This document shows positions 1 to 56,308 of a DNA stretch of 56,308 bases, one piece after another. The first letter of the stretch is position 1; the number at the start of each line of letters is the position of its first letter. A program made the position numbers and the translations under genes. Source of the stretch: Limisphaerales bacterium (lineage in GTDB: Bacteria; Verrucomicrobiota; Verrucomicrobiia; Limisphaerales; UBA11358); contig JANYFN010000112.1 in assembly GCA_025362675.1 (NCBI GenBank), forward strand, positions 1-56,308, in the 5' to 3' direction. The notes below the pieces were generated by a model. That model did not search any database. It was not told the origin of the DNA and was given only the letters and a program-made list of their open reading frames with translations.

Positions 1-756
1 GATAAATCGTTCGCCGGTGCGTTCATGAATTCCGCGCTCGCCACCCGCAATCTGCTCGATGCGTTTCTTGAACTGGGCAAACCGCGCCGCTTCGTCAACG
101 TCAGTTCGTTCGCGGTTTATTCGAATTACAATCTGGAGCGGCACGCGTTGCTCGACGAAAATTGTCCGCTCGAAACCGAACCGCAGGCCCGCAACGATGC
201 TTACGGTTTCGGCAAGCTCAAACAGGAGCAGCTTGTCCAGGAATACGGCCGCACGCGCGGACTCAAATGGGTGATCCTCCGTCCCGGCATGGTTTACGGC
301 CCCGGCAAATCGGAATTGAGTGGACGCGTGGGCATCAACACGTTTGGCTTTTTCATCCACATGGGCGGACGCAACGAAATGCCGATGACGTATGTGGACA
401 ACACTGCCGATGCAGTTATTCTCGCCGCGATCAAGCCCGGCGTGGATGGCGAAATTTTCAACGTGGTGGACGACGAACGTTGGACCAGCAAGGAATTTCT
501 CGCCGCGCGCAAAGAAGTGAAAAGCTTTTTCTCCGTGTGGGCACCGTATCCGCTCATCAAATTCGGCTGCGGACTATGGGAGAATTTTTCTAAAAAACGT
601 CACGGACAGCTGCCGGCGGTTTTCAACCGCCGCCGCTGTGCCGCCGAGTGGGGCGGCAACACATTCTCGAATGAAAAATTGCACAAACTGCTTGGCTGGT
701 CGCCGAAAATAAAAACCGTGGACGCGATGAAACTCTTTTTGGCCCAATATAAATGA
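1..756 (+). CDS. NAD-dependent epimerase/dehydratase, 5' truncated by window edge
   Basis: The reading frame is open from base 1, so the gene starts before the window; 251 residues are visible. It belongs to the extended short-chain dehydrogenase family that epimerises or dehydrates nucleotide sugars. The Ser of VSS and the Tyr-x-x-x-Lys pair (AYGFGK, about visible residues 68-72) form the catalytic triad, followed by LRPGMVYGPG and the MTYVDN segment typical of the family. The N-terminal Rossmann glycine motif lies outside the window. The stop overlaps the next start (ATGA), indicating translational coupling with the downstream oxidoreductase. The probable role is making a sugar precursor for the glycan assembled by this locus; the exact substrate cannot be read from the sequence. 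Confidence 0.88.
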   Translation, partial: DKSFAGAFMNSALATRNLLDAFLELGKPRRFVNVSSFAVYSNYNLERHALLDENCPLETEPQARNDAYGFGKLKQEQLVQEYGRTRGLKWVILRPGMVYGPGKSELSGRVGINTFGFFIHMGGRNEMPMTYVDNTADAVILAAIKPGVDGEIFNVVDDERWTSKEFLAARKEVKSFFSVWAPYPLIKFGCGLWENFSKKRHGQLPAVFNRRRCAAEWGGNTFSNEKLHKLLGWSPKIKTVDAMKLFLAQYK

Positions 757-1841
757 AGCTCCGCATTGCCATCATCGGGTGCGGCAAAATCGCCGACCAA
801 CACGTGCAGGCTGCGCATCGCATCGGCAACTGTGAAATCGTGGCGGTGTGTGACCGTGAAAAACTCATGGCCGATCAGCTCGCCGAGCGTTTCAAAATCC
901 CCGGCGTTTTCAGCGATGCGGAAGAGATGTTGAAACAGTTTTCACCGGATGTCGTTCACATCACCACGCCACCGCTGGGACATTTTCCGCTCGCCAAGCT
1001 TTGCCTGGAACACGGCAGCAACGTGTATCTCGAAAAACCGTTCACGGTCACGGCGGCGGAAGCGAAGGAACTTTGCGCGCTCGCGGAGAAAAAAAATCTA
1101 AGGCTCACGGCAGGGCACAATTATCAGTTCACCCTAGAGATGATGGAAATGCGGCGGCTCGTCGCCTCGGGATTTCTCGGTGGTCCGCCGGTGCATCTCG
1201 AATGTCACTGGGCTTACGATTTGAGCGATGCCACTTACGTCGCGCCAATTCTCGGCAGCAAGACGCACTGGGTTCGTCTGTTGCCCGGTCAGCTTTTTCA
1301 TAATCTCATCAGCCACGGCACCGCCCGGCTCGCGGAATTTTTGGACGACGACGTGACGATCTCCGCGCAGGCGCATCAGAGCGCGCGGATGAAAAGCCTC
1401 GGCGGACAGGAAGTGCAGGACGAGTTGCGCGTGTTGCTGCGCGACGGTAAAGGCACAACGGCATTTTTCTGTTTCTCCACGCAGATCAAGCCGGGCATGA
1501 ATTCCTTCCGCATCTGCGGTCCGAAAAATTCTTTGCTGGTCGAAAACGGTAGCGGCAGCCTCATCCTGAATCGCGCTGGCTCACACAAAAGTTATCTGAC
1601 ATATTTTGTGCCGCCGTTGAAGGCCGCGCGGGAACATCTGCGCAACGCGCGCGTGAATTTCATGGATTTTTTGCGCGGACGGTTGCATCAGGATTTCGGC
1701 ATGAAGGAATTGATCGAGCGTTTTTACACGAGCATCCGTGAAAAAAACGAGCCGCCGATTCCGTATCGCGAAATCGTTTTGACCGCGCGCATCATGGATG
1801 AAGTTTTTGCGCAGATAAAACCCACGGATTCGGGTAAATGA
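753..1841 (+). CDS. Gfo/Idh/MocA family sugar oxidoreductase
   Basis: This 362-residue protein has the N-terminal NAD(P)-binding fold (IAIIGCGKIADQHV near residue 6) and the family's EKPFT lysine motif near residue 95, followed by GHNYQF. Family members oxidise or reduce ring hydroxyls of nucleotide sugars or sugar derivatives, and they are frequent in polysaccharide clusters. The gene overlaps both neighbours by 4 bases, so it sits in the middle of a tight operon with the epimerase and a glycosyltransferase. Together with the epimerase it may make a modified sugar; the substrate is unknown. Confidence 0.9.
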   Translation: MKLRIAIIGCGKIADQHVQAAHRIGNCEIVAVCDREKLMADQLAERFKIPGVFSDAEEMLKQFSPDVVHITTPPLGHFPLAKLCLEHGSNVYLEKPFTVTAAEAKELCALAEKKNLRLTAGHNYQFTLEMMEMRRLVASGFLGGPPVHLECHWAYDLSDATYVAPILGSKTHWVRLLPGQLFHNLISHGTARLAEFLDDDVTISAQAHQSARMKSLGGQEVQDELRVLLRDGKGTTAFFCFSTQIKPGMNSFRICGPKNSLLVENGSGSLILNRAGSHKSYLTYFVPPLKAAREHLRNARVNFMDFLRGRLHQDFGMKELIERFYTSIREKNEPPIPYREIVLTARIMDEVFAQIKPTDSGK

Positions 1842-2767
1842 AATACGCACTCGTCAGTTCCTCGCGCAACGAGGAGAAATACATCACGCTTACGCTGGAA
1901 TCAGTGACCAAACAGTCACAGTTGCCCGAGCGTTGGATCATCGTGGACGACGGCTCGGTGGACCGCACTGGCGAAATCGCGGATGAATGGGCGAAAAAAT
2001 TTCCGTGGATTGTTGTCATCCATAATCCCAAACGCGAAGGCCGCAGCTTTGCCGCCAAGGCGAACAACGTGAACATGGCCTGCGCCAAATTGCAAACCGA
2101 CGGCGTGGATTTTGGCGCGGTCGGCAATCTTGATACGGATACTTCGTTCGCGCCGGATTATATGGCGTTTCTAATGCGCAAGTTTGACGCCGATCCGAAG
2201 CTCGGCTGCAACGGCACGCCTTTCACACAAGACGGCGGTTACGATTCCACGAAGGATAGTTTTGAAGGCGAAAATTATGTCGCTGGGCCAATCCAACTTT
2301 TCCGCCGTGAGTGCTTCAGAGAAATCGGCGGCTACGTTGGTAATCCCGCCGGTGGCGTGGACTGGATCGCCGTGATGATGGCGCGCATGAAAGGCTGGAC
2401 CGTTCGGTCATTCCCCGATTTGCGCTATCATCATCATCGCTCGATGGGCACAGCCGAGCGCAGCGAAGTGAAAGCTCTTTTTTCCTACGGCGAAAAAGAT
2501 TATTACCTCGGCAACGCGCCGCTGTGGCAAATATTTCGCTGCACTTTCCGGGTCGCCAAAAAACCCTATATCGTCGGCGGCATTGCGCTGTTCGCGGGAT
2601 TTTGCTGGGCGGCGATTTGCCGGCAGAAACGACCGGTATCGGATGAGTTGGTGAAATTTCATCGCGCCGATCAGATGAACAAATTAAAAAATATTTTCCG
2701 CTCGATGTTGCGCTTGAAGAAAGTGGACAGCTTTCGCGCGGCGAACCAAAACACGACTTCAAATTAA
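1838..2767 (+). CDS. Glycosyltransferase family 2
   Basis: This 309-residue protein opens with the GT-A fold signature (ALVSSSRNEEKYITLTLESV, then WIIVDDGSVDRT) and carries an Asp-Thr-Asp metal/nucleotide-sugar motif near residue 92 (GNLDTD). A hydrophobic stretch near residues 240-265 (YIVGGIALFAGFCWAA) may anchor it to the inner face of the cytoplasmic membrane. It is translationally coupled to the preceding oxidoreductase by a 4-base overlap. It probably adds one sugar to a lipid-linked glycan; donor and acceptor are unknown. Confidence 0.9.
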   Translation: MKYALVSSSRNEEKYITLTLESVTKQSQLPERWIIVDDGSVDRTGEIADEWAKKFPWIVVIHNPKREGRSFAAKANNVNMACAKLQTDGVDFGAVGNLDTDTSFAPDYMAFLMRKFDADPKLGCNGTPFTQDGGYDSTKDSFEGENYVAGPIQLFRRECFREIGGYVGNPAGGVDWIAVMMARMKGWTVRSFPDLRYHHHRSMGTAERSEVKALFSYGEKDYYLGNAPLWQIFRCTFRVAKKPYIVGGIALFAGFCWAAICRQKRPVSDELVKFHRADQMNKLKNIFRSMLRLKKVDSFRAANQNTTSN

Positions 2768-2777
2768 AGGGACGACT

Positions 2778-3995
2778 ATGGGAGAAAAACTAACACCACT
2801 TGCGGAAAATGTCGGCGTTGCGTTGGGAAATTTTACCGGCTGGCTGGAACGCTACGGGGAATTTTCCTGGGATCACCAGTCGTTCTTTGCGGGCAACGTC
2901 GGGCGCGCAGCGAAGGGCTTATATTACAAAAACAAAGTTCTTGGTATCGCGGCGGTTGCGCCAATGATTTTTTGCGAGGCGTTTTTTCCGGCTGCGCGCC
3001 GGTTATTTCACCAGCCGATGCGGTTGCCGATTGCGGACGCGCATTACGCGATGGGCTTTGCTTATTTGAACGAAGCCACCGGCGAGGCCAAGCATCTAAA
3101 AAAAGCGGTTCACTTTTTGGAAGTGTTGAAGGCATCGCGCAGTCCCGGCTACAAAAATTATTGCTGGGGTTATCCGTTCGACTGGGTGACGCGCAACGGC
3201 ACGCTGCCGGCGCATCTGCCCTTCATTACTAGCACGCCGTATGTTTTTGAGGCGCTGCTGCAAGTCAATAAAATCGAACCTCGCGCGGAGTGGCAGGAGA
3301 TCATGGAGTCGGCTTTGCGCTATGCGACCGACGACATCACGGAAGTGCCGTTTCCGGGCGGTGGCAATACCTGCTCCTATTATCCTGGCGGCGAATTCAA
3401 CGTCGTGAACGCCTCGGCGTATCGCTCGGGAATGTTGGCGCAGGCGGCGAAGTTTTTCGGTCGCGACGACCTGTTGAAAATGGCGGAGGCGAATGTCGAT
3501 TTCGTCCTTGCCGCGCAGAACGCCGATGGTTCCTGGCCTTACGCAAAAGACGGCGTGCGTGATTTCGTGGATCATTTCCACACCTGCTTCGTGATGAAAG
3601 CGCTGGCGAAAGTGTATTTCGTCACCGGCGAGAAGAAAATTTTGGACGCGCTCAAACGCGGCGTCGATTATTACCAGAAAAATCTTTTCAGTGCGGATGG
3701 TATGCCGCGTCCTTTCGCCGTCGCGCCGCGCATGGTGGTTTATAAATGCGAGCTCTATGACTGCGCTGAGTGCATCAATCTCTGCGTGTTGCTGCGGAAG
3801 GAAATTCCGTCGCTGCAAAACACGTTGGAGACGGTGGTTTCGGGCATCTTGAAAAATTGGATCAAGCGTGACGGCTCGTTCCGTTCCCGCAAACTCATTC
3901 TCGGCTGGGACAATGTGCCGATGCACCGTTGGGCGCAATCGCAGATGTTCCGCGCGCTGGCGTTTTATCTGCGCGAGGAAAAAGCGAAACGATGA
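2778..3995 (+). CDS. Alpha/alpha-toroid-like protein of the polysaccharide locus, function unknown
   Basis: This 405-residue soluble protein has repeated helical hairpins and the toroid-type segment DGSWPYAKDG with a following DHFHTCFVMKAL, near residues 250-275. Such segments occur in six-hairpin glycosidases and terpene-cyclase-like repeats. No secretion signal is evident. The start is supported by a GGGAC ribosome-binding site 5-9 bases upstream. Homologues I know of sit in exopolysaccharide clusters and are often misnamed delta-aminolevulinate dehydratase; nothing here supports that function. It could trim or modify the glycan, but this is inference from context. Confidence 0.6.
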   Translation: MGEKLTPLAENVGVALGNFTGWLERYGEFSWDHQSFFAGNVGRAAKGLYYKNKVLGIAAVAPMIFCEAFFPAARRLFHQPMRLPIADAHYAMGFAYLNEATGEAKHLKKAVHFLEVLKASRSPGYKNYCWGYPFDWVTRNGTLPAHLPFITSTPYVFEALLQVNKIEPRAEWQEIMESALRYATDDITEVPFPGGGNTCSYYPGGEFNVVNASAYRSGMLAQAAKFFGRDDLLKMAEANVDFVLAAQNADGSWPYAKDGVRDFVDHFHTCFVMKALAKVYFVTGEKKILDALKRGVDYYQKNLFSADGMPRPFAVAPRMVVYKCELYDCAECINLCVLLRKEIPSLQNTLETVVSGILKNWIKRDGSFRSRKLILGWDNVPMHRWAQSQMFRALAFYLREEKAKR

Positions 3996-4014
3996 AGTTT
4001 ACCCCAGATGAATT

Positions 4015-4150
4015 GGTAGGGACGCCGCGCTGCGGCGTCCCCGCCCGTAAAGCGGGCGGAACGAACGTGGTTAATCACGCGCTTGCCCCAAGATTGCGTC
4101 GCCTGACGTTGCTCTCGGTGACGGCGACAGCGCAGCGCGCCGTCCCTACC
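4015..4150. repeat. MITE/REP-like element with terminal inverted repeats
   Basis: This 136-bp non-coding element lies between two glycan genes. Its ends are inverted copies of GGTAGGGACG(C/G)CGCGCTGCG, matching over about 21 bp with two mismatches. Inside are a perfect 10-bp hairpin (4019-4028 with 4032-4041), a perfect 7-bp hairpin (4041-4047 with 4053-4059) and a third hairpin (4097-4103 with 4117-4123) whose 13-base loop recurs almost unchanged at 31345-31357. It has no coding capacity. It may be a mobilised miniature repeat or a REP-type sequence acting in mRNA stability within the operon. Confidence 0.65.
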
Positions 4151-4190
4151 GAATGATCCGGCAAAAATTTCTAAATAACTCTTAAACCAA

Positions 4191-6056
4191 ATGTGTGGCA
4201 TTAGCGGACAAGTAAGGATTGCGGACGACGCCCCGGTGAATCAGGACACGATTCGCCGTATGACGCGGACAATTTTGCATCGCGGCCCGGACGACGAAGG
4301 CTATTTCTTCGACGGTCCGGTCGGCTTGGGCTTTCGCCGGCTTTCGATTATTGATTTGGGTGGCGGGCATCAGCCGATGAGCGACGCGGAGGAATCGGTG
4401 TGGATCATTTTCAACGGCGAGATTTACAACTACAAAGAATTGCGACCGGAGCTGGAAAAACTCGGTCACAAATTTCGCACCAACTCGGATACGGAAAGCA
4501 TCATTCACGGTTACAAGCAATGGGGCCTGGATGTTTTCAATCACCTCAACGGAATGTTCGGGGTGGCGATTTGGGACGTGAAAAAAAGGCGGCTCGTCGT
4601 CTCGCGCGATGCGATGGGCATCAAGCTGATTTACTACAAAATCGCGGACGGAATTTTGAGCTTCGGTTCGGAAATCCGTCCCGTGCTCGCAGCGGATAAT
4701 TCCAAACCCGAAGTGGACGCGACGGCGGTGAATCTGTTTTTGCGGTTCCGCTACACGCCGTCGCCGCTGACCATTTTTCAAGGCGTCAAAAAACTTCCGC
4801 CCGGCGGAATGTTGGTCGTAGAAAATGGAAAATGCCGCGAGGAACGCTGGTATAATTTCACACCGGAGCCGTTCGCAAAACAGCCGTCGGATGCGGACGC
4901 CACGGAAGAATTGCTCGAACTCTATCGCGGCGCGATGAAGCGGCATTTGCTCGCTGATGTGCCGGTGGGAATTTTGTTGAGCGGCGGACTTGATTCTGGA
5001 TTGCTGCTCGCGCTGATGAACGAGCACGGTCGCGATTGGAATGCTTACACGATCGGCTATGGGAGTTCCTTTGCCGATGACGAATTGGCTGATGCCGCTG
5101 AATCCGCGAGGCTTCTGGGCGCGCGTCATATTCCCGTGCTGCTGGATCAAAATGAATTCGAGAAAGCGTTGCCTAAGATCGTAGATTCGCTCGAAGAGCC
5201 GGTGGCTGCGTCGTCCATCGTGCCGATGTATTTTGTCTGCCAACGCGCACGGCAAGACGTGAAGGTTGTGATCATCGGGCAGGGGCCGGACGAATTGTTC
5301 GGCGGCTACAAGCGACATCTTGGCGTCCATTACGGCGGCATGTTTCGCGGATTGCCCAGTGGCATTCAGTCGCTCACGGCGTCGCTCGTGAACAAACTGC
5401 CGCGCAACGAAATGCTCAAGCGCGGCGCGCAATCGCTCGGCATCAAGGATCGTCTGGAGCGGTATCAAAATGTTTTCTCGCTCGTGCCCGGTGAAACGGT
5501 GAACGGACTTTTTCGCGATAAAGGCGGGCAGATTTCCGGCATGGTGGATTACTGGAAAACGTTGTTGCCGCAGATGGAAAAGCTCGACGAACTGGGCGGT
5601 TTCTCGCTTTTGGAAATCCGCTCCTCGCTGCCGGATGAATTGCTGATGTATGCGGACAAACTTTCGATGGCGCACAGTCTCGAAGGTCGCGTGCCGTATT
5701 TGGATCGTCTGGTGGTGGAACACGTGCAGCGTCTCTCCGCAACTTTCAAGGTGCGCCACGGTGAACGCAAATGGCTGCATCGCCGGGTCTGCAAAAAATT
5801 TCTCCCGCCACAAATTCTTGCGCGCAAGAAGCGCGGTTTCGCCGTAAATGTGGTTGACGATTGGTTCAATAACTCCGCCACCGGTAAAATCACCGACCTG
5901 TTGCGCGATGAAAAATCGCTGATGTATTCCGTTTTGCAGCCGGAACCGGTGAAAAAGCTTTTAGCTGAACACCAATCTCGCCGTCAAGACAATCACAAGC
6001 TGCTGTTCAGTCTGGTGATGTTTGAACAATGGCTGCGCGGTGTCCGTTCTTTGTAA
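4191..6056 (+). CDS. asnB: Glutamine-hydrolysing asparagine synthase
   Basis: The 621-residue protein has a complete class II glutaminase domain starting MCGISGQ, so Cys2 becomes the N-terminal nucleophile after Met removal. RRLSIIDLGGGHQPM, the FNGEIYN motif and DTESIIHGY follow. The synthetase domain has an intact PP-loop (LLSGGLDSGLL, near residue 265) and the GQGPDELFGGY segment. It should convert aspartate, glutamine and ATP to asparagine. Homologues in polysaccharide clusters may instead amidate a sugar carboxylate or amino-acid decoration. The start codon is fixed by the need for Cys at position 2. Confidence 0.92.
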   Translation: MCGISGQVRIADDAPVNQDTIRRMTRTILHRGPDDEGYFFDGPVGLGFRRLSIIDLGGGHQPMSDAEESVWIIFNGEIYNYKELRPELEKLGHKFRTNSDTESIIHGYKQWGLDVFNHLNGMFGVAIWDVKKRRLVVSRDAMGIKLIYYKIADGILSFGSEIRPVLAADNSKPEVDATAVNLFLRFRYTPSPLTIFQGVKKLPPGGMLVVENGKCREERWYNFTPEPFAKQPSDADATEELLELYRGAMKRHLLADVPVGILLSGGLDSGLLLALMNEHGRDWNAYTIGYGSSFADDELADAAESARLLGARHIPVLLDQNEFEKALPKIVDSLEEPVAASSIVPMYFVCQRARQDVKVVIIGQGPDELFGGYKRHLGVHYGGMFRGLPSGIQSLTASLVNKLPRNEMLKRGAQSLGIKDRLERYQNVFSLVPGETVNGLFRDKGGQISGMVDYWKTLLPQMEKLDELGGFSLLEIRSSLPDELLMYADKLSMAHSLEGRVPYLDRLVVEHVQRLSATFKVRHGERKWLHRRVCKKFLPPQILARKKRGFAVNVVDDWFNNSATGKITDLLRDEKSLMYSVLQPEPVKKLLAEHQSRRQDNHKLLFSLVMFEQWLRGVRSL

Positions 6057-6060
6057 TTAT

Positions 6061-7017
6061 ATGCCTGTAAATTTTGTCGAGATCAGGGTCAAAGGGAAAC
6101 CCACGCAGGTTCCAGCGGTTGAAATTGAAGGACGCACGATCATTGCCAAAGGTGGCCGGATCAAAATCGCGTCTGTCCGTGACGAAGAATTAACGGAAGG
6201 CGAGCTGGTCAAAAACCCGGAGACTTTCGTGGCCGCACTTAAAGTGAGCGGCTTGCCCGCTGACGTGCTGACTTTTTTCCAACGCGTGCCCGACGCAAAG
6301 CCGAAGTTCGCGCACACGTTTGAGTTGGAAAATTATGCGGTGGTGCCGGTCACGACGTTTGAAGCGTGGTGGGATAAGTTGCCGCAGGAAGCACGCAAAA
6401 ATGCGCGCCGTGCGACCAAGCGCGGCGTCGAAGTAAAAGTTGCTCCGTTCGATGATGAACTCGCGCGTGGCATCCACAAGATTTGCAACGAAACGCCCGT
6501 GCGCCAAGGCCGTCCGTTTTGGCACTACGGCAAAGATTTTGAGACGATCAAAATGGAGCATGCGACCTATCTCGAACGCAGCGAATTTATCGCCGCCTAT
6601 TTTGAGAGCGAGTTGATCGGGTTCATCAAAATAGTTTATGTGGATCGGCTGGCCTACATCCTCGCGATCCTCGCGTTGAATGCGCACTACGATAAACGCC
6701 CGATGAATGCGCTGCTGGCCAAAGCGATGGAAGTGTGTGCGGCAAAAAAAATCGGTTATTTCGTTTACGGCAATTACGTTTACGGAAACAAGAAAGATAG
6801 TTCGTTGGTGGAATTCAAACGGCGTAACGGTTTTGAACAAGCCGATTATCCGCGTTATTACCTGCCGCTGACGCTCAAGGGTCGGATCTTTGTGGCCTTG
6901 AGATTGTATCGTGGATTATCGGGTTTGTTGCCCGCGCCCGTGTTGGCGTTTGGGTTGCGCGTGCGCGACACGTTTTATAAAAAGAAAGAAAAAACAATTG
7001 CTACGAAAGAAGATTGA
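6061..7017 (+). CDS. GNAT/FemAB-like acyltransferase-fold protein
   Basis: A 318-residue protein; the ATG just after the asparagine synthase stop is preferred over an in-frame upstream start that overlaps it. The middle and C-terminal parts look like an N-acyltransferase fold: YFESELIGFIKIVYVDRLAYI, then LNALLAKAMEVCAAKKIGYFVYGNYVYG and a final FKRRNGFEQ. This matches GNAT/FemAB-type proteins of exopolysaccharide clusters that acylate amino sugars or attach amino acids. Function is inferred from fold-like patterns and neighbourhood. Confidence 0.6.
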   Translation: MPVNFVEIRVKGKPTQVPAVEIEGRTIIAKGGRIKIASVRDEELTEGELVKNPETFVAALKVSGLPADVLTFFQRVPDAKPKFAHTFELENYAVVPVTTFEAWWDKLPQEARKNARRATKRGVEVKVAPFDDELARGIHKICNETPVRQGRPFWHYGKDFETIKMEHATYLERSEFIAAYFESELIGFIKIVYVDRLAYILAILALNAHYDKRPMNALLAKAMEVCAAKKIGYFVYGNYVYGNKKDSSLVEFKRRNGFEQADYPRYYLPLTLKGRIFVALRLYRGLSGLLPAPVLAFGLRVRDTFYKKKEKTIATKED

Positions 7018-7029
7018 TAGCCAAAAAAC

Positions 7030-7057
7030 TTTACTCTGAAGCATACTAACTTATCAT
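7030..7057 (+). promoter_or_regulatory. Candidate sigma-70 promoter ahead of the tRNA-like sequence
   Basis: TTTACT at 7030-7035 and TATCAT at 7052-7057 are separated by 16 bp. Transcription would start near 7064, a few bases before the tRNA-like sequence at 7072. The surrounding stretch is markedly AT-richer than the flanking genes. Confidence 0.4.
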
Positions 7058-7071
7058 AATTTTTTCCGATC

Positions 7072-7146
7072 GCCGGTGTAGTTCAACGTTAGAGCAGCCA
7101 AATTGTATTTGGCAGATGGAGTGTTCAATTCCTCCCGCCGGCTCCA
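7072..7146 (+). tRNA. tRNA-Thr(UGU)-like sequence, diverged
   Basis: The 75 bases fold as a cloverleaf. The acceptor stem 7072-7078 pairs with 7136-7142 (one G-U), the D stem GTTC/GAGC is paired, and the anticodon stem GCCAA/TTGGC is perfect. The 7-base loop ATTGTAT has U33 and anticodon TGT; TTCAATT forms the T loop, T is the discriminator and CCA is encoded. Weak points are a T stem with two mismatches and one G-U, and a D loop (AACGTTA) lacking the usual GG. GCCGGTGTAG at the start is typical of bacterial threonine tRNAs. It may be a functional but odd tRNA or a decaying copy. Confidence 0.6.
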
Positions 7147-7162
7147 ATCCTTCTTTAGTCCT

Positions 7163-7627
7163 GTGGCCAAAAAATATTTCCCCAAAAACCCCAACCTTTG
7201 CAATGGCTCACTGGCGGAAGCTTATCTCTTTTGCTTGCGCCACGGCTGGCGTCGGCTGGCCCGCGTGTTCGGGCTTTTGCTGGCCTGCGAAATCCGTTCC
7301 CAAGTGCCGGAAAGACTTTTTATCCCGCATCCCGCCGGCATTGTCGTGGGTAATGGTGCCCGCATCGCTAACGACGTGGTTTTACTGCAACAAGTCACGC
7401 TGGGTTGTGTGAATGCCTATGCCGGCGTGGCTAAAAATGATGGCGATCCGACCTTGGAAGAAGGAGTTTATGTTGGCCCCGGCGCGCGAATTCTCGGGCG
7501 GGTGACCATCGGTGCCTGGTCGATCATCGGTGCCAATGCCGTCGTGACCAAAAGCGTGCCGGCACATTCCATCGTGGTGGGACACAACAAAATTCTCGCC
7601 GCCTCGACTAAAGATTTAACTTGCTGA
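7163..7627 (+). CDS. Serine acetyltransferase-like hexapeptide-repeat O-acetyltransferase
   Basis: A GTG start at 7163 gives 154 residues; the frame extends upstream from a TTG inside the tRNA-like sequence, which I reject as the start. The C-terminal half is a left-handed beta-helix of hexapeptide repeats (IVVGNGARIANDVVLLQQVTLG, then VYVGPGARILGRVTIGAWSIIGANAVV). The FIPHPAGIVVG segment is characteristic of CysE-type enzymes. In a glycan locus it more likely O-acetylates a sugar or an amino-acid substituent than makes cysteine. It is shorter than housekeeping CysE because the N-terminal helical domain is reduced. Confidence 0.72.
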   Translation: MAKKYFPKNPNLCNGSLAEAYLFCLRHGWRRLARVFGLLLACEIRSQVPERLFIPHPAGIVVGNGARIANDVVLLQQVTLGCVNAYAGVAKNDGDPTLEEGVYVGPGARILGRVTIGAWSIIGANAVVTKSVPAHSIVVGHNKILAASTKDLTC

Positions 7628-7630
7628 CTC

Positions 7631-9451
7631 ATGCCTGGAATCGCTGGAATCATCTCCCGTCTGCCTGCCGCCAATTGCCTCCGCACCGTGCAAACGATGA
7701 CGGCGGCGATGCAACATGAAACTTTCCACACCATGGGAAATTTTTCGGTGGCGGAGCTTGGCGTTTATGGCGGCTGGGTCGCGCATGAAAACTCCTTTGC
7801 CGCCGCGCAAGTTTTTGAAAATGAGACGCGTGACGTCGCGCTGATTTTTTGCGGCGAGGTTTTTACCGAGCCCGCAGTGAAGGCGCAACTGCGGCGGGAC
7901 GGTCACCAATTTCCCGAAACTGGCGGCGCGTGGCTGGTGCATCTTTACGAAGCTCGGGGTGATAAATTTTTCGAGGAACTCAACGGGCTGTTTAGCGGAC
8001 TGCTGATTGACCGGCGTCAGAAAAAAGTTTTTCTGTTCAATGACCGCTTCGGGCTGGAGCGGATTTATTGGCACGAAACTGCGGATACATTTTATTTTGC
8101 GACCGAGGCCAAGGCCCTGCTACGGGTATTGCCGGAACTGCGAGAGTTTGATGCCGACGGCGTGGCGCATTTTTTCGGGGTGGGATGCACGATGGGCTGG
8201 CGCAGTTTATTTCGCGGTATTCAGTTGTTGCCGGGCGGATCGCTCTGGAAATTTGAGGGCACGGGGTGTCGCAAGGAAAAATATTTTTCACCTTTGAGCT
8301 GGGAAAACCAGCCGACGCTTAAGCCGGAGGAATATGAGGAACAGTTCGCGGCTACTTTCAAAAAAATCTTGCCGGGATATTTTGCCGCCCCCGTCCCCAT
8401 GGGCGTGGCATTAACTGGCGGGTTTGATACGCGGATGATGCTCGCATGTCGGCCGGAGCTAGCGGTCAAACCGGTTTGCTACACATTTGCTGGGGTAGAT
8501 CACCGAACAGTGGACGATAAAATCGCCGCGCGGGTAGCGGCCGCCTGCGGTTTGGATCACCAATTATTGCCTTTGGGGAATGATTTCTTCACTGACTTCG
8601 CCGAGCACGTCGATCGCACGGTGTTCATTTCGGACGGCACTTTTGGCGTGACGGGCGCACACGAAATTTATTTTCACCGCGCTGCCCGGCAGCTTTCGCC
8701 GCTGCGCCTGACGGGTAATTATGGCAGCGAGGTTTTTCGCGGCGTTTCCACGTTCAAGCCGCTGGGGCTGGCACCGCAATTGTTCGCGCCGGGATTTGGG
8801 CAGTCGGTGGAGGTTGCCGCTGGACAACTCGCCATTCATCGCACCCATCCGCACACCTTTGCGTTGTTTAGGGAAATTCCATGGAACCTTTTTGGCAGCG
8901 TCGCAGCAGGGCGTTCGCAGGTTACCTTCCGAACGCCGTATCTTGATAATGCGCTCGTGAAGCTCGCCTATCAATCACCGGTCCACCTCCGGAGATCGTC
9001 GCTACCGGCATCGCGACTGGTGAATGCGAATAGCAAAATTTTAGGCCAGATTCCTACGGATCGTGGATTTAGTGGCAACAACTCCGGTCCACTTTTTTGG
9101 TGCCGTCGCGTGTTTGCGGAAGGGACTTTCAAGCTGGATTATTACAGCAATGAAGGACTGCCGCGAAAGCTTTCTCAGCTGAATCCGTTGTTTGGTTACG
9201 CAACCAAAAAGCTCGGGCTCGCGGGCATGCACAAGTATCTTCGCTATAGCAACTGGTTTCGGCGCGAATTGCGCGGATATGTCCGGGAGCGTCTCGCCGT
9301 ATCACAGGCGCGGCATGAACTCTTTTTCAATCCAAAACTGCTCGGTGAGATGGCCGACCGCCATGCCGGTGGCCGGGATAATTTTACGCCCGAGATCAAC
9401 GCCGTCCTGACGCTGGAAGCAATCGACCGGCTTTTGCTTAAGGCACCCTAA
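7631..9451 (+). CDS. Asparagine-synthase-like protein without the glutaminase cysteine
   Basis: The 606-residue protein aligns in layout with AsnB but starts MPGIAGI, so Cys2 is replaced by Pro and glutamine hydrolysis should be lost. The N-terminal domain is otherwise recognisable (FCGEVF, FNDRFGLERIYW). The synthetase PP-loop is altered to LTGGFDTRMML (about residues 259-269) instead of SGGLDS. Such variants occur in polysaccharide and natural-product clusters and may adenylate a carboxylate and use ammonia or another amine. It directly follows the acetyltransferase gene and lies 1.6 kb after the intact paralogue. Activity is unknown. Confidence 0.78.
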   Translation: MPGIAGIISRLPAANCLRTVQTMTAAMQHETFHTMGNFSVAELGVYGGWVAHENSFAAAQVFENETRDVALIFCGEVFTEPAVKAQLRRDGHQFPETGGAWLVHLYEARGDKFFEELNGLFSGLLIDRRQKKVFLFNDRFGLERIYWHETADTFYFATEAKALLRVLPELREFDADGVAHFFGVGCTMGWRSLFRGIQLLPGGSLWKFEGTGCRKEKYFSPLSWENQPTLKPEEYEEQFAATFKKILPGYFAAPVPMGVALTGGFDTRMMLACRPELAVKPVCYTFAGVDHRTVDDKIAARVAAACGLDHQLLPLGNDFFTDFAEHVDRTVFISDGTFGVTGAHEIYFHRAARQLSPLRLTGNYGSEVFRGVSTFKPLGLAPQLFAPGFGQSVEVAAGQLAIHRTHPHTFALFREIPWNLFGSVAAGRSQVTFRTPYLDNALVKLAYQSPVHLRRSSLPASRLVNANSKILGQIPTDRGFSGNNSGPLFWCRRVFAEGTFKLDYYSNEGLPRKLSQLNPLFGYATKKLGLAGMHKYLRYSNWFRRELRGYVRERLAVSQARHELFFNPKLLGEMADRHAGGRDNFTPEINAVLTLEAIDRLLLKAP

Positions 9452-9455
9452 ACTC

Positions 9456-9476
9456 AAAAAGTTCGACCAACTTTTT
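9456..9476 (+). terminator. Weak hairpin ending in a T-run
   Basis: AAAAAGTT and AACTTTTT form an 8-bp stem with a 5-base loop, 4 bases after the stop of the asparagine-synthase-like gene. The stem is A/T-rich and therefore weak, so it may only attenuate read-through into the methyltransferase. Confidence 0.3.
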
Positions 9477-9488
9477 ATTACAAAATCA

Positions 9489-10226
9489 ATGGGCCATTCT
9501 TTAAAACAAACCTTGAAGAAATCTGGTTTTCTCGTGGAGTGCGGCCGCGCCTTCCGTGAAGCCAAGGTGGATATCCAGCGGCTGATCGGCGCGATCAAGC
9601 GCGGTCCGATCATCCGCAGCTATCTCCAGACTCATCCGTTGCGCAAACTCCAGATCGGCAGCAGCCAGACGCCGTTTCCCGATTGGCTGAACACGGATAT
9701 TTTTCCGGAACACCCGGACGTGATCTATCTGGACGCCACCCGGCCGTTGCCCTTGCCTGATGCGAGTTTTGACTACATCGCGTGTGAGCATATGATTGAG
9801 CACATTGACCATGCGAGTGCGCTTGGCATGTTGCGTGAATGTCATCGTGTGCTTAAACCCGGTGGGAAAATCCGGCTGACGACGCCCGACCTGCAAATCA
9901 TGGCGCGATTGTGTGATCCGAATCCAACGGCGGAACAATCAAATTATATTGATTGGATCATCTCGCGGAACATGCCAGAAGTGGATAAACACCGCGGGGT
10001 TTTTGTGATCAACAATGCGTTTCGCGCCTGGGGACATCAATTTTTATATGACGCGGCCACGTTGAAAACCACGCTCGCCCGCACCGGCTTCACCGATTTT
10101 CAAGATTGCAAACCCGGCGAAAGCAATGACCCACAACTACGCAACATCGAATCGCATGGCAAGGCTGTAGGCAACGAGGTAAACAACCGATATGAATCCA
10201 TGGTCGTCGAGGCGCGCAAACCGTGA
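9489..10226 (+). CDS. Class I SAM-dependent methyltransferase
   Basis: This 245-residue protein has a shortened SAM motif I (LQIGSSQTPFPDWLNTDI, near residues 55-72), then LPDASFDYIACEHMIEHID and the motif RECHRVLKPGGKIRLTTPDL. These features define a Methyltransf_11-like fold common in glycan clusters. The likely role is methylating a sugar or a glycan end; the acceptor is unknown. The gene is 37 bp after its neighbour and no strong ribosome-binding site is visible. Confidence 0.82.
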   Translation: MGHSLKQTLKKSGFLVECGRAFREAKVDIQRLIGAIKRGPIIRSYLQTHPLRKLQIGSSQTPFPDWLNTDIFPEHPDVIYLDATRPLPLPDASFDYIACEHMIEHIDHASALGMLRECHRVLKPGGKIRLTTPDLQIMARLCDPNPTAEQSNYIDWIISRNMPEVDKHRGVFVINNAFRAWGHQFLYDAATLKTTLARTGFTDFQDCKPGESNDPQLRNIESHGKAVGNEVNNRYESMVVEARKP

Positions 10227-10247
10227 CGCCGACCTAACTATTTTTAA

Positions 10248-11126
10248 ATGAACCTGCTTATCATCAAACTTGGGGCGACCGGCGATGTCGTTCGCACCAC
10301 GCCGCTGCTGGAAATCCTCCACGGTGACGTGACGTGGATCACCGCTGCCAAAAACCTGCCGTTGTTGAAAAACCTGCGCCCGCGCTTGCATGCGCTGGCG
10401 TGGGAACAGCGCGATTCAGCGGCCACTAAAACCTACGATCTCGTCATCAATCTCGAAGATACTTTGGAATCCTGCCAGTTTGCGCAAACCTTGAAATGCG
10501 GCCAGTTTTTTGGGGCGTTTCTCGGCGCGGACGGTCAGATGACTTACAGCGATGATGCGCGTGGCTGGTTTGATATGAGCCTCATCAGCCGGTTCGGCAA
10601 AGCGCCGGCGGATAAGTTGAAACTCGCTAATCGGCGCACTTATCAGGATCTCATTTTTGACGGTTTGAAATTTAAATTTAAAGGCGAGAAATATGTTTTG
10701 CCCGCGCCGGCCAAAACAAATTTATACGGTGACGTGGCCATTTCGCCGAAAGCCGGTGCGGTGTGGCCGATGAAAAATTGGGCCTACTATGCCGATCTTA
10801 AATGCGAACTCGAAGCCCGAGGCTTGGTGGTAAACCTGCTGCCAGAACGCGCAACGCTGTTGGAACATCTTGGCGACGTGAAGAACCACCGCGTGCTCGT
10901 CAGCGGCGACAGTTTGCCCATGCACTTTGGCTTAGGCATCGGCACACGTTGCGTCTCGCTGTTCACCTGCACCGGGCCGTGGGAGATTTTCAACTACGGA
11001 ATTCAGACGCAAATCACGTCGCCGCTGCTCGCAGAATTTTTCTTCCAGCGCGGCATGGATGAGCGCGCTATCAAAGCGATTCCGCTCGAAGAAGTTTTGG
11101 CAGCCACGCTCGCGCAGTTGAAATGA
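10248..11126 (+). CDS. Glycosyltransferase family 9 (heptosyltransferase-like)
   Basis: The 292-residue protein begins with the GT9 signature MNLLIIKLGATGDVVRTTPLL and has the C-terminal donor-binding region (VLVSGDSLPMHFGLGIGTRCVSLFTCTGPWEI, near residues 215-245) typical of ADP-heptose transferases. It would act at the cytoplasmic membrane adding a sugar to a lipid-linked or LPS-type acceptor. The gene ends with a 4-base overlap with the next glycosyltransferase. Confidence 0.85.
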   Translation: MNLLIIKLGATGDVVRTTPLLEILHGDVTWITAAKNLPLLKNLRPRLHALAWEQRDSAATKTYDLVINLEDTLESCQFAQTLKCGQFFGAFLGADGQMTYSDDARGWFDMSLISRFGKAPADKLKLANRRTYQDLIFDGLKFKFKGEKYVLPAPAKTNLYGDVAISPKAGAVWPMKNWAYYADLKCELEARGLVVNLLPERATLLEHLGDVKNHRVLVSGDSLPMHFGLGIGTRCVSLFTCTGPWEIFNYGIQTQITSPLLAEFFFQRGMDERAIKAIPLEEVLAATLAQLK

Positions 11127-12307
11127 AGGAGTCGTCCGTCAGCATCCTGACCGCCGGCCGCGACAAGCCTTATGCGCTGGGCCTCGGGTCGTCGCTGATT
11201 GCCGCCGGCACGAAGTTTGACTTCATCGGCAGTAACGAAGTCGTGAGCGCGGAATTACTGAATCATCCGCAGGTCAATTTTCTAAATCTGCGGGGCGATC
11301 AGAGCGTGGCGGCCGGCGCATTCAAAAAAATGTGGCGGGTGTTGGTGTATTATTTCCGGCTGCTCACCTACACGGTCACCGCGCGGCCAAAAGTTTTTCA
11401 CATCTTGTGGAATAACAAATTTGAATGGTTCGACCGCACGGGGCTGATGGTTTTTTACAAGTTACTTGGCAAAAAAATCTGTTTCACCGCCCACAACGTG
11501 AATGTTAAATCGCGTGATGGCGGTGATTCCTGGCTGAATCGTGCGACGTTGAAATTTCAGTATCACCGTTGCGACCATGTGTTTTTACACACGGAGCGGA
11601 TGCGTCAGGAGCTCATCACGCAATTTGATTTTCCGGCCGCACGGACAAGTTTGATCCCGTTTGGCATCAACAGCACCACCCCCGATACGGATTTGACCGG
11701 TCCCGAAGCGCGGCAAAAACTTGGGCTGGCGCCGACGGATAAAGTGGCATTGTTTTTTGGAAATATCGCGCCCTACAAAGGCGTGGAATTTTTGTTGGAT
11801 GCCTTCGAGGCGATCGCGCCGGCGGATGAATCGTTACGGCTCATCATCGCGGGTCGGCCCAAAGGGGAGGAAGCGTATTGGGCTGGTTTGCTGGAAAAAA
11901 TTAAGCGAAGCGCCGCGCGCGCCCGAATAATTCTAAAAATTGAATACGTTCCGGACGCGGAGACGGAAATTTATTTCAAGGCGGCGGACGTGCTGGTTTT
12001 GCCCTACACGCATATTTTTCAGAGCGGAGTTTTGTTCCTCGGATATAACTTTGGAATGCCGATTGTGGCGACGGACGTCGGGCAGTTGCGCGATGATATC
12101 AGCGAGGGTGAGACGGGTTTTATTTGCGCGCCGAAAGACGCGTCCGCCTTGGCGGCGGCGTTGAAAAAGTTTTTTGCCAGCGATTTATTTTTGCAGTTAA
12201 AAACCCGGCGGCAAGACATTCGCCGGTTTGCGAATGATCGTTATTCTTGGAGCAAAGTTGCGGACATCACCACGGATGTTTACAATCATCTGCTTAAAGT
12301 TAAATGA
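11123..12307 (+). CDS. Glycosyltransferase family 4
   Basis: The 394-residue protein has the GT-B layout. The N-terminal acceptor domain includes FTAHNVNVKSRDGG. The C-terminal donor domain has LFFGNIAPYKGVEFLLDAF, an RLIIAGRPKGEE segment and the ADVLVLPYTHIFQSGVLFLG region with the catalytic Glu-x7-Glu region modified. It is coupled by 4-base overlaps to the GT9 gene before and the GT2 gene after, so these three enzymes probably work in series on one oligosaccharide. The sugar is unknown. Confidence 0.88.
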   Translation: MKESSVSILTAGRDKPYALGLGSSLIAAGTKFDFIGSNEVVSAELLNHPQVNFLNLRGDQSVAAGAFKKMWRVLVYYFRLLTYTVTARPKVFHILWNNKFEWFDRTGLMVFYKLLGKKICFTAHNVNVKSRDGGDSWLNRATLKFQYHRCDHVFLHTERMRQELITQFDFPAARTSLIPFGINSTTPDTDLTGPEARQKLGLAPTDKVALFFGNIAPYKGVEFLLDAFEAIAPADESLRLIIAGRPKGEEAYWAGLLEKIKRSAARARIILKIEYVPDAETEIYFKAADVLVLPYTHIFQSGVLFLGYNFGMPIVATDVGQLRDDISEGETGFICAPKDASALAAALKKFFASDLFLQLKTRRQDIRRFANDRYSWSKVADITTDVYNHLLKVK

Positions 12308-13323
12308 AACCATTGGTTTCCATTTTAATACCCGCTTACAACGCCGGGCCGCTACTAGCTGACACCATAAAATCTGCTTTGGGACAAACATGGTCGCGCA
12401 AAGAGATCATCATCGTGGATGACGGCTCGAAAGATAACACGCTGACGGTGGCTAAACAATTTGAGTCGGCGGACGTAAAAGTTGTTACGCAAGCGAATCA
12501 AGGCGCGGCGGCGACGCGGAATCGGGCGTTTTCATTGGCGCAAGGGGATTACATCCAATGGCTTGATGCGGATGATTTATTGTCCTCGAACAAAGTCGCA
12601 TTGCAGATGGCGGCGGCGGAAGCGGCGGCAGATCCGCGCGTGCTCTTGTCATCGGGTTGGGCGTATTTTATTTTCCGCCCTCACACGGCAAAATTTGTGC
12701 CGACGCTGCTTTGGGAAAATTTACCGCCGCTGGAATGGCTGCTGCGTAAATGGGAAAACAACCTTCATATGCAGACCGGAACTTGGCTGACCAGCCGCGA
12801 ACTAACGGTTGCGGCTGGACGGTGGAACCCGAAGCTTTTGAGTGATGATGATGGCGACTATTTCTCCCGCGTCGTGCGGGCCAGCAAGGCGATTTGTTTT
12901 GTGCCGGGAGCAAAGGTTTATTACCGGATTTCAGGTGATAGCCGTTTGAGCTATATCGGGCGTTCCGATAAAAAAATGGAAGCACAGCTTGACGGTATGG
13001 AATTGCAGATAGGTTACCTGCGCGCCCTGGCGGATGACGCTCGCGTGCGCGCGGCCTGTGTCAACTATCTGCAAACCTGGTTGCCTAGTTTTTTTCCGGA
13101 GCGGATGGACTTGGTGGAGCGGGCGAAACGTTTGGCTTCCGAGCTGGGCGGTGAGTTACACGAGCCAGATATTAGTTGGAAATATATCTGGATTCAAAAA
13201 ACGCTGGGTTGGGGAGCCGCTGACCGGGTGCAGCTTCGGTATAATGAAATTAAACATTCCGTGTTGCGTTCGTGGGATCGATTCATTTTCCGATTCGAAG
13301 GTCACAAAGGTTTTGATTTGTAA
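12304..13323 (+). CDS. Glycosyltransferase family 2
   Basis: The 339-residue protein has the classical GT2 start (VSILIPAYNAGPLLADTIKS, then IIIVDDGSKDNTL) and the Asp-Ala-Asp-Asp motif in YIQWLDADDLL near residue 95. DGDYFSRVV may supply the catalytic base. No membrane segment is evident. It overlaps the GT4 gene by 4 bases and is followed 6 bp later by the ABC exporter permease, so glycan synthesis and export are likely co-expressed. Confidence 0.9.
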   Translation: MKPLVSILIPAYNAGPLLADTIKSALGQTWSRKEIIIVDDGSKDNTLTVAKQFESADVKVVTQANQGAAATRNRAFSLAQGDYIQWLDADDLLSSNKVALQMAAAEAAADPRVLLSSGWAYFIFRPHTAKFVPTLLWENLPPLEWLLRKWENNLHMQTGTWLTSRELTVAAGRWNPKLLSDDDGDYFSRVVRASKAICFVPGAKVYYRISGDSRLSYIGRSDKKMEAQLDGMELQIGYLRALADDARVRAACVNYLQTWLPSFFPERMDLVERAKRLASELGGELHEPDISWKYIWIQKTLGWGAADRVQLRYNEIKHSVLRSWDRFIFRFEGHKGFDL

Positions 13324-13329
13324 ATTTAT

Positions 13330-14163
13330 ATGTCACACAAACTGGTTCTCGAAGCGGGACGCACAGAACGCCAATACTGGCGTGACCTATGGCGTTACCG
13401 CGAGTTGTTTTATTTTCTGGCGTGGCGCGACTTCATGGTGCGCTACAAACAGACGTTGGTCGGCGTCGCGTGGTCGCTGGTCCGGCCCGTGTTGACCATG
13501 GCGGTGCTGACCGTCGTGGTGAAGCTGGGCAAGTTACCAACGGGCACGGTGCCTGGCCCGTTATTCGTGTTCGCGGCGATGTTGCCTTGGCAGTTTTTTT
13601 CCACCGCCATGTCCGAAAGCGGAACGAGTCTGCTGAACAACTCTAATCTGCTCACCAAAGTTTATTTCCCACGCTTGGTGATGCCGGTGAGCGCGGTGAT
13701 CGTCAGCTTAGTGGACTTCTTCATCAGCGGTGTTTTTTTGGCGGTGTTGATGGCTATCTTTAGATTTGTGCCACCGGTGCAAGTCTTCTTTTTGCCACTG
13801 ATTATCTTGATGGTTTTTGCAGCGGCAGTCGGCACAGGACTTTGGCTTGCGGCCTTGATGGTCAAATACCGTGACGTGCGATTCATCGTGCAGTTTCTGG
13901 TGCAATTCGGCCTGTATGCCTCGCCGGTGATTTTAAAAACCAGCATGGTGCCCGAGCAGTGGCACGGATTGCCGTTGCGACTATTATATTTTATCAATCC
14001 GGTTGTGGGCATCATTGACGGCTTTCGCTGGTGTCTGCTGGGCGGCGATAATTTGATTTACTGGCCGGGTTTTCTTGTATCCACCGTGGTAGTCTTGACG
14101 GTATTAGTTTCTGGCCTGTGGTATTTTCGGAGCATGGAAAGAACCTTTGCCGATAACATTTAA
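13330..14163 (+). CDS. wzm: ABC-2 polysaccharide export permease
   Basis: The 277-residue protein has about six membrane segments and the TagG/KpsM-type N-terminus (WRDFMVRYKQTLVGVAWSLVRPV), followed by GPLFVFAAMLPWQFFSTAMSESG. Near the end is the family segment LLYFINPVVGIIDGFRWCLLGG. It forms the channel moving lipid-linked glycan across the inner membrane, powered by the ATPase encoded next, with 18 bp between the genes. The symbol follows the O-antigen exporter family; the cargo is not known. Confidence 0.9.
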   Translation: MSHKLVLEAGRTERQYWRDLWRYRELFYFLAWRDFMVRYKQTLVGVAWSLVRPVLTMAVLTVVVKLGKLPTGTVPGPLFVFAAMLPWQFFSTAMSESGTSLLNNSNLLTKVYFPRLVMPVSAVIVSLVDFFISGVFLAVLMAIFRFVPPVQVFFLPLIILMVFAAAVGTGLWLAALMVKYRDVRFIVQFLVQFGLYASPVILKTSMVPEQWHGLPLRLLYFINPVVGIIDGFRWCLLGGDNLIYWPGFLVSTVVVLTVLVSGLWYFRSMERTFADNI

Positions 14164-14181
14164 TAATTTAAGGAAAATATC

Positions 14182-15432
14182 GTGAGCGAAAATATCATCA
14201 ACGTATCGAATCTGGCAAAATGTTATCCTTTGGTGCACCAGGAAAAATGGGTGGCTGGTCTGCGACACAGTTTGGAAAACACGCTGCGTAATCCCGCGAG
14301 TTGGTTTCGCGGCGCACCCAAACACGAGGAATTATTTTGGGCGCTGAAAGACGTTTCTTTTTCCGTCAAGATGGGCGAGGTCATCGGCGTCATCGGGCGC
14401 AATGGTGCGGGCAAATCCACCTTGCTTAAAATCTTGAGCCGCATCACCGAGCCGACCAAAGGTCGCGTAGAATTGAATGGCCGCGTTTCCAGCCTACTTG
14501 AAGTTGGCTCCGGCTTTCATGGCGATTTGAGCGGACGGGAAAATATTTTTCTGAACGGCGCTATCCTGGGGATGACCAAGGCGGAAATTGAGAAGAAATT
14601 TGATGAGATCGTGGCGTTCTCGGAATGCGAAAAATTTCTAGATACGCCCGTCAAACGCTATTCCAGCGGTATGGGCATGCGACTGGCATTCTCAGTGGCC
14701 GCCCACCTCGAACCCGAAATTTTGATTGTGGATGAAGTGCTCGCCGTGGGCGATGCGGCCTTCCAGAAAAAGTGTCTCGGCAAGATGCAAGAGGTGTCGA
14801 ACACCAAAGGGCGCACCGTCTTATTCGTCAGTCACAACATGGCGGCCGTGCAGCAACTCACCACGCGATCCATCGTGATGGACAAGGGCATGGTGAAATT
14901 TTTTGGCTCGACGGATGAAGCGGTGGAAATTTATTCCAGCACAGCCGGAGCGGAGGCAGCCACCTTTTTTGATGTGGACAAAACTCCGCGTAAACTTAAA
15001 TTTTCTGGGGCGGTGCGTTTTGTGCATTTTCGTTTTGACCGGGTGGCGCCTTATTTTGAGGCCGGTGAAGATTTTTCGTTCTGCGCTAAAGTGCGAGCCT
15101 CGGAGGATGTGCCGCAGTTCCGGGTGAGCCTCACGATTTCGACGGAGGAAGGCACGGCGGTCGGCGCGTGTTTTGGTCCAGAGCGACCCGGTTTGCGGCG
15201 CGGCGAGGAGACCGAAGTAAAAATCACTCTAAAAAATCCCCGGCTTGCTCCCGGGCGTTACAGTTGCACTGTGGCGGTCGGGCGCGGTAGCCACCGCACC
15301 ACCCAGACGGATTTTGACGTCGTGCCGGACACCTTGACGTTTGAAGTTCTGCCCGAAGAAGGTGAGGCGGGCACCGTGGCCGCGTGGCACCGCCACTGGG
15401 GTTCCGTGGCGTTTCCAGATTTAGCCTATTAA
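14182..15432 (+). CDS. wzt: Polysaccharide export ABC transporter ATPase with Wzt-type C-terminal domain
   Basis: A GTG start preceded by an AAGGAAA ribosome-binding site gives 416 residues. The ATPase domain has Walker A GRNGAGKST, signature YSSGMGMRLAFS and Walker B ILIVDEVLAVGD. Residues from about 265 form an extra beta-rich C-terminal domain resembling the Wzt domain that recognises the modified non-reducing end of finished O-antigen chains. This implies the exported glycan has a chain-end signal; one of the nearby methyltransferases could provide it, by analogy with WbdD-type termination. That pairing is inference. Confidence 0.9.
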   Translation: MSENIINVSNLAKCYPLVHQEKWVAGLRHSLENTLRNPASWFRGAPKHEELFWALKDVSFSVKMGEVIGVIGRNGAGKSTLLKILSRITEPTKGRVELNGRVSSLLEVGSGFHGDLSGRENIFLNGAILGMTKAEIEKKFDEIVAFSECEKFLDTPVKRYSSGMGMRLAFSVAAHLEPEILIVDEVLAVGDAAFQKKCLGKMQEVSNTKGRTVLFVSHNMAAVQQLTTRSIVMDKGMVKFFGSTDEAVEIYSSTAGAEAATFFDVDKTPRKLKFSGAVRFVHFRFDRVAPYFEAGEDFSFCAKVRASEDVPQFRVSLTISTEEGTAVGACFGPERPGLRRGEETEVKITLKNPRLAPGRYSCTVAVGRGSHRTTQTDFDVVPDTLTFEVLPEEGEAGTVAAWHRHWGSVAFPDLAY

Positions 15433-15438
15433 CATTTA

Positions 15439-16134
15439 ATGGCCGAAGAATTAAAAAAAGACTACGCCGACAAGCGTGAAGATTATTTCGAGTTGCCCCG
15501 ACCCGAGATGTTCCAGCTTTTTCCCGTTGGGGCGAAGCGCGTTTTAGACGTCGGCTGCGGAGCCGGAACTTTTGGGGCCAACCTTAAAAAAACTTTTCAA
15601 TGTGAAGTGTGGGGCGTGGAGCCGGATTTGAAATCATTTGAAAAATCCGTGCCGCAACTGGATCGGGCGTTTCATGGTTTTTTTGACGATCGGACCGGAC
15701 TGCCAGAAAAATACTTCGACTGTATTTTTTTCAACGATGTTTTGGAACACATGATTGATCCGGCGGCAGCCCTGCAGCTAGCTAAAAAACTGCTGGCTCC
15801 GGGCGGCAAAATTATCGCATCCATTCCCAACATCGCGCACTTTCCGACCATCTGGCATTTGGTGTTTGGTGGCGAATGGCGTTATGCCGAACGCGGTATC
15901 CTGGATCGCACGCACCTGCGCTTTTTCACCCGCAGCAGCATTGAGGAATTATTTACCAGCAATGGGTTTCGCCTGACCCGGCTAGAAGGCATCAATGAAT
16001 TTTACGGCACCGGCACGCATGACAATGACGGGCACATCTGGAAATTTTATAAACTGTTTGCGTTGCTGCCGAACCGCCACGTCAAGGAAATGCGCTTCCT
16101 GCAATTCTCCGTGATTGCGGAGGCGAATTTATGA
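15439..16134 (+). CDS. Class I SAM-dependent methyltransferase
   Basis: The 231-residue protein carries SAM motif I (RVLDVGCGAGTFGANL, near residue 32), FDCIFFNDVLEHM, and LLAPGGKIIASIPN with an RTHLRFFTRSSIEELF tail. This layout is usual in polysaccharide clusters. It follows the exporter ATPase by 6 bp and overlaps the next glycosyltransferase by 4 bases. It is a candidate for capping methylation of the glycan recognised by the Wzt C-terminal domain, though it could methylate an internal sugar. Confidence 0.86.
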   Translation: MAEELKKDYADKREDYFELPRPEMFQLFPVGAKRVLDVGCGAGTFGANLKKTFQCEVWGVEPDLKSFEKSVPQLDRAFHGFFDDRTGLPEKYFDCIFFNDVLEHMIDPAAALQLAKKLLAPGGKIIASIPNIAHFPTIWHLVFGGEWRYAERGILDRTHLRFFTRSSIEELFTSNGFRLTRLEGINEFYGTGTHDNDGHIWKFYKLFALLPNRHVKEMRFLQFSVIAEANL

Positions 16135-17120
16135 CGACTGCCAGCCCGCCATTGCTCGCGATTGTCATCCCAGCTTACAAGACAAAATACCTCCGGGCGG
16201 CTCTGCAATCCATCGCCAACCAGACCGACCGGCGCTTCCAATTATATGTCGGTGATGATGCCAGTCCGGAGCCGGTGGAAACGCTAGTGCGCGAATTTTC
16301 CGGAAAAATTTCCATCCGATACGAGCGCTTCAATGAAAACCTTGGAAAAAAATCACTGGTGGCTCATTGGACACGTTGTCTGAAATTAACGGTGGAGCCG
16401 TGGCTCTGGATTTTTTCGGACGATGACTTTTTAGAGCCGGATTGTGTAGCCGCTTTTTACGCTGAATTGGCCAAGACCAACGGGCAGCATGACGCCTATC
16501 GTTTCAACGCCATCGTGGAACAAACGGCCAGTCGTTTTCCGGGCGGCGGCATCCTGGAGAAGCCGTCGCACCCACCGCTACAAAGCGGCAAAGATTTTTT
16601 GTGTGGCCAGTTATGCGGTCCGCACAATAGCTATATGCAGGAGGTCATTTTTTCCCGGGCGGCCTGGCAACGCGTGGGCATCCCCGATTTTCCACTGGCT
16701 TGGTTTGCTGATGACGCGTTCATCGCCAGTTTGGGCGAGCCGCGCCCGTTATGTGCCATCGCCGCTCCGCGCATTCATTGGCGCTGGAGTGATGAAAATA
16801 TCACCGGCAGCAATTCTCGCTCACTCCTGCGCATCAAGTTCCGCTCGGCCGCGCTGTTTGTGAAATGGGCCATTCAATTTTTGACGACGCACAAGATGGA
16901 GCCTCGCGCGGCGGCGCAACTTACTGAAAAATGGTATTTCGCTTATGCCCGTCAAAATGAAAAGTTTTTGGATCGCAAGTTGATCCAAGATATCCAAGCT
17001 CTAGCGTGCCAATGCTGGGGGCGGACCTCGGGGGGTATTTTAGCCCGGTCAATGGCGTTCAACAGTCGGTTATTGGTGACTAAAATTGCTAGCCGAACTC
17101 GGCGGCGCCGAGCTAAATGA
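16131..17120 (+). CDS. Glycosyltransferase family 2
   Basis: This 329-residue protein shows the GT2 N-terminus (LLAIVIPAYKTKYLRAALQS, then FQLYVGDDASPEP) and a run of acidic residues at the DxD position (WIFSDDDFLEPDC, near residue 98). It is coupled to the preceding methyltransferase by overlapping ATGA. Its C-terminal 70 residues are strongly basic (TRRRRAK at the end), which may help membrane association. The acceptor is unknown. Confidence 0.87.
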   Translation: MTTASPPLLAIVIPAYKTKYLRAALQSIANQTDRRFQLYVGDDASPEPVETLVREFSGKISIRYERFNENLGKKSLVAHWTRCLKLTVEPWLWIFSDDDFLEPDCVAAFYAELAKTNGQHDAYRFNAIVEQTASRFPGGGILEKPSHPPLQSGKDFLCGQLCGPHNSYMQEVIFSRAAWQRVGIPDFPLAWFADDAFIASLGEPRPLCAIAAPRIHWRWSDENITGSNSRSLLRIKFRSAALFVKWAIQFLTTHKMEPRAAAQLTEKWYFAYARQNEKFLDRKLIQDIQALACQCWGRTSGGILARSMAFNSRLLVTKIASRTRRRRAK

Positions 17121-17123
17121 AAA

Positions 17124-18086
17124 ATGCCACCACCCGCCATTTCTATCATCATCCCGGCTTACAACCGGGCCTATTGTATCGGTGAAACGCTGCGCAACTT
17201 GCTGGCGCAGACGTTCACTGATTTTGAAGTCATCGTCGTGGATGACGGCTCCACAGATCATACGGCAGAGGTAGTGCGGAGTTTTACCGACCGCGTGCGG
17301 TTGGTGATGCAATCAAACCGGGGTGTCAGTGCAGCCCGAAATACAGGTGTTCGCCAAGCGCGCGGGCGTTGGATCGCCTTTCAAGATTCGGATGATTTAT
17401 GGCATCCCAAGAAACTAGAACGCCAGTTGGAGGTGCTGCAAAAACATGGTAAGAGCTGGTGTGCGACGACCGCCGTGGATGAAAGCGGCGTCCTCCTTAG
17501 CGACGTCAAGCAGGTGGCCGCCAACCAACTTGAGTCAACGGTATATTTCGTTGCGCAGCCGGCCGAGACCATAGTAGTGGCCGCGAAACACCCGTATCTG
17601 CAATCCATGATCTTGGAAAAATCGTTAGTGGAAAAAGCCGGATTATTTGCGGAAGATTTATTTGCGGCCGAAGATACTGAGTTCATTTTTCGCCTGTCGT
17701 TAATGGCGGGAATGTGTTTTATCGCCGAGCCGCTCACGATTATTTCACAGCTGACTCCTGATAGCCTGACTCGCAATACTGATCCCAAAATCCGGGAAAA
17801 ACGATTTGACGGTTACACCCTGGCTCAGGAAAGGATCTACGCTGAACTGGTCAAGTCGGCGTTGCCGTTGAAGCGGCAGGTGCGGGCGCACATCAGCTAT
17901 TATCGCTTGAGCCGGGCGGAGTTGGCTTGCGTCGCGGGAGAATTTACGCTGGCGCGGAGGTTGGCCGGAAAAGATTTAGTTTCCGGTGGGGATGTGCGGA
18001 TAAAGTTACGGCGTTTGGCCATCTGGTGTTGCCCCTCGTTATGGCAGAAAATGTATCAAAAAAAGTGGGAAGGCCAAGCAGTGTGA
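17124..18086 (+). CDS. Glycosyltransferase family 2
   Basis: The 320-residue protein begins AISIIIPAYNRAYCIGETLR, followed by VIVVDDGSTDHT and the DxD-type motif AFQDSDDLWHPKK near residue 90. It is a canonical soluble GT-A enzyme, probably acting at the inner leaflet. The start lies 3 bases after the previous stop, and its own stop overlaps the GTG start of the DUF218 gene, consistent with a continuous operon. Confidence 0.9.
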   Translation: MPPPAISIIIPAYNRAYCIGETLRNLLAQTFTDFEVIVVDDGSTDHTAEVVRSFTDRVRLVMQSNRGVSAARNTGVRQARGRWIAFQDSDDLWHPKKLERQLEVLQKHGKSWCATTAVDESGVLLSDVKQVAANQLESTVYFVAQPAETIVVAAKHPYLQSMILEKSLVEKAGLFAEDLFAAEDTEFIFRLSLMAGMCFIAEPLTIISQLTPDSLTRNTDPKIREKRFDGYTLAQERIYAELVKSALPLKRQVRAHISYYRLSRAELACVAGEFTLARRLAGKDLVSGGDVRIKLRRLAIWCCPSLWQKMYQKKWEGQAV

Positions 18087-18787
18087 AAGCCATGCCGAAA
18101 TTTACTGCCGACCCGAAAAAAAAGTTTTTTGGTTTTTGTGCGCGTCGCGAACGCTGGGGACTGACTTGGCGCGGTTGGCTGGCATTCTGTTTAGTTGGAT
18201 TATTTTTATTTTTTGGCATAGTGCTCCAAGTGCAGCCGTTCTTAGCGCCAACGCACCGGGTCGAGACGAAAATTCTGGTGGTTGAGGGGTGGATTCCCGA
18301 GTATGCCTTGCGCAAGGCGGTGGTAGAATTTCAATCCGGTGGTTACGAAAAAGTTTTTGTAACGGGCGGGCCAGTGGTTGGTTTCGGCGGATACACCAAC
18401 GACTTCAACACCTCGGCGAGTGTGGGCGCGGAATTACTCATCAAAAACGGGCTGTCGCCAAGCCAAGTAGTGATGACCCCCTCACACGTTTCGGGTCGTG
18501 ATCGGACATACAGTTCGGCCGTGGCGTTACGCGCATGGTTGCGGGGGCAACCGACAGCGGTGAAAAACTTCAATGTGTTGACCGAGGATGTGCATGCGCG
18601 GCGGACGCAATTGCTTTTTGAAAAAGCCTTTGGCCGGGACACGCAAGTGGGTGTGATTGCGGTGGCGAGTCCCGAATATGACCCCGCCCACTGGTGGCGT
18701 TACAGCGAGGGCGTGCGCCAGATTCTGGCTGAAAGCATCGCTTATCTTTACGCAAAACTGATTTTTCGGCCCGACCGAACGGCTTGA
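18083..18787 (+). CDS. DUF218/YdcF-like membrane protein
   Basis: I chose the GTG at 18083: it overlaps the previous stop by 4 bases and has a GGGAAGG ribosome-binding site about 10 bases upstream. Longer in-frame starts run deep into the preceding gene. The resulting 234-residue protein has one membrane segment (GWLAFCLVGLFLFFGIVL, about residues 30-50) and then a DUF218 domain (ILVVEGWIPEYALRKAV, VFVTGGP, SGRDRTYSSAVALRAWL). DUF218 proteins act near the envelope and relatives affect cell-wall or glycan metabolism; the precise role is unknown. It often accompanies exosortase loci. Confidence 0.8.
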   Translation: MKAMPKFTADPKKKFFGFCARRERWGLTWRGWLAFCLVGLFLFFGIVLQVQPFLAPTHRVETKILVVEGWIPEYALRKAVVEFQSGGYEKVFVTGGPVVGFGGYTNDFNTSASVGAELLIKNGLSPSQVVMTPSHVSGRDRTYSSAVALRAWLRGQPTAVKNFNVLTEDVHARRTQLLFEKAFGRDTQVGVIAVASPEYDPAHWWRYSEGVRQILAESIAYLYAKLIFRPDRTA

Positions 18788-18821
18788 TTCTGGCGCAAAA
18801 TTACTAAAGAATCAGGATTAT

Positions 18822-20096
18822 ATGAAATTGAAAAACCATCAGCCCAAGCGGGTTCTTGACCAAGGCACTTTAGTGATATGCCTTGGAATCGCCTCGCTAA
18901 CTGCGGGCAGACTTTATGCGGAGGCCCCGGTGATTTACAGCGGGCCGCTTGTGCCGGTCACACCAGCCGCGGTGCTCGATCAAGAACAACAAAATTTGAC
19001 CAATTCACCGAGCGTATTCATCCCGGCCAGTGAGGCGCGGCGTTCCAATCTTCCCCAAATTTTTCGCAGCGGCCCGTTAGACGTCCGTCCACATTTCGGC
19101 TACCAATTTTTGTATGGCACGGGCATCCAGTCCACCCCCAGCATCAGTGGCGCAACTGAAATTCACACGCTCACGCCTGGTTTTTTATTAGAGTATGGCT
19201 CGCACTGGGCCTTGGATTACACGCCGACGTTGGTATTTTATTCCAACAAACTATTTCATGACACGCTGGGACACTCGGTGAAGTTGAGTGGTAGCACACA
19301 GTATGAGGACTGGCAGTTTGGCCTGCAACAATCCTATGACAATTCTGAGCAGGTCCTGGCAGAAACCGGCGGGCAGTCACAACAAGAATCATTCGGAACG
19401 ATCTTAAATGCCTCGCGCGTTTTGAACGATAAGATGTCGGCAGACTTCAGTCTTGCTCAAAAAATGCAGGACACTGACGGCTTCCAAAGTTCGGCTGATT
19501 GGTCCCTAAGCAGTTTCTTGAACTACCAGTTTTGGGAACGGTTGACGGTGAGTGGTGGCGCAATTCTCGGATATGTCAGTCTGGATTTGGGCGACGACCA
19601 GACATATCAAGATTTTCAGGCGCGGGTCAACTGGCGCATCACCGACAAAATGGGTCTAAGTGCCAACGTCGGCGGAGAAGCTCGCGAATTTGCCGGCGGC
19701 GGCACGCTTTTTTCGCCCGTTTATGGTGCCACCTTTCAGTATCAGCCGCGCCCGCGCACGCAGTTTTCTTTCGGGGCGAATAGTTCGGTTCAACCCTCAC
19801 TGTTTCAAGGTCAGGTTACGGACACTACTTCCTTCACCGCGAGTGTCAGCCAGCATCTGTTCAAGAAATTCGATCTGGCCTTGAGCGCCAGTTTTAGTAT
19901 GACAGATTATACCCAATCGAGCGGAGCCTCCAACCGGCGTGACGAAAATAACGCTTACAATGCGCGGTTAAGCCATCCGATTTTTAAGCGCGGCACCATT
20001 TCGGCGATCTACCAATTTAGTGACAACCACTCTTCTCAGGGTAAATTCTCTTTCCGCAGCAACCAAGTTGGTGGAGAATTTAGCTACTCATTTTGA
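18822..20096 (+). CDS. Outer-membrane beta-barrel protein of the exosortase locus
   Basis: The 424-residue protein has a likely signal peptide (basic start, then LVICLGIASLTAGRLYAEA). From about residue 90 it shows alternating aromatic/hydrophobic strands, with many Tyr, Phe and Gln, and it ends in Phe (GGEFSYSF), as outer-membrane barrels do. It resembles the barrel proteins commonly encoded beside exosortases in exopolysaccharide loci. It may be an outer-membrane port for glycan or sorted proteins. An AGGA sequence precedes the ATG. Family placement is by composition and context, not by a diagnostic motif. Confidence 0.75.
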   Translation: MKLKNHQPKRVLDQGTLVICLGIASLTAGRLYAEAPVIYSGPLVPVTPAAVLDQEQQNLTNSPSVFIPASEARRSNLPQIFRSGPLDVRPHFGYQFLYGTGIQSTPSISGATEIHTLTPGFLLEYGSHWALDYTPTLVFYSNKLFHDTLGHSVKLSGSTQYEDWQFGLQQSYDNSEQVLAETGGQSQQESFGTILNASRVLNDKMSADFSLAQKMQDTDGFQSSADWSLSSFLNYQFWERLTVSGGAILGYVSLDLGDDQTYQDFQARVNWRITDKMGLSANVGGEAREFAGGGTLFSPVYGATFQYQPRPRTQFSFGANSSVQPSLFQGQVTDTTSFTASVSQHLFKKFDLALSASFSMTDYTQSSGASNRRDENNAYNARLSHPIFKRGTISAIYQFSDNHSSQGKFSFRSNQVGGEFSYSF

Positions 20097-20127
20097 ACCG
20101 AAACTCGCTGGATCTTAGGGAGCCAAG

Positions 20128-20991
20128 ATGAAACAAAAAAATTTTATCATCGCCACGGCTATTTTGGTGATGCTTTTCAGCCTACCACTCTGGCGGCTTA
20201 TCCGGTTTGCCGCACCGGATGATTTATATTCCTACATCTTGCTGATTCCTTTTATCAGCTTGTATCTCGTCTGGCTGAATCGAGGCAAACTTCCGGCTGC
20301 CGGATCGCCGGCAGTCAAAACCGCATCGTTGTTTTTTATTTTGGGTCTGAGCTTTCTGGCCTGGTATTGGCTGCAACCACCGGTCTTGCTCGTGAACGAA
20401 CTGGCACTCACGACGCTGTCGTTTGTATTTTTTCTGGCGGGTGTGGCCGGTATTTTTCTCGGCGGCAGATTGATGTGGTCCGTGGCTTTTCCGCTGGCGC
20501 TGCTCATTTTTTTGGTGCCATTCCCGCAAGCAGTGCGGGACGGCATCGAGAGTTTTTTGCAATATGGTTCGGCCGAAGTAGCAGATTGGATGTTTCAAAT
20601 TTCCGGGATGACCTATTTTCGCAATGGGCTGCTGTTCAAACTTCCAACGATCAGTCTTCAGGTCGCTCCAGAGTGCAGTGGGATTCACTCCACCGTCGTC
20701 CTATTCATCACTAGCCTCGTTGCTGGACAAATGTTGCTGCAAAGAACCAAGGGGCGCGCCGCGCTCGCGCTTTTTGTCCTCCCGCTGGCCTTGTTTCGGA
20801 ATGCATTTCGCATCTTTGTGCTCGGGCAACTTTGTGTCCACATCGGGCCACACATGATTGATTCCCCGATCCATCATCATGGCGGTCCTTTATTTTTTGC
20901 GCTGTCCCTAGTGCCGTTTTTTGCGTTGCTGTATTACCTGAAAAAATCAGAGATGAAGAACCGGGATGGCGTGTCGATAATTAAAAAATAA
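20128..20991 (+). CDS. Exosortase (transmembrane sorting protease)
   Basis: The 287-residue, roughly eight-segment membrane protein has the exosortase/archaeosortase triad: Cys183 in APECSGI, Arg228 in FRNAFRI and His in the HHHGG run at 249-253. The family cleaves C-terminal sorting tails after secretion and probably transfers the protein to an envelope or extracellular glycan. The EpsI-type partner domain seen in some exosortases is absent. An AGGGAG ribosome-binding site sits 6 bases before the ATG. It is one base from the TPR lipoprotein gene and 3.5 kb before a gene with a matching VPD-type tail, its likely substrate. The exosortase subclass cannot be fixed without a profile search. Confidence 0.93.
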   Translation: MKQKNFIIATAILVMLFSLPLWRLIRFAAPDDLYSYILLIPFISLYLVWLNRGKLPAAGSPAVKTASLFFILGLSFLAWYWLQPPVLLVNELALTTLSFVFFLAGVAGIFLGGRLMWSVAFPLALLIFLVPFPQAVRDGIESFLQYGSAEVADWMFQISGMTYFRNGLLFKLPTISLQVAPECSGIHSTVVLFITSLVAGQMLLQRTKGRAALALFVLPLALFRNAFRIFVLGQLCVHIGPHMIDSPIHHHGGPLFFALSLVPFFALLYYLKKSEMKNRDGVSIIKK

Positions 20992-20992
20992 G

Positions 20993-23900
20993 ATGAAAAA
21001 ATCCATCAAGCTATTACCGCTGATTGTGTTGGTTGTGATCACCGGAGTTGTCGGGGCAGGCTGCACGGCCAAGGTCAAGAAGGCCTACCATGAGCGGCGC
21101 GCGGAAAAATATTTTACCGCTGGCGATTGGGATCGCGCCGAGATTGAATACTTGAACGTGCTCAAGAATGATCATGAAAATGTCATGGCTTCGACACGTT
21201 TGGGAGGGATTTATTATGACCAAGGGCGGCTCCAGCGCGCGGCCTATTTTCTGGGCCGCGCTTCCACGCTTGCTACCAACGACCTTGATGTGCGGTTAAA
21301 ACTTGGATTTATTTATTCGACGTTGGGACAATACAAGGAGGCTCGCGAGGCGGCCGAATATATCTTGTCGCACAATCCTAAGGATGATCAGGCGCCCGTG
21401 CTGTTGGCCGAGTCGGCGGTGCGTTCCAACGATATCGTGGCGGTGCAGCAAAAACTCCAACTGATCGCCAAAAATGCGGACCGCGCTTCGGTGGAGGTTG
21501 CTTTGGGTAATCTGGCTTTCCGGCAAAATGATTTCAAAACGGCGGCGGATGCTTTTCGCCGGGCTCAAAAGATGGATGCAAAATCTTCGCCCGTGAATGC
21601 AGCGCTCGCTTCGATGAGCTGGTGGGAAAAAGATTTGAAACAGGCGGACATTTATTTCAAGGCTGCCGCCGATGCTTCACCCAAACAATTATCCTATCGC
21701 ATGCAATATGCGCGCTTCAAAATAAAGACCGGCCACCTAGACGAGGCGCAGGCTATCCTGAACGAGATTTCGTCGAATGCCCCGAGCTTCGTGCCGGCGC
21801 TGATGGCGCGGGCGGAGATTGTCGGCGGGCAGAAAAAATATGATGAGAGCGAAGAATTGCTTTCAAAGGTGTTGGCGCGCGACGAATTCAATTTTGAAGC
21901 CATGCTTTTCAAGGGGCAGATCTGCCAGATGCGGGGCGATAATGCTGGGGCCTTGCAAGCTCTAAGTAGGTTGGTGCGCCAATTCCCACAGGCTCCCGCC
22001 GCTTATTACTTTCTAGCGAAGGCCAATGTCGCCGCCGACGATGCTACCAGTGCTTTGGCAAATTTGAGCCGGGCGCTCGACATGCAGCCCGAGTTCACGG
22101 AGGCGCTGGTGTTGCAGTCGCAGTTGCTTTTGCAAAGCGGCAATGCTAACCCCGTCATTGTCACTCTGGAGAAACTGCGGGACAAGCAGCCGGAGAACTT
22201 AGAGGCACAATTATTACTGGCAGACGCCTACCGGATGAAAAACCGTTTGGAAGATGCCCAGGACATTTATCGGACGCTCGAGGCAAGGTTTACGAACAAT
22301 GTGCAGTTACCGATGTTGCTGGGCGCGGCGTATCTACAAACCCAAAATGCTCCGGCGGCCCGGGCGGAGTTCTTGAAAGCGTTGCAATTGGAACCGGATA
22401 ATTTAACGGCGTTGAACCAGTTGGTGGATGCGGACATTGCGCGGAAAAAATTTGATGAGGTGCTGGCGCGGTTAGATTCGGAACTGACCAGACGTCCGAA
22501 GGTCGTTGACATACATCTAATGATGGCAAAAACGTTCATTGCCAAAGGAGACGTCCCAAAAGCCGAGGCAAAACTCATGCAAACGGCGGCGTTGGATCCG
22601 AAAAATCCATTCGCAAATCTGTTGCTGGCGCAGTTGTATGTGAATGCCAATGACCATGCCAAAGCGCTTGCTAAATTGCAGGCGGCGCTCGCAAGTTCTA
22701 CCAATAATATTTCAGCCTGGATGATGAGCGCATCCATTCATGAAGCTGATAAGGAATATGCCACGGCGGCGGCGGACTATGAAAAAGTTTTGGCCCTCGC
22801 CCCTAAATTTAGTCTGGCACTGAATAATCTGGCTTGTTTGTATTCGGAACAATTGAACCAGCTTGACCGGGCCTTTGAGCTTGCGCAGCAGGGACGGAAG
22901 TTATTGCCCTACGATCCTTCAGCGGCCGACACGCTCGGTTGGATTTATTATCGGCGGGGAGATTATTCCAGCGCGTTTGCCTTGCTAAAAGAAAGCGTTG
23001 CCAAACCCGTCACCGCCAGTATCCCCGAAATCCAGTATCACTTTGGTATGGCGAGTTACATGATGGCGGAAGAGGCCCTGGCGCAACCCGCATTGAACAT
23101 GGCGTTCAGTAAAACCAAAGAAAATGAATTCCCGTGGCGCCCGGATTGCCAGCTCGCATTATCGTTGCTCGCCATCAATCCGCAAACGGCGGATGCGGCG
23201 GCCCAGAAATTGTTGGAAAAGCGCATCGCAGAACGAGCTGAGGATCCGGTAGCCCTGACCCGTTTAGGCGGAATTCATGCGCGAGATGGTCAGGTTGATA
23301 AGGCGTTGGCAACTTATCAAAGAATGTTGACCGCCTTCCCTAACCACCTGCCGACCATGGTCAGCATGGCCAGACTATATGCTACGAAGGACTTGGCCAA
23401 GGCGTGCCAAGTGGCTAAAGATGCTTTCAAACTCGCTCCCTACGACGTAAAGGTGCAACAGTTATTAGGTCAACTGGCTTACGCTACGAAGGATTTCAAA
23501 TTATCCGTCAATGTGCTCCAAGAGGCGGTCAAGCAACATGTCAACGATCCTCAGTTGTTTTTAGATTTAGCACGGGCGGATTTCGCCGTGGGAAAAATTT
23601 CTGACGCTCAATCGGCATTGAGCCAATCTTTGGCACTCAACCCGGTGCCCGAGTTGGCTGCTAAGTGCCAGCTTATGCTCGGTCTGGCTGAAAAATTTAC
23701 GGCATCGTCAATACCCGTCAGCAATGCCGCGAAGTTGGCGGATATTTTAAAACAGGCGCCCGATTACCTGCCAGCGCTCGCCGTTCAAGCCGGGATGTTT
23801 GCCCAATCTGGTGATTCGGCGGCCGCGATCGCCAATTACGAAAAAATTCTGTTGCTTTATCCCGATTTTGCCCCCGGACAAAAAGCGCTGGCCTTGTTGT

Positions 23901-24223
23901 ATCTCAACGACCCCTCCAAACGGAATCGCGCCTACGAACTAGCTATCCAAGCGCGTGATTTTTATCCCGAAGATGCCGCTTTGACCAAAGCGCAGGGGAT
24001 CATCCAGTTTGATAAGGGAGACTACCTGCGCGCGTTGAGCCTCTTGAAGCAAAGCGCAATTAATTTAGAGCGAGACCCCGAAGTTTTTTATTATCTTGGC
24101 GCGACCGAATATCGAACCAAAGATCGCGCCGCTAGCAAGGCGAGTCTGCAAAAGGCTTTAAGCTTGAAGCTCGCCGAGCCGCTAGCAGAATCTGCGCGTA
24201 AATTACTTGCTGAAATTAAATAA
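20993..24223 (+). CDS. prsT: Large TPR-repeat lipoprotein, PrsT-like
   Basis: The 1076-residue protein starts with a lipoprotein signal ending in VVGAGC (lipobox, Cys23). It then consists almost entirely of tetratricopeptide repeats (for example AEIEYLNVLKNDHENVMAST and NNLACLYSEQLNQLDRAFEL). Length, lipidation and position match the PEP-CTERM-system TPR lipoprotein PrsT. Such a periplasm-facing scaffold probably couples glycan assembly to the outer-membrane barrel or export complex. It starts one base after the exosortase stop and is followed by a terminator, so it ends the main operon. The symbol is given by architecture. Confidence 0.82.
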   Translation: MKKSIKLLPLIVLVVITGVVGAGCTAKVKKAYHERRAEKYFTAGDWDRAEIEYLNVLKNDHENVMASTRLGGIYYDQGRLQRAAYFLGRASTLATNDLDVRLKLGFIYSTLGQYKEAREAAEYILSHNPKDDQAPVLLAESAVRSNDIVAVQQKLQLIAKNADRASVEVALGNLAFRQNDFKTAADAFRRAQKMDAKSSPVNAALASMSWWEKDLKQADIYFKAAADASPKQLSYRMQYARFKIKTGHLDEAQAILNEISSNAPSFVPALMARAEIVGGQKKYDESEELLSKVLARDEFNFEAMLFKGQICQMRGDNAGALQALSRLVRQFPQAPAAYYFLAKANVAADDATSALANLSRALDMQPEFTEALVLQSQLLLQSGNANPVIVTLEKLRDKQPENLEAQLLLADAYRMKNRLEDAQDIYRTLEARFTNNVQLPMLLGAAYLQTQNAPAARAEFLKALQLEPDNLTALNQLVDADIARKKFDEVLARLDSELTRRPKVVDIHLMMAKTFIAKGDVPKAEAKLMQTAALDPKNPFANLLLAQLYVNANDHAKALAKLQAALASSTNNISAWMMSASIHEADKEYATAAADYEKVLALAPKFSLALNNLACLYSEQLNQLDRAFELAQQGRKLLPYDPSAADTLGWIYYRRGDYSSAFALLKESVAKPVTASIPEIQYHFGMASYMMAEEALAQPALNMAFSKTKENEFPWRPDCQLALSLLAINPQTADAAAQKLLEKRIAERAEDPVALTRLGGIHARDGQVDKALATYQRMLTAFPNHLPTMVSMARLYATKDLAKACQVAKDAFKLAPYDVKVQQLLGQLAYATKDFKLSVNVLQEAVKQHVNDPQLFLDLARADFAVGKISDAQSALSQSLALNPVPELAAKCQLMLGLAEKFTASSIPVSNAAKLADILKQAPDYLPALAVQAGMFAQSGDSAAAIANYEKILLLYPDFAPGQKALALLYLNDPSKRNRAYELAIQARDFYPEDAALTKAQGIIQFDKGDYLRALSLLKQSAINLERDPEVFYYLGATEYRTKDRAASKASLQKALSLKLAEPLAESARKLLAEIK

Positions 24224-24252
24224 CTAAAAATTTCGAGCAATAATTCCTCAGG

Positions 24253-24283
24253 CCCGACAAACGTAGTTTTGTCGGGTTTTTTT
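24253..24283 (+). terminator. Rho-independent terminator
   Basis: CCCGACAAA and TTTGTCGGG pair around a short loop and are followed by seven or more T residues. It lies about 30 bases after the TPR gene and closes the long glycan/exosortase transcript. Confidence 0.9.
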
Positions 24284-24386
24284 ACATTTTTAACGATGCC
24301 AACAAATGATACTGTCTATATTATGGATTTTTATAAGTATCTTGTAATAAGTTGTTTAAAATGATTTGTTGGCCTTGGTTTTTCTA

Positions 24387-24404
24387 TTGGCATCAGTGAT
24401 GCTT
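24387..24404 (+). promoter_or_regulatory. Sigma-54 (-24/-12) promoter
   Basis: TTGGCATCAGTGATGCTT has GG at 24389-24390 and GC at 24401-24402, exactly 10 bases apart. The -24 block is TTGGCA and the -12 block is ATGCT. Transcription would start near 24414, about 40 bases before the substrate gene. A sigma-54 activator of the PrsR type is encoded 1.2 kb downstream, which supports the assignment. Confidence 0.75.
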
Positions 24405-24452
24405 CATGCGTCGAGAATCAAATAGATTCGTGACCAACTCTAATAATTAATT

Positions 24453-24950
24453 ATGAAAAAAACATATCTAGTGCTCGCCCTGATGGCGATTGTCTCATTG
24501 GCTCAAGCCAACACGTGTGCGGTGCTAAACAGCGTCAGCATTAACAACAGCAGCTACAATTGTAATCTGACCCCGACGCTCGGCGTTGGCAGCGGTTTGC
24601 AAGTGAGCGGCTGCGCTTTCACATTCAACAACTGCTCCACGACGACTTGGGGTGGCGGTTTGTTGTATTGCAACATTGGTGGCACCACCATCGGCACTTG
24701 CACTAAGACTACGACCAGCTGGATTTGCAATTTGGATGCTACGGGCTTGACCACCTTGAACAACTGCATCACTTCCGGCACCAAATGCGACTTCGGTGTC
24801 ACTTGCTCTGGCGGTTGGAACATTGGCGGCTGCACCGCGAATTATACCTGCAATCCAGTGCCGAAGTCGGTGCCGGACGCTGCGTCCACCGCGTCGCTGC
24901 TCTCGCTGGGTGTGGCTGCGGTTTCGCTGCTCCGCCGCAAGCTCGTTTGA
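24453..24950 (+). CDS. Small cysteine-rich secreted protein with VPD-type exosortase sorting tail
   Basis: The 165-residue protein has a signal peptide (MKKTYLVLALMAIVSLAQA). Its roughly 120-residue mature body is rich in Thr, Asn, Gly and Ser, with 12 cysteines. From residue 140 the tail reads VPDAAST, then a hydrophobic helix, then LLRRKLV. This is the motif-helix-basic order of VPDSG-CTERM/PEP-CTERM sorting signals, here a VPDAA variant. It is monocistronic, flanked by terminators and preceded by a sigma-54 promoter. No ribosome-binding site is seen; AATTAATT directly precedes the ATG. It is the likely substrate of the nearby exosortase, perhaps a matrix or surface protein. The body resembles no family I recognise. 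Confidence 0.85.
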   Translation: MKKTYLVLALMAIVSLAQANTCAVLNSVSINNSSYNCNLTPTLGVGSGLQVSGCAFTFNNCSTTTWGGGLLYCNIGGTTIGTCTKTTTSWICNLDATGLTTLNNCITSGTKCDFGVTCSGGWNIGGCTANYTCNPVPKSVPDAASTASLLSLGVAAVSLLRRKLV

Positions 24951-24975
24951 TTTTCTGCCAACCCTAAATAAACAC

Positions 24976-25007
24976 AATGCCGGTGATGAAAATCACCGGC
25001 ATTTTTA
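24976..25007 (+). terminator. Rho-independent terminator
   Basis: AATGCCGGTGA and TCACCGGCATT form a perfect 11-bp stem followed by a T-rich run. It lies 26 bases after the cysteine-rich substrate gene and isolates it from the Wza-like gene. Confidence 0.88.
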
Positions 25008-25024
25008 TTTGCATCTTGTTTTCC

Positions 25025-25038
25025 GGAGTTATTTTTGC
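25025..25038 (+). promoter_or_regulatory. Possible weak sigma-54 promoter
   Basis: CCGGAGTTATTTTTGC keeps the GG-N10-GC spacing and a good TTTGC -12 element, but the -24 block (CGGAG) is poor. It would start transcription about 10 bases before the Wza-like gene. A chance match of this quality in so short a region is quite possible. Confidence 0.3.
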
Positions 25039-25059
25039 GACAACATATAAATATTAATT

Positions 25060-25692
25060 ATGAAAATAAAAATTCTTTCCAAGCCGGTCGGGTTGGTTCT
25101 TATGCTGTCGCTGGTGACAGTTATATTTTCTGGTTGCGAAACAACTCCGTCACATCAACCGGCGCAAACTGCGTTAGAGGATTCACACGTTGAAGGAATT
25201 ATTCTGCGCGCCGGCGATGCGATCAAAGTCAGTTTTCCGGGATCATCCAATCTTGATACCGCCCAGCCCATCCGCCGGGATGGAAAAATAGTTATGCCCT
25301 TAGTCGGTGAAGTTGAGGCAGCCGGCCTGACTCCCGATGCATTGCAGCAAAAACTCGTTAAGCTTTACGCCTCGCAGATATCTTCGAGCGAAGTGCTGGT
25401 GACTTTGGAATCCTCCTCATTTCCGGTGTTCGTCACGGGCTCGGTTATCCATCCCGGAAAAATTTTGTCTGATCATCCGATCACCGCTTTGGAAGCCGTC
25501 ATGGAAGCCGGAGGCTTTGACTACAACACCGCCAATATGAAGGCCGTGAAAATTTCGCGCATGGAAAAAGGTCAGATGAAAAATTACACGCTCGACTTAA
25601 AGGCGGTGCTAACCGGCAACAAGAATGCAAAACCTTTTTATCTCAAGCCCAACGACATCGTTTTCATCCCCGAACGACTCATGATATTCTGA
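25060..25692 (+). CDS. Wza-like polysaccharide export lipoprotein
   Basis: The 210-residue protein has a lipoprotein signal (lipobox FSGC). A Poly_export domain follows (ILRAGDAIKVSFPGSSNLDT, IRRDGKIVMPLVGEVEAAG), then a single SLBB-type domain (FVTGSVIHPGK, ALEAVMEAGGF) and the usual C-terminal IPERL. It is much shorter than full Wza, lacking the C-terminal amphipathic pore helix, so it resembles the compact export proteins of exosortase-linked loci. It probably forms the periplasmic or outer-membrane export ring. Its stop is immediately adjacent to the stop of the convergent regulator gene. Confidence 0.88.
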   Translation: MKIKILSKPVGLVLMLSLVTVIFSGCETTPSHQPAQTALEDSHVEGIILRAGDAIKVSFPGSSNLDTAQPIRRDGKIVMPLVGEVEAAGLTPDALQQKLVKLYASQISSSEVLVTLESSSFPVFVTGSVIHPGKILSDHPITALEAVMEAGGFDYNTANMKAVKISRMEKGQMKNYTLDLKAVLTGNKNAKPFYLKPNDIVFIPERLMIF

Positions 25693-27048
25693 TCATTCCC
25701 GGCTGATGCCCAGCTTATCCATCAGTTCGTAGATGGTAGGTCGGCTCAATCCCAATTCGGCGGCGGCAGGAGCAATTTTGCCACCGTATTTTTTTAAAGC
25801 CTGCTGGAGCAACTGACGCTCGACGGCTTCGCGCGCGTCTTTGAGAGTCGTTACATTCGGTCCCAAGCCGGCAACCGTCAGTTCTAAATCTTTGGCCGTC
25901 ACGCGGCGGCCTTCGCACATGATGGCGGCGCGACGAACGCAATTCTCCAGTTCGCGCACATTCCCGGGCCAAGTATGCCGGTTCATCGCGCGGATGGCAT
26001 CCTGATCAAAGGATAAATTCGTTTTCTTCATATCCGCCGCAAACCGGTTGAGGAAAAATTGTGCCAATAGGCGGACATCCGCATCGCGATCGCGCAGCGG
26101 CGGCAACGTCACTGACACGACGGCGAGACGATAAAATAAATCTTCGCGGAACGTCCCAATCGCCATCGCCTTTTTCAAATCCACATTCGTCGCCGCCACC
26201 ACGCGGGTGTTGATGCGGATTTCCTGGCGGCCGCCGACGCGTTCGATCGTCTGCTCCTGCAAAAAACGCAGCAGTTTCACTTGGATGGGCAGGGGGATTT
26301 CGCCGATTTCATCCAGAAACAAAGTGCCTTCACTGGCGGATTCAATGCGGCCTTTACGTTGCGCGTGGGCGCCGGTGAACGCACCTTTTTCATGCCCGAA
26401 CAATTCGCTCTCCAATAACGTCTCGGGGATCGCGCTGCAATTGATCGCCACGAACGGGCCTTCCCGGCGATTGCTTTTCCGATGCACCGCGCGCGCCGCC
26501 ATTTCCTTACCGGTGCCGCTTTCGCCCAGAATTAAAACGGGAGCGTCCGAAGTAGCCACCTTTCGGATCGTTTCAAAAATCGGCATCATCTGGGTGCTCG
26601 CCCCCAGCATGCCTTCAAACGAATCGCCCTGCACGAGTTGCTGCATCGCCGCGTATTCTTTTTCGAGTTGCACGACATGCAGGCAGCGGCGCAGCAGAAA
26701 TTTCAGTTCGGTCATGTCCACCGGTTTCACCAGAAAATCATAAGCCCCGTTGCCGATCGCGTGGAGCGCGTTCTGCTTTTCGCCCTGACCAGAAATGATG
26801 ATGACCTTGACGAGCCGGTCAATCGAGATGAGTTCGGATAGAATCGCTAAACCTTCCGTTGGATTGCCCGGATGCGGCGGGAGTCCAAGATCCAAAAGCA
26901 CTGCGGAGGGTTGGGCGGTGCGAAACGTATCAATGGCCGAGGCGCGATCTTCCGCGAGAAAAATTTCGTAATCCGAGGCCAGCGCCCATTTCATTTGAGT
27001 GCGGATTTCTTCGTCGTCATCAACGATCAATAATTTTGATTTGCTCAT
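25693..27048 (-). CDS. prsR: Sigma-54-dependent response regulator, PrsR-like
   Basis: The 451-residue protein has an N-terminal receiver (LLIVDDDEEIRTQMK; phospho-acceptor Asp in AVLLDLGLPP near residue 53). A sigma-54 AAA+ domain follows (Walker A GESGTGKE, the sigma-54 contact loop GAFTGA, FLDEIGEIPLP), then a Fis-type helix-turn-helix (APAAAELGLSRPTIYELMDKLG). The receiver segment with GLPPHPGNPTEG and the exosortase setting match the PEP-CTERM-box response regulator PrsR. It should activate -24/-12 promoters such as the one at 24387. Its usual membrane kinase PrsK is not encoded in this window. Confidence 0.88.
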   Translation of the reverse strand: MSKSKLLIVDDDEEIRTQMKWALASDYEIFLAEDRASAIDTFRTAQPSAVLLDLGLPPHPGNPTEGLAILSELISIDRLVKVIIISGQGEKQNALHAIGNGAYDFLVKPVDMTELKFLLRRCLHVVQLEKEYAAMQQLVQGDSFEGMLGASTQMMPIFETIRKVATSDAPVLILGESGTGKEMAARAVHRKSNRREGPFVAINCSAIPETLLESELFGHEKGAFTGAHAQRKGRIESASEGTLFLDEIGEIPLPIQVKLLRFLQEQTIERVGGRQEIRINTRVVAATNVDLKKAMAIGTFREDLFYRLAVVSVTLPPLRDRDADVRLLAQFFLNRFAADMKKTNLSFDQDAIRAMNRHTWPGNVRELENCVRRAAIMCEGRRVTAKDLELTVAGLGPNVTTLKDAREAVERQLLQQALKKYGGKIAPAAAELGLSRPTIYELMDKLGISRE

Positions 27049-27182
27049 GCCCGTAATTGCGGCACAAACCTAAAGCAACCATTAGGGCAGGCAATCAAAA
27101 TCACCCGAAACCTCTCGCCGCCCAAGCCATCCGTCTTCTTCCGGTTATCGCCCTAATCAGCCTGAGCAATTCATTCTAACAA

Positions 27183-27214
27183 AAAACCCGGAAGCCGTAT
27201 GGCCTCCGGGTTTT
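27183..27214. terminator. Bidirectional terminator hairpin
   Basis: AAAACCCGGAAGCC and GGCCTCCGGGTTTT pair around a short loop, with T-runs readable on both strands. It lies just after the surface-repeat gene on the minus strand. The same hairpin is found after the esterase at 29213. Confidence 0.85.
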
Positions 27215-27231
27215 CAATTATTATCGACGGT

Positions 27232-27759
27232 TTAGAACGACCAGTTCACGATCGGAAAACCGGTCGCGAGCTTATCCGGAAAATCAGTGAACCACGGATT
27301 GTTCGCGGCCACGTTGATGAAGCCGATTTGCACACCGCGCAGATTCTCCGAGTAATTCACGAAGCCGAGTTGTAGGCCGTTCATTTTTTCGGTGACGTTG
27401 ATACCGCCCATTTGCAGGCCGAGGAATTCACCTTGCGAAAAATTCACGAAGCCATCCTGCCAACCTGTGAAACTCGTGCGGCTCACGTTGACTAATCCCC
27501 ACGCGACGCCGCTGTAGCTATCCGCGTAGTTCACCAGACCCCAGCTTAAGCCGCTGCTGTTGCCTGTGCTGCCGTTGACGAAACCCAACGCCAGCGCGTG
27601 CTGCGGGTTCTCACCCCAGATGCTCAGCGCCAAGCCATCGATCTCGGTGGACTTGGAATGGATGGCGATGTCCGGAGTGAGCGAAGCTTGAAAAGCAGAT
27701 TGCGCGCTCAAGCCCAGCGTGACGGATAACAGTGACGATATAAGTAATAGTTTTTTCAT
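27232..27759 (-). CDS. LA_2272-like surface-repeat protein
   Basis: The start was moved to the internal ATG giving MKKLLLISSLLSVTLGLSAQS, a clean signal peptide; upstream in-frame sequence is unlikely to be translated. The 175-residue product consists of short repeats of the form G-x-x-x-GFVN or GLVN (ALALGFVNG, LSWGLVNYA, VAWGLVNVS, LQLGFVNYS, VQIGFINVA). This is the pattern of LA_2272-type surface repeats, which likely form a stacked beta structure. It is probably periplasmic or surface-exposed; function is unknown. Confidence 0.7.
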   Translation of the reverse strand: MKKLLLISSLLSVTLGLSAQSAFQASLTPDIAIHSKSTEIDGLALSIWGENPQHALALGFVNGSTGNSSGLSWGLVNYADSYSGVAWGLVNVSRTSFTGWQDGFVNFSQGEFLGLQMGGINVTEKMNGLQLGFVNYSENLRGVQIGFINVAANNPWFTDFPDKLATGFPIVNWSF

Positions 27760-27918
27760 GTTTAATGTTCCGCAAAGAAATAACTCATTGGCAGCTTGGT
27801 TGCAATGGGGTGAATACCGTATGCCGTATTTTTCCCGCTCCGATGACTTAGTTGGAACCACCAGCGGAATCGCCGGGAGATTTATTTATAAGTTTGGAAA
27901 AATGCGCTAGAGTCCGAC

Positions 27919-28257
27919 GTGACTTTATTCCGAAACATTTTGCGCTGGCTGGCGGCAATCTGCTTCGTCCTCGCTGGCGGGGCGCATTTCTTGCGGCCGG
28001 ATTGGTATGTGGCCATTGTCCCGCCCTATTTTCCCGCGCCGCAATTACTCGTCTTGCTTAGTGGGGCCGCCGAGATCGCCGGCGGGATCGGCTTGTGCTT
28101 CCGTCCGCTTCGAGCGGCAGCGGGCTGGGGATTGATTGCATTACTCCTCGCCGTTTTCCCCGCGAACCTTTTCATGGCGCAACATCCTGAAACATTCCAT
28201 CTTGCCGGCTGGATCTTATGGGCGCGCCTGCCCCTGCAAGCAGTGTTCATCGCCTAG
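27919..28257 (+). CDS. DoxX-like small membrane protein
   Basis: A GTG start gives 112 residues with four hydrophobic segments and the DoxX-type pattern (FVLAGGAHFLRPDWYVAIVPPY, LLSGAAEIAGGIGLC, LLAVFPANLFMA). Family members are integral inner-membrane proteins whose role is poorly defined; some act in redox stress. It is followed by an esterase-like gene 59 bp downstream on the same strand, so they may be co-transcribed. Confidence 0.78.
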   Translation: MTLFRNILRWLAAICFVLAGGAHFLRPDWYVAIVPPYFPAPQLLVLLSGAAEIAGGIGLCFRPLRAAAGWGLIALLLAVFPANLFMAQHPETFHLAGWILWARLPLQAVFIA

Positions 28258-28316
28258 ATCTGGTTCGTCGCCCTCCAAGGTTCTGCTCGCAATCAAAACG
28301 GTTCACCAATGGCTTC

Positions 28317-29189
28317 ATGAAAATCAAACGCGCGCTACTTGTCTTATTGTTCGGTGCGCTGGCGGCGACCTTAGGTTTGCTCGCCGGCTGCACGCGGTTG
28401 CAACTGCTCAACGCCACCGTCTCCCATCGCGGATATGTGCGGACTACGGATATCGTTTATGGCCCGGACGCGGGACAGAAGCTGGATGTCTATCTTCCCA
28501 ATAAGTTGGTGGTGCCGGCTAAGGTCGTGATCTTCTTTTACGGCGGTTCGTGGCGCAGCGGCAGTAAGACGGATTACCGCTTTGCCGCCCAGGCGCTGAC
28601 CTCGCGCGGCTACATCGTTGTGCTACCGGATTACCGGCAATATCCGCAGGTAGTTTTCCCACAGTTCGTGAAAGATGGTGCGGTGGCGGTGCGCTGGGCA
28701 CGGGACAATCTTTCCACTTACGGCGGCGATACGAATCATCTCTATCTCATGGGCCATTCGGCCGGAGCCCATATCGCGGCTTTGCTCACCTTGGATAAAC
28801 AGTATCTCCAGGGCGTCGGTCTGGACCGAAACGTCATCCGCGCCGCCGCGACGCTTTCGGGTCCGTATGACTTTACTCCCAACCCGTGGGATCGACCAGT
28901 CTTCAATCAGCCTACCAATGCGACCACCATTGATCCCGCAATCGAGCCCATCACTTTTGTGGATGGTCACGAACCGCCGATGTTATTGGTGCAAGGCTTG
29001 CGTGATGATATTGTCGCACCTTCCAATGCCGAGCATCTTGCCAACCGTATCCGACAATTGGGCGGACAAGTAGAATACATAACCTATCCCAAACGCGGTC
29101 ATGCCTCGGTCGTCGTCGCTCTGGCGTCACCCTATCACTGGCTTGCACCTGTGCTCGATGATGTCACGGATTATTTCGAGCGACATTGA
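28317..29189 (+). CDS. Alpha/beta-hydrolase lipoprotein (BD-FAE/esterase-like)
   Basis: The ATG at 28317 is chosen because it begins a lipoprotein signal (MKIKRALLVLLFGALAATLG then LLAGC); in-frame sequence further upstream overlaps the DoxX gene. The 290-residue enzyme has an oxyanion-type YGGSWRSG, nucleophile elbow GHSAGAH, an Asp in GLRDDIVAP and His in KRGHASV, completing a Ser-Asp-His triad. It resembles the bifunctional feruloyl/acetyl esterase and arylformamidase-like group. It probably deacetylates or de-esterifies a carbohydrate in the periplasm or at the outer membrane. Confidence 0.83.
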   Translation: MKIKRALLVLLFGALAATLGLLAGCTRLQLLNATVSHRGYVRTTDIVYGPDAGQKLDVYLPNKLVVPAKVVIFFYGGSWRSGSKTDYRFAAQALTSRGYIVVLPDYRQYPQVVFPQFVKDGAVAVRWARDNLSTYGGDTNHLYLMGHSAGAHIAALLTLDKQYLQGVGLDRNVIRAAATLSGPYDFTPNPWDRPVFNQPTNATTIDPAIEPITFVDGHEPPMLLVQGLRDDIVAPSNAEHLANRIRQLGGQVEYITYPKRGHASVVVALASPYHWLAPVLDDVTDYFERH

Positions 29190-29212
29190 TGGTTTGACCG
29201 CTGCCCCAATAG

Positions 29213-29245
29213 AAAAACCCGGAAGCCATGTGGCCTCCGGGTTTT
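29213..29245. terminator. Bidirectional terminator between esterase and enolase genes
   Basis: The stem AAAACCCGGAAGCC/GGCCTCCGGGTTTT is almost identical to the one at 27183. It separates two convergent genes and has T/A runs on both sides, so it can stop transcription from both. Confidence 0.85.
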
Positions 29246-29284
29246 GAATTCTACGCCGCCGACGGTCATCGAACGCCGCTACAA

Positions 29285-30646
<1,362 letters not shown>

Positions 30647-30909
30647 TTATCCCGACAGCAAGTTCACGCGTCCCCAGGCAAGGTCTTGCGCGCCCCAGAC
30701 GCGAAACCAACTTAACAATCCTGCCCATCGCCGCGCCGCCTAACGCGCCCAACCAACTTGCCCCGCCTGCGGCTTGACCCTGTTCTCCCCTCCTGGTGAA
30801 AGGCAGCACTTTGGCTTCCGGTCTCCTTCTCACCCGCTGGGGGCGAGGGGACAACCATCGAGCGGCGCCTGCCCTCCGAAATATCCCGACCAACCACCCG
30901 CCGTCGCTC

Positions 30910-31179
30910 CCGTGCGCGGTATCCGCCCGTCCGTGCGACCTCCTTTCCCTCCCGTGCGGAGTGCTTTCGCGCCCGTGCGACCATCCGACGCTCCCCTTAA
31001 CCGGTTTTACCCGCCGTGCGGAGGATTTGATGGTCCGTGCGCCCGTTTTTCGTTCCGTGCGGAGGATCTGACCCTTCGAGCGGCGATTCTTCACTCCGTG
31101 CGCGGTATCCGGCCCTCCGTGCGGACGCTCTTTCGCTCCGTGCGGGCGAACTTTCACTCCGAACACCTCACTGCATCAA
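30910..31179. repeat. 21-bp-periodic array with CCGTGCG core
   Basis: Thirteen units start at 30910, 30931, 30952, 30973, 30994, 31014, 31035, 31055, 31076, 31096, 31117, 31138 and 31159. Ten begin with exact CCGTGCG and the rest are degenerate. The 13-14 bases between cores vary, but pairs of units share text: CGGTATCCG follows the core at 30910 and 31096, and GAGGAT follows it at 31014 and 31055. The period equals two helical turns. Confidence 0.75.
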
Positions 31180-31336
31180 GGAATCCGGCCTCCTCGCCCC
31201 CTCGGGGAGAGGATTGAGGTGAGGGGGCAACTTGGTAAGTATTGACGGTAACGAATTGGCGAGAGCCTTGACTCCTCACCCTAGCAGGGGCGAGGGCACC
31301 GCTACAAACTATGCGTATGCGCTTCGTCCGTCCGTG

Positions 31337-31413
31337 CCGTCGCCTGACGCTGCGCTCGGCGACGGAATTCTCGCAGCGCGAGAATTTCCACCGCCCCGCC
31401 AAAAGGCGTGGCG
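31337..31413. repeat. Three consecutive hairpins
   Basis: CCGTCGCC/GGCGACGG (31337-31344 with 31358-31365), AATTCTCGC/GCGAGAATT (31366-31374 with 31378-31386) and CGCCCCGCC/GGCGTGGCG (31392-31400 with 31405-31413, one mismatch) follow each other almost without gaps. The first matches a hairpin of the element at 4015-4150, so this is probably a related repeat. Confidence 0.6.
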
Positions 31414-31678
31414 CCGCTGCCCGCCCCATGCGGCCATCTGTTCCATCAGGTGTTCGTTGGCTTCGCGCGTGAGTGTCCGGTTGTGCTACATGGCTTGGTT
31501 CGTAAGACCACCATGATGCTTTTGATCACGCTGACGGTCTCGCCTGGTTTAGGCTGAACGAAACTTAGAGAGTTGACTTAGCCGAGAATGGAATTGGTTC
31601 TTTGGACTGGCCGCCGAGCGAACAACCATTCTCGTCGCTGCTGCCAGCAGTCGGCATTACGGGTGGGTGTGCCGTGGT

Positions 31679-32476
31679 TCAGCCGCCAACGAGCACCATG
31701 TTCGTGATGGTGGGGGAGGGGACACCGCCGAGCGCTTCTTCGGTGACGGCAAATTTACCCGCGATCTTGATCGGTTGCTTGGCTTTGAAGTTCAGGCGCA
31801 CGCTACCGCTGGCATCCACATGGAACACGCCGGCATCAATCGGAGTCGTGCCATTCTCCATGACCCACAACTGATAATCTTTATCTGCGGGCAAGGCTTT
31901 GAGATGTTGCACGACAAACACGCCCTCTTGCTTGGATTCATCCCACAGGGTAACGGCGACGGTGGTGGGGGCATCGGCGAGCAGTGAATTCAACATAGCG
32001 ATTTTCAGGGACGCCAACTGGTTCGTGGCTTGCAAGGCCAGGACGGTTTGTTGCAGATCGTTCGTGGCGGCTTGCAAGGCGCTGGCCAAGGTGGTGAGCG
32101 AGTTGAGCTGTTTTTCCTGCGTGCTGACTTGCTGGCGGAGGCGAGTGTCCTGCGCAAACAGCAGCATGCAGATGGCGGCGAGGCCGGTGGCGAAGGCCCA
32201 CGGTAGCCAGTTGAGCAAACCGGGTTTCCGTTCCGGCAAGGCGACGATTTTTTGGCGCGGGCCGATCTGTTCGAGAATTTTGGCGCGGAGTTGCGGTGGC
32301 GGTTCGGCGAGCGGGATGGCTCCGGCCAGCGCGCCCGTGGCGATGCTCAAGCGGGCGACGAAGGCTTGCAGCTCAGGATCGGCCTGCAACGTTTTCTTGA
32401 ATTCAGCGGCCTCGGTCGGGGTGAGCGCACCTAGAACGTGCAATGCCGCTTGCTCTTCCATGCGTTCGTCAATCAT
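31679..32476 (-). CDS. RskA-like anti-sigma factor
   Basis: The 265-residue protein has an N-terminal anti-sigma segment (EEQAALHVLGALTPTEAAEF), a membrane helix near residues 90-108 (LPWAFATGLAAICMLLFA), a coiled coil (STQEKQLNSLTTLASALQAA) and a C-terminal RskA domain (DYQLWVMENGTTPIDAGVF, then GSVRLNF). It should hold the adjacent ECF sigma factor inactive at the membrane and release it on a periplasmic signal, probably by proteolysis. No zinc-binding HxxxCxxC motif is visible, which separates it from ChrR-type factors. It overlaps the sigma gene by 4 bases. Confidence 0.88.
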   Translation of the reverse strand: MIDERMEEQAALHVLGALTPTEAAEFKKTLQADPELQAFVARLSIATGALAGAIPLAEPPPQLRAKILEQIGPRQKIVALPERKPGLLNWLPWAFATGLAAICMLLFAQDTRLRQQVSTQEKQLNSLTTLASALQAATNDLQQTVLALQATNQLASLKIAMLNSLLADAPTTVAVTLWDESKQEGVFVVQHLKALPADKDYQLWVMENGTTPIDAGVFHVDASGSVRLNFKAKQPIKIAGKFAVTEEALGGVPSPTITNMVLVGG

Positions 32477-33063
32477 AAGCGGCCCTCCAATTGATCGCGT
32501 AGTTTCAACAAACCGCGCCGGATGCGGGCCTTGATGGTGCCGAGTGGTTCGGATAATTTTTGAGAGATCTCGTGTTGGGTCAACCCGGAGAAATAGGCAA
32601 GCTCAATGGCGTGCCGTTGTTCGGCGGGCAATTCGCCGATGGCAGATTGGATTATCTTCGCCTTGTCAAAACCATGCACAGCTTCGTTGGCGAGGTTACT
32701 GACTTCGTTGGTGATGGCGATTTCTGCACCCGCTTCATCGGCGAGGCGGTTCCGCCGTTGCGAGGCGCGGATGCGATCAATGGCTCGGTTGCGCACGAGA
32801 ATCGCGGCCCAACTGGAAACTCTGCCGAGTTTGGGATCGAAGGCGCGGGCTTTCTCCCAGATTTGCAGACACGCTTCTTGAAGGACATCCTCGGCTTCGT
32901 CCGAATTATTCAAGATTTTGCAAGCGACGGAATACATCAAGGCCGAGTGACGATCGTAAAATTCGGCGAAAGCGACGCGATCGCCCTCACCGATCCGCCG
33001 GAGCAGATCTGCGTCTAAAGAAGCATCTTCGGGATCGTTCACGCGTTCAAAAATAATCGGCAT
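32473..33063 (-). CDS. ECF RNA polymerase sigma factor (SigK-like)
   Basis: The start was set at the ATG giving MPIIFERVNDPEDASLDADLL; the longer frame runs through the divergent promoter region into the desaturase gene. The 196-residue product has sigma region 2 (FAEFYDRHSALMYSVACKIL, DEAEDVLQEACLQIWEKA, AILVRNRAIDRIRA) and region 4 (LPAEQRHAIELAYFSGLTQH, EPLGTIKARIRRGLLKLR). With its RskA-type partner it forms a typical sigma/anti-sigma switch. It probably transcribes itself and the divergent lipid genes from the mirrored sites at 33175-33252. Confidence 0.93.
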   Translation of the reverse strand: MPIIFERVNDPEDASLDADLLRRIGEGDRVAFAEFYDRHSALMYSVACKILNNSDEAEDVLQEACLQIWEKARAFDPKLGRVSSWAAILVRNRAIDRIRASQRRNRLADEAGAEIAITNEVSNLANEAVHGFDKAKIIQSAIGELPAEQRHAIELAYFSGLTQHEISQKLSEPLGTIKARIRRGLLKLRDQLEGRL

Positions 33064-33174
33064 CCAGCTCGTAGGCTCCGCAAAAAAGATGCGGACAACG
33101 AGACTTTGATGGTTGCAGATGATAGCGCTCACTTCAATCAAAACAGCAACCGACCGGCTGCCGTCTTCTCTGAA

Positions 33175-33204
33175 TAAACGCGCGGGAGTCAGAAATGGAT
33201 GCAA
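33175..33204 (-). promoter_or_regulatory. Candidate ECF promoter for the sigma/anti-sigma operon
   Basis: On the minus strand TTGCATCCA (33204-33196) is followed after 15 bases by CGTTTA (33180-33175). It mirrors the site facing the desaturase with identical spacing. The leader to the sigma start would be about 105 bases. Confidence 0.55.
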
Positions 33205-33222
33205 TCTGGTGCAATTTTTTTG

Positions 33223-33252
33223 TTGCATCCAAAATTGTTCCGCAGACGATTC
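33223..33252 (+). promoter_or_regulatory. Candidate ECF promoter for the desaturase/lipid operon
   Basis: TTGCATCCA (33223-33231) is followed after 15 bases by CGATTC (33247-33252), about 27 bases before the desaturase ATG. Together with the minus-strand site it forms a 9-bp inverted repeat with an 18-bp centre. Confidence 0.55.
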
Positions 33253-33279
33253 ATAAACTAAAAGACACATTGTAACTGG

Positions 33280-34281
33280 ATGAAGACAAATTCTCAAAAC
33301 AACCCATTGCAACGCAGCCTGACTTCGTTGATCCACTGGTTTGATTCCGATTACGGTAACACCGATGTGGCGGCGATCCGGGCCAAGCCGGATAAGGTGG
33401 AATTGGTGCGGGTGCTGCCGTTTGTTTTTTTGCACCTCGGCTGCCTGGGCGTATTTTTCACGGGCTGGAGCTGGTTCGCCGTCGGAGCGGCGGTGGGGTT
33501 GTATGGCGTGCGGATGTTCGCGATCACGGGCTTTTATCACCGTTACTTTTCGCACCGGACGTTCAGCACCTCCCGATTGGCGCAATTTTTATTCGCCGTG
33601 CTCGGAGCCTCGGCGGTGCAACGGGGGCCGCTCTGGTGGAGTTATCAGCATCGCCATCACCATAAACATTCCGACGAAGCGGTGGATGCCCATTCGCCCA
33701 AACAACACGGATTCTGGTGGTCGCACATCGGCTGGATCACGAGCGCGCGCAATTTCCCGACCGATTATTCGCAAGTCCGTGATCTCGCCAAATATCCCGA
33801 GCTGGTTTTTTTGAACCGCTTCGATTCGCTCGTGCCGGCCTTGTTCGCCGTGGCGCTCTTCGGGCTGGGCCATTTTCTGGGCGAGTTTTTTCCGGCGCTC
33901 GGCGTGACCTCGTGGCAGTTGCTAGTGTGGGGATTTTTCATCAGCACCACGTTTTTATTTCATGGCACTTCAAGCATCAATTCGCTGGCGCACCTGCTCG
34001 GCAAGCGCCGCTATGAAACCCACGATGACAGCCGCAATAGTTTCATCCTAGCGCTCATCACGCTCGGCGAAGGCTGGCATAATAATCATCATCGCTACAT
34101 GACGGCGACGCGCCAGGGCTTTTATTGGTGGGAAATTGATATCTCGTATTATTGTCTCAAGGCGCTGGCCTGGACGGGGATCATTTGGAATCTCAAACCC
34201 GTGCCCGTGGCCGCCTACAATAATTCTGCCCGCGTCTCCAAGCATAAACCATTTTCGCCTCGTCATTCTAACCGCGCGTGA
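33280..34281 (+). CDS. Fatty-acid (acyl-CoA/acyl-lipid) desaturase
   Basis: The 333-residue membrane protein has the three di-iron histidine boxes HRYFSH (87-92), HRHHHKH (124-130) and HNNHH (267-271), between hydrophobic segments near 45-80, 180-205 and 210-230. It introduces a cis double bond, probably delta-9, into saturated acyl chains using oxygen. The product is the substrate that downstream methyltransferases could methylate. It is the first gene of a tight lipid-modification operon and overlaps the next gene by 4 bases. An ECF-type promoter-like site lies just upstream. Confidence 0.93.
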   Translation: MKTNSQNNPLQRSLTSLIHWFDSDYGNTDVAAIRAKPDKVELVRVLPFVFLHLGCLGVFFTGWSWFAVGAAVGLYGVRMFAITGFYHRYFSHRTFSTSRLAQFLFAVLGASAVQRGPLWWSYQHRHHHKHSDEAVDAHSPKQHGFWWSHIGWITSARNFPTDYSQVRDLAKYPELVFLNRFDSLVPALFAVALFGLGHFLGEFFPALGVTSWQLLVWGFFISTTFLFHGTSSINSLAHLLGKRRYETHDDSRNSFILALITLGEGWHNNHHRYMTATRQGFYWWEIDISYYCLKALAWTGIIWNLKPVPVAAYNNSARVSKHKPFSPRHSNRA

Positions 34282-35546
34282 AACGCACTGCTATCATCGG
34301 CACCGGCATCGCGGGTCTGGGCTGTGCGCATTTTCTGTATCGCCGCACGGACCTCACGCTCTACGAGAAAAACGATTACGCCGGCGGTCACACGAACACC
34401 GTCACGGTGGCTGAAGCTGATCGCTCGCTGCCGATCGACACCGGCTTCATGGTGTTCAATGAGGTGACGTATCCCCATCTCACGCGCCTGTTCCGCGAGC
34501 TGGCGGTGGCGGTCAAACCCACCCAGATGTCGTTCGGCGTTCAGCATCTACCGACGCGATTAGAGTTTTGCGGCACGAGCTTGAACCATATTTTCGGTCA
34601 GCGAAGCAATCTGGTCCGCCCGCGTTTCTGGAAAATGGTGCTACAGATCAACCGGTTCAACACGGAAGCCATCGAGGCGCTGGCGGCGCCGCAGTTTCAA
34701 CATTTCACGCTGGGCGAATATGTTCGCGCCCGAAAATACGGCGATGATTTCCTCAATTATTACCTCGTGCCGATGAGCAGCGCCGTGTGGTCCACGCCGC
34801 CCGAACGCATGCTGGATTTTCCCGCCGTCACGCTGCTGCGATTTTTTCATAACCACGGTTTTCTCGGCCTGCACACGCAGCATCCGTGGTTCACGGTCGT
34901 CAATGGTGCGAAGTCTTACGTGGAGAAGATCACCGCGCCGTTCCGCGACCATATCCAGTTGCGGCGCGGGGCAGCGAGCGTGCGGCGCGAAGGCGGCCGC
35001 GTGAAAGTGACAGATGTTTCCGGTCGCACGGAAGCGTTTGACCAAGTGATTTTTGCGAGTCACGCCGATGAAAGTCTGAAGCTGTTGGCCGATGCCGATG
35101 AAACGGAGCGGGCCGTGCTGGGCGAATTTAAATATCAGCCCAACCTCGCATTGCTCCACACGGATGAGTCCGTGATGCCGAAGAATAAATTATGCTGGGC
35201 CTCGTGGAATTATCGCATCGACCAGGCTGTGGGCGGTAAGATTTCCCCCTCGACGATCTATTGGATGAACAGTTTGCAAGGTGTTTCCGACCGGCAAAAT
35301 TATTTTGTTTCGATCAATGGTGAAAATTCGGTGAATCCGAAGTCGATTTTGAAACGTATCCAATATGAGCATCCGCTTTTTAGTCTGGGTGCCATCCGGG
35401 CGCAGAAAAGTCTGCCCCAATTGAACGAGCGCATGAACAACACCTATTTTTGCGGAAGTTATTTCCGCTACGGATTCCACGAGGACGCCTTCACGTCGGC
35501 GCTGGAGTTGTGTCGTTTGCTCACCGGGGAAAGGCTGTGGGCATGA
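34278..35546 (+). CDS. FAD-dependent amine-oxidase-like oxidoreductase
   Basis: The 422-residue protein starts with a GTG codon and has the dinucleotide-binding motif AIIGTGIAGLGCAHFLY and ENDYAGGHTNTV-type flavin contacts, as in the NAD(P)/FAD-dependent group found beside cyclopropane synthases. A late FCGSYFRYGFHEDAFTSAL segment closes the FAD site. In related bacterial loci this protein accompanies DUF1365 and a CFA-like methyltransferase. Its reaction is unproven, but it probably oxidises or reduces a methylated acyl chain. The stop overlaps the next start (ATGA). Confidence 0.87.
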   Translation: MKRTAIIGTGIAGLGCAHFLYRRTDLTLYEKNDYAGGHTNTVTVAEADRSLPIDTGFMVFNEVTYPHLTRLFRELAVAVKPTQMSFGVQHLPTRLEFCGTSLNHIFGQRSNLVRPRFWKMVLQINRFNTEAIEALAAPQFQHFTLGEYVRARKYGDDFLNYYLVPMSSAVWSTPPERMLDFPAVTLLRFFHNHGFLGLHTQHPWFTVVNGAKSYVEKITAPFRDHIQLRRGAASVRREGGRVKVTDVSGRTEAFDQVIFASHADESLKLLADADETERAVLGEFKYQPNLALLHTDESVMPKNKLCWASWNYRIDQAVGGKISPSTIYWMNSLQGVSDRQNYFVSINGENSVNPKSILKRIQYEHPLFSLGAIRAQKSLPQLNERMNNTYFCGSYFRYGFHEDAFTSALELCRLLTGERLWA

Positions 35547-36343
35547 ATTCCTGCCTCTACGAATGTTCGGTGATGCACCACCGGTTCGCGCCTAAGGTTC
35601 ATCATTTCCAGCATGATATTTTCATGTTCTATCTCGACCTAGATGAGCTGGAAATCGTTTCCCGGAAAATTTTTCTGTTCGGTTATAACCGGAGAAACAT
35701 CTACAGCTTCCGCGACGCTGACCACGAACCGGCGGGCGAGAATCCGCTCAAGGAACGGATCATAAGTTTTCTGCGGCAGAACGGAATCGACGGCGGACCT
35801 TTCGCGCGGGTCATGCTCCTGACGTTGCCGCGCGTTCTGGGCTACGTGTTCAATCCCATCTGCATCTATTACGTTTTTGATGAGCAAGCCCAACCACTCT
35901 GCGCGGTGGCTGAAGTGGGGAATACCTTTCTCGAAAAGAAACTATATCTGTTGCGCCGCGAAGAGCTTACCGCCGGCGATACTTTCAGTAAGCTGTTGCC
36001 GAAACGTTTTTATGTCTCGCCGTTTACCGAGCTGAATCTTAACTTTGATTTCAAATTGAAAATTCCCGGCGACGCGCTGGGAATCAACGTGGATGATCGT
36101 GATGGCGAAACGAAAGTTCTCGTCACCACGCTCACCGGCAAACGCGCCGAACTCAACAACCGCAACCTGTTTTGGCTGACGCTCAAATTTCCGTTGGTCA
36201 CGTTGAAGGTGATTTTTCTGATCCACTGGCATGCGCTCCGGCTCTGGCTCAAACGCGTGCCGCTGCACCGCAAAGCCGCGAACCTGACGTTGCAGCAAGA
36301 TGTCTTGCGCCCCCACGTTTCGCTTTCCGCCAAAATAAAATGA
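35543..36343 (+). CDS. DUF1365 protein
   Basis: The ATG overlapping the previous stop is chosen over a longer frame beginning inside the oxidoreductase gene. The 266-residue protein shows DUF1365 hallmarks: YECSVMHHRFAPKVHHFQHDIFMFYLDLDEL at the start, LLTLPRVLGYVFNPICIYYVFD, and KRFYVSPF. The family nearly always sits between an FAD oxidoreductase and a CFA-like methyltransferase, as here, and its biochemical role is unknown. Its stop overlaps the start of the methyltransferase gene. Confidence 0.9.
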   Translation: MNSCLYECSVMHHRFAPKVHHFQHDIFMFYLDLDELEIVSRKIFLFGYNRRNIYSFRDADHEPAGENPLKERIISFLRQNGIDGGPFARVMLLTLPRVLGYVFNPICIYYVFDEQAQPLCAVAEVGNTFLEKKLYLLRREELTAGDTFSKLLPKRFYVSPFTELNLNFDFKLKIPGDALGINVDDRDGETKVLVTTLTGKRAELNNRNLFWLTLKFPLVTLKVIFLIHWHALRLWLKRVPLHRKAANLTLQQDVLRPHVSLSAKIK

Positions 36344-37617
36344 ACCAATCCACTGCCACCCTGAATCCGCCGCTCGTAAATTCACGCGCCGAGAAATCCG
36401 GCGGCTTTTACCAGCGCGTCGTCCTGCAATCGCTCGCGCAGATGACGCTCGGCTGCCTGCACCTGGAACTGCCCGACGGCACAAAAAAAATCATCGGCCA
36501 GCCGGGCCCCCACACATCCGCCCACGTTCGCATCCTGCACGAGGGGTTTTTCAAACGCTGCGTTTTGTTCGGCGACGTCGGTTTCGGCGAGGCGTTCGTG
36601 GATGGTGATTGGGATACGGACGACATCACCCAAGTGATTTCCTGGTTCATTCTCAACGTGGAAGAGTCGCCGGCGATGTCCGGCTCGCGCGGGAAAAAAT
36701 TTCTCGTCAACTTATTGGGACGCTACAATCGCCTGCTGCATTTGCTCCGTCCGAACAGTTTGGAAATTAGCCGCCGCAACATTTCTGACCATTACGATCT
36801 AGGCAACGATTTCTATCAATTATTTCTTGATCCCACCATGACGTATTCGGCGGCACTCTTTAATTCAACCGCGCAAACATTGGAGCAAGCGCAGCTCGCC
36901 AAATACGATCGCCTCTGCCAGCAACTCAAATTAAAACCCGGTGAACATGTGTTGGAAATCGGGAGCGGCTGGGGCGGGTTCAGCAAGCACGCCGCCGAGA
37001 ATTACGGCGTCCGCATCACCACCGTCACGATTTCCGAGGAACAATTCAAATACGCGCAAGCATTGTTTGAGCGGGAAAAACTGACGGATAAAATCGAAAT
37101 CAAATTGCTGGATTATCGCCAGCTCCACGGCCAGTTCGACAAGATTGTTTCCATCGAAATGCTTGAGGCCGTCGGCGAATCTTATCTCGAAACTTATTTT
37201 GCCAAGTGCCACGAAGTCTTGAAACCCGGCGGATTGCTCGCGTTGCAGATGATCACCTGTCCCGATTCGCGCCACGATTCGTTGCGTAAAAATGTGGACT
37301 GGATTCAAAAACATATTTTCCCCGGCTCGCTGCTCCTGTCCGTGCATCGCGTCAACGAAGCCCTGCGCGCCACGGGTGATTTGTTTTTGCACGACTTGAA
37401 AGATCTCGGGCTTTCCTACGCGGAAACGTTGAAACGTTGGCGGATTACGTTCAATCAAAATGAGGCTGCGGTCCGCGCACTGAAGTTCGATCCGCGCTTT
37501 ATCCGCAAATGGAATTACTATCTGTGCTACTGCGAAGCCGCGTTTGCGATGCGCAATATCAGCGTGGTTCAAGCGATCTACACCCGGCCCAACAATCCAA
37601 CTCTGATCAATTTATGA
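36340..37617 (+). CDS. Cyclopropane-fatty-acyl-phospholipid synthase family methyltransferase
   Basis: The start is the ATG overlapping the DUF1365 stop. The 425-residue protein has the CFA region ISDHYDLGNDFYQLFLDPTMTYSAALF (about residues 147-173), SAM motif I VLEIGSGWGGFSKHAA, and the later FDKIVSIEMLEAVG and YIRKWNYYLCYCEAAF-like C-terminus. It transfers a methyl or methylene group from SAM to an unsaturated acyl chain of membrane lipid. In a locus with a desaturase and an FAD enzyme the product may be a methyl-branched or furan-type rather than a cyclopropane fatty acid; this is inference. Confidence 0.9.
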   Translation: MNQSTATLNPPLVNSRAEKSGGFYQRVVLQSLAQMTLGCLHLELPDGTKKIIGQPGPHTSAHVRILHEGFFKRCVLFGDVGFGEAFVDGDWDTDDITQVISWFILNVEESPAMSGSRGKKFLVNLLGRYNRLLHLLRPNSLEISRRNISDHYDLGNDFYQLFLDPTMTYSAALFNSTAQTLEQAQLAKYDRLCQQLKLKPGEHVLEIGSGWGGFSKHAAENYGVRITTVTISEEQFKYAQALFEREKLTDKIEIKLLDYRQLHGQFDKIVSIEMLEAVGESYLETYFAKCHEVLKPGGLLALQMITCPDSRHDSLRKNVDWIQKHIFPGSLLLSVHRVNEALRATGDLFLHDLKDLGLSYAETLKRWRITFNQNEAAVRALKFDPRFIRKWNYYLCYCEAAFAMRNISVVQAIYTRPNNPTLINL

Positions 37618-37946
37618 TCTGGTTTCTCCGCCTCGCTTTCCTCTTCGTCCTCGTCACGATGCTCTGCGCCACAAGCTGGGCGAGCTATGCGTGCGCCTTG
37701 TGGAAAACACCGCAAGCCCTGGTCACGCATCCTTGGTTCATCGCGACGCTGTTTGATTGTTACTTCGGCTTTCTCACGTTTTACGTGTGGCTGGCTTACA
37801 AGGAAACCAGCTGGTTCGCGCGCGTCGCCTGGTTGATCGCCATTCTCGCGCTCGGCAACATCGCGATGTCCCTCTACATGTTGATCACCCTATTCAAATT
37901 GCCGAGCGATGCGCAAATCGCCCAGGTTTTGTTGCGTCAAAAATAA
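37614..37946 (+). CDS. DUF1475 small membrane protein
   Basis: The ATG overlaps the previous stop by 4 bases. The 110-residue protein has three hydrophobic segments and the DUF1475 pattern (TPQALVTHPWFIATLFDCYFGF, TFYVWLAYKETSW, LGNIAMSLYML). It is an inner-membrane protein of unknown function, regularly encoded with lipid methyltransferases of this kind. Confidence 0.8.
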   Translation: MIWFLRLAFLFVLVTMLCATSWASYACALWKTPQALVTHPWFIATLFDCYFGFLTFYVWLAYKETSWFARVAWLIAILALGNIAMSLYMLITLFKLPSDAQIAQVLLRQK

Positions 37947-37956
37947 TTCATGTGTC

Positions 37957-38475
37957 ATGCCGCCAACCATTCCCGCACCAACGATTCCAGCTTCGCGCCT
38001 GAGAAAATTCTGGCAAGAACGGGTCGTTGCCGTGATCGCCGCGCAGTTCACGCAAGGATTCACGCCCCAAAAAATTTCGCTGACCATCACGCTCGGAGTC
38101 ACGCTCGGTATTTTTCCGATTTTGGGAGCCACGACCGCGTTATGTGCGATCGCCGGAGTCTGGCTGAAACTAAATCAGCCGGTCATTCAACTCGTCAACT
38201 ATCTGGCCTCGCCGCTGCAACTCGCGATGATTCTGGTTTTCGTGCGGATCGGGGAATGGCTGCTCCGCGCGCAGCGGGTAAGCTTTTCCATCCCGGAACT
38301 ATTCCGCAAATTTCACGAATCGCCGGCAAATTTCATGCGGGAATTTGGCCTGACCGGACTACATGGGATCATCGCGTGGGTGGTCATCGCGCCGGGGTTG
38401 ACCGCGCTGATTTATTTCCTGCTGCTCCCGCCATTGAAGAAACTAGCGCAGGTCAAAAAACAAAATGTTAACTGA
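37957..38475 (+). CDS. DUF2062 membrane protein
   Basis: The ATG giving MPPTIPAPTIPASRLRKFW is preferred. The 172-residue protein has the DUF2062 core (SPQKISLTITLGVTLG-like QKISLTITLGVTLGIFPILGATT, LNQPVIQLVNYLASPLQLAM) and a C-terminal membrane segment (FLLLPPLKKLAQ). Its function is unknown; such proteins are often next to glycosyl or lipid enzymes. Its stop overlaps the next gene by 11 bases. Confidence 0.83.
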   Translation: MPPTIPAPTIPASRLRKFWQERVVAVIAAQFTQGFTPQKISLTITLGVTLGIFPILGATTALCAIAGVWLKLNQPVIQLVNYLASPLQLAMILVFVRIGEWLLRAQRVSFSIPELFRKFHESPANFMREFGLTGLHGIIAWVVIAPGLTALIYFLLLPPLKKLAQVKKQNVN

Positions 38476-39256
38476 ATTTCTCCAGGCATTGTGGCCAGTC
38501 GCTGTCTTCGCCGTCGTCCTGATGTTAGCGATCTGGTGGCTCGCGCTGCGCGTGAACAACCTCGGCATCGTGGACATCGCGTGGTCGGCAGCGTTCGCAC
38601 CGGTGGCCATTTTTTACGCGGCCACCACGCATGGCAATCCCACCCGGCGCTGGCTCATCGCCAGCATGGCCACGCTCTGGAGTCTGCGGCTGGGAATACA
38701 TTTATATTTCCGCGTCCTCGGCCATCATCCGCACGAAGATGTGCGCTACGCCAAGATGCGCGCGCAATGGGGAAAAAATTTAACGTCGCAAGCGCTCATT
38801 TTTTTCGAACTTCAGGCCGTGTTAATCGTGCTGCTCGCCACGCCATTTTTGATCGCCGGTCGCAATCCGAATCCCAGCATTTCGCTTTTGGAGTGGGCCG
38901 GAGTTGCGGTCTGGGCCAGCGCGCTGGCCGGCGAAGCCTTGGCCGACCGGCAGTTGCAACAATTTCGTTTGCGCCCGGAAAACAAGGGTAAAATCTGCCA
39001 GACCGGTTTGTGGAATTATTCTCGGCATCCGAATTATTTTTTCGAGTGGCTGGTCTGGGTGGGTTTTTTCCTGTTCGCTTGGGATTCCCCCGGCGGCTGC
39101 TTCACCGTATTTTGTCCGGCACTGATGCTGTTTTTTTTGTTACGCGTCACGGGTATTCCGCTGACCGAGGAACTTTCCTTAAAAAGTAAAGGCGATGCGT
39201 ATCGCGAATATCAGCGAACCACGAGTGCCTTCGTGCCGTGGTTTAAAAAAAGTTAA
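38465..39256 (+). CDS. DUF1295 membrane protein (steroid reductase-like/ICMT-like fold)
   Basis: The 263-residue protein has about six hydrophobic segments and the family's C-terminal motif GKICQTGLWNYSRHPNYFFEW, near residues 176-196, with a following LTEELSLKSKGDAYREYQRTTS. This is typical of the DUF1295/steroid 5-alpha-reductase C-terminal fold. Members reduce double bonds or modify prenyl/lipid chains. In this locus it may reduce or oxidise the acyl chain after methylation. The start overlaps the DUF2062 gene by 11 bases. Confidence 0.87.
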   Translation: MLTEFLQALWPVAVFAVVLMLAIWWLALRVNNLGIVDIAWSAAFAPVAIFYAATTHGNPTRRWLIASMATLWSLRLGIHLYFRVLGHHPHEDVRYAKMRAQWGKNLTSQALIFFELQAVLIVLLATPFLIAGRNPNPSISLLEWAGVAVWASALAGEALADRQLQQFRLRPENKGKICQTGLWNYSRHPNYFFEWLVWVGFFLFAWDSPGGCFTVFCPALMLFFLLRVTGIPLTEELSLKSKGDAYREYQRTTSAFVPWFKKS

Positions 39257-39277
39257 CCGCCACCAACAAATTTTTTT

Positions 39278-40396
39278 ATGAGCCATGAACAAGCCTTGAA
39301 GCTCGAATCAGGTGCGACCGCCAATCACTTGGCGCTGCCCAAACCGACGCTGCTGCTCGACCGGTTGTTGGAGAAAAATCGGTTGCCAGATTGGTTGCTT
39401 CGCGTCGGCATCCGGCGCTTGCTGCGCGAGCGGTTGCGGGCAGAAAATCGCGGCAGTGCGAGTGCGCAACAGAAGCACTTGCTCAAGCTGGTTGACGAAT
39501 TGAAGCTCAGTCCCATCGCCATCGAAACGAAAGCGGCCAACGAACAACATTACGAAGTGCCCACACGTTTTTATCAACTTTGTCTCGGTGGACGTTTGAA
39601 ATATAGCGGTGCATTCTGGCCAGCGGGGGTGACGACGCTCGACGCCGCCGAGGAGGCGATGCTGAAATTGACCTGCAAGCGCGCCCAGTTAGCAGACGGG
39701 ATGAACATTCTTGAACTCGGCTGCGGCTGGGGATCGCTGTCGTTGTGGATGGCGGAAAATCATCCCCAGGCAAAGATCACCGGTGTATCTAATTCGGCCA
39801 CGCAGAAGCTGCACATTGATGCCGAGGCGAAGCAGCGGGGATTGAAAAATTTGCGCATCATCACTTGCGATATGAATCGCTTCGAGGCGTTGGAACCCGG
39901 CGCGGAAAAATTTGACCGCGTGGTTTCCGTCGAGATGTTTGAGCACATGAAAAATTTCGAGCGGCTCATGGGGAACATTTCGGGCTGGCTCAAGCCGGAG
40001 GGCAAACTATTCGTCCATATTTTCACGCACAAAGAATACGCCTACCATTTTGTGCCGAGGGACGAGTCCGACTGGATGGCGCGATATTTTTTTGCCGGCG
40101 GTATCATGCCGAGCGATGATTTGCTCCTGTATTTTCAGAAGGATTTAAGCATCGAAAACCATTGGCGCGTCAACGGCACTCACTACCAAAAGACGGCCGA
40201 GGCCTGGCTGGCGAACATGGATGCAAACGAACAAGAGATCCGCCCGTTGTTTGCAAAAACTTACGGCGCGGAGAATACCACGCGCTGGTGGGTTTATTGG
40301 CGCGTGTTTTATATGGCGTGTGCCGAGTTGTGGGGTTTTCAAAACGGCGAAGAATGGCTCGTGTCGCACTATCTGTTTCGCAACAAACCAGCCTGA
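39278..40396 (+). CDS. Second cyclopropane-synthase-like SAM methyltransferase
   Basis: The 372-residue protein aligns in layout with CFA-like methyltransferases (YEVPTRFYQLCLGGRLKYSGAFWP, then SAM motif I ILELGCGWGSLSLWMAE, and FDRVVSVEMFEHMKNFERLM). Its C-terminus (TRWWVYWRVFYMACAELWGFQNGEEW) matches the branch found beside DUF1295. It differs clearly from the first CFA-like enzyme, so the two probably act on different positions or steps. The gene is 21 bp after the DUF1295 gene. Confidence 0.87.
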   Translation: MSHEQALKLESGATANHLALPKPTLLLDRLLEKNRLPDWLLRVGIRRLLRERLRAENRGSASAQQKHLLKLVDELKLSPIAIETKAANEQHYEVPTRFYQLCLGGRLKYSGAFWPAGVTTLDAAEEAMLKLTCKRAQLADGMNILELGCGWGSLSLWMAENHPQAKITGVSNSATQKLHIDAEAKQRGLKNLRIITCDMNRFEALEPGAEKFDRVVSVEMFEHMKNFERLMGNISGWLKPEGKLFVHIFTHKEYAYHFVPRDESDWMARYFFAGGIMPSDDLLLYFQKDLSIENHWRVNGTHYQKTAEAWLANMDANEQEIRPLFAKTYGAENTTRWWVYWRVFYMACAELWGFQNGEEWLVSHYLFRNKPA

Positions 40397-40399
40397 AAC

Positions 40400-41200
40400 G
40401 TGTCTGCTTCCGTGAACAATTTTTTTAAAAGCCGGGGCGCGTTTTGCGGACTCGCGGCGCTACTTTTTGTGTTGTGGCCGTCAGTCAACGCATTGGCGGG
40501 GGAATCTGCTTTTACAAATTTTTTGGCGCAAGGCGAAGTGGCAGAACAGCGCGGCGACGTGCCAAGTGCGCTCAAAAGTTATGCTGCTGCTGATGCGCTC
40601 CGTTCCACCAATTGTGCGGATTTATGTTTATTGACGAGGCGCTACTGTGATTTGATGCACTTGGCGAGTTCGCCGGACACACAGAAAATTCTCGCCGAAC
40701 GCGCCCTGTCCGCCGCGCTGCGGGCGGTGCAGGCGGACCCGAAAAATGCGGTTGCCCGTCTTTGTGTGGCCGTGAGTTATGTCAAAAACTTCCCCTACAC
40801 AGATAACCGGACGAAGGTAAAATGGTCGAAAGCCATAAAAGCGGAATGTGAGGCGGCCATTGCGCTCGATCCGAAACAGGATGTCGGTTACTACCTGCTC
40901 GGCCGCTGGCACGTGGGGGTCTCCGAGATGAATTTTTTTGTGAGGGAAATTGTTAAAATCGTTTATGGCGGTTTGCCCAAGGCGAGCTACGCGGAGGCGA
41001 TTGATAATTTCAAAAAAGCCATCGCGTTGGCACCGGATCGAATCATCCATCACTTGGAGTTGGGGAAAGTCTATGCGGCCACCGGCGAACAAAAACTCGC
41101 CCAAACGGAACTGGAGAAGTGCCGCACGCTGAAACCCGTTGACCGTGATGATAGCGCTGCCCAAACCGAGGCGGCGACGTTGCTGTTAAAGCTTCGTTGA
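40400..41200 (+). CDS. Secreted TPR-repeat protein at end of lipid operon
   Basis: A GTG start 3 bases after the previous stop gives 266 residues with a signal peptide (FCGLAALLFVLWPSVNALAG). TPR-like helices follow (GEVAEQRGDVPSALKSYAAA, NFKKAIALAPDRIIHHLELGKVYAATGE). The middle segment (LDPKQDVGYYLLGRWHVGVSEMNFFVREIV) is like the RMD1/regulator-of-microtubule-dynamics TPR group in bacteria. It is probably periplasmic and may scaffold the lipid enzymes. Function unknown. Confidence 0.75.
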   Translation: MSASVNNFFKSRGAFCGLAALLFVLWPSVNALAGESAFTNFLAQGEVAEQRGDVPSALKSYAAADALRSTNCADLCLLTRRYCDLMHLASSPDTQKILAERALSAALRAVQADPKNAVARLCVAVSYVKNFPYTDNRTKVKWSKAIKAECEAAIALDPKQDVGYYLLGRWHVGVSEMNFFVREIVKIVYGGLPKASYAEAIDNFKKAIALAPDRIIHHLELGKVYAATGEQKLAQTELEKCRTLKPVDRDDSAAQTEAATLLLKLR

Positions 41201-41353
41201 AGCATGGTTTGGTCGCCGGAAACTTTCTGAGTCGGAAAATCGACTCGCGATTATCGCCGCTTGAACGGTGCCGAATCGGGCTGAAGAATTTTATGGCTAA
41301 CTGGGAAACGAGAATTTTATTTCAAATCGCTCGGTTTCCAGTCGCGCCTAAAA

Positions 41354-43438
41354 TCACTTTCCAATCAATGCCAGCGCGGCTTCCGCCATCTTCGGTGCGG
41401 TGAGGCCGTGCTTCACATAGAGTTCTTCGGCCATGTAAGCCGATTGGCCAAACTCGTCATCAATGCCCAGCGACTTGATGGTGTGCGCGATGCCAGCGTT
41501 GGACAAAGCGTGCGAAACTTGGGCGCCCATGCCGCCGATGATTTGGTGGTCTTCGATCGTGACGACTTTGCCGCCACAATTTTTTACCGCTGCGCCGATG
41601 CTCTCCAGATCCACGCGGTTCACGAATGGATTGCTGATGACGGTCGCTTTCACGCCTTTCGCAGCGAGCAGTTTTCCCGCTTCAATCGCTTTGTTCACGA
41701 GCACGCCGCAGCCGATGAGAACGACGTCGCTGCCGGTGGATAGCACCTGCGCTTTGCCCCAAGGATATTTTGCGCCCTCAATCCAGGTCAGCGGATAATT
41801 CTCACGACCAACATAAAACAGATAGCTGTTGCCGTCTTTACCTGCGGCGCGGTCGGCGGCAAATTGCTGGATGGCCTGATACATCAGTGATTCCGCTTCG
41901 TCGAAACAACTTGGTGCGATGACGACCGTGTGCGGAATCGCGCTCGTCGCGGCGAAATAAGTTGTGGCCTGATGGGAGGCACCATCGGCCGCGTCTTGAA
42001 ACCCGATGTGTGAAAACATCGCGATGACTGGCGCTTGGGAGAGCGCCGCCATCGTGAGCGGAAGATTTCCCTTGGTCACACCGAACTGGCCGAACGTGTC
42101 CACGATCGGTATGAATCCAGATTTCGATAAACCCGCGCCCACGCTGATCATGTTGGCCTCGGCGATGCCCACTTCGATGAAGCGTTCGGGAAAACTTTTT
42201 TGGAATAAACTGATACCCGTCGAGCCTTGCACGTCGGATGAAACGGAATAAACGGGCAAGCCGTCCTGAGCGGCCCGAACAGCGGCTTTCGCTAGACCAG
42301 CTTGGACTTTATCCGTCTTCGGTTTCGCGGGAACGGGAACGCCTGAAGCGGCCGCCGCCTCGGCCTTGGCTTTTTTCGCGGCTTCAGATTTTTCCCAGTT
42401 CGACCGGAGTCCTTGCGCCCAAGTCATCAAGTCAGCCGGCACGGTATCGCCTTTGAAAAGTTCGGTCATCCAGTCACAAATTTTCTCGCCGTTCGCGAGC
42501 GGAAAGCCGTGGCCACCGGCGGAATTTTCCTCGGTGGCTTTGATGCCGTAGCCTTTGACGGTTTTTGCAATGATGCAAACCGGCTGTTTCGGATTCGCTT
42601 TCGCTGCGGCGATGGCTTTTTCAACCGCGAGATAAACTTCCGGCAGATTATTTCCGTTGGGAACATGGATCACATTCCAGCCCAGAGCCGGCATGGCAGC
42701 GAACGACGGCTGCATGGAGAACGCATCCTTCGTAATGCGGCCAGAAAGTTTCGTGTCGTTATCGGAAATGAGCAGCACGAAAGGATTCACGCGATCCTTC
42801 GCCGCGAGCCCGGGTATCGCGGCGAACGCTTCCTTCGCTTCGCCTTCCATACTCGCGCCATCGCTGACAACGCAGATCGTCACGCGATCACGCTTCGCAA
42901 TTTTATCACCAATGGCGAGACCTTGCGCCTGCGGCAACGATGAGCCGAGCGGGCCATTGCTCATAAGCACGCCCGCCGGATTCAGGTGTGATTCGCCGTG
43001 ACCCGTCAGCTTGCTCGCGATGCTGCGAAACCCTTGCAACGTCTCGAAAGTCATGCCATCGAAACCGTAAAGCGCCCGCACCGCATAAACCCCGTTCTCC
43101 GCATGGCCAGCATCGTTGATATAATTGAACGCCTCGTGCCATTCGCGGCCTTGCGTCGCGAACATGATCCCGTGGATCGCGGCATTCATTTCCGCAAACG
43201 CCGCCGGCCCGCCCCAGTGACACGCCGCGCCACCAACAACCGCGTGGACATCCATCAATGCGACCAGTGCCCGGGTGGCGCGTGGATCAGCCAGCGTGAC
43301 ACTCTCCCCAGCGGAGTTCTTAACTAGAACCGAAATCTTCGGCGCATGCTTGGGCGTGGACGCCAGTTTGGATTTGAGTTTGAGCGGCACCAGTGGCGGA
43401 GCCTCGACGGGTTTAACTACAGATGTATCAGCAGCCAT
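41354..43438 (-). CDS. tkt: Transketolase, divergent form
   Basis: The 694-residue protein has both halves of a transketolase: an N-terminal thiamine-diphosphate domain (LTGHGESHLNPAGVLMSNGPLGSSL-type region, CVVSDGASMEGEAKEAF with a downstream Asn in LLISDND) and a pyrimidine-binding domain (ERFIEVGIAEANMISVGAGLS, holding the catalytic Glu). The C-terminal domain is last. Differences from the usual enzyme: an extra proline/lysine-rich N-terminus of about 45 residues, no SGHPGAPMG-like start and SDGA in place of GDGA. It is likely a sugar-phosphate transketolase but diverged enough that substrate preference is uncertain. Confidence 0.82.
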   Translation of the reverse strand: MAADTSVVKPVEAPPLVPLKLKSKLASTPKHAPKISVLVKNSAGESVTLADPRATRALVALMDVHAVVGGAACHWGGPAAFAEMNAAIHGIMFATQGREWHEAFNYINDAGHAENGVYAVRALYGFDGMTFETLQGFRSIASKLTGHGESHLNPAGVLMSNGPLGSSLPQAQGLAIGDKIAKRDRVTICVVSDGASMEGEAKEAFAAIPGLAAKDRVNPFVLLISDNDTKLSGRITKDAFSMQPSFAAMPALGWNVIHVPNGNNLPEVYLAVEKAIAAAKANPKQPVCIIAKTVKGYGIKATEENSAGGHGFPLANGEKICDWMTELFKGDTVPADLMTWAQGLRSNWEKSEAAKKAKAEAAAASGVPVPAKPKTDKVQAGLAKAAVRAAQDGLPVYSVSSDVQGSTGISLFQKSFPERFIEVGIAEANMISVGAGLSKSGFIPIVDTFGQFGVTKGNLPLTMAALSQAPVIAMFSHIGFQDAADGASHQATTYFAATSAIPHTVVIAPSCFDEAESLMYQAIQQFAADRAAGKDGNSYLFYVGRENYPLTWIEGAKYPWGKAQVLSTGSDVVLIGCGVLVNKAIEAGKLLAAKGVKATVISNPFVNRVDLESIGAAVKNCGGKVVTIEDHQIIGGMGAQVSHALSNAGIAHTIKSLGIDDEFGQSAYMAEELYVKHGLTAPKMAEAALALIGK

Positions 43439-43582
43439 AAAGTTTTGATTTTATCTAAATGTGAGCGCACAATTTAGGGAAAGACCCGCCAAAGGGAAGA
43501 ACGAATTTGGGGGCGTAGCCAGTCAGTCTGCAAGCCAGCCCTACTTGGGCTAGGGGCTAGCCAGCTCGGGCCGATTCAACCG

Positions 43583-43607
43583 GTCGGAATTCGACCCATA
43601 TTCCGAC
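43583..43607 (-). terminator. Hairpin after the large secreted protein gene
   Basis: GTCGGAAT and ATTCCGAC form a perfect 8-bp stem with a 9-base loop, 7 bases beyond the stop of the 1120-residue protein gene on the minus strand. No clear T-run follows, so termination is only suggested. Confidence 0.4.
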
Positions 43608-43614
43608 TGAACAC

Positions 43615-46600
43615 TCATTGCGGGCCGAATGAACCCGTGCTATTGCCCATCAGAGTATTGGTATTATCAAATACGGATAGCCGGTATTTGCCTGCAAAGG
43701 GAGTGTCATAATCCAACTGTAGCGTGCCGTTATCGCCCGCAAGATTTCCGCTCGTGAACGTGAGTTGAACCATTCCGTTTTCGGGGCTGAAAGTGGAGTA
43801 TTCGTAAGTGCCGGCAACATTCAGAAAGCCGATGATCTGAAACGTATTGTCAGCATTAAAAATAATTTGATTAACATTGGCACCGGTTTGGTTCGTCGTG
43901 TTGATGCTGGTGCCTGCCAAACTGGCGGGAGATAATTTATCCGAATTCCCGAGGGTGGCGTGTCCGACGGTTTTATCGGCATTCGTAAAAATAGCCAGAT
44001 TCGGCGCAAAAAATTGCAGTTTTACATTACCAGTGTTGCCGGCGACTTCACTCGGCCTCTCATAATTAAGCGTTAGGTTAGCGACGTTAGTATTCACAGG
44101 GCCATAAGTGTAACTACCCACGCCCGAATCAAAATTGGGTGTCGGGCTAAACTGGGCAAAAGTATTAGAAGCAAGCGAAAGCCAGAAGCGGCTGCCCACG
44201 GAATCAAATGTCACGCTACGATTATAGAGGTTGGTCGGACCATTTCCGCCCGCGCGCTGCGAAGTTAGTCCAAAAAACTTAAGGCTGGCACCGCTGAAAG
44301 CACCGGTTTTTGTGTAGCTCTCAGAGTAAGAGGTGCCATAATTAGTTCCCTCAAAGTTAGCCACTTTATAAGTAAGCCCATTGGTGTCTATTTCCTTTAA
44401 CAAAGCTGCGACGGGACTGTAAGTCGCATATGTGTAGCTCGTGCCTTTATTAGTCGAGCGGGTCTGTAAATCAATCGAGACATAGGTGCTGGAAGTATAC
44501 GAGTTGCTCGTCGCTTGACCATCGCTGCCGACAAAAATAACGGATTGATTCGCCAGCGATGCCGGAACAAGCGTTGGCGCCGGGGCAAATTGCATCTGGC
44601 CCGAAGCCCCCGAGTCATTATTCGCGTAGCTCGCGATATTTAGTGCACCGAAATTGAGCGTCAAAGTCTGCCCGCCGCTATTCGTCGAGCGGGGCGGAGC
44701 GGTATAAGTAAGTTTCAACGTCGCCGAGTTCGGGCTAAGTTTAGTGTAGCTGTAACTACCCACACTGGTAAAACTATTTGTGTCATGGGCGATTTGGCTG
44801 AATGTTGCGGCGGAAAATGCCATTTCAACCTGACCAATGCCGGCGGCGATTGGCGTCAGTAACGCCTTTAATCCAGTCAAGGTCGTTGGAATTGTCGTAT
44901 AAAAAAACTTTACGCTATTGGTGGCCGAACGGTTGCCGGCGGCATCTAATGCGAACACGGAAAGTATATTAGTTCCCGGCGCTAAATCTAAGACGACGGA
45001 CCAGTTAGTCCAATTATTCTGCGACGACGCTTCATACCAGTCACTACTATTCAATTTATACAGGACGTCCACTACTGGACCGTTGTCCGTTACTTTGCCG
45101 CTCGCGAGAACAAATTCATTAGTGGTGCTGAGGTTGGCGGTCGGCGTAGTGAGAATGAGCGTCGGCTTAGAGGTGTCCACAAAGGTCGCGGTCAGCGTTA
45201 AATTGGGCACCATGGCAAAAGTGAGTGTCGCTTTATTGGTAATGATCAGGCCGTTGCCATCCTTCCAATTAGAGAATGAGTATCCCGCAGCCGGCACCGC
45301 GGTGAGCGTGTAGTTTTGTCCGAGGCGTAAACTGTTTCCGTTGAGCGCCGGGTTGACGCTGCCAAGTCCATTGGTTCCAACCGTCAACACGGACATCGGC
45401 GTATAATTGATGGTGACCGTATTCGTTGCCGAATAGTTTCCCGATACGTCTAGGGCACATGCTGAAAAAATGTTGGTGCCAACATTTAGGTTCAGACTCG
45501 CAGCCCAACTATTCCAAATATTTCCGCTCGCCGCCGGCAACCAGCCGGTTTTGTTCAAATTATAGAAGACGTTGCCTAACAAAAGATTGTCGTTAGCAGA
45601 TCCTTTAACAACGTATAAATTGTTGCTAACCGTATAGCCTGATGGAACATTGGTGATGCTTAGAGACGGTCTAACCGTATCCACGAAATTAGCAGTGTAG
45701 TTTAGGTTGGACACCATAATGAAAGTCAGCACCAGATTTGTTGACACCAGATTGCCGGTCGAATCTTGCCAGCCGGTAAATGCCACGCCCGTAGCAGTTG
45801 GGCTTGCGGTGACGGAATAACTACGACCGATCATCAAAAGTGAACCATCAAGCGCCGGACTTATATTGCCAAAACCATTCGTGCGAATTGCGATAGTTGT
45901 CACATCAAACGGTGGGGTTGTCAAAATCATATCATTCCCGACTGTCATGCCTCCTGGGCCGTTCACCACCACGCTGTAGTGATAGTCAGTGCCCAAGGTT
46001 AAGCCACTGATATTGTCGGTGTAGTAAACACTGTTCGTGCCTGCACTCAAAGTTTGGGGTGACGTTACCAAGCCATAATTGGTGGTCGTTCCATATTGAA
46101 AATAGCAACTAACGACTGAACCTTGTGGATTTACCGCAGCATTCAGTGTCGCGGAGATTGTTAGTAAATTGGAGGCGGCAAGCGTCTCGGCTGTCGCTGC
46201 GAGTAGCGGCGAAGTGTTGTCGGTCACAGTGATATTGACGGTCGCGATTGCCGAATTCGTGGAGCTATCTCTAGCTACATAGGTGAAGCTGTCGCTACCG
46301 ACAAAATTTGTGTTGGGAAAATAATTAAACGTGCCGTTAGCAAAGAATGTCAGTTGGCCATTGGAAACTCCCGAAACTAAGCTTGCAGTTAACACATCCC
46401 CATTTACATCCGTGTCGTTACTTAACACGCTGCTGGGGTTACTGACCGTAGCACTGTCAACCGTCGAGGTCACAACACTGGCTGCTCTAAATGTGCTGGA
46501 AATCAGGCTGGCTGTGGTCGCAACCGGGGCAACGCCATTAGTAATAGGAACATTTTTTGGTGTTGTGTAAGCATCATTGTTAACCACCGGTGCGCCATTA

Positions 46601-46977
46601 ATAATCGTTAGGGCGGCGTCACTACTCGTTTTAACTCCATAAGCATTTATAACCGACACATTATAAGTCCCAACTGCCGCTGTGGAAATGGTTGGTATTA
46701 TAAAGACGTTGCTGTTAGCACCTATGATTGGAACGTTCAAATTCAGCACCTTGTTGTTCCACTGGTAGGTCATCGTGGTCGTGCTTGAAGCTTCAACTTT
46801 GAATGTGGCCGTGCCTCCAATCGGGACAGCCTGATCCAAAGGTTGGACAGTGATATTCGGCGGCGGTCCAGCAACTAGGCATTGGGGAGATAGCAAAGAC
46901 GATACACAGGAGCAAAACATGGCCATTCTTGCAATGCCCGGCCAGAATTGTCGTTTTTTTGTATCCATATAGGGCAT
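43615..46977 (-). CDS. Large secreted protein with Ig, cadherin-like and InlB-type repeats
   Basis: The 1120-residue protein has a signal peptide (MAMFCSCVSSLLSPQCLVAG within the first 37 residues), an Ig-like domain (PPNITVQPLDQAVPIGGTATFKV), a cadherin-like domain (NNDAYTTPKNVPI, SVLSNDTDVNGDVLTA) and two or three InlB-type repeats (GFGNISPALDGS, FTGWQDSTGN, and GLGSVNPALNGN, FSNWKDGNG). The second half holds repeated Thr/Asn-rich segments with FAPAPTLVPASLA-like and DKLSPASLAGTSI motifs. No exosortase tail or outer-membrane anchor is visible. It lies 26 bases downstream of the TonB receptor gene, so the two are probably one transcript. It is likely an adhesin or substrate-binding protein. 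Confidence 0.78.
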   Translation of the reverse strand: MPYMDTKKRQFWPGIARMAMFCSCVSSLLSPQCLVAGPPPNITVQPLDQAVPIGGTATFKVEASSTTTMTYQWNNKVLNLNVPIIGANSNVFIIPTISTAAVGTYNVSVINAYGVKTSSDAALTIINGAPVVNNDAYTTPKNVPITNGVAPVATTASLISSTFRAASVVTSTVDSATVSNPSSVLSNDTDVNGDVLTASLVSGVSNGQLTFFANGTFNYFPNTNFVGSDSFTYVARDSSTNSAIATVNITVTDNTSPLLAATAETLAASNLLTISATLNAAVNPQGSVVSCYFQYGTTTNYGLVTSPQTLSAGTNSVYYTDNISGLTLGTDYHYSVVVNGPGGMTVGNDMILTTPPFDVTTIAIRTNGFGNISPALDGSLLMIGRSYSVTASPTATGVAFTGWQDSTGNLVSTNLVLTFIMVSNLNYTANFVDTVRPSLSITNVPSGYTVSNNLYVVKGSANDNLLLGNVFYNLNKTGWLPAASGNIWNSWAASLNLNVGTNIFSACALDVSGNYSATNTVTINYTPMSVLTVGTNGLGSVNPALNGNSLRLGQNYTLTAVPAAGYSFSNWKDGNGLIITNKATLTFAMVPNLTLTATFVDTSKPTLILTTPTANLSTTNEFVLASGKVTDNGPVVDVLYKLNSSDWYEASSQNNWTNWSVVLDLAPGTNILSVFALDAAGNRSATNSVKFFYTTIPTTLTGLKALLTPIAAGIGQVEMAFSAATFSQIAHDTNSFTSVGSYSYTKLSPNSATLKLTYTAPPRSTNSGGQTLTLNFGALNIASYANNDSGASGQMQFAPAPTLVPASLANQSVIFVGSDGQATSNSYTSSTYVSIDLQTRSTNKGTSYTYATYSPVAALLKEIDTNGLTYKVANFEGTNYGTSYSESYTKTGAFSGASLKFFGLTSQRAGGNGPTNLYNRSVTFDSVGSRFWLSLASNTFAQFSPTPNFDSGVGSYTYGPVNTNVANLTLNYERPSEVAGNTGNVKLQFFAPNLAIFTNADKTVGHATLGNSDKLSPASLAGTSINTTNQTGANVNQIIFNADNTFQIIGFLNVAGTYEYSTFSPENGMVQLTFTSGNLAGDNGTLQLDYDTPFAGKYRLSVFDNTNTLMGNSTGSFGPQ

Positions 46978-47002
46978 TTATAGCTAGCCCTGTGCCAATT
47001 GA

Positions 47003-49051
47003 TTAAAACCGATAGGACAACTTGAAACGGAGGCTACGACCGTTTTGGGGAATCTGACTCTGCAAGTGCGCGGTGGTAGCGGGATCCGCGTGCTGCTCAT
47101 CAAATAAATTATAAATGCTGGCCGAAACATCCATGTTTTTGATTAAATTTTGGCTGAAGAGAGTGAAATTCACAGTGCTATAACCGTCGACCGCTAGACC
47201 AGGTAAGGTTGATCCCGTGCTGGTGGTATAAATAGTGTTGCGCTGGCTGGTGTATTGTATTTCCAAACTGGCGAATAATTTTTCTTTGATGAGCGGGGCG
47301 GTCAAATTGAATTTGATCAAGTTGTCGGGCGCGTCCGGTAGATTTTCATTTTCCGAGATGTCCCTGGCTTGTTGTAGCGTATAACTGACGCGGCCGCGGA
47401 GACCGCTCGCCCAATTACCTTCCAGCGCGAATTCCAGACCTTTGGTTTCAACGTTGACGTTGCCAAAGTTACCGTTCTCGAAAACTATCATGTCATTCAT
47501 CTGGTTGTAAAAGCCGGAGACTGATGCCCGCAAATTGCGGCCTATGCCTTGTTCATAGGCGAGATCATAAGAATGGATTTCCTCTGGATGGATGTTTTGG
47601 AAGCGAGGATCGCTCAATTCCAGAAAGTTTGGGGCGCGGAAAGCGGTGCCGTAAATGGCTTTGAAAGTGGATTTTTCGAGCGGGTTGTAAATCAAAGCGA
47701 CCCGTGGATCGACGGCTGAATCAAAATTTCCGTATTGATCATAGCGCACCCCGCTATTTAAGCGCAGGGAATCAAGTAGGGAAATTTCGCTTTCACCATA
47801 GACCCCATAGCTAACGCGGTCACGATGGGCATCCGTAAATATTTGCCCGGTTGCCGGTTCAAACACCAGATCGTCCTGCGCAAAATCATCGCGGAACTCT
47901 GCCCCCAGCGTGAACGTATGCCTGTCACGAATGTTTTTGCTAAGTTGCAGCTCCGCGCCCCACCATTGACCGGTTTCTTCCTCCCGATACAACGGGCTGC
48001 CCGTGTTGCCGAAAGGATAGCCAATGTTATGGCCCGCATAATCGTAGTAAGCCTGAGCTGAGATATCCACAACGCTAGGAATCTCATGGGTGTATTTTAG
48101 GTTCACATAGCCGCGGTTGTCGGTGGTTTGCAATCCGGCGACATTGAACGAAGTTAAATACTGTGCGGTTGGGTTGTCCTTTTGGCGTCGGTTGTAAGCT
48201 GCCTCCAGCAAGAAGTCACCATAACTCACCGAGGCAAACGAGCTTACGAGCGACTCTCCGTCCAATCCGCTCGCAATGCCAAAATGTTGCAAAGGTTGGT
48301 TGTAGGCCGGATAAAATAACTGTGACACACCAGCGCTTTTTTGAATCGTGCCGGACAGGATCATGGCAATCCCGTTCGTGAACGTCTGGCCATAACTTAT
48401 CCGGCCTTTATAAGTTTCAAAGTCACCCAGTTCAGCTGAGGTTTCCAATCCATTGAATTGTTCGGGCTTGCGGGTGACCACGTTGATGACGCCGAAAAAG
48501 GCATTATTGCCGTAGAGCACGGCGTTCGGACCCTGAATGATTTCAACGCGATCAACCAGATCAAGGTCCACCATGAACGAATTATCAATATAGGCTCCGT
48601 CCGTCAGATTGTTGTTCTGACGATGACCGTTTACCAGGAGTAGGGTGCGGCTATTAAAATCACCTAGGCTTAGTCCTTGACTGCCAAGAAAAGAATAGTT
48701 GCGGTCATTGGAAACATGAAAGCCCGGAACACTTTGGAGAACATCGGCAAGCGTCCGGTAGCCTTGCGCTTTGATTTCGTCGGATTTTATGACCGTGACA
48801 ATTGCCGGCGCTTCGTTGGCTTTTTGCTCGAACTTGGACGCACTAGAGACTTTGGGAACATCTATCTCCATCAATGCTTCAAGTGAAAGCTGGGTAAGAT
48901 CGGTCGTATTAGTGCCGTTCGCGTTAATGGTTGTGACCAATGGCGAGCACAGCAACACGAGCGCAAGCATGAAGTAAAAAAGGCGCACTCCTGCCGGTGC
49001 GGGCGCATCCGCAAATTCAGAGGTGTGACTGTTAAATTTATCAGCACTCAT
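47003..49051 (-). CDS. TonB-dependent outer-membrane receptor
   Basis: The 682-residue protein has an N-terminal membrane/signal segment (LFYFMLALVLLCSPLVTTINA), a plug domain (YRTLADVLQSVPGFHVSND, VDRVEIIQGPNAVLYGNNAFFGVINVVT) and a 22-strand-type barrel ending in LKLSYRF-like RFKLSYRF. It imports large nutrients such as iron chelates, vitamins or oligosaccharides with TonB energy. The specific ligand is unknown. It is the first gene of an operon with the large secreted protein and is divergent from the YfiR/kinase genes, suggesting shared control. Confidence 0.9.
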   Translation of the reverse strand: MSADKFNSHTSEFADAPAPAGVRLFYFMLALVLLCSPLVTTINANGTNTTDLTQLSLEALMEIDVPKVSSASKFEQKANEAPAIVTVIKSDEIKAQGYRTLADVLQSVPGFHVSNDRNYSFLGSQGLSLGDFNSRTLLLVNGHRQNNNLTDGAYIDNSFMVDLDLVDRVEIIQGPNAVLYGNNAFFGVINVVTRKPEQFNGLETSAELGDFETYKGRISYGQTFTNGIAMILSGTIQKSAGVSQLFYPAYNQPLQHFGIASGLDGESLVSSFASVSYGDFLLEAAYNRRQKDNPTAQYLTSFNVAGLQTTDNRGYVNLKYTHEIPSVVDISAQAYYDYAGHNIGYPFGNTGSPLYREEETGQWWGAELQLSKNIRDRHTFTLGAEFRDDFAQDDLVFEPATGQIFTDAHRDRVSYGVYGESEISLLDSLRLNSGVRYDQYGNFDSAVDPRVALIYNPLEKSTFKAIYGTAFRAPNFLELSDPRFQNIHPEEIHSYDLAYEQGIGRNLRASVSGFYNQMNDMIVFENGNFGNVNVETKGLEFALEGNWASGLRGRVSYTLQQARDISENENLPDAPDNLIKFNLTAPLIKEKLFASLEIQYTSQRNTIYTTSTGSTLPGLAVDGYSTVNFTLFSQNLIKNMDVSASIYNLFDEQHADPATTAHLQSQIPQNGRSLRFKLSYRF

Positions 49052-49277
49052 TCAGTGGCCCAGGCTATTCCTGATAGCTTGGAGAAAACTTTTTCGCCGC
49101 CGAGAGTTCAGCTTGCAACGGTTCGGCCTATGGTTTTATCGGCATTTTGGCTTTGGAACCAAAGTTTTTTTTACCTCCGGCCAAGTATATTCCCTGGCTA
49201 GGCGAATCAGCTAATGGTCAAGACCAACCGCGCCGATGTGGAATCTGGTAAAGTGCGCCGGCTCGTCCGGCAGGTTC

Positions 49278-49826
49278 ATGCGTTGTTGCCTCACATCCAT
49301 TTTGAAATTGGCGCTGGTCATTCTGCTGATGGCAGAATCGATTCCGGCTGCTGATCTGCAACCTAGTGAATACAAGCTGAAGGCCGCGTTTATTTTTCAC
49401 TTTTCTCAGTTTGTGGATTGGCCGTCCAATTGTTTTGCGAACAACAAGGCGCCGTTTGTCATCGGGGTCTTAGGGAAGAACCCTTTTGGTGCCGAGCTCG
49501 AGCAGACGATTCACGGTAAGCTGGTTGGCAGTCGTCCGCTAGCGGTCGTAGAATTCGCTTCACTCGCGGAGGCGACGAATAATTGCCATATTTTGTTCAT
49601 CAGTTCCTCCGAAGAACCAAAATTACCAGAAATTGTTTCCGGGCTGAATGGATTAAATATTCTGACCGTGAGTGAGGTGGATAACTTCGGTGAGGCTGGC
49701 GGAATGATCCATTTTGTGCGGGAGGGAACGAAGATCCGGTTCCGCGTCAATGAGGGTGCCGCCGTGCGGTCGGGTTTAAAAATTAGCGCCAAGCTACTAA
49801 GTCTAGCTTCACACACCGCCCATTGA
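49278..49826 (+). CDS. YfiR-family periplasmic protein (DUF4154)
   Basis: I chose the ATG at 49278, preceded by GGCAGG; it gives a clean signal peptide (LKLALVILLMAESIPAADLQ), although an ATG at 49236 is possible. The 182-residue product has the YfiR hallmarks EYKLKAAFIFHFSQFVDWPSN, IGVLGKNPFGAELEQTI, and the late INFVREG-like MIHFVREGTKIRFRVNEGAA. YfiR represses the CHASE8 sensor of YfiN in the periplasm. Here the next gene carries a YfiN-like sensor on a histidine kinase, so YfiR probably controls that kinase. Confidence 0.88.
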   Translation: MRCCLTSILKLALVILLMAESIPAADLQPSEYKLKAAFIFHFSQFVDWPSNCFANNKAPFVIGVLGKNPFGAELEQTIHGKLVGSRPLAVVEFASLAEATNNCHILFISSSEEPKLPEIVSGLNGLNILTVSEVDNFGEAGGMIHFVREGTKIRFRVNEGAAVRSGLKISAKLLSLASHTAH

Positions 49827-49997
49827 TTCTTTTGGGTTAAAAATTTGCGAGCCCTATCGGTCACCTGTGAAAATACTTAAACCGTTAATCACCGAATATT
49901 AATCAACTTACCAATACTGGTTCTATAGGCCGGCAGAAAACGTTACTTAAACAATAAAATTCACCGATAACCAACCACGGACACAGGCTCCGGAGTC

Positions 49998-51980
49998 ATG
50001 ACATTATTCAATAACCTAGGCATCCAGGCGAAACTGCGGATGATGACCTTGCTGATTTGCGGCTCGGTGTTATTCGTCGCGATCGCGGCACTGTTCGCGT
50101 TTCAAATTTTGAGCTATCGCGCTAGTTTTCAACGTGAAACGGCGACGCTGGCGGTCATTATCGCCAACAACAGCACAGCTGCCATGGCGTTCAAAGACGA
50201 ACAGACGGCGACAGAAGTGGTGTCATCGTTACAAGCCAAATCATCAGTGCTCGCGGCCACGCTGGTCTTGCCCGATGCCACGGTGCTGGCTCACTTTGGA
50301 AAGGCCGAGGATGCTCGAAGCCGCTCAGAATTTCCGCCGCCGGGCGAAACGCGTTTCTTAGGCGGTCAATTATTAATCACTCAGTCGGTTATCCAAAAAC
50401 ACGAGCGTTTAGGAACTCTATATTTGCGTTCGGACTATCAGGGAACTTTTGGGCAGATATTTAAATTTTATTGCGAGGTTGTATTTGCGGTCATTGTTGT
50501 GGCCGGCGCATTAGGTGCATTTCTCGCGAGTCGCTTAGGCCGCACTATTACCGGGCCGGTTCTGGATCTGGCGGAAACAGCGCAGCGGGTAGGAGAAAAT
50601 AAAGATTACTCCTTGCGCGCGGTGGTTACCCAACGCAGAGATGAGCTGGCGGGTTTGACGGCGTCGTTCAACGAGATGTTGGCGCGAATCGAGCATCAAG
50701 ATGCCGAGCTAAGTATTTCCCAACAAAAAATGGAAGCCTTGGTAAATTCCATTGATGGCATCGTATGGGAGCGCTCACCGAGCGACTATCGCTTCACCTT
50801 TGTAAGTCAGCAGAGCACGCTGCTATTAGGCTACACTCCGGATGAGTGGATGAAGCAACCCGATTTTTGGGCCCACCGAATTCATCCGCAAGACGTAGAA
50901 AAAGCGGTCAAGTCGGGGCGCGAACTTGTGGCTCAAGGCCAGCCGTATTCGCTTGAATACCGAATGATTTCTGCGGATGGTCGAACCATTTGGATTCGGG
51001 AGGGCGGTATGATTTTGGCGGAAGACGATAAGCCCATTGCCATACGCGGTATTTTACAAGACATCACGCGGCAGAAGCACGATGCGGAACAGTTGGATAA
51101 ACTGAATCGCCAACTTATTGACACCTCGCGTCAGGCAGGCATGGCGGATGTCGCGACGGGGGTGTTACACAATGTCGGCAATGTTTTGAACAGCGTGAGC
51201 GTGGCCACGACAGTGGTTGGAGAACGGTTACGGCGCTCCAAAGTTGCCAATCTGAAGCGCGCCACAACCATGATGCGTGAGCAAAATGGACATCTGGCAG
51301 ATTTTCTGACGTCGGATCCTAAGGGTAAGCTATTGCCAGAGTATATCGAAACGCTAGCGGAACAATTAGTTGACGAGCAAGAAAAGATCATCACACGCGT
51401 CGATTCTGTGGCTCAACACTTAGAACACATCAAGGAAATAGTAGCCATGCAACAGAGTTATGCCAAGGTTTCGGGAGCTTATGAAAACCTAGCCACCGCT
51501 GAGCTAGTTGAGGACGCGCTACGGATCAATCTGACCGCATTCGATCGGCACGGCATTGAGCTGGTTCGGGAGTTTCAAGCCGACTTACCGTCTATTTGTG
51601 TTGACCGACATAAGGTGCTGCAAATTCTCATTAATCTAATCCGAAATGCCAAGCACGCGGTCGAAGACGCGCGCGGCGATCATCGAAAAATGATCATCAA
51701 GACTAGCCTCGCTGGCCCCGGAAGAGTTCAGATTTCAGTCAAGGATAACGGCGTCGGAATAGCGAGTGAGAATTTAACAAAGGTGTTTAATCACGGCTTT
51801 ACGACTAAAAAGGATGGGCATGGTTTTGGCCTGCACAGCGGCGCCAATTCGGCAAAGGAAATGGGCGGCAGTTTGACGGCGCATAGCGACGGGCCGGGCC
51901 AAGGCGCAGAATTTGTTCTGGAGTTACCGACCACCGAGGCGTTTCGACAGGAAGAGCGGATGGCAACCAAAGTAAAATGA
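49998..51980 (+). CDS. YfiN-like CHASE8-HAMP-PAS histidine kinase
   Basis: The 660-residue protein has a membrane segment (residues about 15-35), a periplasmic CHASE8-like domain (ATLAVIIANNSTAAMAFKDEQTA), a second membrane segment (VVFAVIVVAGALGAFLASRL), HAMP (GRTITGPVLDLAETAQRVG), PAS/PAC (EALVNSIDGIVWE) and an HATPase domain (LINLIRNAKHAV, DNGVGI, GFGLHSGANSA). The phospho-acceptor box is the VLHNVGNVLNS type. N-terminal architecture equals the diguanylate cyclase YfiN, but no GGDEF is present. The stop overlaps the hybrid kinase gene by 4 bases. Confidence 0.88.
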   Translation: MTLFNNLGIQAKLRMMTLLICGSVLFVAIAALFAFQILSYRASFQRETATLAVIIANNSTAAMAFKDEQTATEVVSSLQAKSSVLAATLVLPDATVLAHFGKAEDARSRSEFPPPGETRFLGGQLLITQSVIQKHERLGTLYLRSDYQGTFGQIFKFYCEVVFAVIVVAGALGAFLASRLGRTITGPVLDLAETAQRVGENKDYSLRAVVTQRRDELAGLTASFNEMLARIEHQDAELSISQQKMEALVNSIDGIVWERSPSDYRFTFVSQQSTLLLGYTPDEWMKQPDFWAHRIHPQDVEKAVKSGRELVAQGQPYSLEYRMISADGRTIWIREGGMILAEDDKPIAIRGILQDITRQKHDAEQLDKLNRQLIDTSRQAGMADVATGVLHNVGNVLNSVSVATTVVGERLRRSKVANLKRATTMMREQNGHLADFLTSDPKGKLLPEYIETLAEQLVDEQEKIITRVDSVAQHLEHIKEIVAMQQSYAKVSGAYENLATAELVEDALRINLTAFDRHGIELVREFQADLPSICVDRHKVLQILINLIRNAKHAVEDARGDHRKMIIKTSLAGPGRVQISVKDNGVGIASENLTKVFNHGFTTKKDGHGFGLHSGANSAKEMGGSLTAHSDGPGQGAEFVLELPTTEAFRQEERMATKVK

Positions 51981-54103
51981 TGAAAAGCAAGGAACTTAAA
52001 CCGAATCGGCGTATTCTGATCGTGGATGACAACACTAGTATTCACGCCGACTTTCGCGAGATCCTCTGCGCCGATAACTCGGGGGATGCCGCAGTTAACG
52101 ATTTGGAAGCTGCTATTTTTGGCGATCAGGCAGCAGCTAAGCCGCAAGTTGTGTTTGAACTGGATTCGGCCTACCAAGGTCAGCAAGCGCTGGAGATGGT
52201 GAAAAAATCATTGGCCGAGGAGCATCCCTACGCGATGGCTTTTATAGATGTGAGGATGCCGCCCGGTTGGGATGGGATCGAAACGATTGCGCGGATCTGG
52301 GAGGTTTATCCGGCGATTCAGATAGTTATCTGCACGGCTTACTCAGATTATTCCTGGGAGGAGATGCGGGCAAAAGTGGGGCAACCAGATAACCTAGTCA
52401 TACTTAAAAAACCATTTGATAACATAGAAGCCCAACAATTGGCCCATGCTTTGACTAAGAAGTGGCATCTTAATCGTCAGACTGAGGTTCAGTTAGAACA
52501 ATTGGCCGAAGCCAATTCGTCTTTGCGGCTTTCGGAAGAACGATTTTCTAAAGCTTTTAACGAAAGTCCGATTCCGAGTGCCATCCAGATTTTACCGGAT
52601 CAACGAATTGTAAATGTAAATGAACGGTTGATTCAAGTCACCGGCTTTTCCCGCGCAGAACTTGTCGGCCACACGCCGGCGGATTTGTTTTTATGGGATA
52701 AACCTTCGATAGCTGATCTATGGTATGAAGCCTTGGAGCGCAAGGAAATCGTGCGTGATCAGGCGGCGAAGATCCGCCAGCGCGAAGGCGGGTTGTGCGA
52801 CATGCTGGTTTCGTTATCGCCCGTCAACATGGGCGGGAAGCCGCATGTGCTGTTGCTTGCTCAGGATGTATCGGAGCGAACTTTGTTGGAAGGTCAGTTG
52901 CGTCAGGCGCAGAAGATGGAAGCAATCGGTCAGTTAGCGGCCGGAGTAGCTCATGATTTCAATAACATACTTACGGTCATCCAAGGTCATTCTGGATTGT
53001 TACAACATAAGCTTAAATCAACTAACATAGATACGCGTTCGATTGACCAGATCAACACGGCGGCCACCCGCGCCGCTACGTTAGTTAGGCAGCTATTGAT
53101 GTTTAGCCGCAAACAGATCATGCAGTTCCGCTATTTGAACATGAATGATGTGTTACGGAATGCGATTAAAATGTTGGAACGACTGGTGGGCGAACATATT
53201 GAAATCAAATTTGATCCGCAGGCGCAGTTACCTTCGATTTATGCGGACAGTAGCATGATCGAGCAGATCATCATGAATTTTGCGGTGAACGCGCGCGACG
53301 CGATGCCAAATGGTGGGCGAGTAACGATTCTTACTTCGTTGGAGCAGGTTCGACGTGCCGCGACGCCGATGGATCCGGAGACGCGGGACGGAGAGTATAT
53401 CTGTCTCACATTTTCTGATTCAGGTTTGGGGATGGATACGCAAATTCTGAACCGAATTTTTGAGCCGTTTTTTACTACCAAGCCCGCGGGGCAGGGCACT
53501 GGTCTCGGTTTGTCAACGGTGTTTGGAATTGTCCGGCAGCATCAAGGCTGGTTAGAAGTGGAGAGCGCCGTGAATGAAGGCACAGCGTTCCGCGCTTACT
53601 TTCCGGCGAGTCAGCACGCGGCGGAGAAGACGGAAATTGTGGCGGATACAAAGTTGCTTGGCGGCCGCGAAACCGTGCTGGTCGCGGAAGATGAAGCGCC
53701 GTTGCGCCAAATGGTCGTGCATATTTTGAAGATCCAGGGCTACACGGTTTTGGAAGCCGAATCCGGCCAGCAAGCGCTCGCGGTTTGGGAGCAGGCTGAT
53801 CGCAAAATCGATTTATTGCTGACGGACATGGTCATGCCGGGCGGAATAATGGGACGGGAACTGGCGGAAAAACTGGCGGAAAAATTTCCGGGGCTGAAGG
53901 TGATCTACACGAGTGGTTATAGTCCAGGCATGGCGGGAAAAGATGCTTCGCTGCTGGAAGGTAGAAATTTTTTACCGAAGCCTTACTCCATCAGCAAGCT
54001 CACGCAATTTGTCCGCGAATGTCTCGACACACCAGCGAGTGGCGACCGCATTGCTTCGAAGGCGGACAATGCCGTCAACGGCATCGCGGGCATGGTGGAA
54101 TAA
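51977..54103 (+). CDS. Hybrid kinase: receiver-PAS-HisKA-HATPase-receiver
   Basis: The 708-residue soluble protein begins with a receiver (RRILIVDDNTSIHADFREIL; Asp in AFIDVRMPPGWDG). A PAS domain follows (ERFSKAFNESPIPSAIQIL), then HisKA (AIGQLAAGVAHDFNNILTVI with the phospho-acceptor His), HATPase (MNFAVNARDAM, DSGLGMD, GTGLGLSTVFGIV) and a second receiver (VLVAEDEAPLRQMV; Asp in LLLTDMVMPGG). It has no output domain, so it is a phosphorelay intermediate that probably takes phosphate from the overlapping CHASE8 kinase. The final regulator is not in the window. Confidence 0.9.
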   Translation: MMKSKELKPNRRILIVDDNTSIHADFREILCADNSGDAAVNDLEAAIFGDQAAAKPQVVFELDSAYQGQQALEMVKKSLAEEHPYAMAFIDVRMPPGWDGIETIARIWEVYPAIQIVICTAYSDYSWEEMRAKVGQPDNLVILKKPFDNIEAQQLAHALTKKWHLNRQTEVQLEQLAEANSSLRLSEERFSKAFNESPIPSAIQILPDQRIVNVNERLIQVTGFSRAELVGHTPADLFLWDKPSIADLWYEALERKEIVRDQAAKIRQREGGLCDMLVSLSPVNMGGKPHVLLLAQDVSERTLLEGQLRQAQKMEAIGQLAAGVAHDFNNILTVIQGHSGLLQHKLKSTNIDTRSIDQINTAATRAATLVRQLLMFSRKQIMQFRYLNMNDVLRNAIKMLERLVGEHIEIKFDPQAQLPSIYADSSMIEQIIMNFAVNARDAMPNGGRVTILTSLEQVRRAATPMDPETRDGEYICLTFSDSGLGMDTQILNRIFEPFFTTKPAGQGTGLGLSTVFGIVRQHQGWLEVESAVNEGTAFRAYFPASQHAAEKTEIVADTKLLGGRETVLVAEDEAPLRQMVVHILKIQGYTVLEAESGQQALAVWEQADRKIDLLLTDMVMPGGIMGRELAEKLAEKFPGLKVIYTSGYSPGMAGKDASLLEGRNFLPKPYSISKLTQFVRECLDTPASGDRIASKADNAVNGIAGMVE

Positions 54104-54457
54104 AAATTCTGGGCGGTTCGCTCTGTCTTTGAGCGACGCATTGAGAAAAGCCCGGCGTTTCCACGGTGGGTCATACTCCTGCAAGAATTAAGTCCGAATG
54201 GGAGGACCGCAATTTCAGTCGCCCCCGCTCTCCTCGCGGCTGACCGCCACTCCGGCGCAGGCAGGTGACGGAATAGTGATTAGTTGTGAACAAGTTTTCC
54301 GTAAGTCAAGGGAGAATAACCTTGCCACAGCCGAATTAGTGTTTACTATTGGGACACAGCACGCATTTCTAATAAGAAAAATCCTTGTCCGAAGCCGTAG
54401 TCAACGAAATTTCTGACAACAATCCCAGCCACACTAAAATCCTAATCAAACTGAACC
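54104..54457. other. Intergenic region before the repeat protein gene
   Basis: These 354 bases hold no coding frame I would support. A GG-N10-GC spacing occurs in GTGGGTCATACTCCTGC near 54167, too weak and too far from the start to call a promoter. No terminator, riboswitch or repeat was recognised. Confidence 0.5.
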
Positions 54458-56308
54458 ATGAAAACAATCCCTTGCTTAAAATCGCTGGCCATCAACTCGC
54501 TGATTAGTTGTATCGCCTTGACCGCTCTGGTGGCAAATGCGGCGAACATTACCTGGACCAACGCGGCCAGCGGCGGCTGGAACACGACGTCGAATTGGAA
54601 TCCGAACAGCGTGCCTGGTCCGACCGACACGGCCATCATCACCAATGCGGGCGTGACGGTTTCGCTCAATGGCGCGACGACCGTCGGCGCGATTATTCTC
54701 GGCACGAATGGCGCGGGCACGGTGACGCTCGCGCTGAACAGCCAGACGCTGTCGCTGAACGGCCCGTTGACGGTGAATACCAGCGGCTCGTTCACAGTGG
54801 ACAGCGCGCTCATCGGCAATACCAACGCGGTGTTGAGCGGAGTGATTGGCTGGACCGTCGGTTCTTTGGGCGGAGTTTTGACGCTGGCTCCCGGCAGCAC
54901 CTTGAACATCACCACTGGAAACAGTCACAACCTGGCGAGTTTGACGTTCACCAACAACGGCACAGTGGTGTGGAACAACGGCACGATTCAGGGCGGTGGC
55001 ACGCCGCCGAGTTTGATCATCAATAATGGCTTGTGGGATGCGCAAAGCGATTGGACTTGGAACAACGTTTACGGTGGCAGCGGCACGATCTTCAACAACG
55101 TTGGAACGTTCCGCAAATCGGCGAGCACAGGTGGCAACACGACTTTCGCCAGCGGCGCGATTTTTAACAACACGGGTAAACTGGATTCGCAGACGAGCTA
55201 CATCGTCCTCTCCGGCGGCGGCAATTTCACCGGCGGCACGGCGACGAACTTGGTGGGTTTTGTGTATTTGAATGTCGGCGCCTTCACGATCAACGGCACG
55301 GTCACTTCGACCAACGTGCAATTGGTGGGCGCAACGCTGACGGGCAATAACGTGATCAGCGGCGGCCTCAACTGGATTGTGGGCGATTGGAATAGTTCCA
55401 CCGAAACCATCGCTACGAATTCGATTTTGCTCATCACGAGCGGTAACAATCACAATGTGGGGAACTGCACGATCACCAACAACGGCACGGTGGCGTGGAA
55501 TAACGGCACGATTCAGGGCGGCGGCACTCCCGGCACGTTGGTCGTGAACAACGGCGTGTGGGATGCACAGAGCGATTGGACGTGGAATAACGCCTATGCG
55601 GGCAACGGCACCACCTTCAACAATAACGGCACATTCCGCAAATCGGCCGGCGCGGGCGGCAATACGACTTTCGCCGGTGGCGCGATTTTTAACAACACGG
55701 GTAAACTGGATTCACAGACGAACTACATCGTGCTGTCCGGCGGTGGAAATTTTACCGGCGGCACAGCGACGAATCTGGTGGGCTTTGTGTATCTGAATGG
55801 CGGTGCCTTTACTTTCAACGGCACGGTTACTTCGACCAATGTGCAACTGGCTGGGGCCGTGCTGACGGGCACGAACGTGATCAGCGGCGGGTTTAACTGG
55901 ATTGTGGGTGACTGGAACAATTCCACCTCCGAAACCATCGCGACGAATTCCCTGCTGCTCATCACCAGCGCCAATAATCACAATATTCAGAATTGCACGA
56001 TCACCAACAACGGCACGGTGGCGTGGAACAACGGGACGATTCAAGCCGGCGGCACGCCCGGCACGTTGATTATCAACAATGGCTTGTGGGATATGCAAAG
56101 TGACCAGACGATCAATAACGCTTACAGTGGCAATGGCGCGGTGTTCAACAATCGTGGCACGGTGCGCAAATCCGGCGGGGTGGGGATTGGTTCGACTTAC
56201 ACGTTGTTCGCGGGCGGCGTGGTTTTCAACCAACTGGCTGGCGTGATTGACACGCAGAATGGCACGAATGGATTAGAGCTGGTTTTTCAAGGCGGCGGCA
56301 ATTTCACC
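54458..56308 (+). CDS. Secreted tandem-repeat protein, 3' truncated by window edge
   Basis: The frame is open from an ATG at 54458 to the end of the window, 617 residues with no stop. A signal peptide (SLISCIALTALVANA) precedes NITWTNAASGGWNTTSNWNP, a start common in verrucomicrobial giant surface proteins. Repeats of 175 and 176 residues follow: the phrase GTVxWNNGTIQ recurs at about 54958, 55483 and 56011. Each repeat includes NNGxWDAQSDWTWNN (degenerate in the last), FRKSA, FNNTGKLDSQT and SGGGNFTGGTATNLVGFVYL. It is Asn/Gly/Thr-rich, fits a parallel beta-helix, and is probably surface-exposed or secreted. Whether it ends in a sorting tail cannot be seen. Confidence 0.82.
   Translation, partial: MKTIPCLKSLAINSLISCIALTALVANAANITWTNAASGGWNTTSNWNPNSVPGPTDTAIITNAGVTVSLNGATTVGAIILGTNGAGTVTLALNSQTLSLNGPLTVNTSGSFTVDSALIGNTNAVLSGVIGWTVGSLGGVLTLAPGSTLNITTGNSHNLASLTFTNNGTVVWNNGTIQGGGTPPSLIINNGLWDAQSDWTWNNVYGGSGTIFNNVGTFRKSASTGGNTTFASGAIFNNTGKLDSQTSYIVLSGGGNFTGGTATNLVGFVYLNVGAFTINGTVTSTNVQLVGATLTGNNVISGGLNWIVGDWNSSTETIATNSILLITSGNNHNVGNCTITNNGTVAWNNGTIQGGGTPGTLVVNNGVWDAQSDWTWNNAYAGNGTTFNNNGTFRKSAGAGGNTTFAGGAIFNNTGKLDSQTNYIVLSGGGNFTGGTATNLVGFVYLNGGAFTFNGTVTSTNVQLAGAVLTGTNVISGGFNWIVGDWNNSTSETIATNSLLLITSANNHNIQNCTITNNGTVAWNNGTIQAGGTPGTLIINNGLWDMQSDQTINNAYSGNGAVFNNRGTVRKSGGVGIGSTYTLFAGGVVFNQLAGVIDTQNGTNGLELVFQGGGNFT

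Follow-up and report, generated by a model that had tools for sequence, protein, structure and literature searches.

A cysteine-rich VPD-tailed protein as a probable cargo of an XrtC-type sorting system in Verrucomicrobiota

A small cysteine-rich protein encoded close to an exosortase gene in a Limisphaerales bacterium is, with a probability of roughly three in four, one cargo of a regulon that combines an XrtC-type exosortase, PrsK-PrsR and sigma-54. Exosortase cargoes are numerous, varied and dispersed, which makes these systems hard to study. The gene lies in a stretch of 56,308 nucleotides (the window), at a locus that we take to be the core of an XrtC-type/VPDSG-CTERM protein-sorting system of Verrucomicrobiota, set inside a polysaccharide cluster. 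Its features are as follows.

18822..20096, + strand: EpsL-like outer membrane protein (TIGR03014 E 5e-10, 38.9 bits, far under the cut-off of 275)
20128..20991, + strand: XrtC-type exosortase, 287 aa (PF09721 151.5 bits, cut-off 25.7; TIGR04151 276.2 bits, cut-off 300)
20993..24223, + strand: PrsT, TPR-repeat protein (TIGR02917 329.5 bits, cut-off 312.2)
24271..24286, + strand: candidate PrsR box, GTCGG-N6-TTACR, overlapping a hairpin at 24250-24279
24388..24403, + strand: sigma-54 type -24/-12 promoter, TGGCATCAGTGATGCT (9 of 11 consensus positions, GG-N10-GC)
24453..24950, + strand: cysteine-rich VPDSG-CTERM cargo, 165 aa (PF18205 and TIGR03778 above cut-off)
24976..25003, + strand: terminator-like hairpin 3' of the cargo gene (12-pair stem, then a T run)
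25060..25692, + strand: polysaccharide export protein, Wza type (PF02563 53.1 bits, SLBB_2 42.5 bits, both above cut-off)
25693..27048, - strand: PrsR, sigma-54-dependent response regulator (TIGR02915 603.2 bits, cut-off 502.6)

The exosortase exceeds the Pfam gathering score, and C183, R228 and H249-H251 are all present, confirming the intact Cys/Arg/His triad of the sequence-only reading; we take these to be the catalytic residues. XrtC is the closest of the subclass models (276 bits, with the next at 122), and since the score falls below the NCBIfam cut-off the enzyme is named XrtC-type rather than XrtC; that cut-off is passed in three of the 11 XrtC-positive genomes of the genus. Two other exosortases in the genome each score 37 bits against this VPDSG-specific model, and subclass profile scoring of all three found no better-matching enzyme for VPD tails elsewhere in the genome. 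An EpsL-like homologue stands immediately 5' of XrtC in all 11 loci of the genus.

The cargo gene starts ∼3.5 kb past the exosortase stop codon, with prsT the one gene between them. Its product comprises a signal peptide (residues ∼1-20, assigned by eye), a body (∼21-138) and a tail (∼139-165) that passes both tail models by narrow margins (PF18205 26.4, cut-off 25; TIGR03778 22.2, cut-off 22). All 12 cysteines (positions 22, 37, 54, 61, 73, 83, 92, 105, 112, 118, 127 and 133) fall within the 118 residues of the body, a stretch rich in Thr, Gly and Asn, in agreement with the earlier description of a VPD-tailed protein with 12 cysteines in about 120 residues.

The sequence-only reading proposed a dedicated system in which the exosortase serves the adjacent cysteine-rich protein alone, and the proximity of the two genes and the retention of this position in the genus favour it. 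A profile search for tails, followed by inspection of the frames, showed that the genome encodes seven further proteins whose tails are VPD-like, so the window cargo is not its single tailed protein, and a one-enzyme, one-cargo pair was rejected on this ground; four of these genes share the box and promoter described below, and there is no second XrtC-like enzyme, making the dedicated system extremely improbable. The window cargo and two of the seven (contigs C297 and C267) pass the Pfam cut-off, while five tails below it (C70, C80, C98, C84 and C196) were taken as VPD-like by eye, those of C98 and C196 having APD instead of VPD. Other rows of the search were counted as PEP-type (C189, C106, C8), judged to be chance (C227, C66) or dropped (C54, E 2.25). 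Nor is a sigma-54 promoter of its own, or a single-gene unit, a sign of specialisation, as had been argued: the available part of Haft 2006 (PMC1569441) describes PEP-CTERM cargo genes as mostly single-gene units with long upstream regions and a sigma-54 site.

The promoter itself lies 65 bases 5' of the cargo ATG and bears out the sigma-54 promoter originally proposed; among 300 shuffles under a first-order Markov model, 0.3% scored at least as high. Taken by itself, the sigma-54 pattern shows little enrichment across the genome (28 matches vs 23 for the reversed pattern), with four of the 28 sitting 53-74 bases 5' of VPD genes, and the box alone gives 31 matches vs 19 reversed. The box common to the upstream regions of VPD genes (YGTCGG-N5-YTTACR, 17 nt) was discovered with 32 genes preselected for a -24/-12-like site; 6- to 8-mer words in these regions did not exceed shuffles, and only spaced words did, the spaced box word occurring in 29 of 32 regions vs at most 8 in five shuffled sets. 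Box and promoter occur together in 29 of 36 VPD-tailed genes, at a distance of 97-101 in 16 and 109-112 in 8 of these 29, and in six of eight further VPD genes not selected on this basis (a third VPD frame of locus L204 being counted in the latter test and outside the set of 36). In the source genome the box is absent from three of the eight VPD-like genes (C84, C98, C196) and from all 12 PEP-type genes, nine of which are above the PEP-CTERM cut-off (the second gene of C86, C270 and C189 are below it, and the start of C157 is uncertain); C270 has a promoter-like site (8/11 at -112) and no box. PrsT, PrsR, PrsK (387.1 bits, cut-off 300) and RpoN (421.3 bits, cut-off 277.35) are all found above cut-off in the genome.

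Hairpin-plus-T sites flank the cargo gene at 24250-24279 and 24976-25003, as stated for terminators on both sides, but a scan of 5.2 kb yielded 15 such sites where shuffles predict 7.5, and the upstream site overlaps the common box. Given this overlap, the upstream hairpin may be a protein-binding site in addition to, or in place of, a terminator.

Within the genus, a gene following prsT carries a VPD tail in eight of the 10 assessable XrtC loci (the exceptions being G028 and G064) and is homologous to the window cargo in six, four of which have a cysteine-poor form. Rows of L187, L202, L207 and L210, and one PrsT frame of L208, were discarded by eye in the survey of loci. With the sole exosortase near the VPDSG-specific model encoded alongside, the proposed pairing of enzyme and cargo is supported. 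That the cysteine-rich gene always stands beside XrtC was ruled out by G028, in which the former is on contig C18 and the latter on C120. The neighbours of the G028 gene resemble respiratory-oxidase genes by eye. Outside the genus, a same-strand VPD gene lies within ∼9 kb downstream in 10 of 40 retrieved XrtC loci (56 found), several contigs ending sooner, and the four best body matches are on contigs other than those with XrtC.

VPD-type tails are not confined to genomes with XrtC: five genus genomes with no detected XrtC (G067, G026, G071, G007 and G008) have them, and in three (G067, G026 and G007) a VPD gene is preceded by box and promoter. Either XrtC is missing from these drafts, whose stated completeness is 66-95%, or another exosortase is able to serve VPD tails. 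In the latter case the tails would be independent of XrtC and the neighbourhood would reflect common regulation only, and two candidate enzymes are indeed present in the source genome; yet the XrtC model gives each of them 37 bits, and homologues of the body occur in seven of 11 genus genomes with XrtC vs none of 38 in which XrtC was not detected. We consider XrtC-independent processing unlikely, and favour the reading of the window protein as a cargo of the XrtC-type system.

Sixteen further cysteine-rich relatives of the window cargo were found, and cysteine-rich and cysteine-poor forms occupy the same chromosomal slot. The cysteine-rich form is ∼30 residues shorter in its middle, and nine of its 11 conserved cysteines align with columns that are hydrophobic in a predicted jelly roll; the cysteines seem to stand in for much of the core that hydrophobic residues form in an ordinary fold, although the ∼30% identity between the forms and the poor structure model of the window protein (mean pLDDT 53) make this matching approximate. 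The 423 control ORFs of this cysteine analysis were taken without curation, each running from ATG to stop over 250 codons or more, and the third VPD frame of L204 was outside its set. A fold search with that model gave no match at E 0.001. The cysteine-poor model resembles the BcsB domain of bacterial cellulose synthase in fold alone (13% identity), a match that does not show sugar binding, and its other named matches, to viral coats, lectins and Eph receptors, are of middling quality and reflect a common arrangement.

The same low identity and low-confidence model leave room for the two bodies to be unrelated, sharing a signal peptide and tail alone, with the exchange of core positions an artefact of alignment. 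A single-sequence search with the cysteine-rich protein, however, retrieved two cysteine-poor proteins, with alignments spanning residues 76-164 (E 5e-10 and 1.5e-7), and the reverse search returned P0015 (E 8e-7). A tail-less profile of the body, which already includes cysteine-rich rows, finds the three cysteine-rich genus proteins at ≤1e-25. One protein, P0106, is of the full-length form and carries 14 cysteines. With both forms in one slot as well, an unrelated origin appears quite improbable. As to whether the cysteine-rich form arose once, the trees differ: the full tree has all 19 cysteine-rich rows on the same side of one branch (support 96); when cysteine columns are removed P0106 falls among the cysteine-poor rows, but a tree keeping the 19 together scores higher (p-AU 0.914).

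Twelve cysteines in 118 residues could instead bind metal and form no disulfides, the cargo being a surface metal-binding protein, and the oxidase-like neighbourhood in G028 is compatible with this. Against it, CxxC, CxC and CC are missing from 17 of 18 cysteine-rich members (P0017 is the exception), and the cysteines mostly occupy hydrophobic positions of a homologous fold; we judge metal binding to be a poor bet, and favour a body probably held by disulfides. The count of cysteines in the mature part is odd in 11 of the 18 members (even, at 12, in the window protein), so such a chain cannot pair all its thiols internally, and one or more must stay unbonded or link to something else.

From these observations we infer the following sequence of events. 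PrsK-PrsR together with RpoN would probably co-activate many cargo genes through the box ∼100 bases above the -24/-12 promoter; the cargo would be exported by its signal peptide and retained by its C-terminal helix; and the exosortase, through C183, R228 and His, would cut at VPD, the body being released or handed to a surface polysaccharide. The body is predicted to be a small jelly-roll beta-sandwich, with an ordinary hydrophobic core in most known relatives; in the cysteine-rich branch a stretch would have been lost and many core positions converted to cysteine, giving a compact domain probably held by disulfides. The most extended version, in which a PrsR/sigma-54 regulon of VPD cargoes spans this Verrucomicrobiota order, one family has swapped most of its core for cysteine, and spare thiols cross-link neighbours covalently on the exported glycan by oxidation, is possible though doubtful; if true, it would describe a surface material positioned by an exosortase and then oxidatively cross-linked.

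The box-plus-promoter signature flags VPD cargo genes from DNA alone, apart from the PEP-type genes of the same genome, suggesting two separately controlled sorting pathways per cell and turning the cargo list into something testable. The signature also points to PrsR-type control beyond Proteobacteria, and the two forms in one chromosomal position amount to a natural experiment on trading a hydrophobic core for cysteine.

Our literature searches, outside which most subscription papers fall, found nothing on VPDSG-CTERM, the XrtC exosortase or exosortases in Limisphaerales, nothing on verrucomicrobial PEP-CTERM with RpoN, and Haft 2006 alone on PEP-CTERM with TTTACA, while six papers mention exosortase, Verrucomicrobia and PEP-CTERM together; absence from print is not implied. 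As far as the available part of that paper (PMC1569441) extends, the PEP-CTERM/EpsH system is alike in its exosortase, tailed cargo, PrsR, PrsK, PrsT, sigma-54 site and 17-nt upstream motif, which ends in TTTACA, is described for Proteobacteria only, and appears to resemble our box in length and 3' end, the two features compared. Here, in contrast, the tail is VPD, the enzyme is XrtC-type, 12 of 12 PEP-type genes lack the box, and box and promoter are 97-101 or 109-112 apart vs a mean of 62.8; Table 1 of the same paper shows no PrsK, PrsR or PrsT for Verrucomicrobium spinosum. The pepA-prsT genes of Aquincola tertiaricarbonis (PMC9850573), which have a role in floc formation, likewise feature an RpoN-dependent tailed cargo gene (-24 TGGCAC, -12 CTGCTT) adjoining prsT, but the tail is PEP, the phylum differs, the cargo lies 5' of prsT, and the available text mentions no cysteine-rich body. 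TraA of Myxococcus (PMC3325183), likened here by features rather than sequence, carries a MYXO-CTERM tag along with tandem repeats and a PA14 lectin-like domain; it too unites a cysteine-rich region, for which its authors expect disulfides, with a C-terminal sorting tag in one surface protein.

The window constitutes an entire contig (C147) of a draft genome (G000; 4.31 Mb, 306 contigs, completeness 93.6%). Among the products of the ten upstream genes scanned are glycosyltransferases, asparagine-synthase-like proteins and an ABC exporter that contains a Wzt domain. Next, in order, lie the genes for an EpsL-like protein, the exosortase, PrsT, the Cys-rich cargo and a Wza-type export protein; PrsR is encoded on the opposite strand. 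The Cys183/Arg228/His triad noted in the sequence-only reading is present in the exosortase (C183, R228, H249-251), and, of the subclass models, that of the VPDSG-specific XrtC class scores best (276 bits, cut-off 300; runner-up 122). We refer to the enzyme as XrtC-type, because XrtC is the best model but the score falls under its cut-off. Enzyme and cargo had been read as a specialised one-enzyme, one-cargo system: the pair is real, and better supported than sequence alone allowed, but it is part of a multi-cargo regulon rather than a dedicated pair.

24250-24286: terminator-like hairpin before the cargo gene, arms CCCGAC / GTCGGG, continuing into the upstream box described below
24453-24950, plus strand: Cys-rich VPDSG-CTERM cargo
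27232-27861, minus strand: protein containing short internal repeats that resemble GLVN / GFVN

The 165-residue cargo exceeds the PF18205 and TIGR03778 cut-offs, each by about 1 bit or less, and all 12 of its cysteines lie within residues 21-138. A full-length member of the body family (P0106, 213 aa) has 14 cysteines, some matching positions of the short Cys-rich form, and is either an intermediate or a parallel case. No report of a cargo family with Cys-poor and Cys-rich forms was found in the literature searched.

Conservation of the pair in relatives is evident. XrtC (TIGR04151) occurs as one copy in 11 of 49 genus genomes; the remaining ten loci were fetched, and as one contig (G031) stops after PrsT, ten loci, window included, were assessable. 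PrsT is the next gene after XrtC in all 11, and is followed by a same-strand VPD-tailed gene in 8 of the 10 assessable loci, a homologue of the cargo body in six (G000, G062, G021, G027, G066, G004) and a different body in two (G011, G020); no VPD gene follows PrsT in G028 or G064. A profile of all 113 proteins matched 15 of the 49 genomes, many over the tail only, and a tail-less profile (17 fetched loci) left seven, namely the same six plus G028. Body homologues are thus found in 7 of 11 XrtC-positive genomes versus 0 of 38 others in the genus (p 3.8e-6, uncorrected for relatedness). Five XrtC-negative genus genomes (G067, G026, G071, G007, G008) gave tail-only matches, and VPD tails therefore outlast, or do without, detectable XrtC in these drafts. 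In three of them (G067, G026, G007), VPD-type genes (L115, L117, L121) carry the box and promoter described below, reflecting either draft gaps or another exosortase. Order-wide, XrtC was found in 63 of 293 sampled genomes; of its 56 loci beyond the genus, 40 were fetched, and ten of these have a same-strand VPD gene within ~9 kb, several contigs ending sooner.

The proposal of a single substrate does not hold: reading frames in G000 revealed VPD-like tails on seven further contigs (C297, C80, C70, C267, C98, C84, C196), and a PF18205 search returned 14 rows, three above cut-off. No other exosortase matches better: the remaining two reach 37 bits apiece against the XrtC model, with XrtD (91 of 400) and XrtA (115 of 208) as their best subclass models. 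Given these tails and the distance of the other exosortases from XrtC, the XrtC-type enzyme likely has several cargoes. Nine PEP-CTERM rows exceed cut-off in G000, and we infer that VPD tails are served by the XrtC-type enzyme and PEP tails by the other two. The C70 protein (L007) contains a legume-lectin domain and its gene has both box and promoter; it is a candidate for a glycan-binding cargo belonging to this regulon. Two products are very small: L006 (C267, minus strand, tail 6324-6392), whose 56 residues amount to hardly more than a signal peptide, ~6 residues and a VPDAAST tail, has box and sigma-54 promoter despite being a nearly empty cargo and perhaps yields a released peptide; L015 (C196; 61 aa, APDAGS tail) has a -24/-12-like site (8/11) without box.

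A -24/-12 site matching at least 9 of 11 consensus positions lies 27-80 bases before the start of all nine genus slot genes (those following PrsT) or body homologues. Among 20 further VPD genes near XrtC (17 from other genera, 3 from the genus), 18 score at least 8 at -51 to -99, versus 29 of 423 control ORFs at -25 to -120. A spaced-word search recovered GTCG-N7-TTAC above the promoter in 29 of 32 VPD genes (maximum 8 in five shuffled sets), the aligned sites reading YGTCGG-N5-YTTACR. Box and promoter are 97-101 bases apart in 16 of the 29 and 109-112 in eight (the rest 44, 83, 123, 131 and 132), two classes differing by roughly one helical turn, the pattern expected of a DNA-looping activator. 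Eight of the 29 (L067, L068, L037, L175, L177, L191, L196, L205) have a second box 76-153 bases above the first, candidate tandem activator sites. The box is absent from all four VPD genes that lack a promoter of this kind and from all 12 PEP-type genes of G000. When eight more VPD genes were picked by tail rather than promoter, six had both elements, three of them in XrtC-negative genomes (distance 181 in G067).

Within G000, VPD genes on C147, C80, C70, C267 and C297 have the box upstream, that of C297 deviating from the pattern. Of 31 exact boxes genome-wide, six are followed within 30-145 bases by a promoter-like site (at least 8) and then an ORF start: the VPD genes of C147, C80, C70 and C267, and two non-VPD genes (C130, C214). 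Before the window's cargo gene, a single stretch of DNA may serve as both terminator and activator site. Sigma-54 patterns also occur shortly upstream of genes that by eye look flagellar or PII-like (L079 and L080 on C91, L085 on C153, L075 on C60). The PrsK gene lies immediately after the C80 VPD gene, the RpoN gene directly before a VPDAT-tailed gene without box (both on C84, ~24971-27082), and in G020 a gene resembling a histidine kinase by eye separates the slot VPD gene from PrsR.

Under the mechanism we propose, PrsK would sense some cue and PrsR would bind the box and loop to RpoN polymerase, many VPD cargoes thereby being produced together; these would cross the inner membrane, remain anchored by the tail and be cut by the exosortase. 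In one study, a proteobacterial PEP-CTERM gene adjoining prsT depends on RpoN, and overexpressing it brings back flocs and bound polymer (PMC9850573); by analogy, VPD cargoes would hold surface polysaccharide. The combination of a Cys-rich body and a sorting tag has precedent in TraA of myxobacteria, a cysteine-rich surface protein bearing such a tag (PMC3325183). The literature searched contains no report of a PrsR-type box and promoter on Verrucomicrobiota VPD genes, separate from PEP-type genes. The nearest known element, described in Haft 2006 (PMC1569441), is a 17-nt motif ending TTTACA (mean spacer 62.8, to a sigma-54 site) above proteobacterial PEP-CTERM genes, which matches PrsK, PrsR and PrsT in phylogenetic profile and is confined to Proteobacteria among the species discussed there. 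The VPD box, compared over length and 3' end, equals this motif in both and likewise occurs alongside PrsK, PrsR and PrsT, and for these reasons we take it as a candidate PrsR box.
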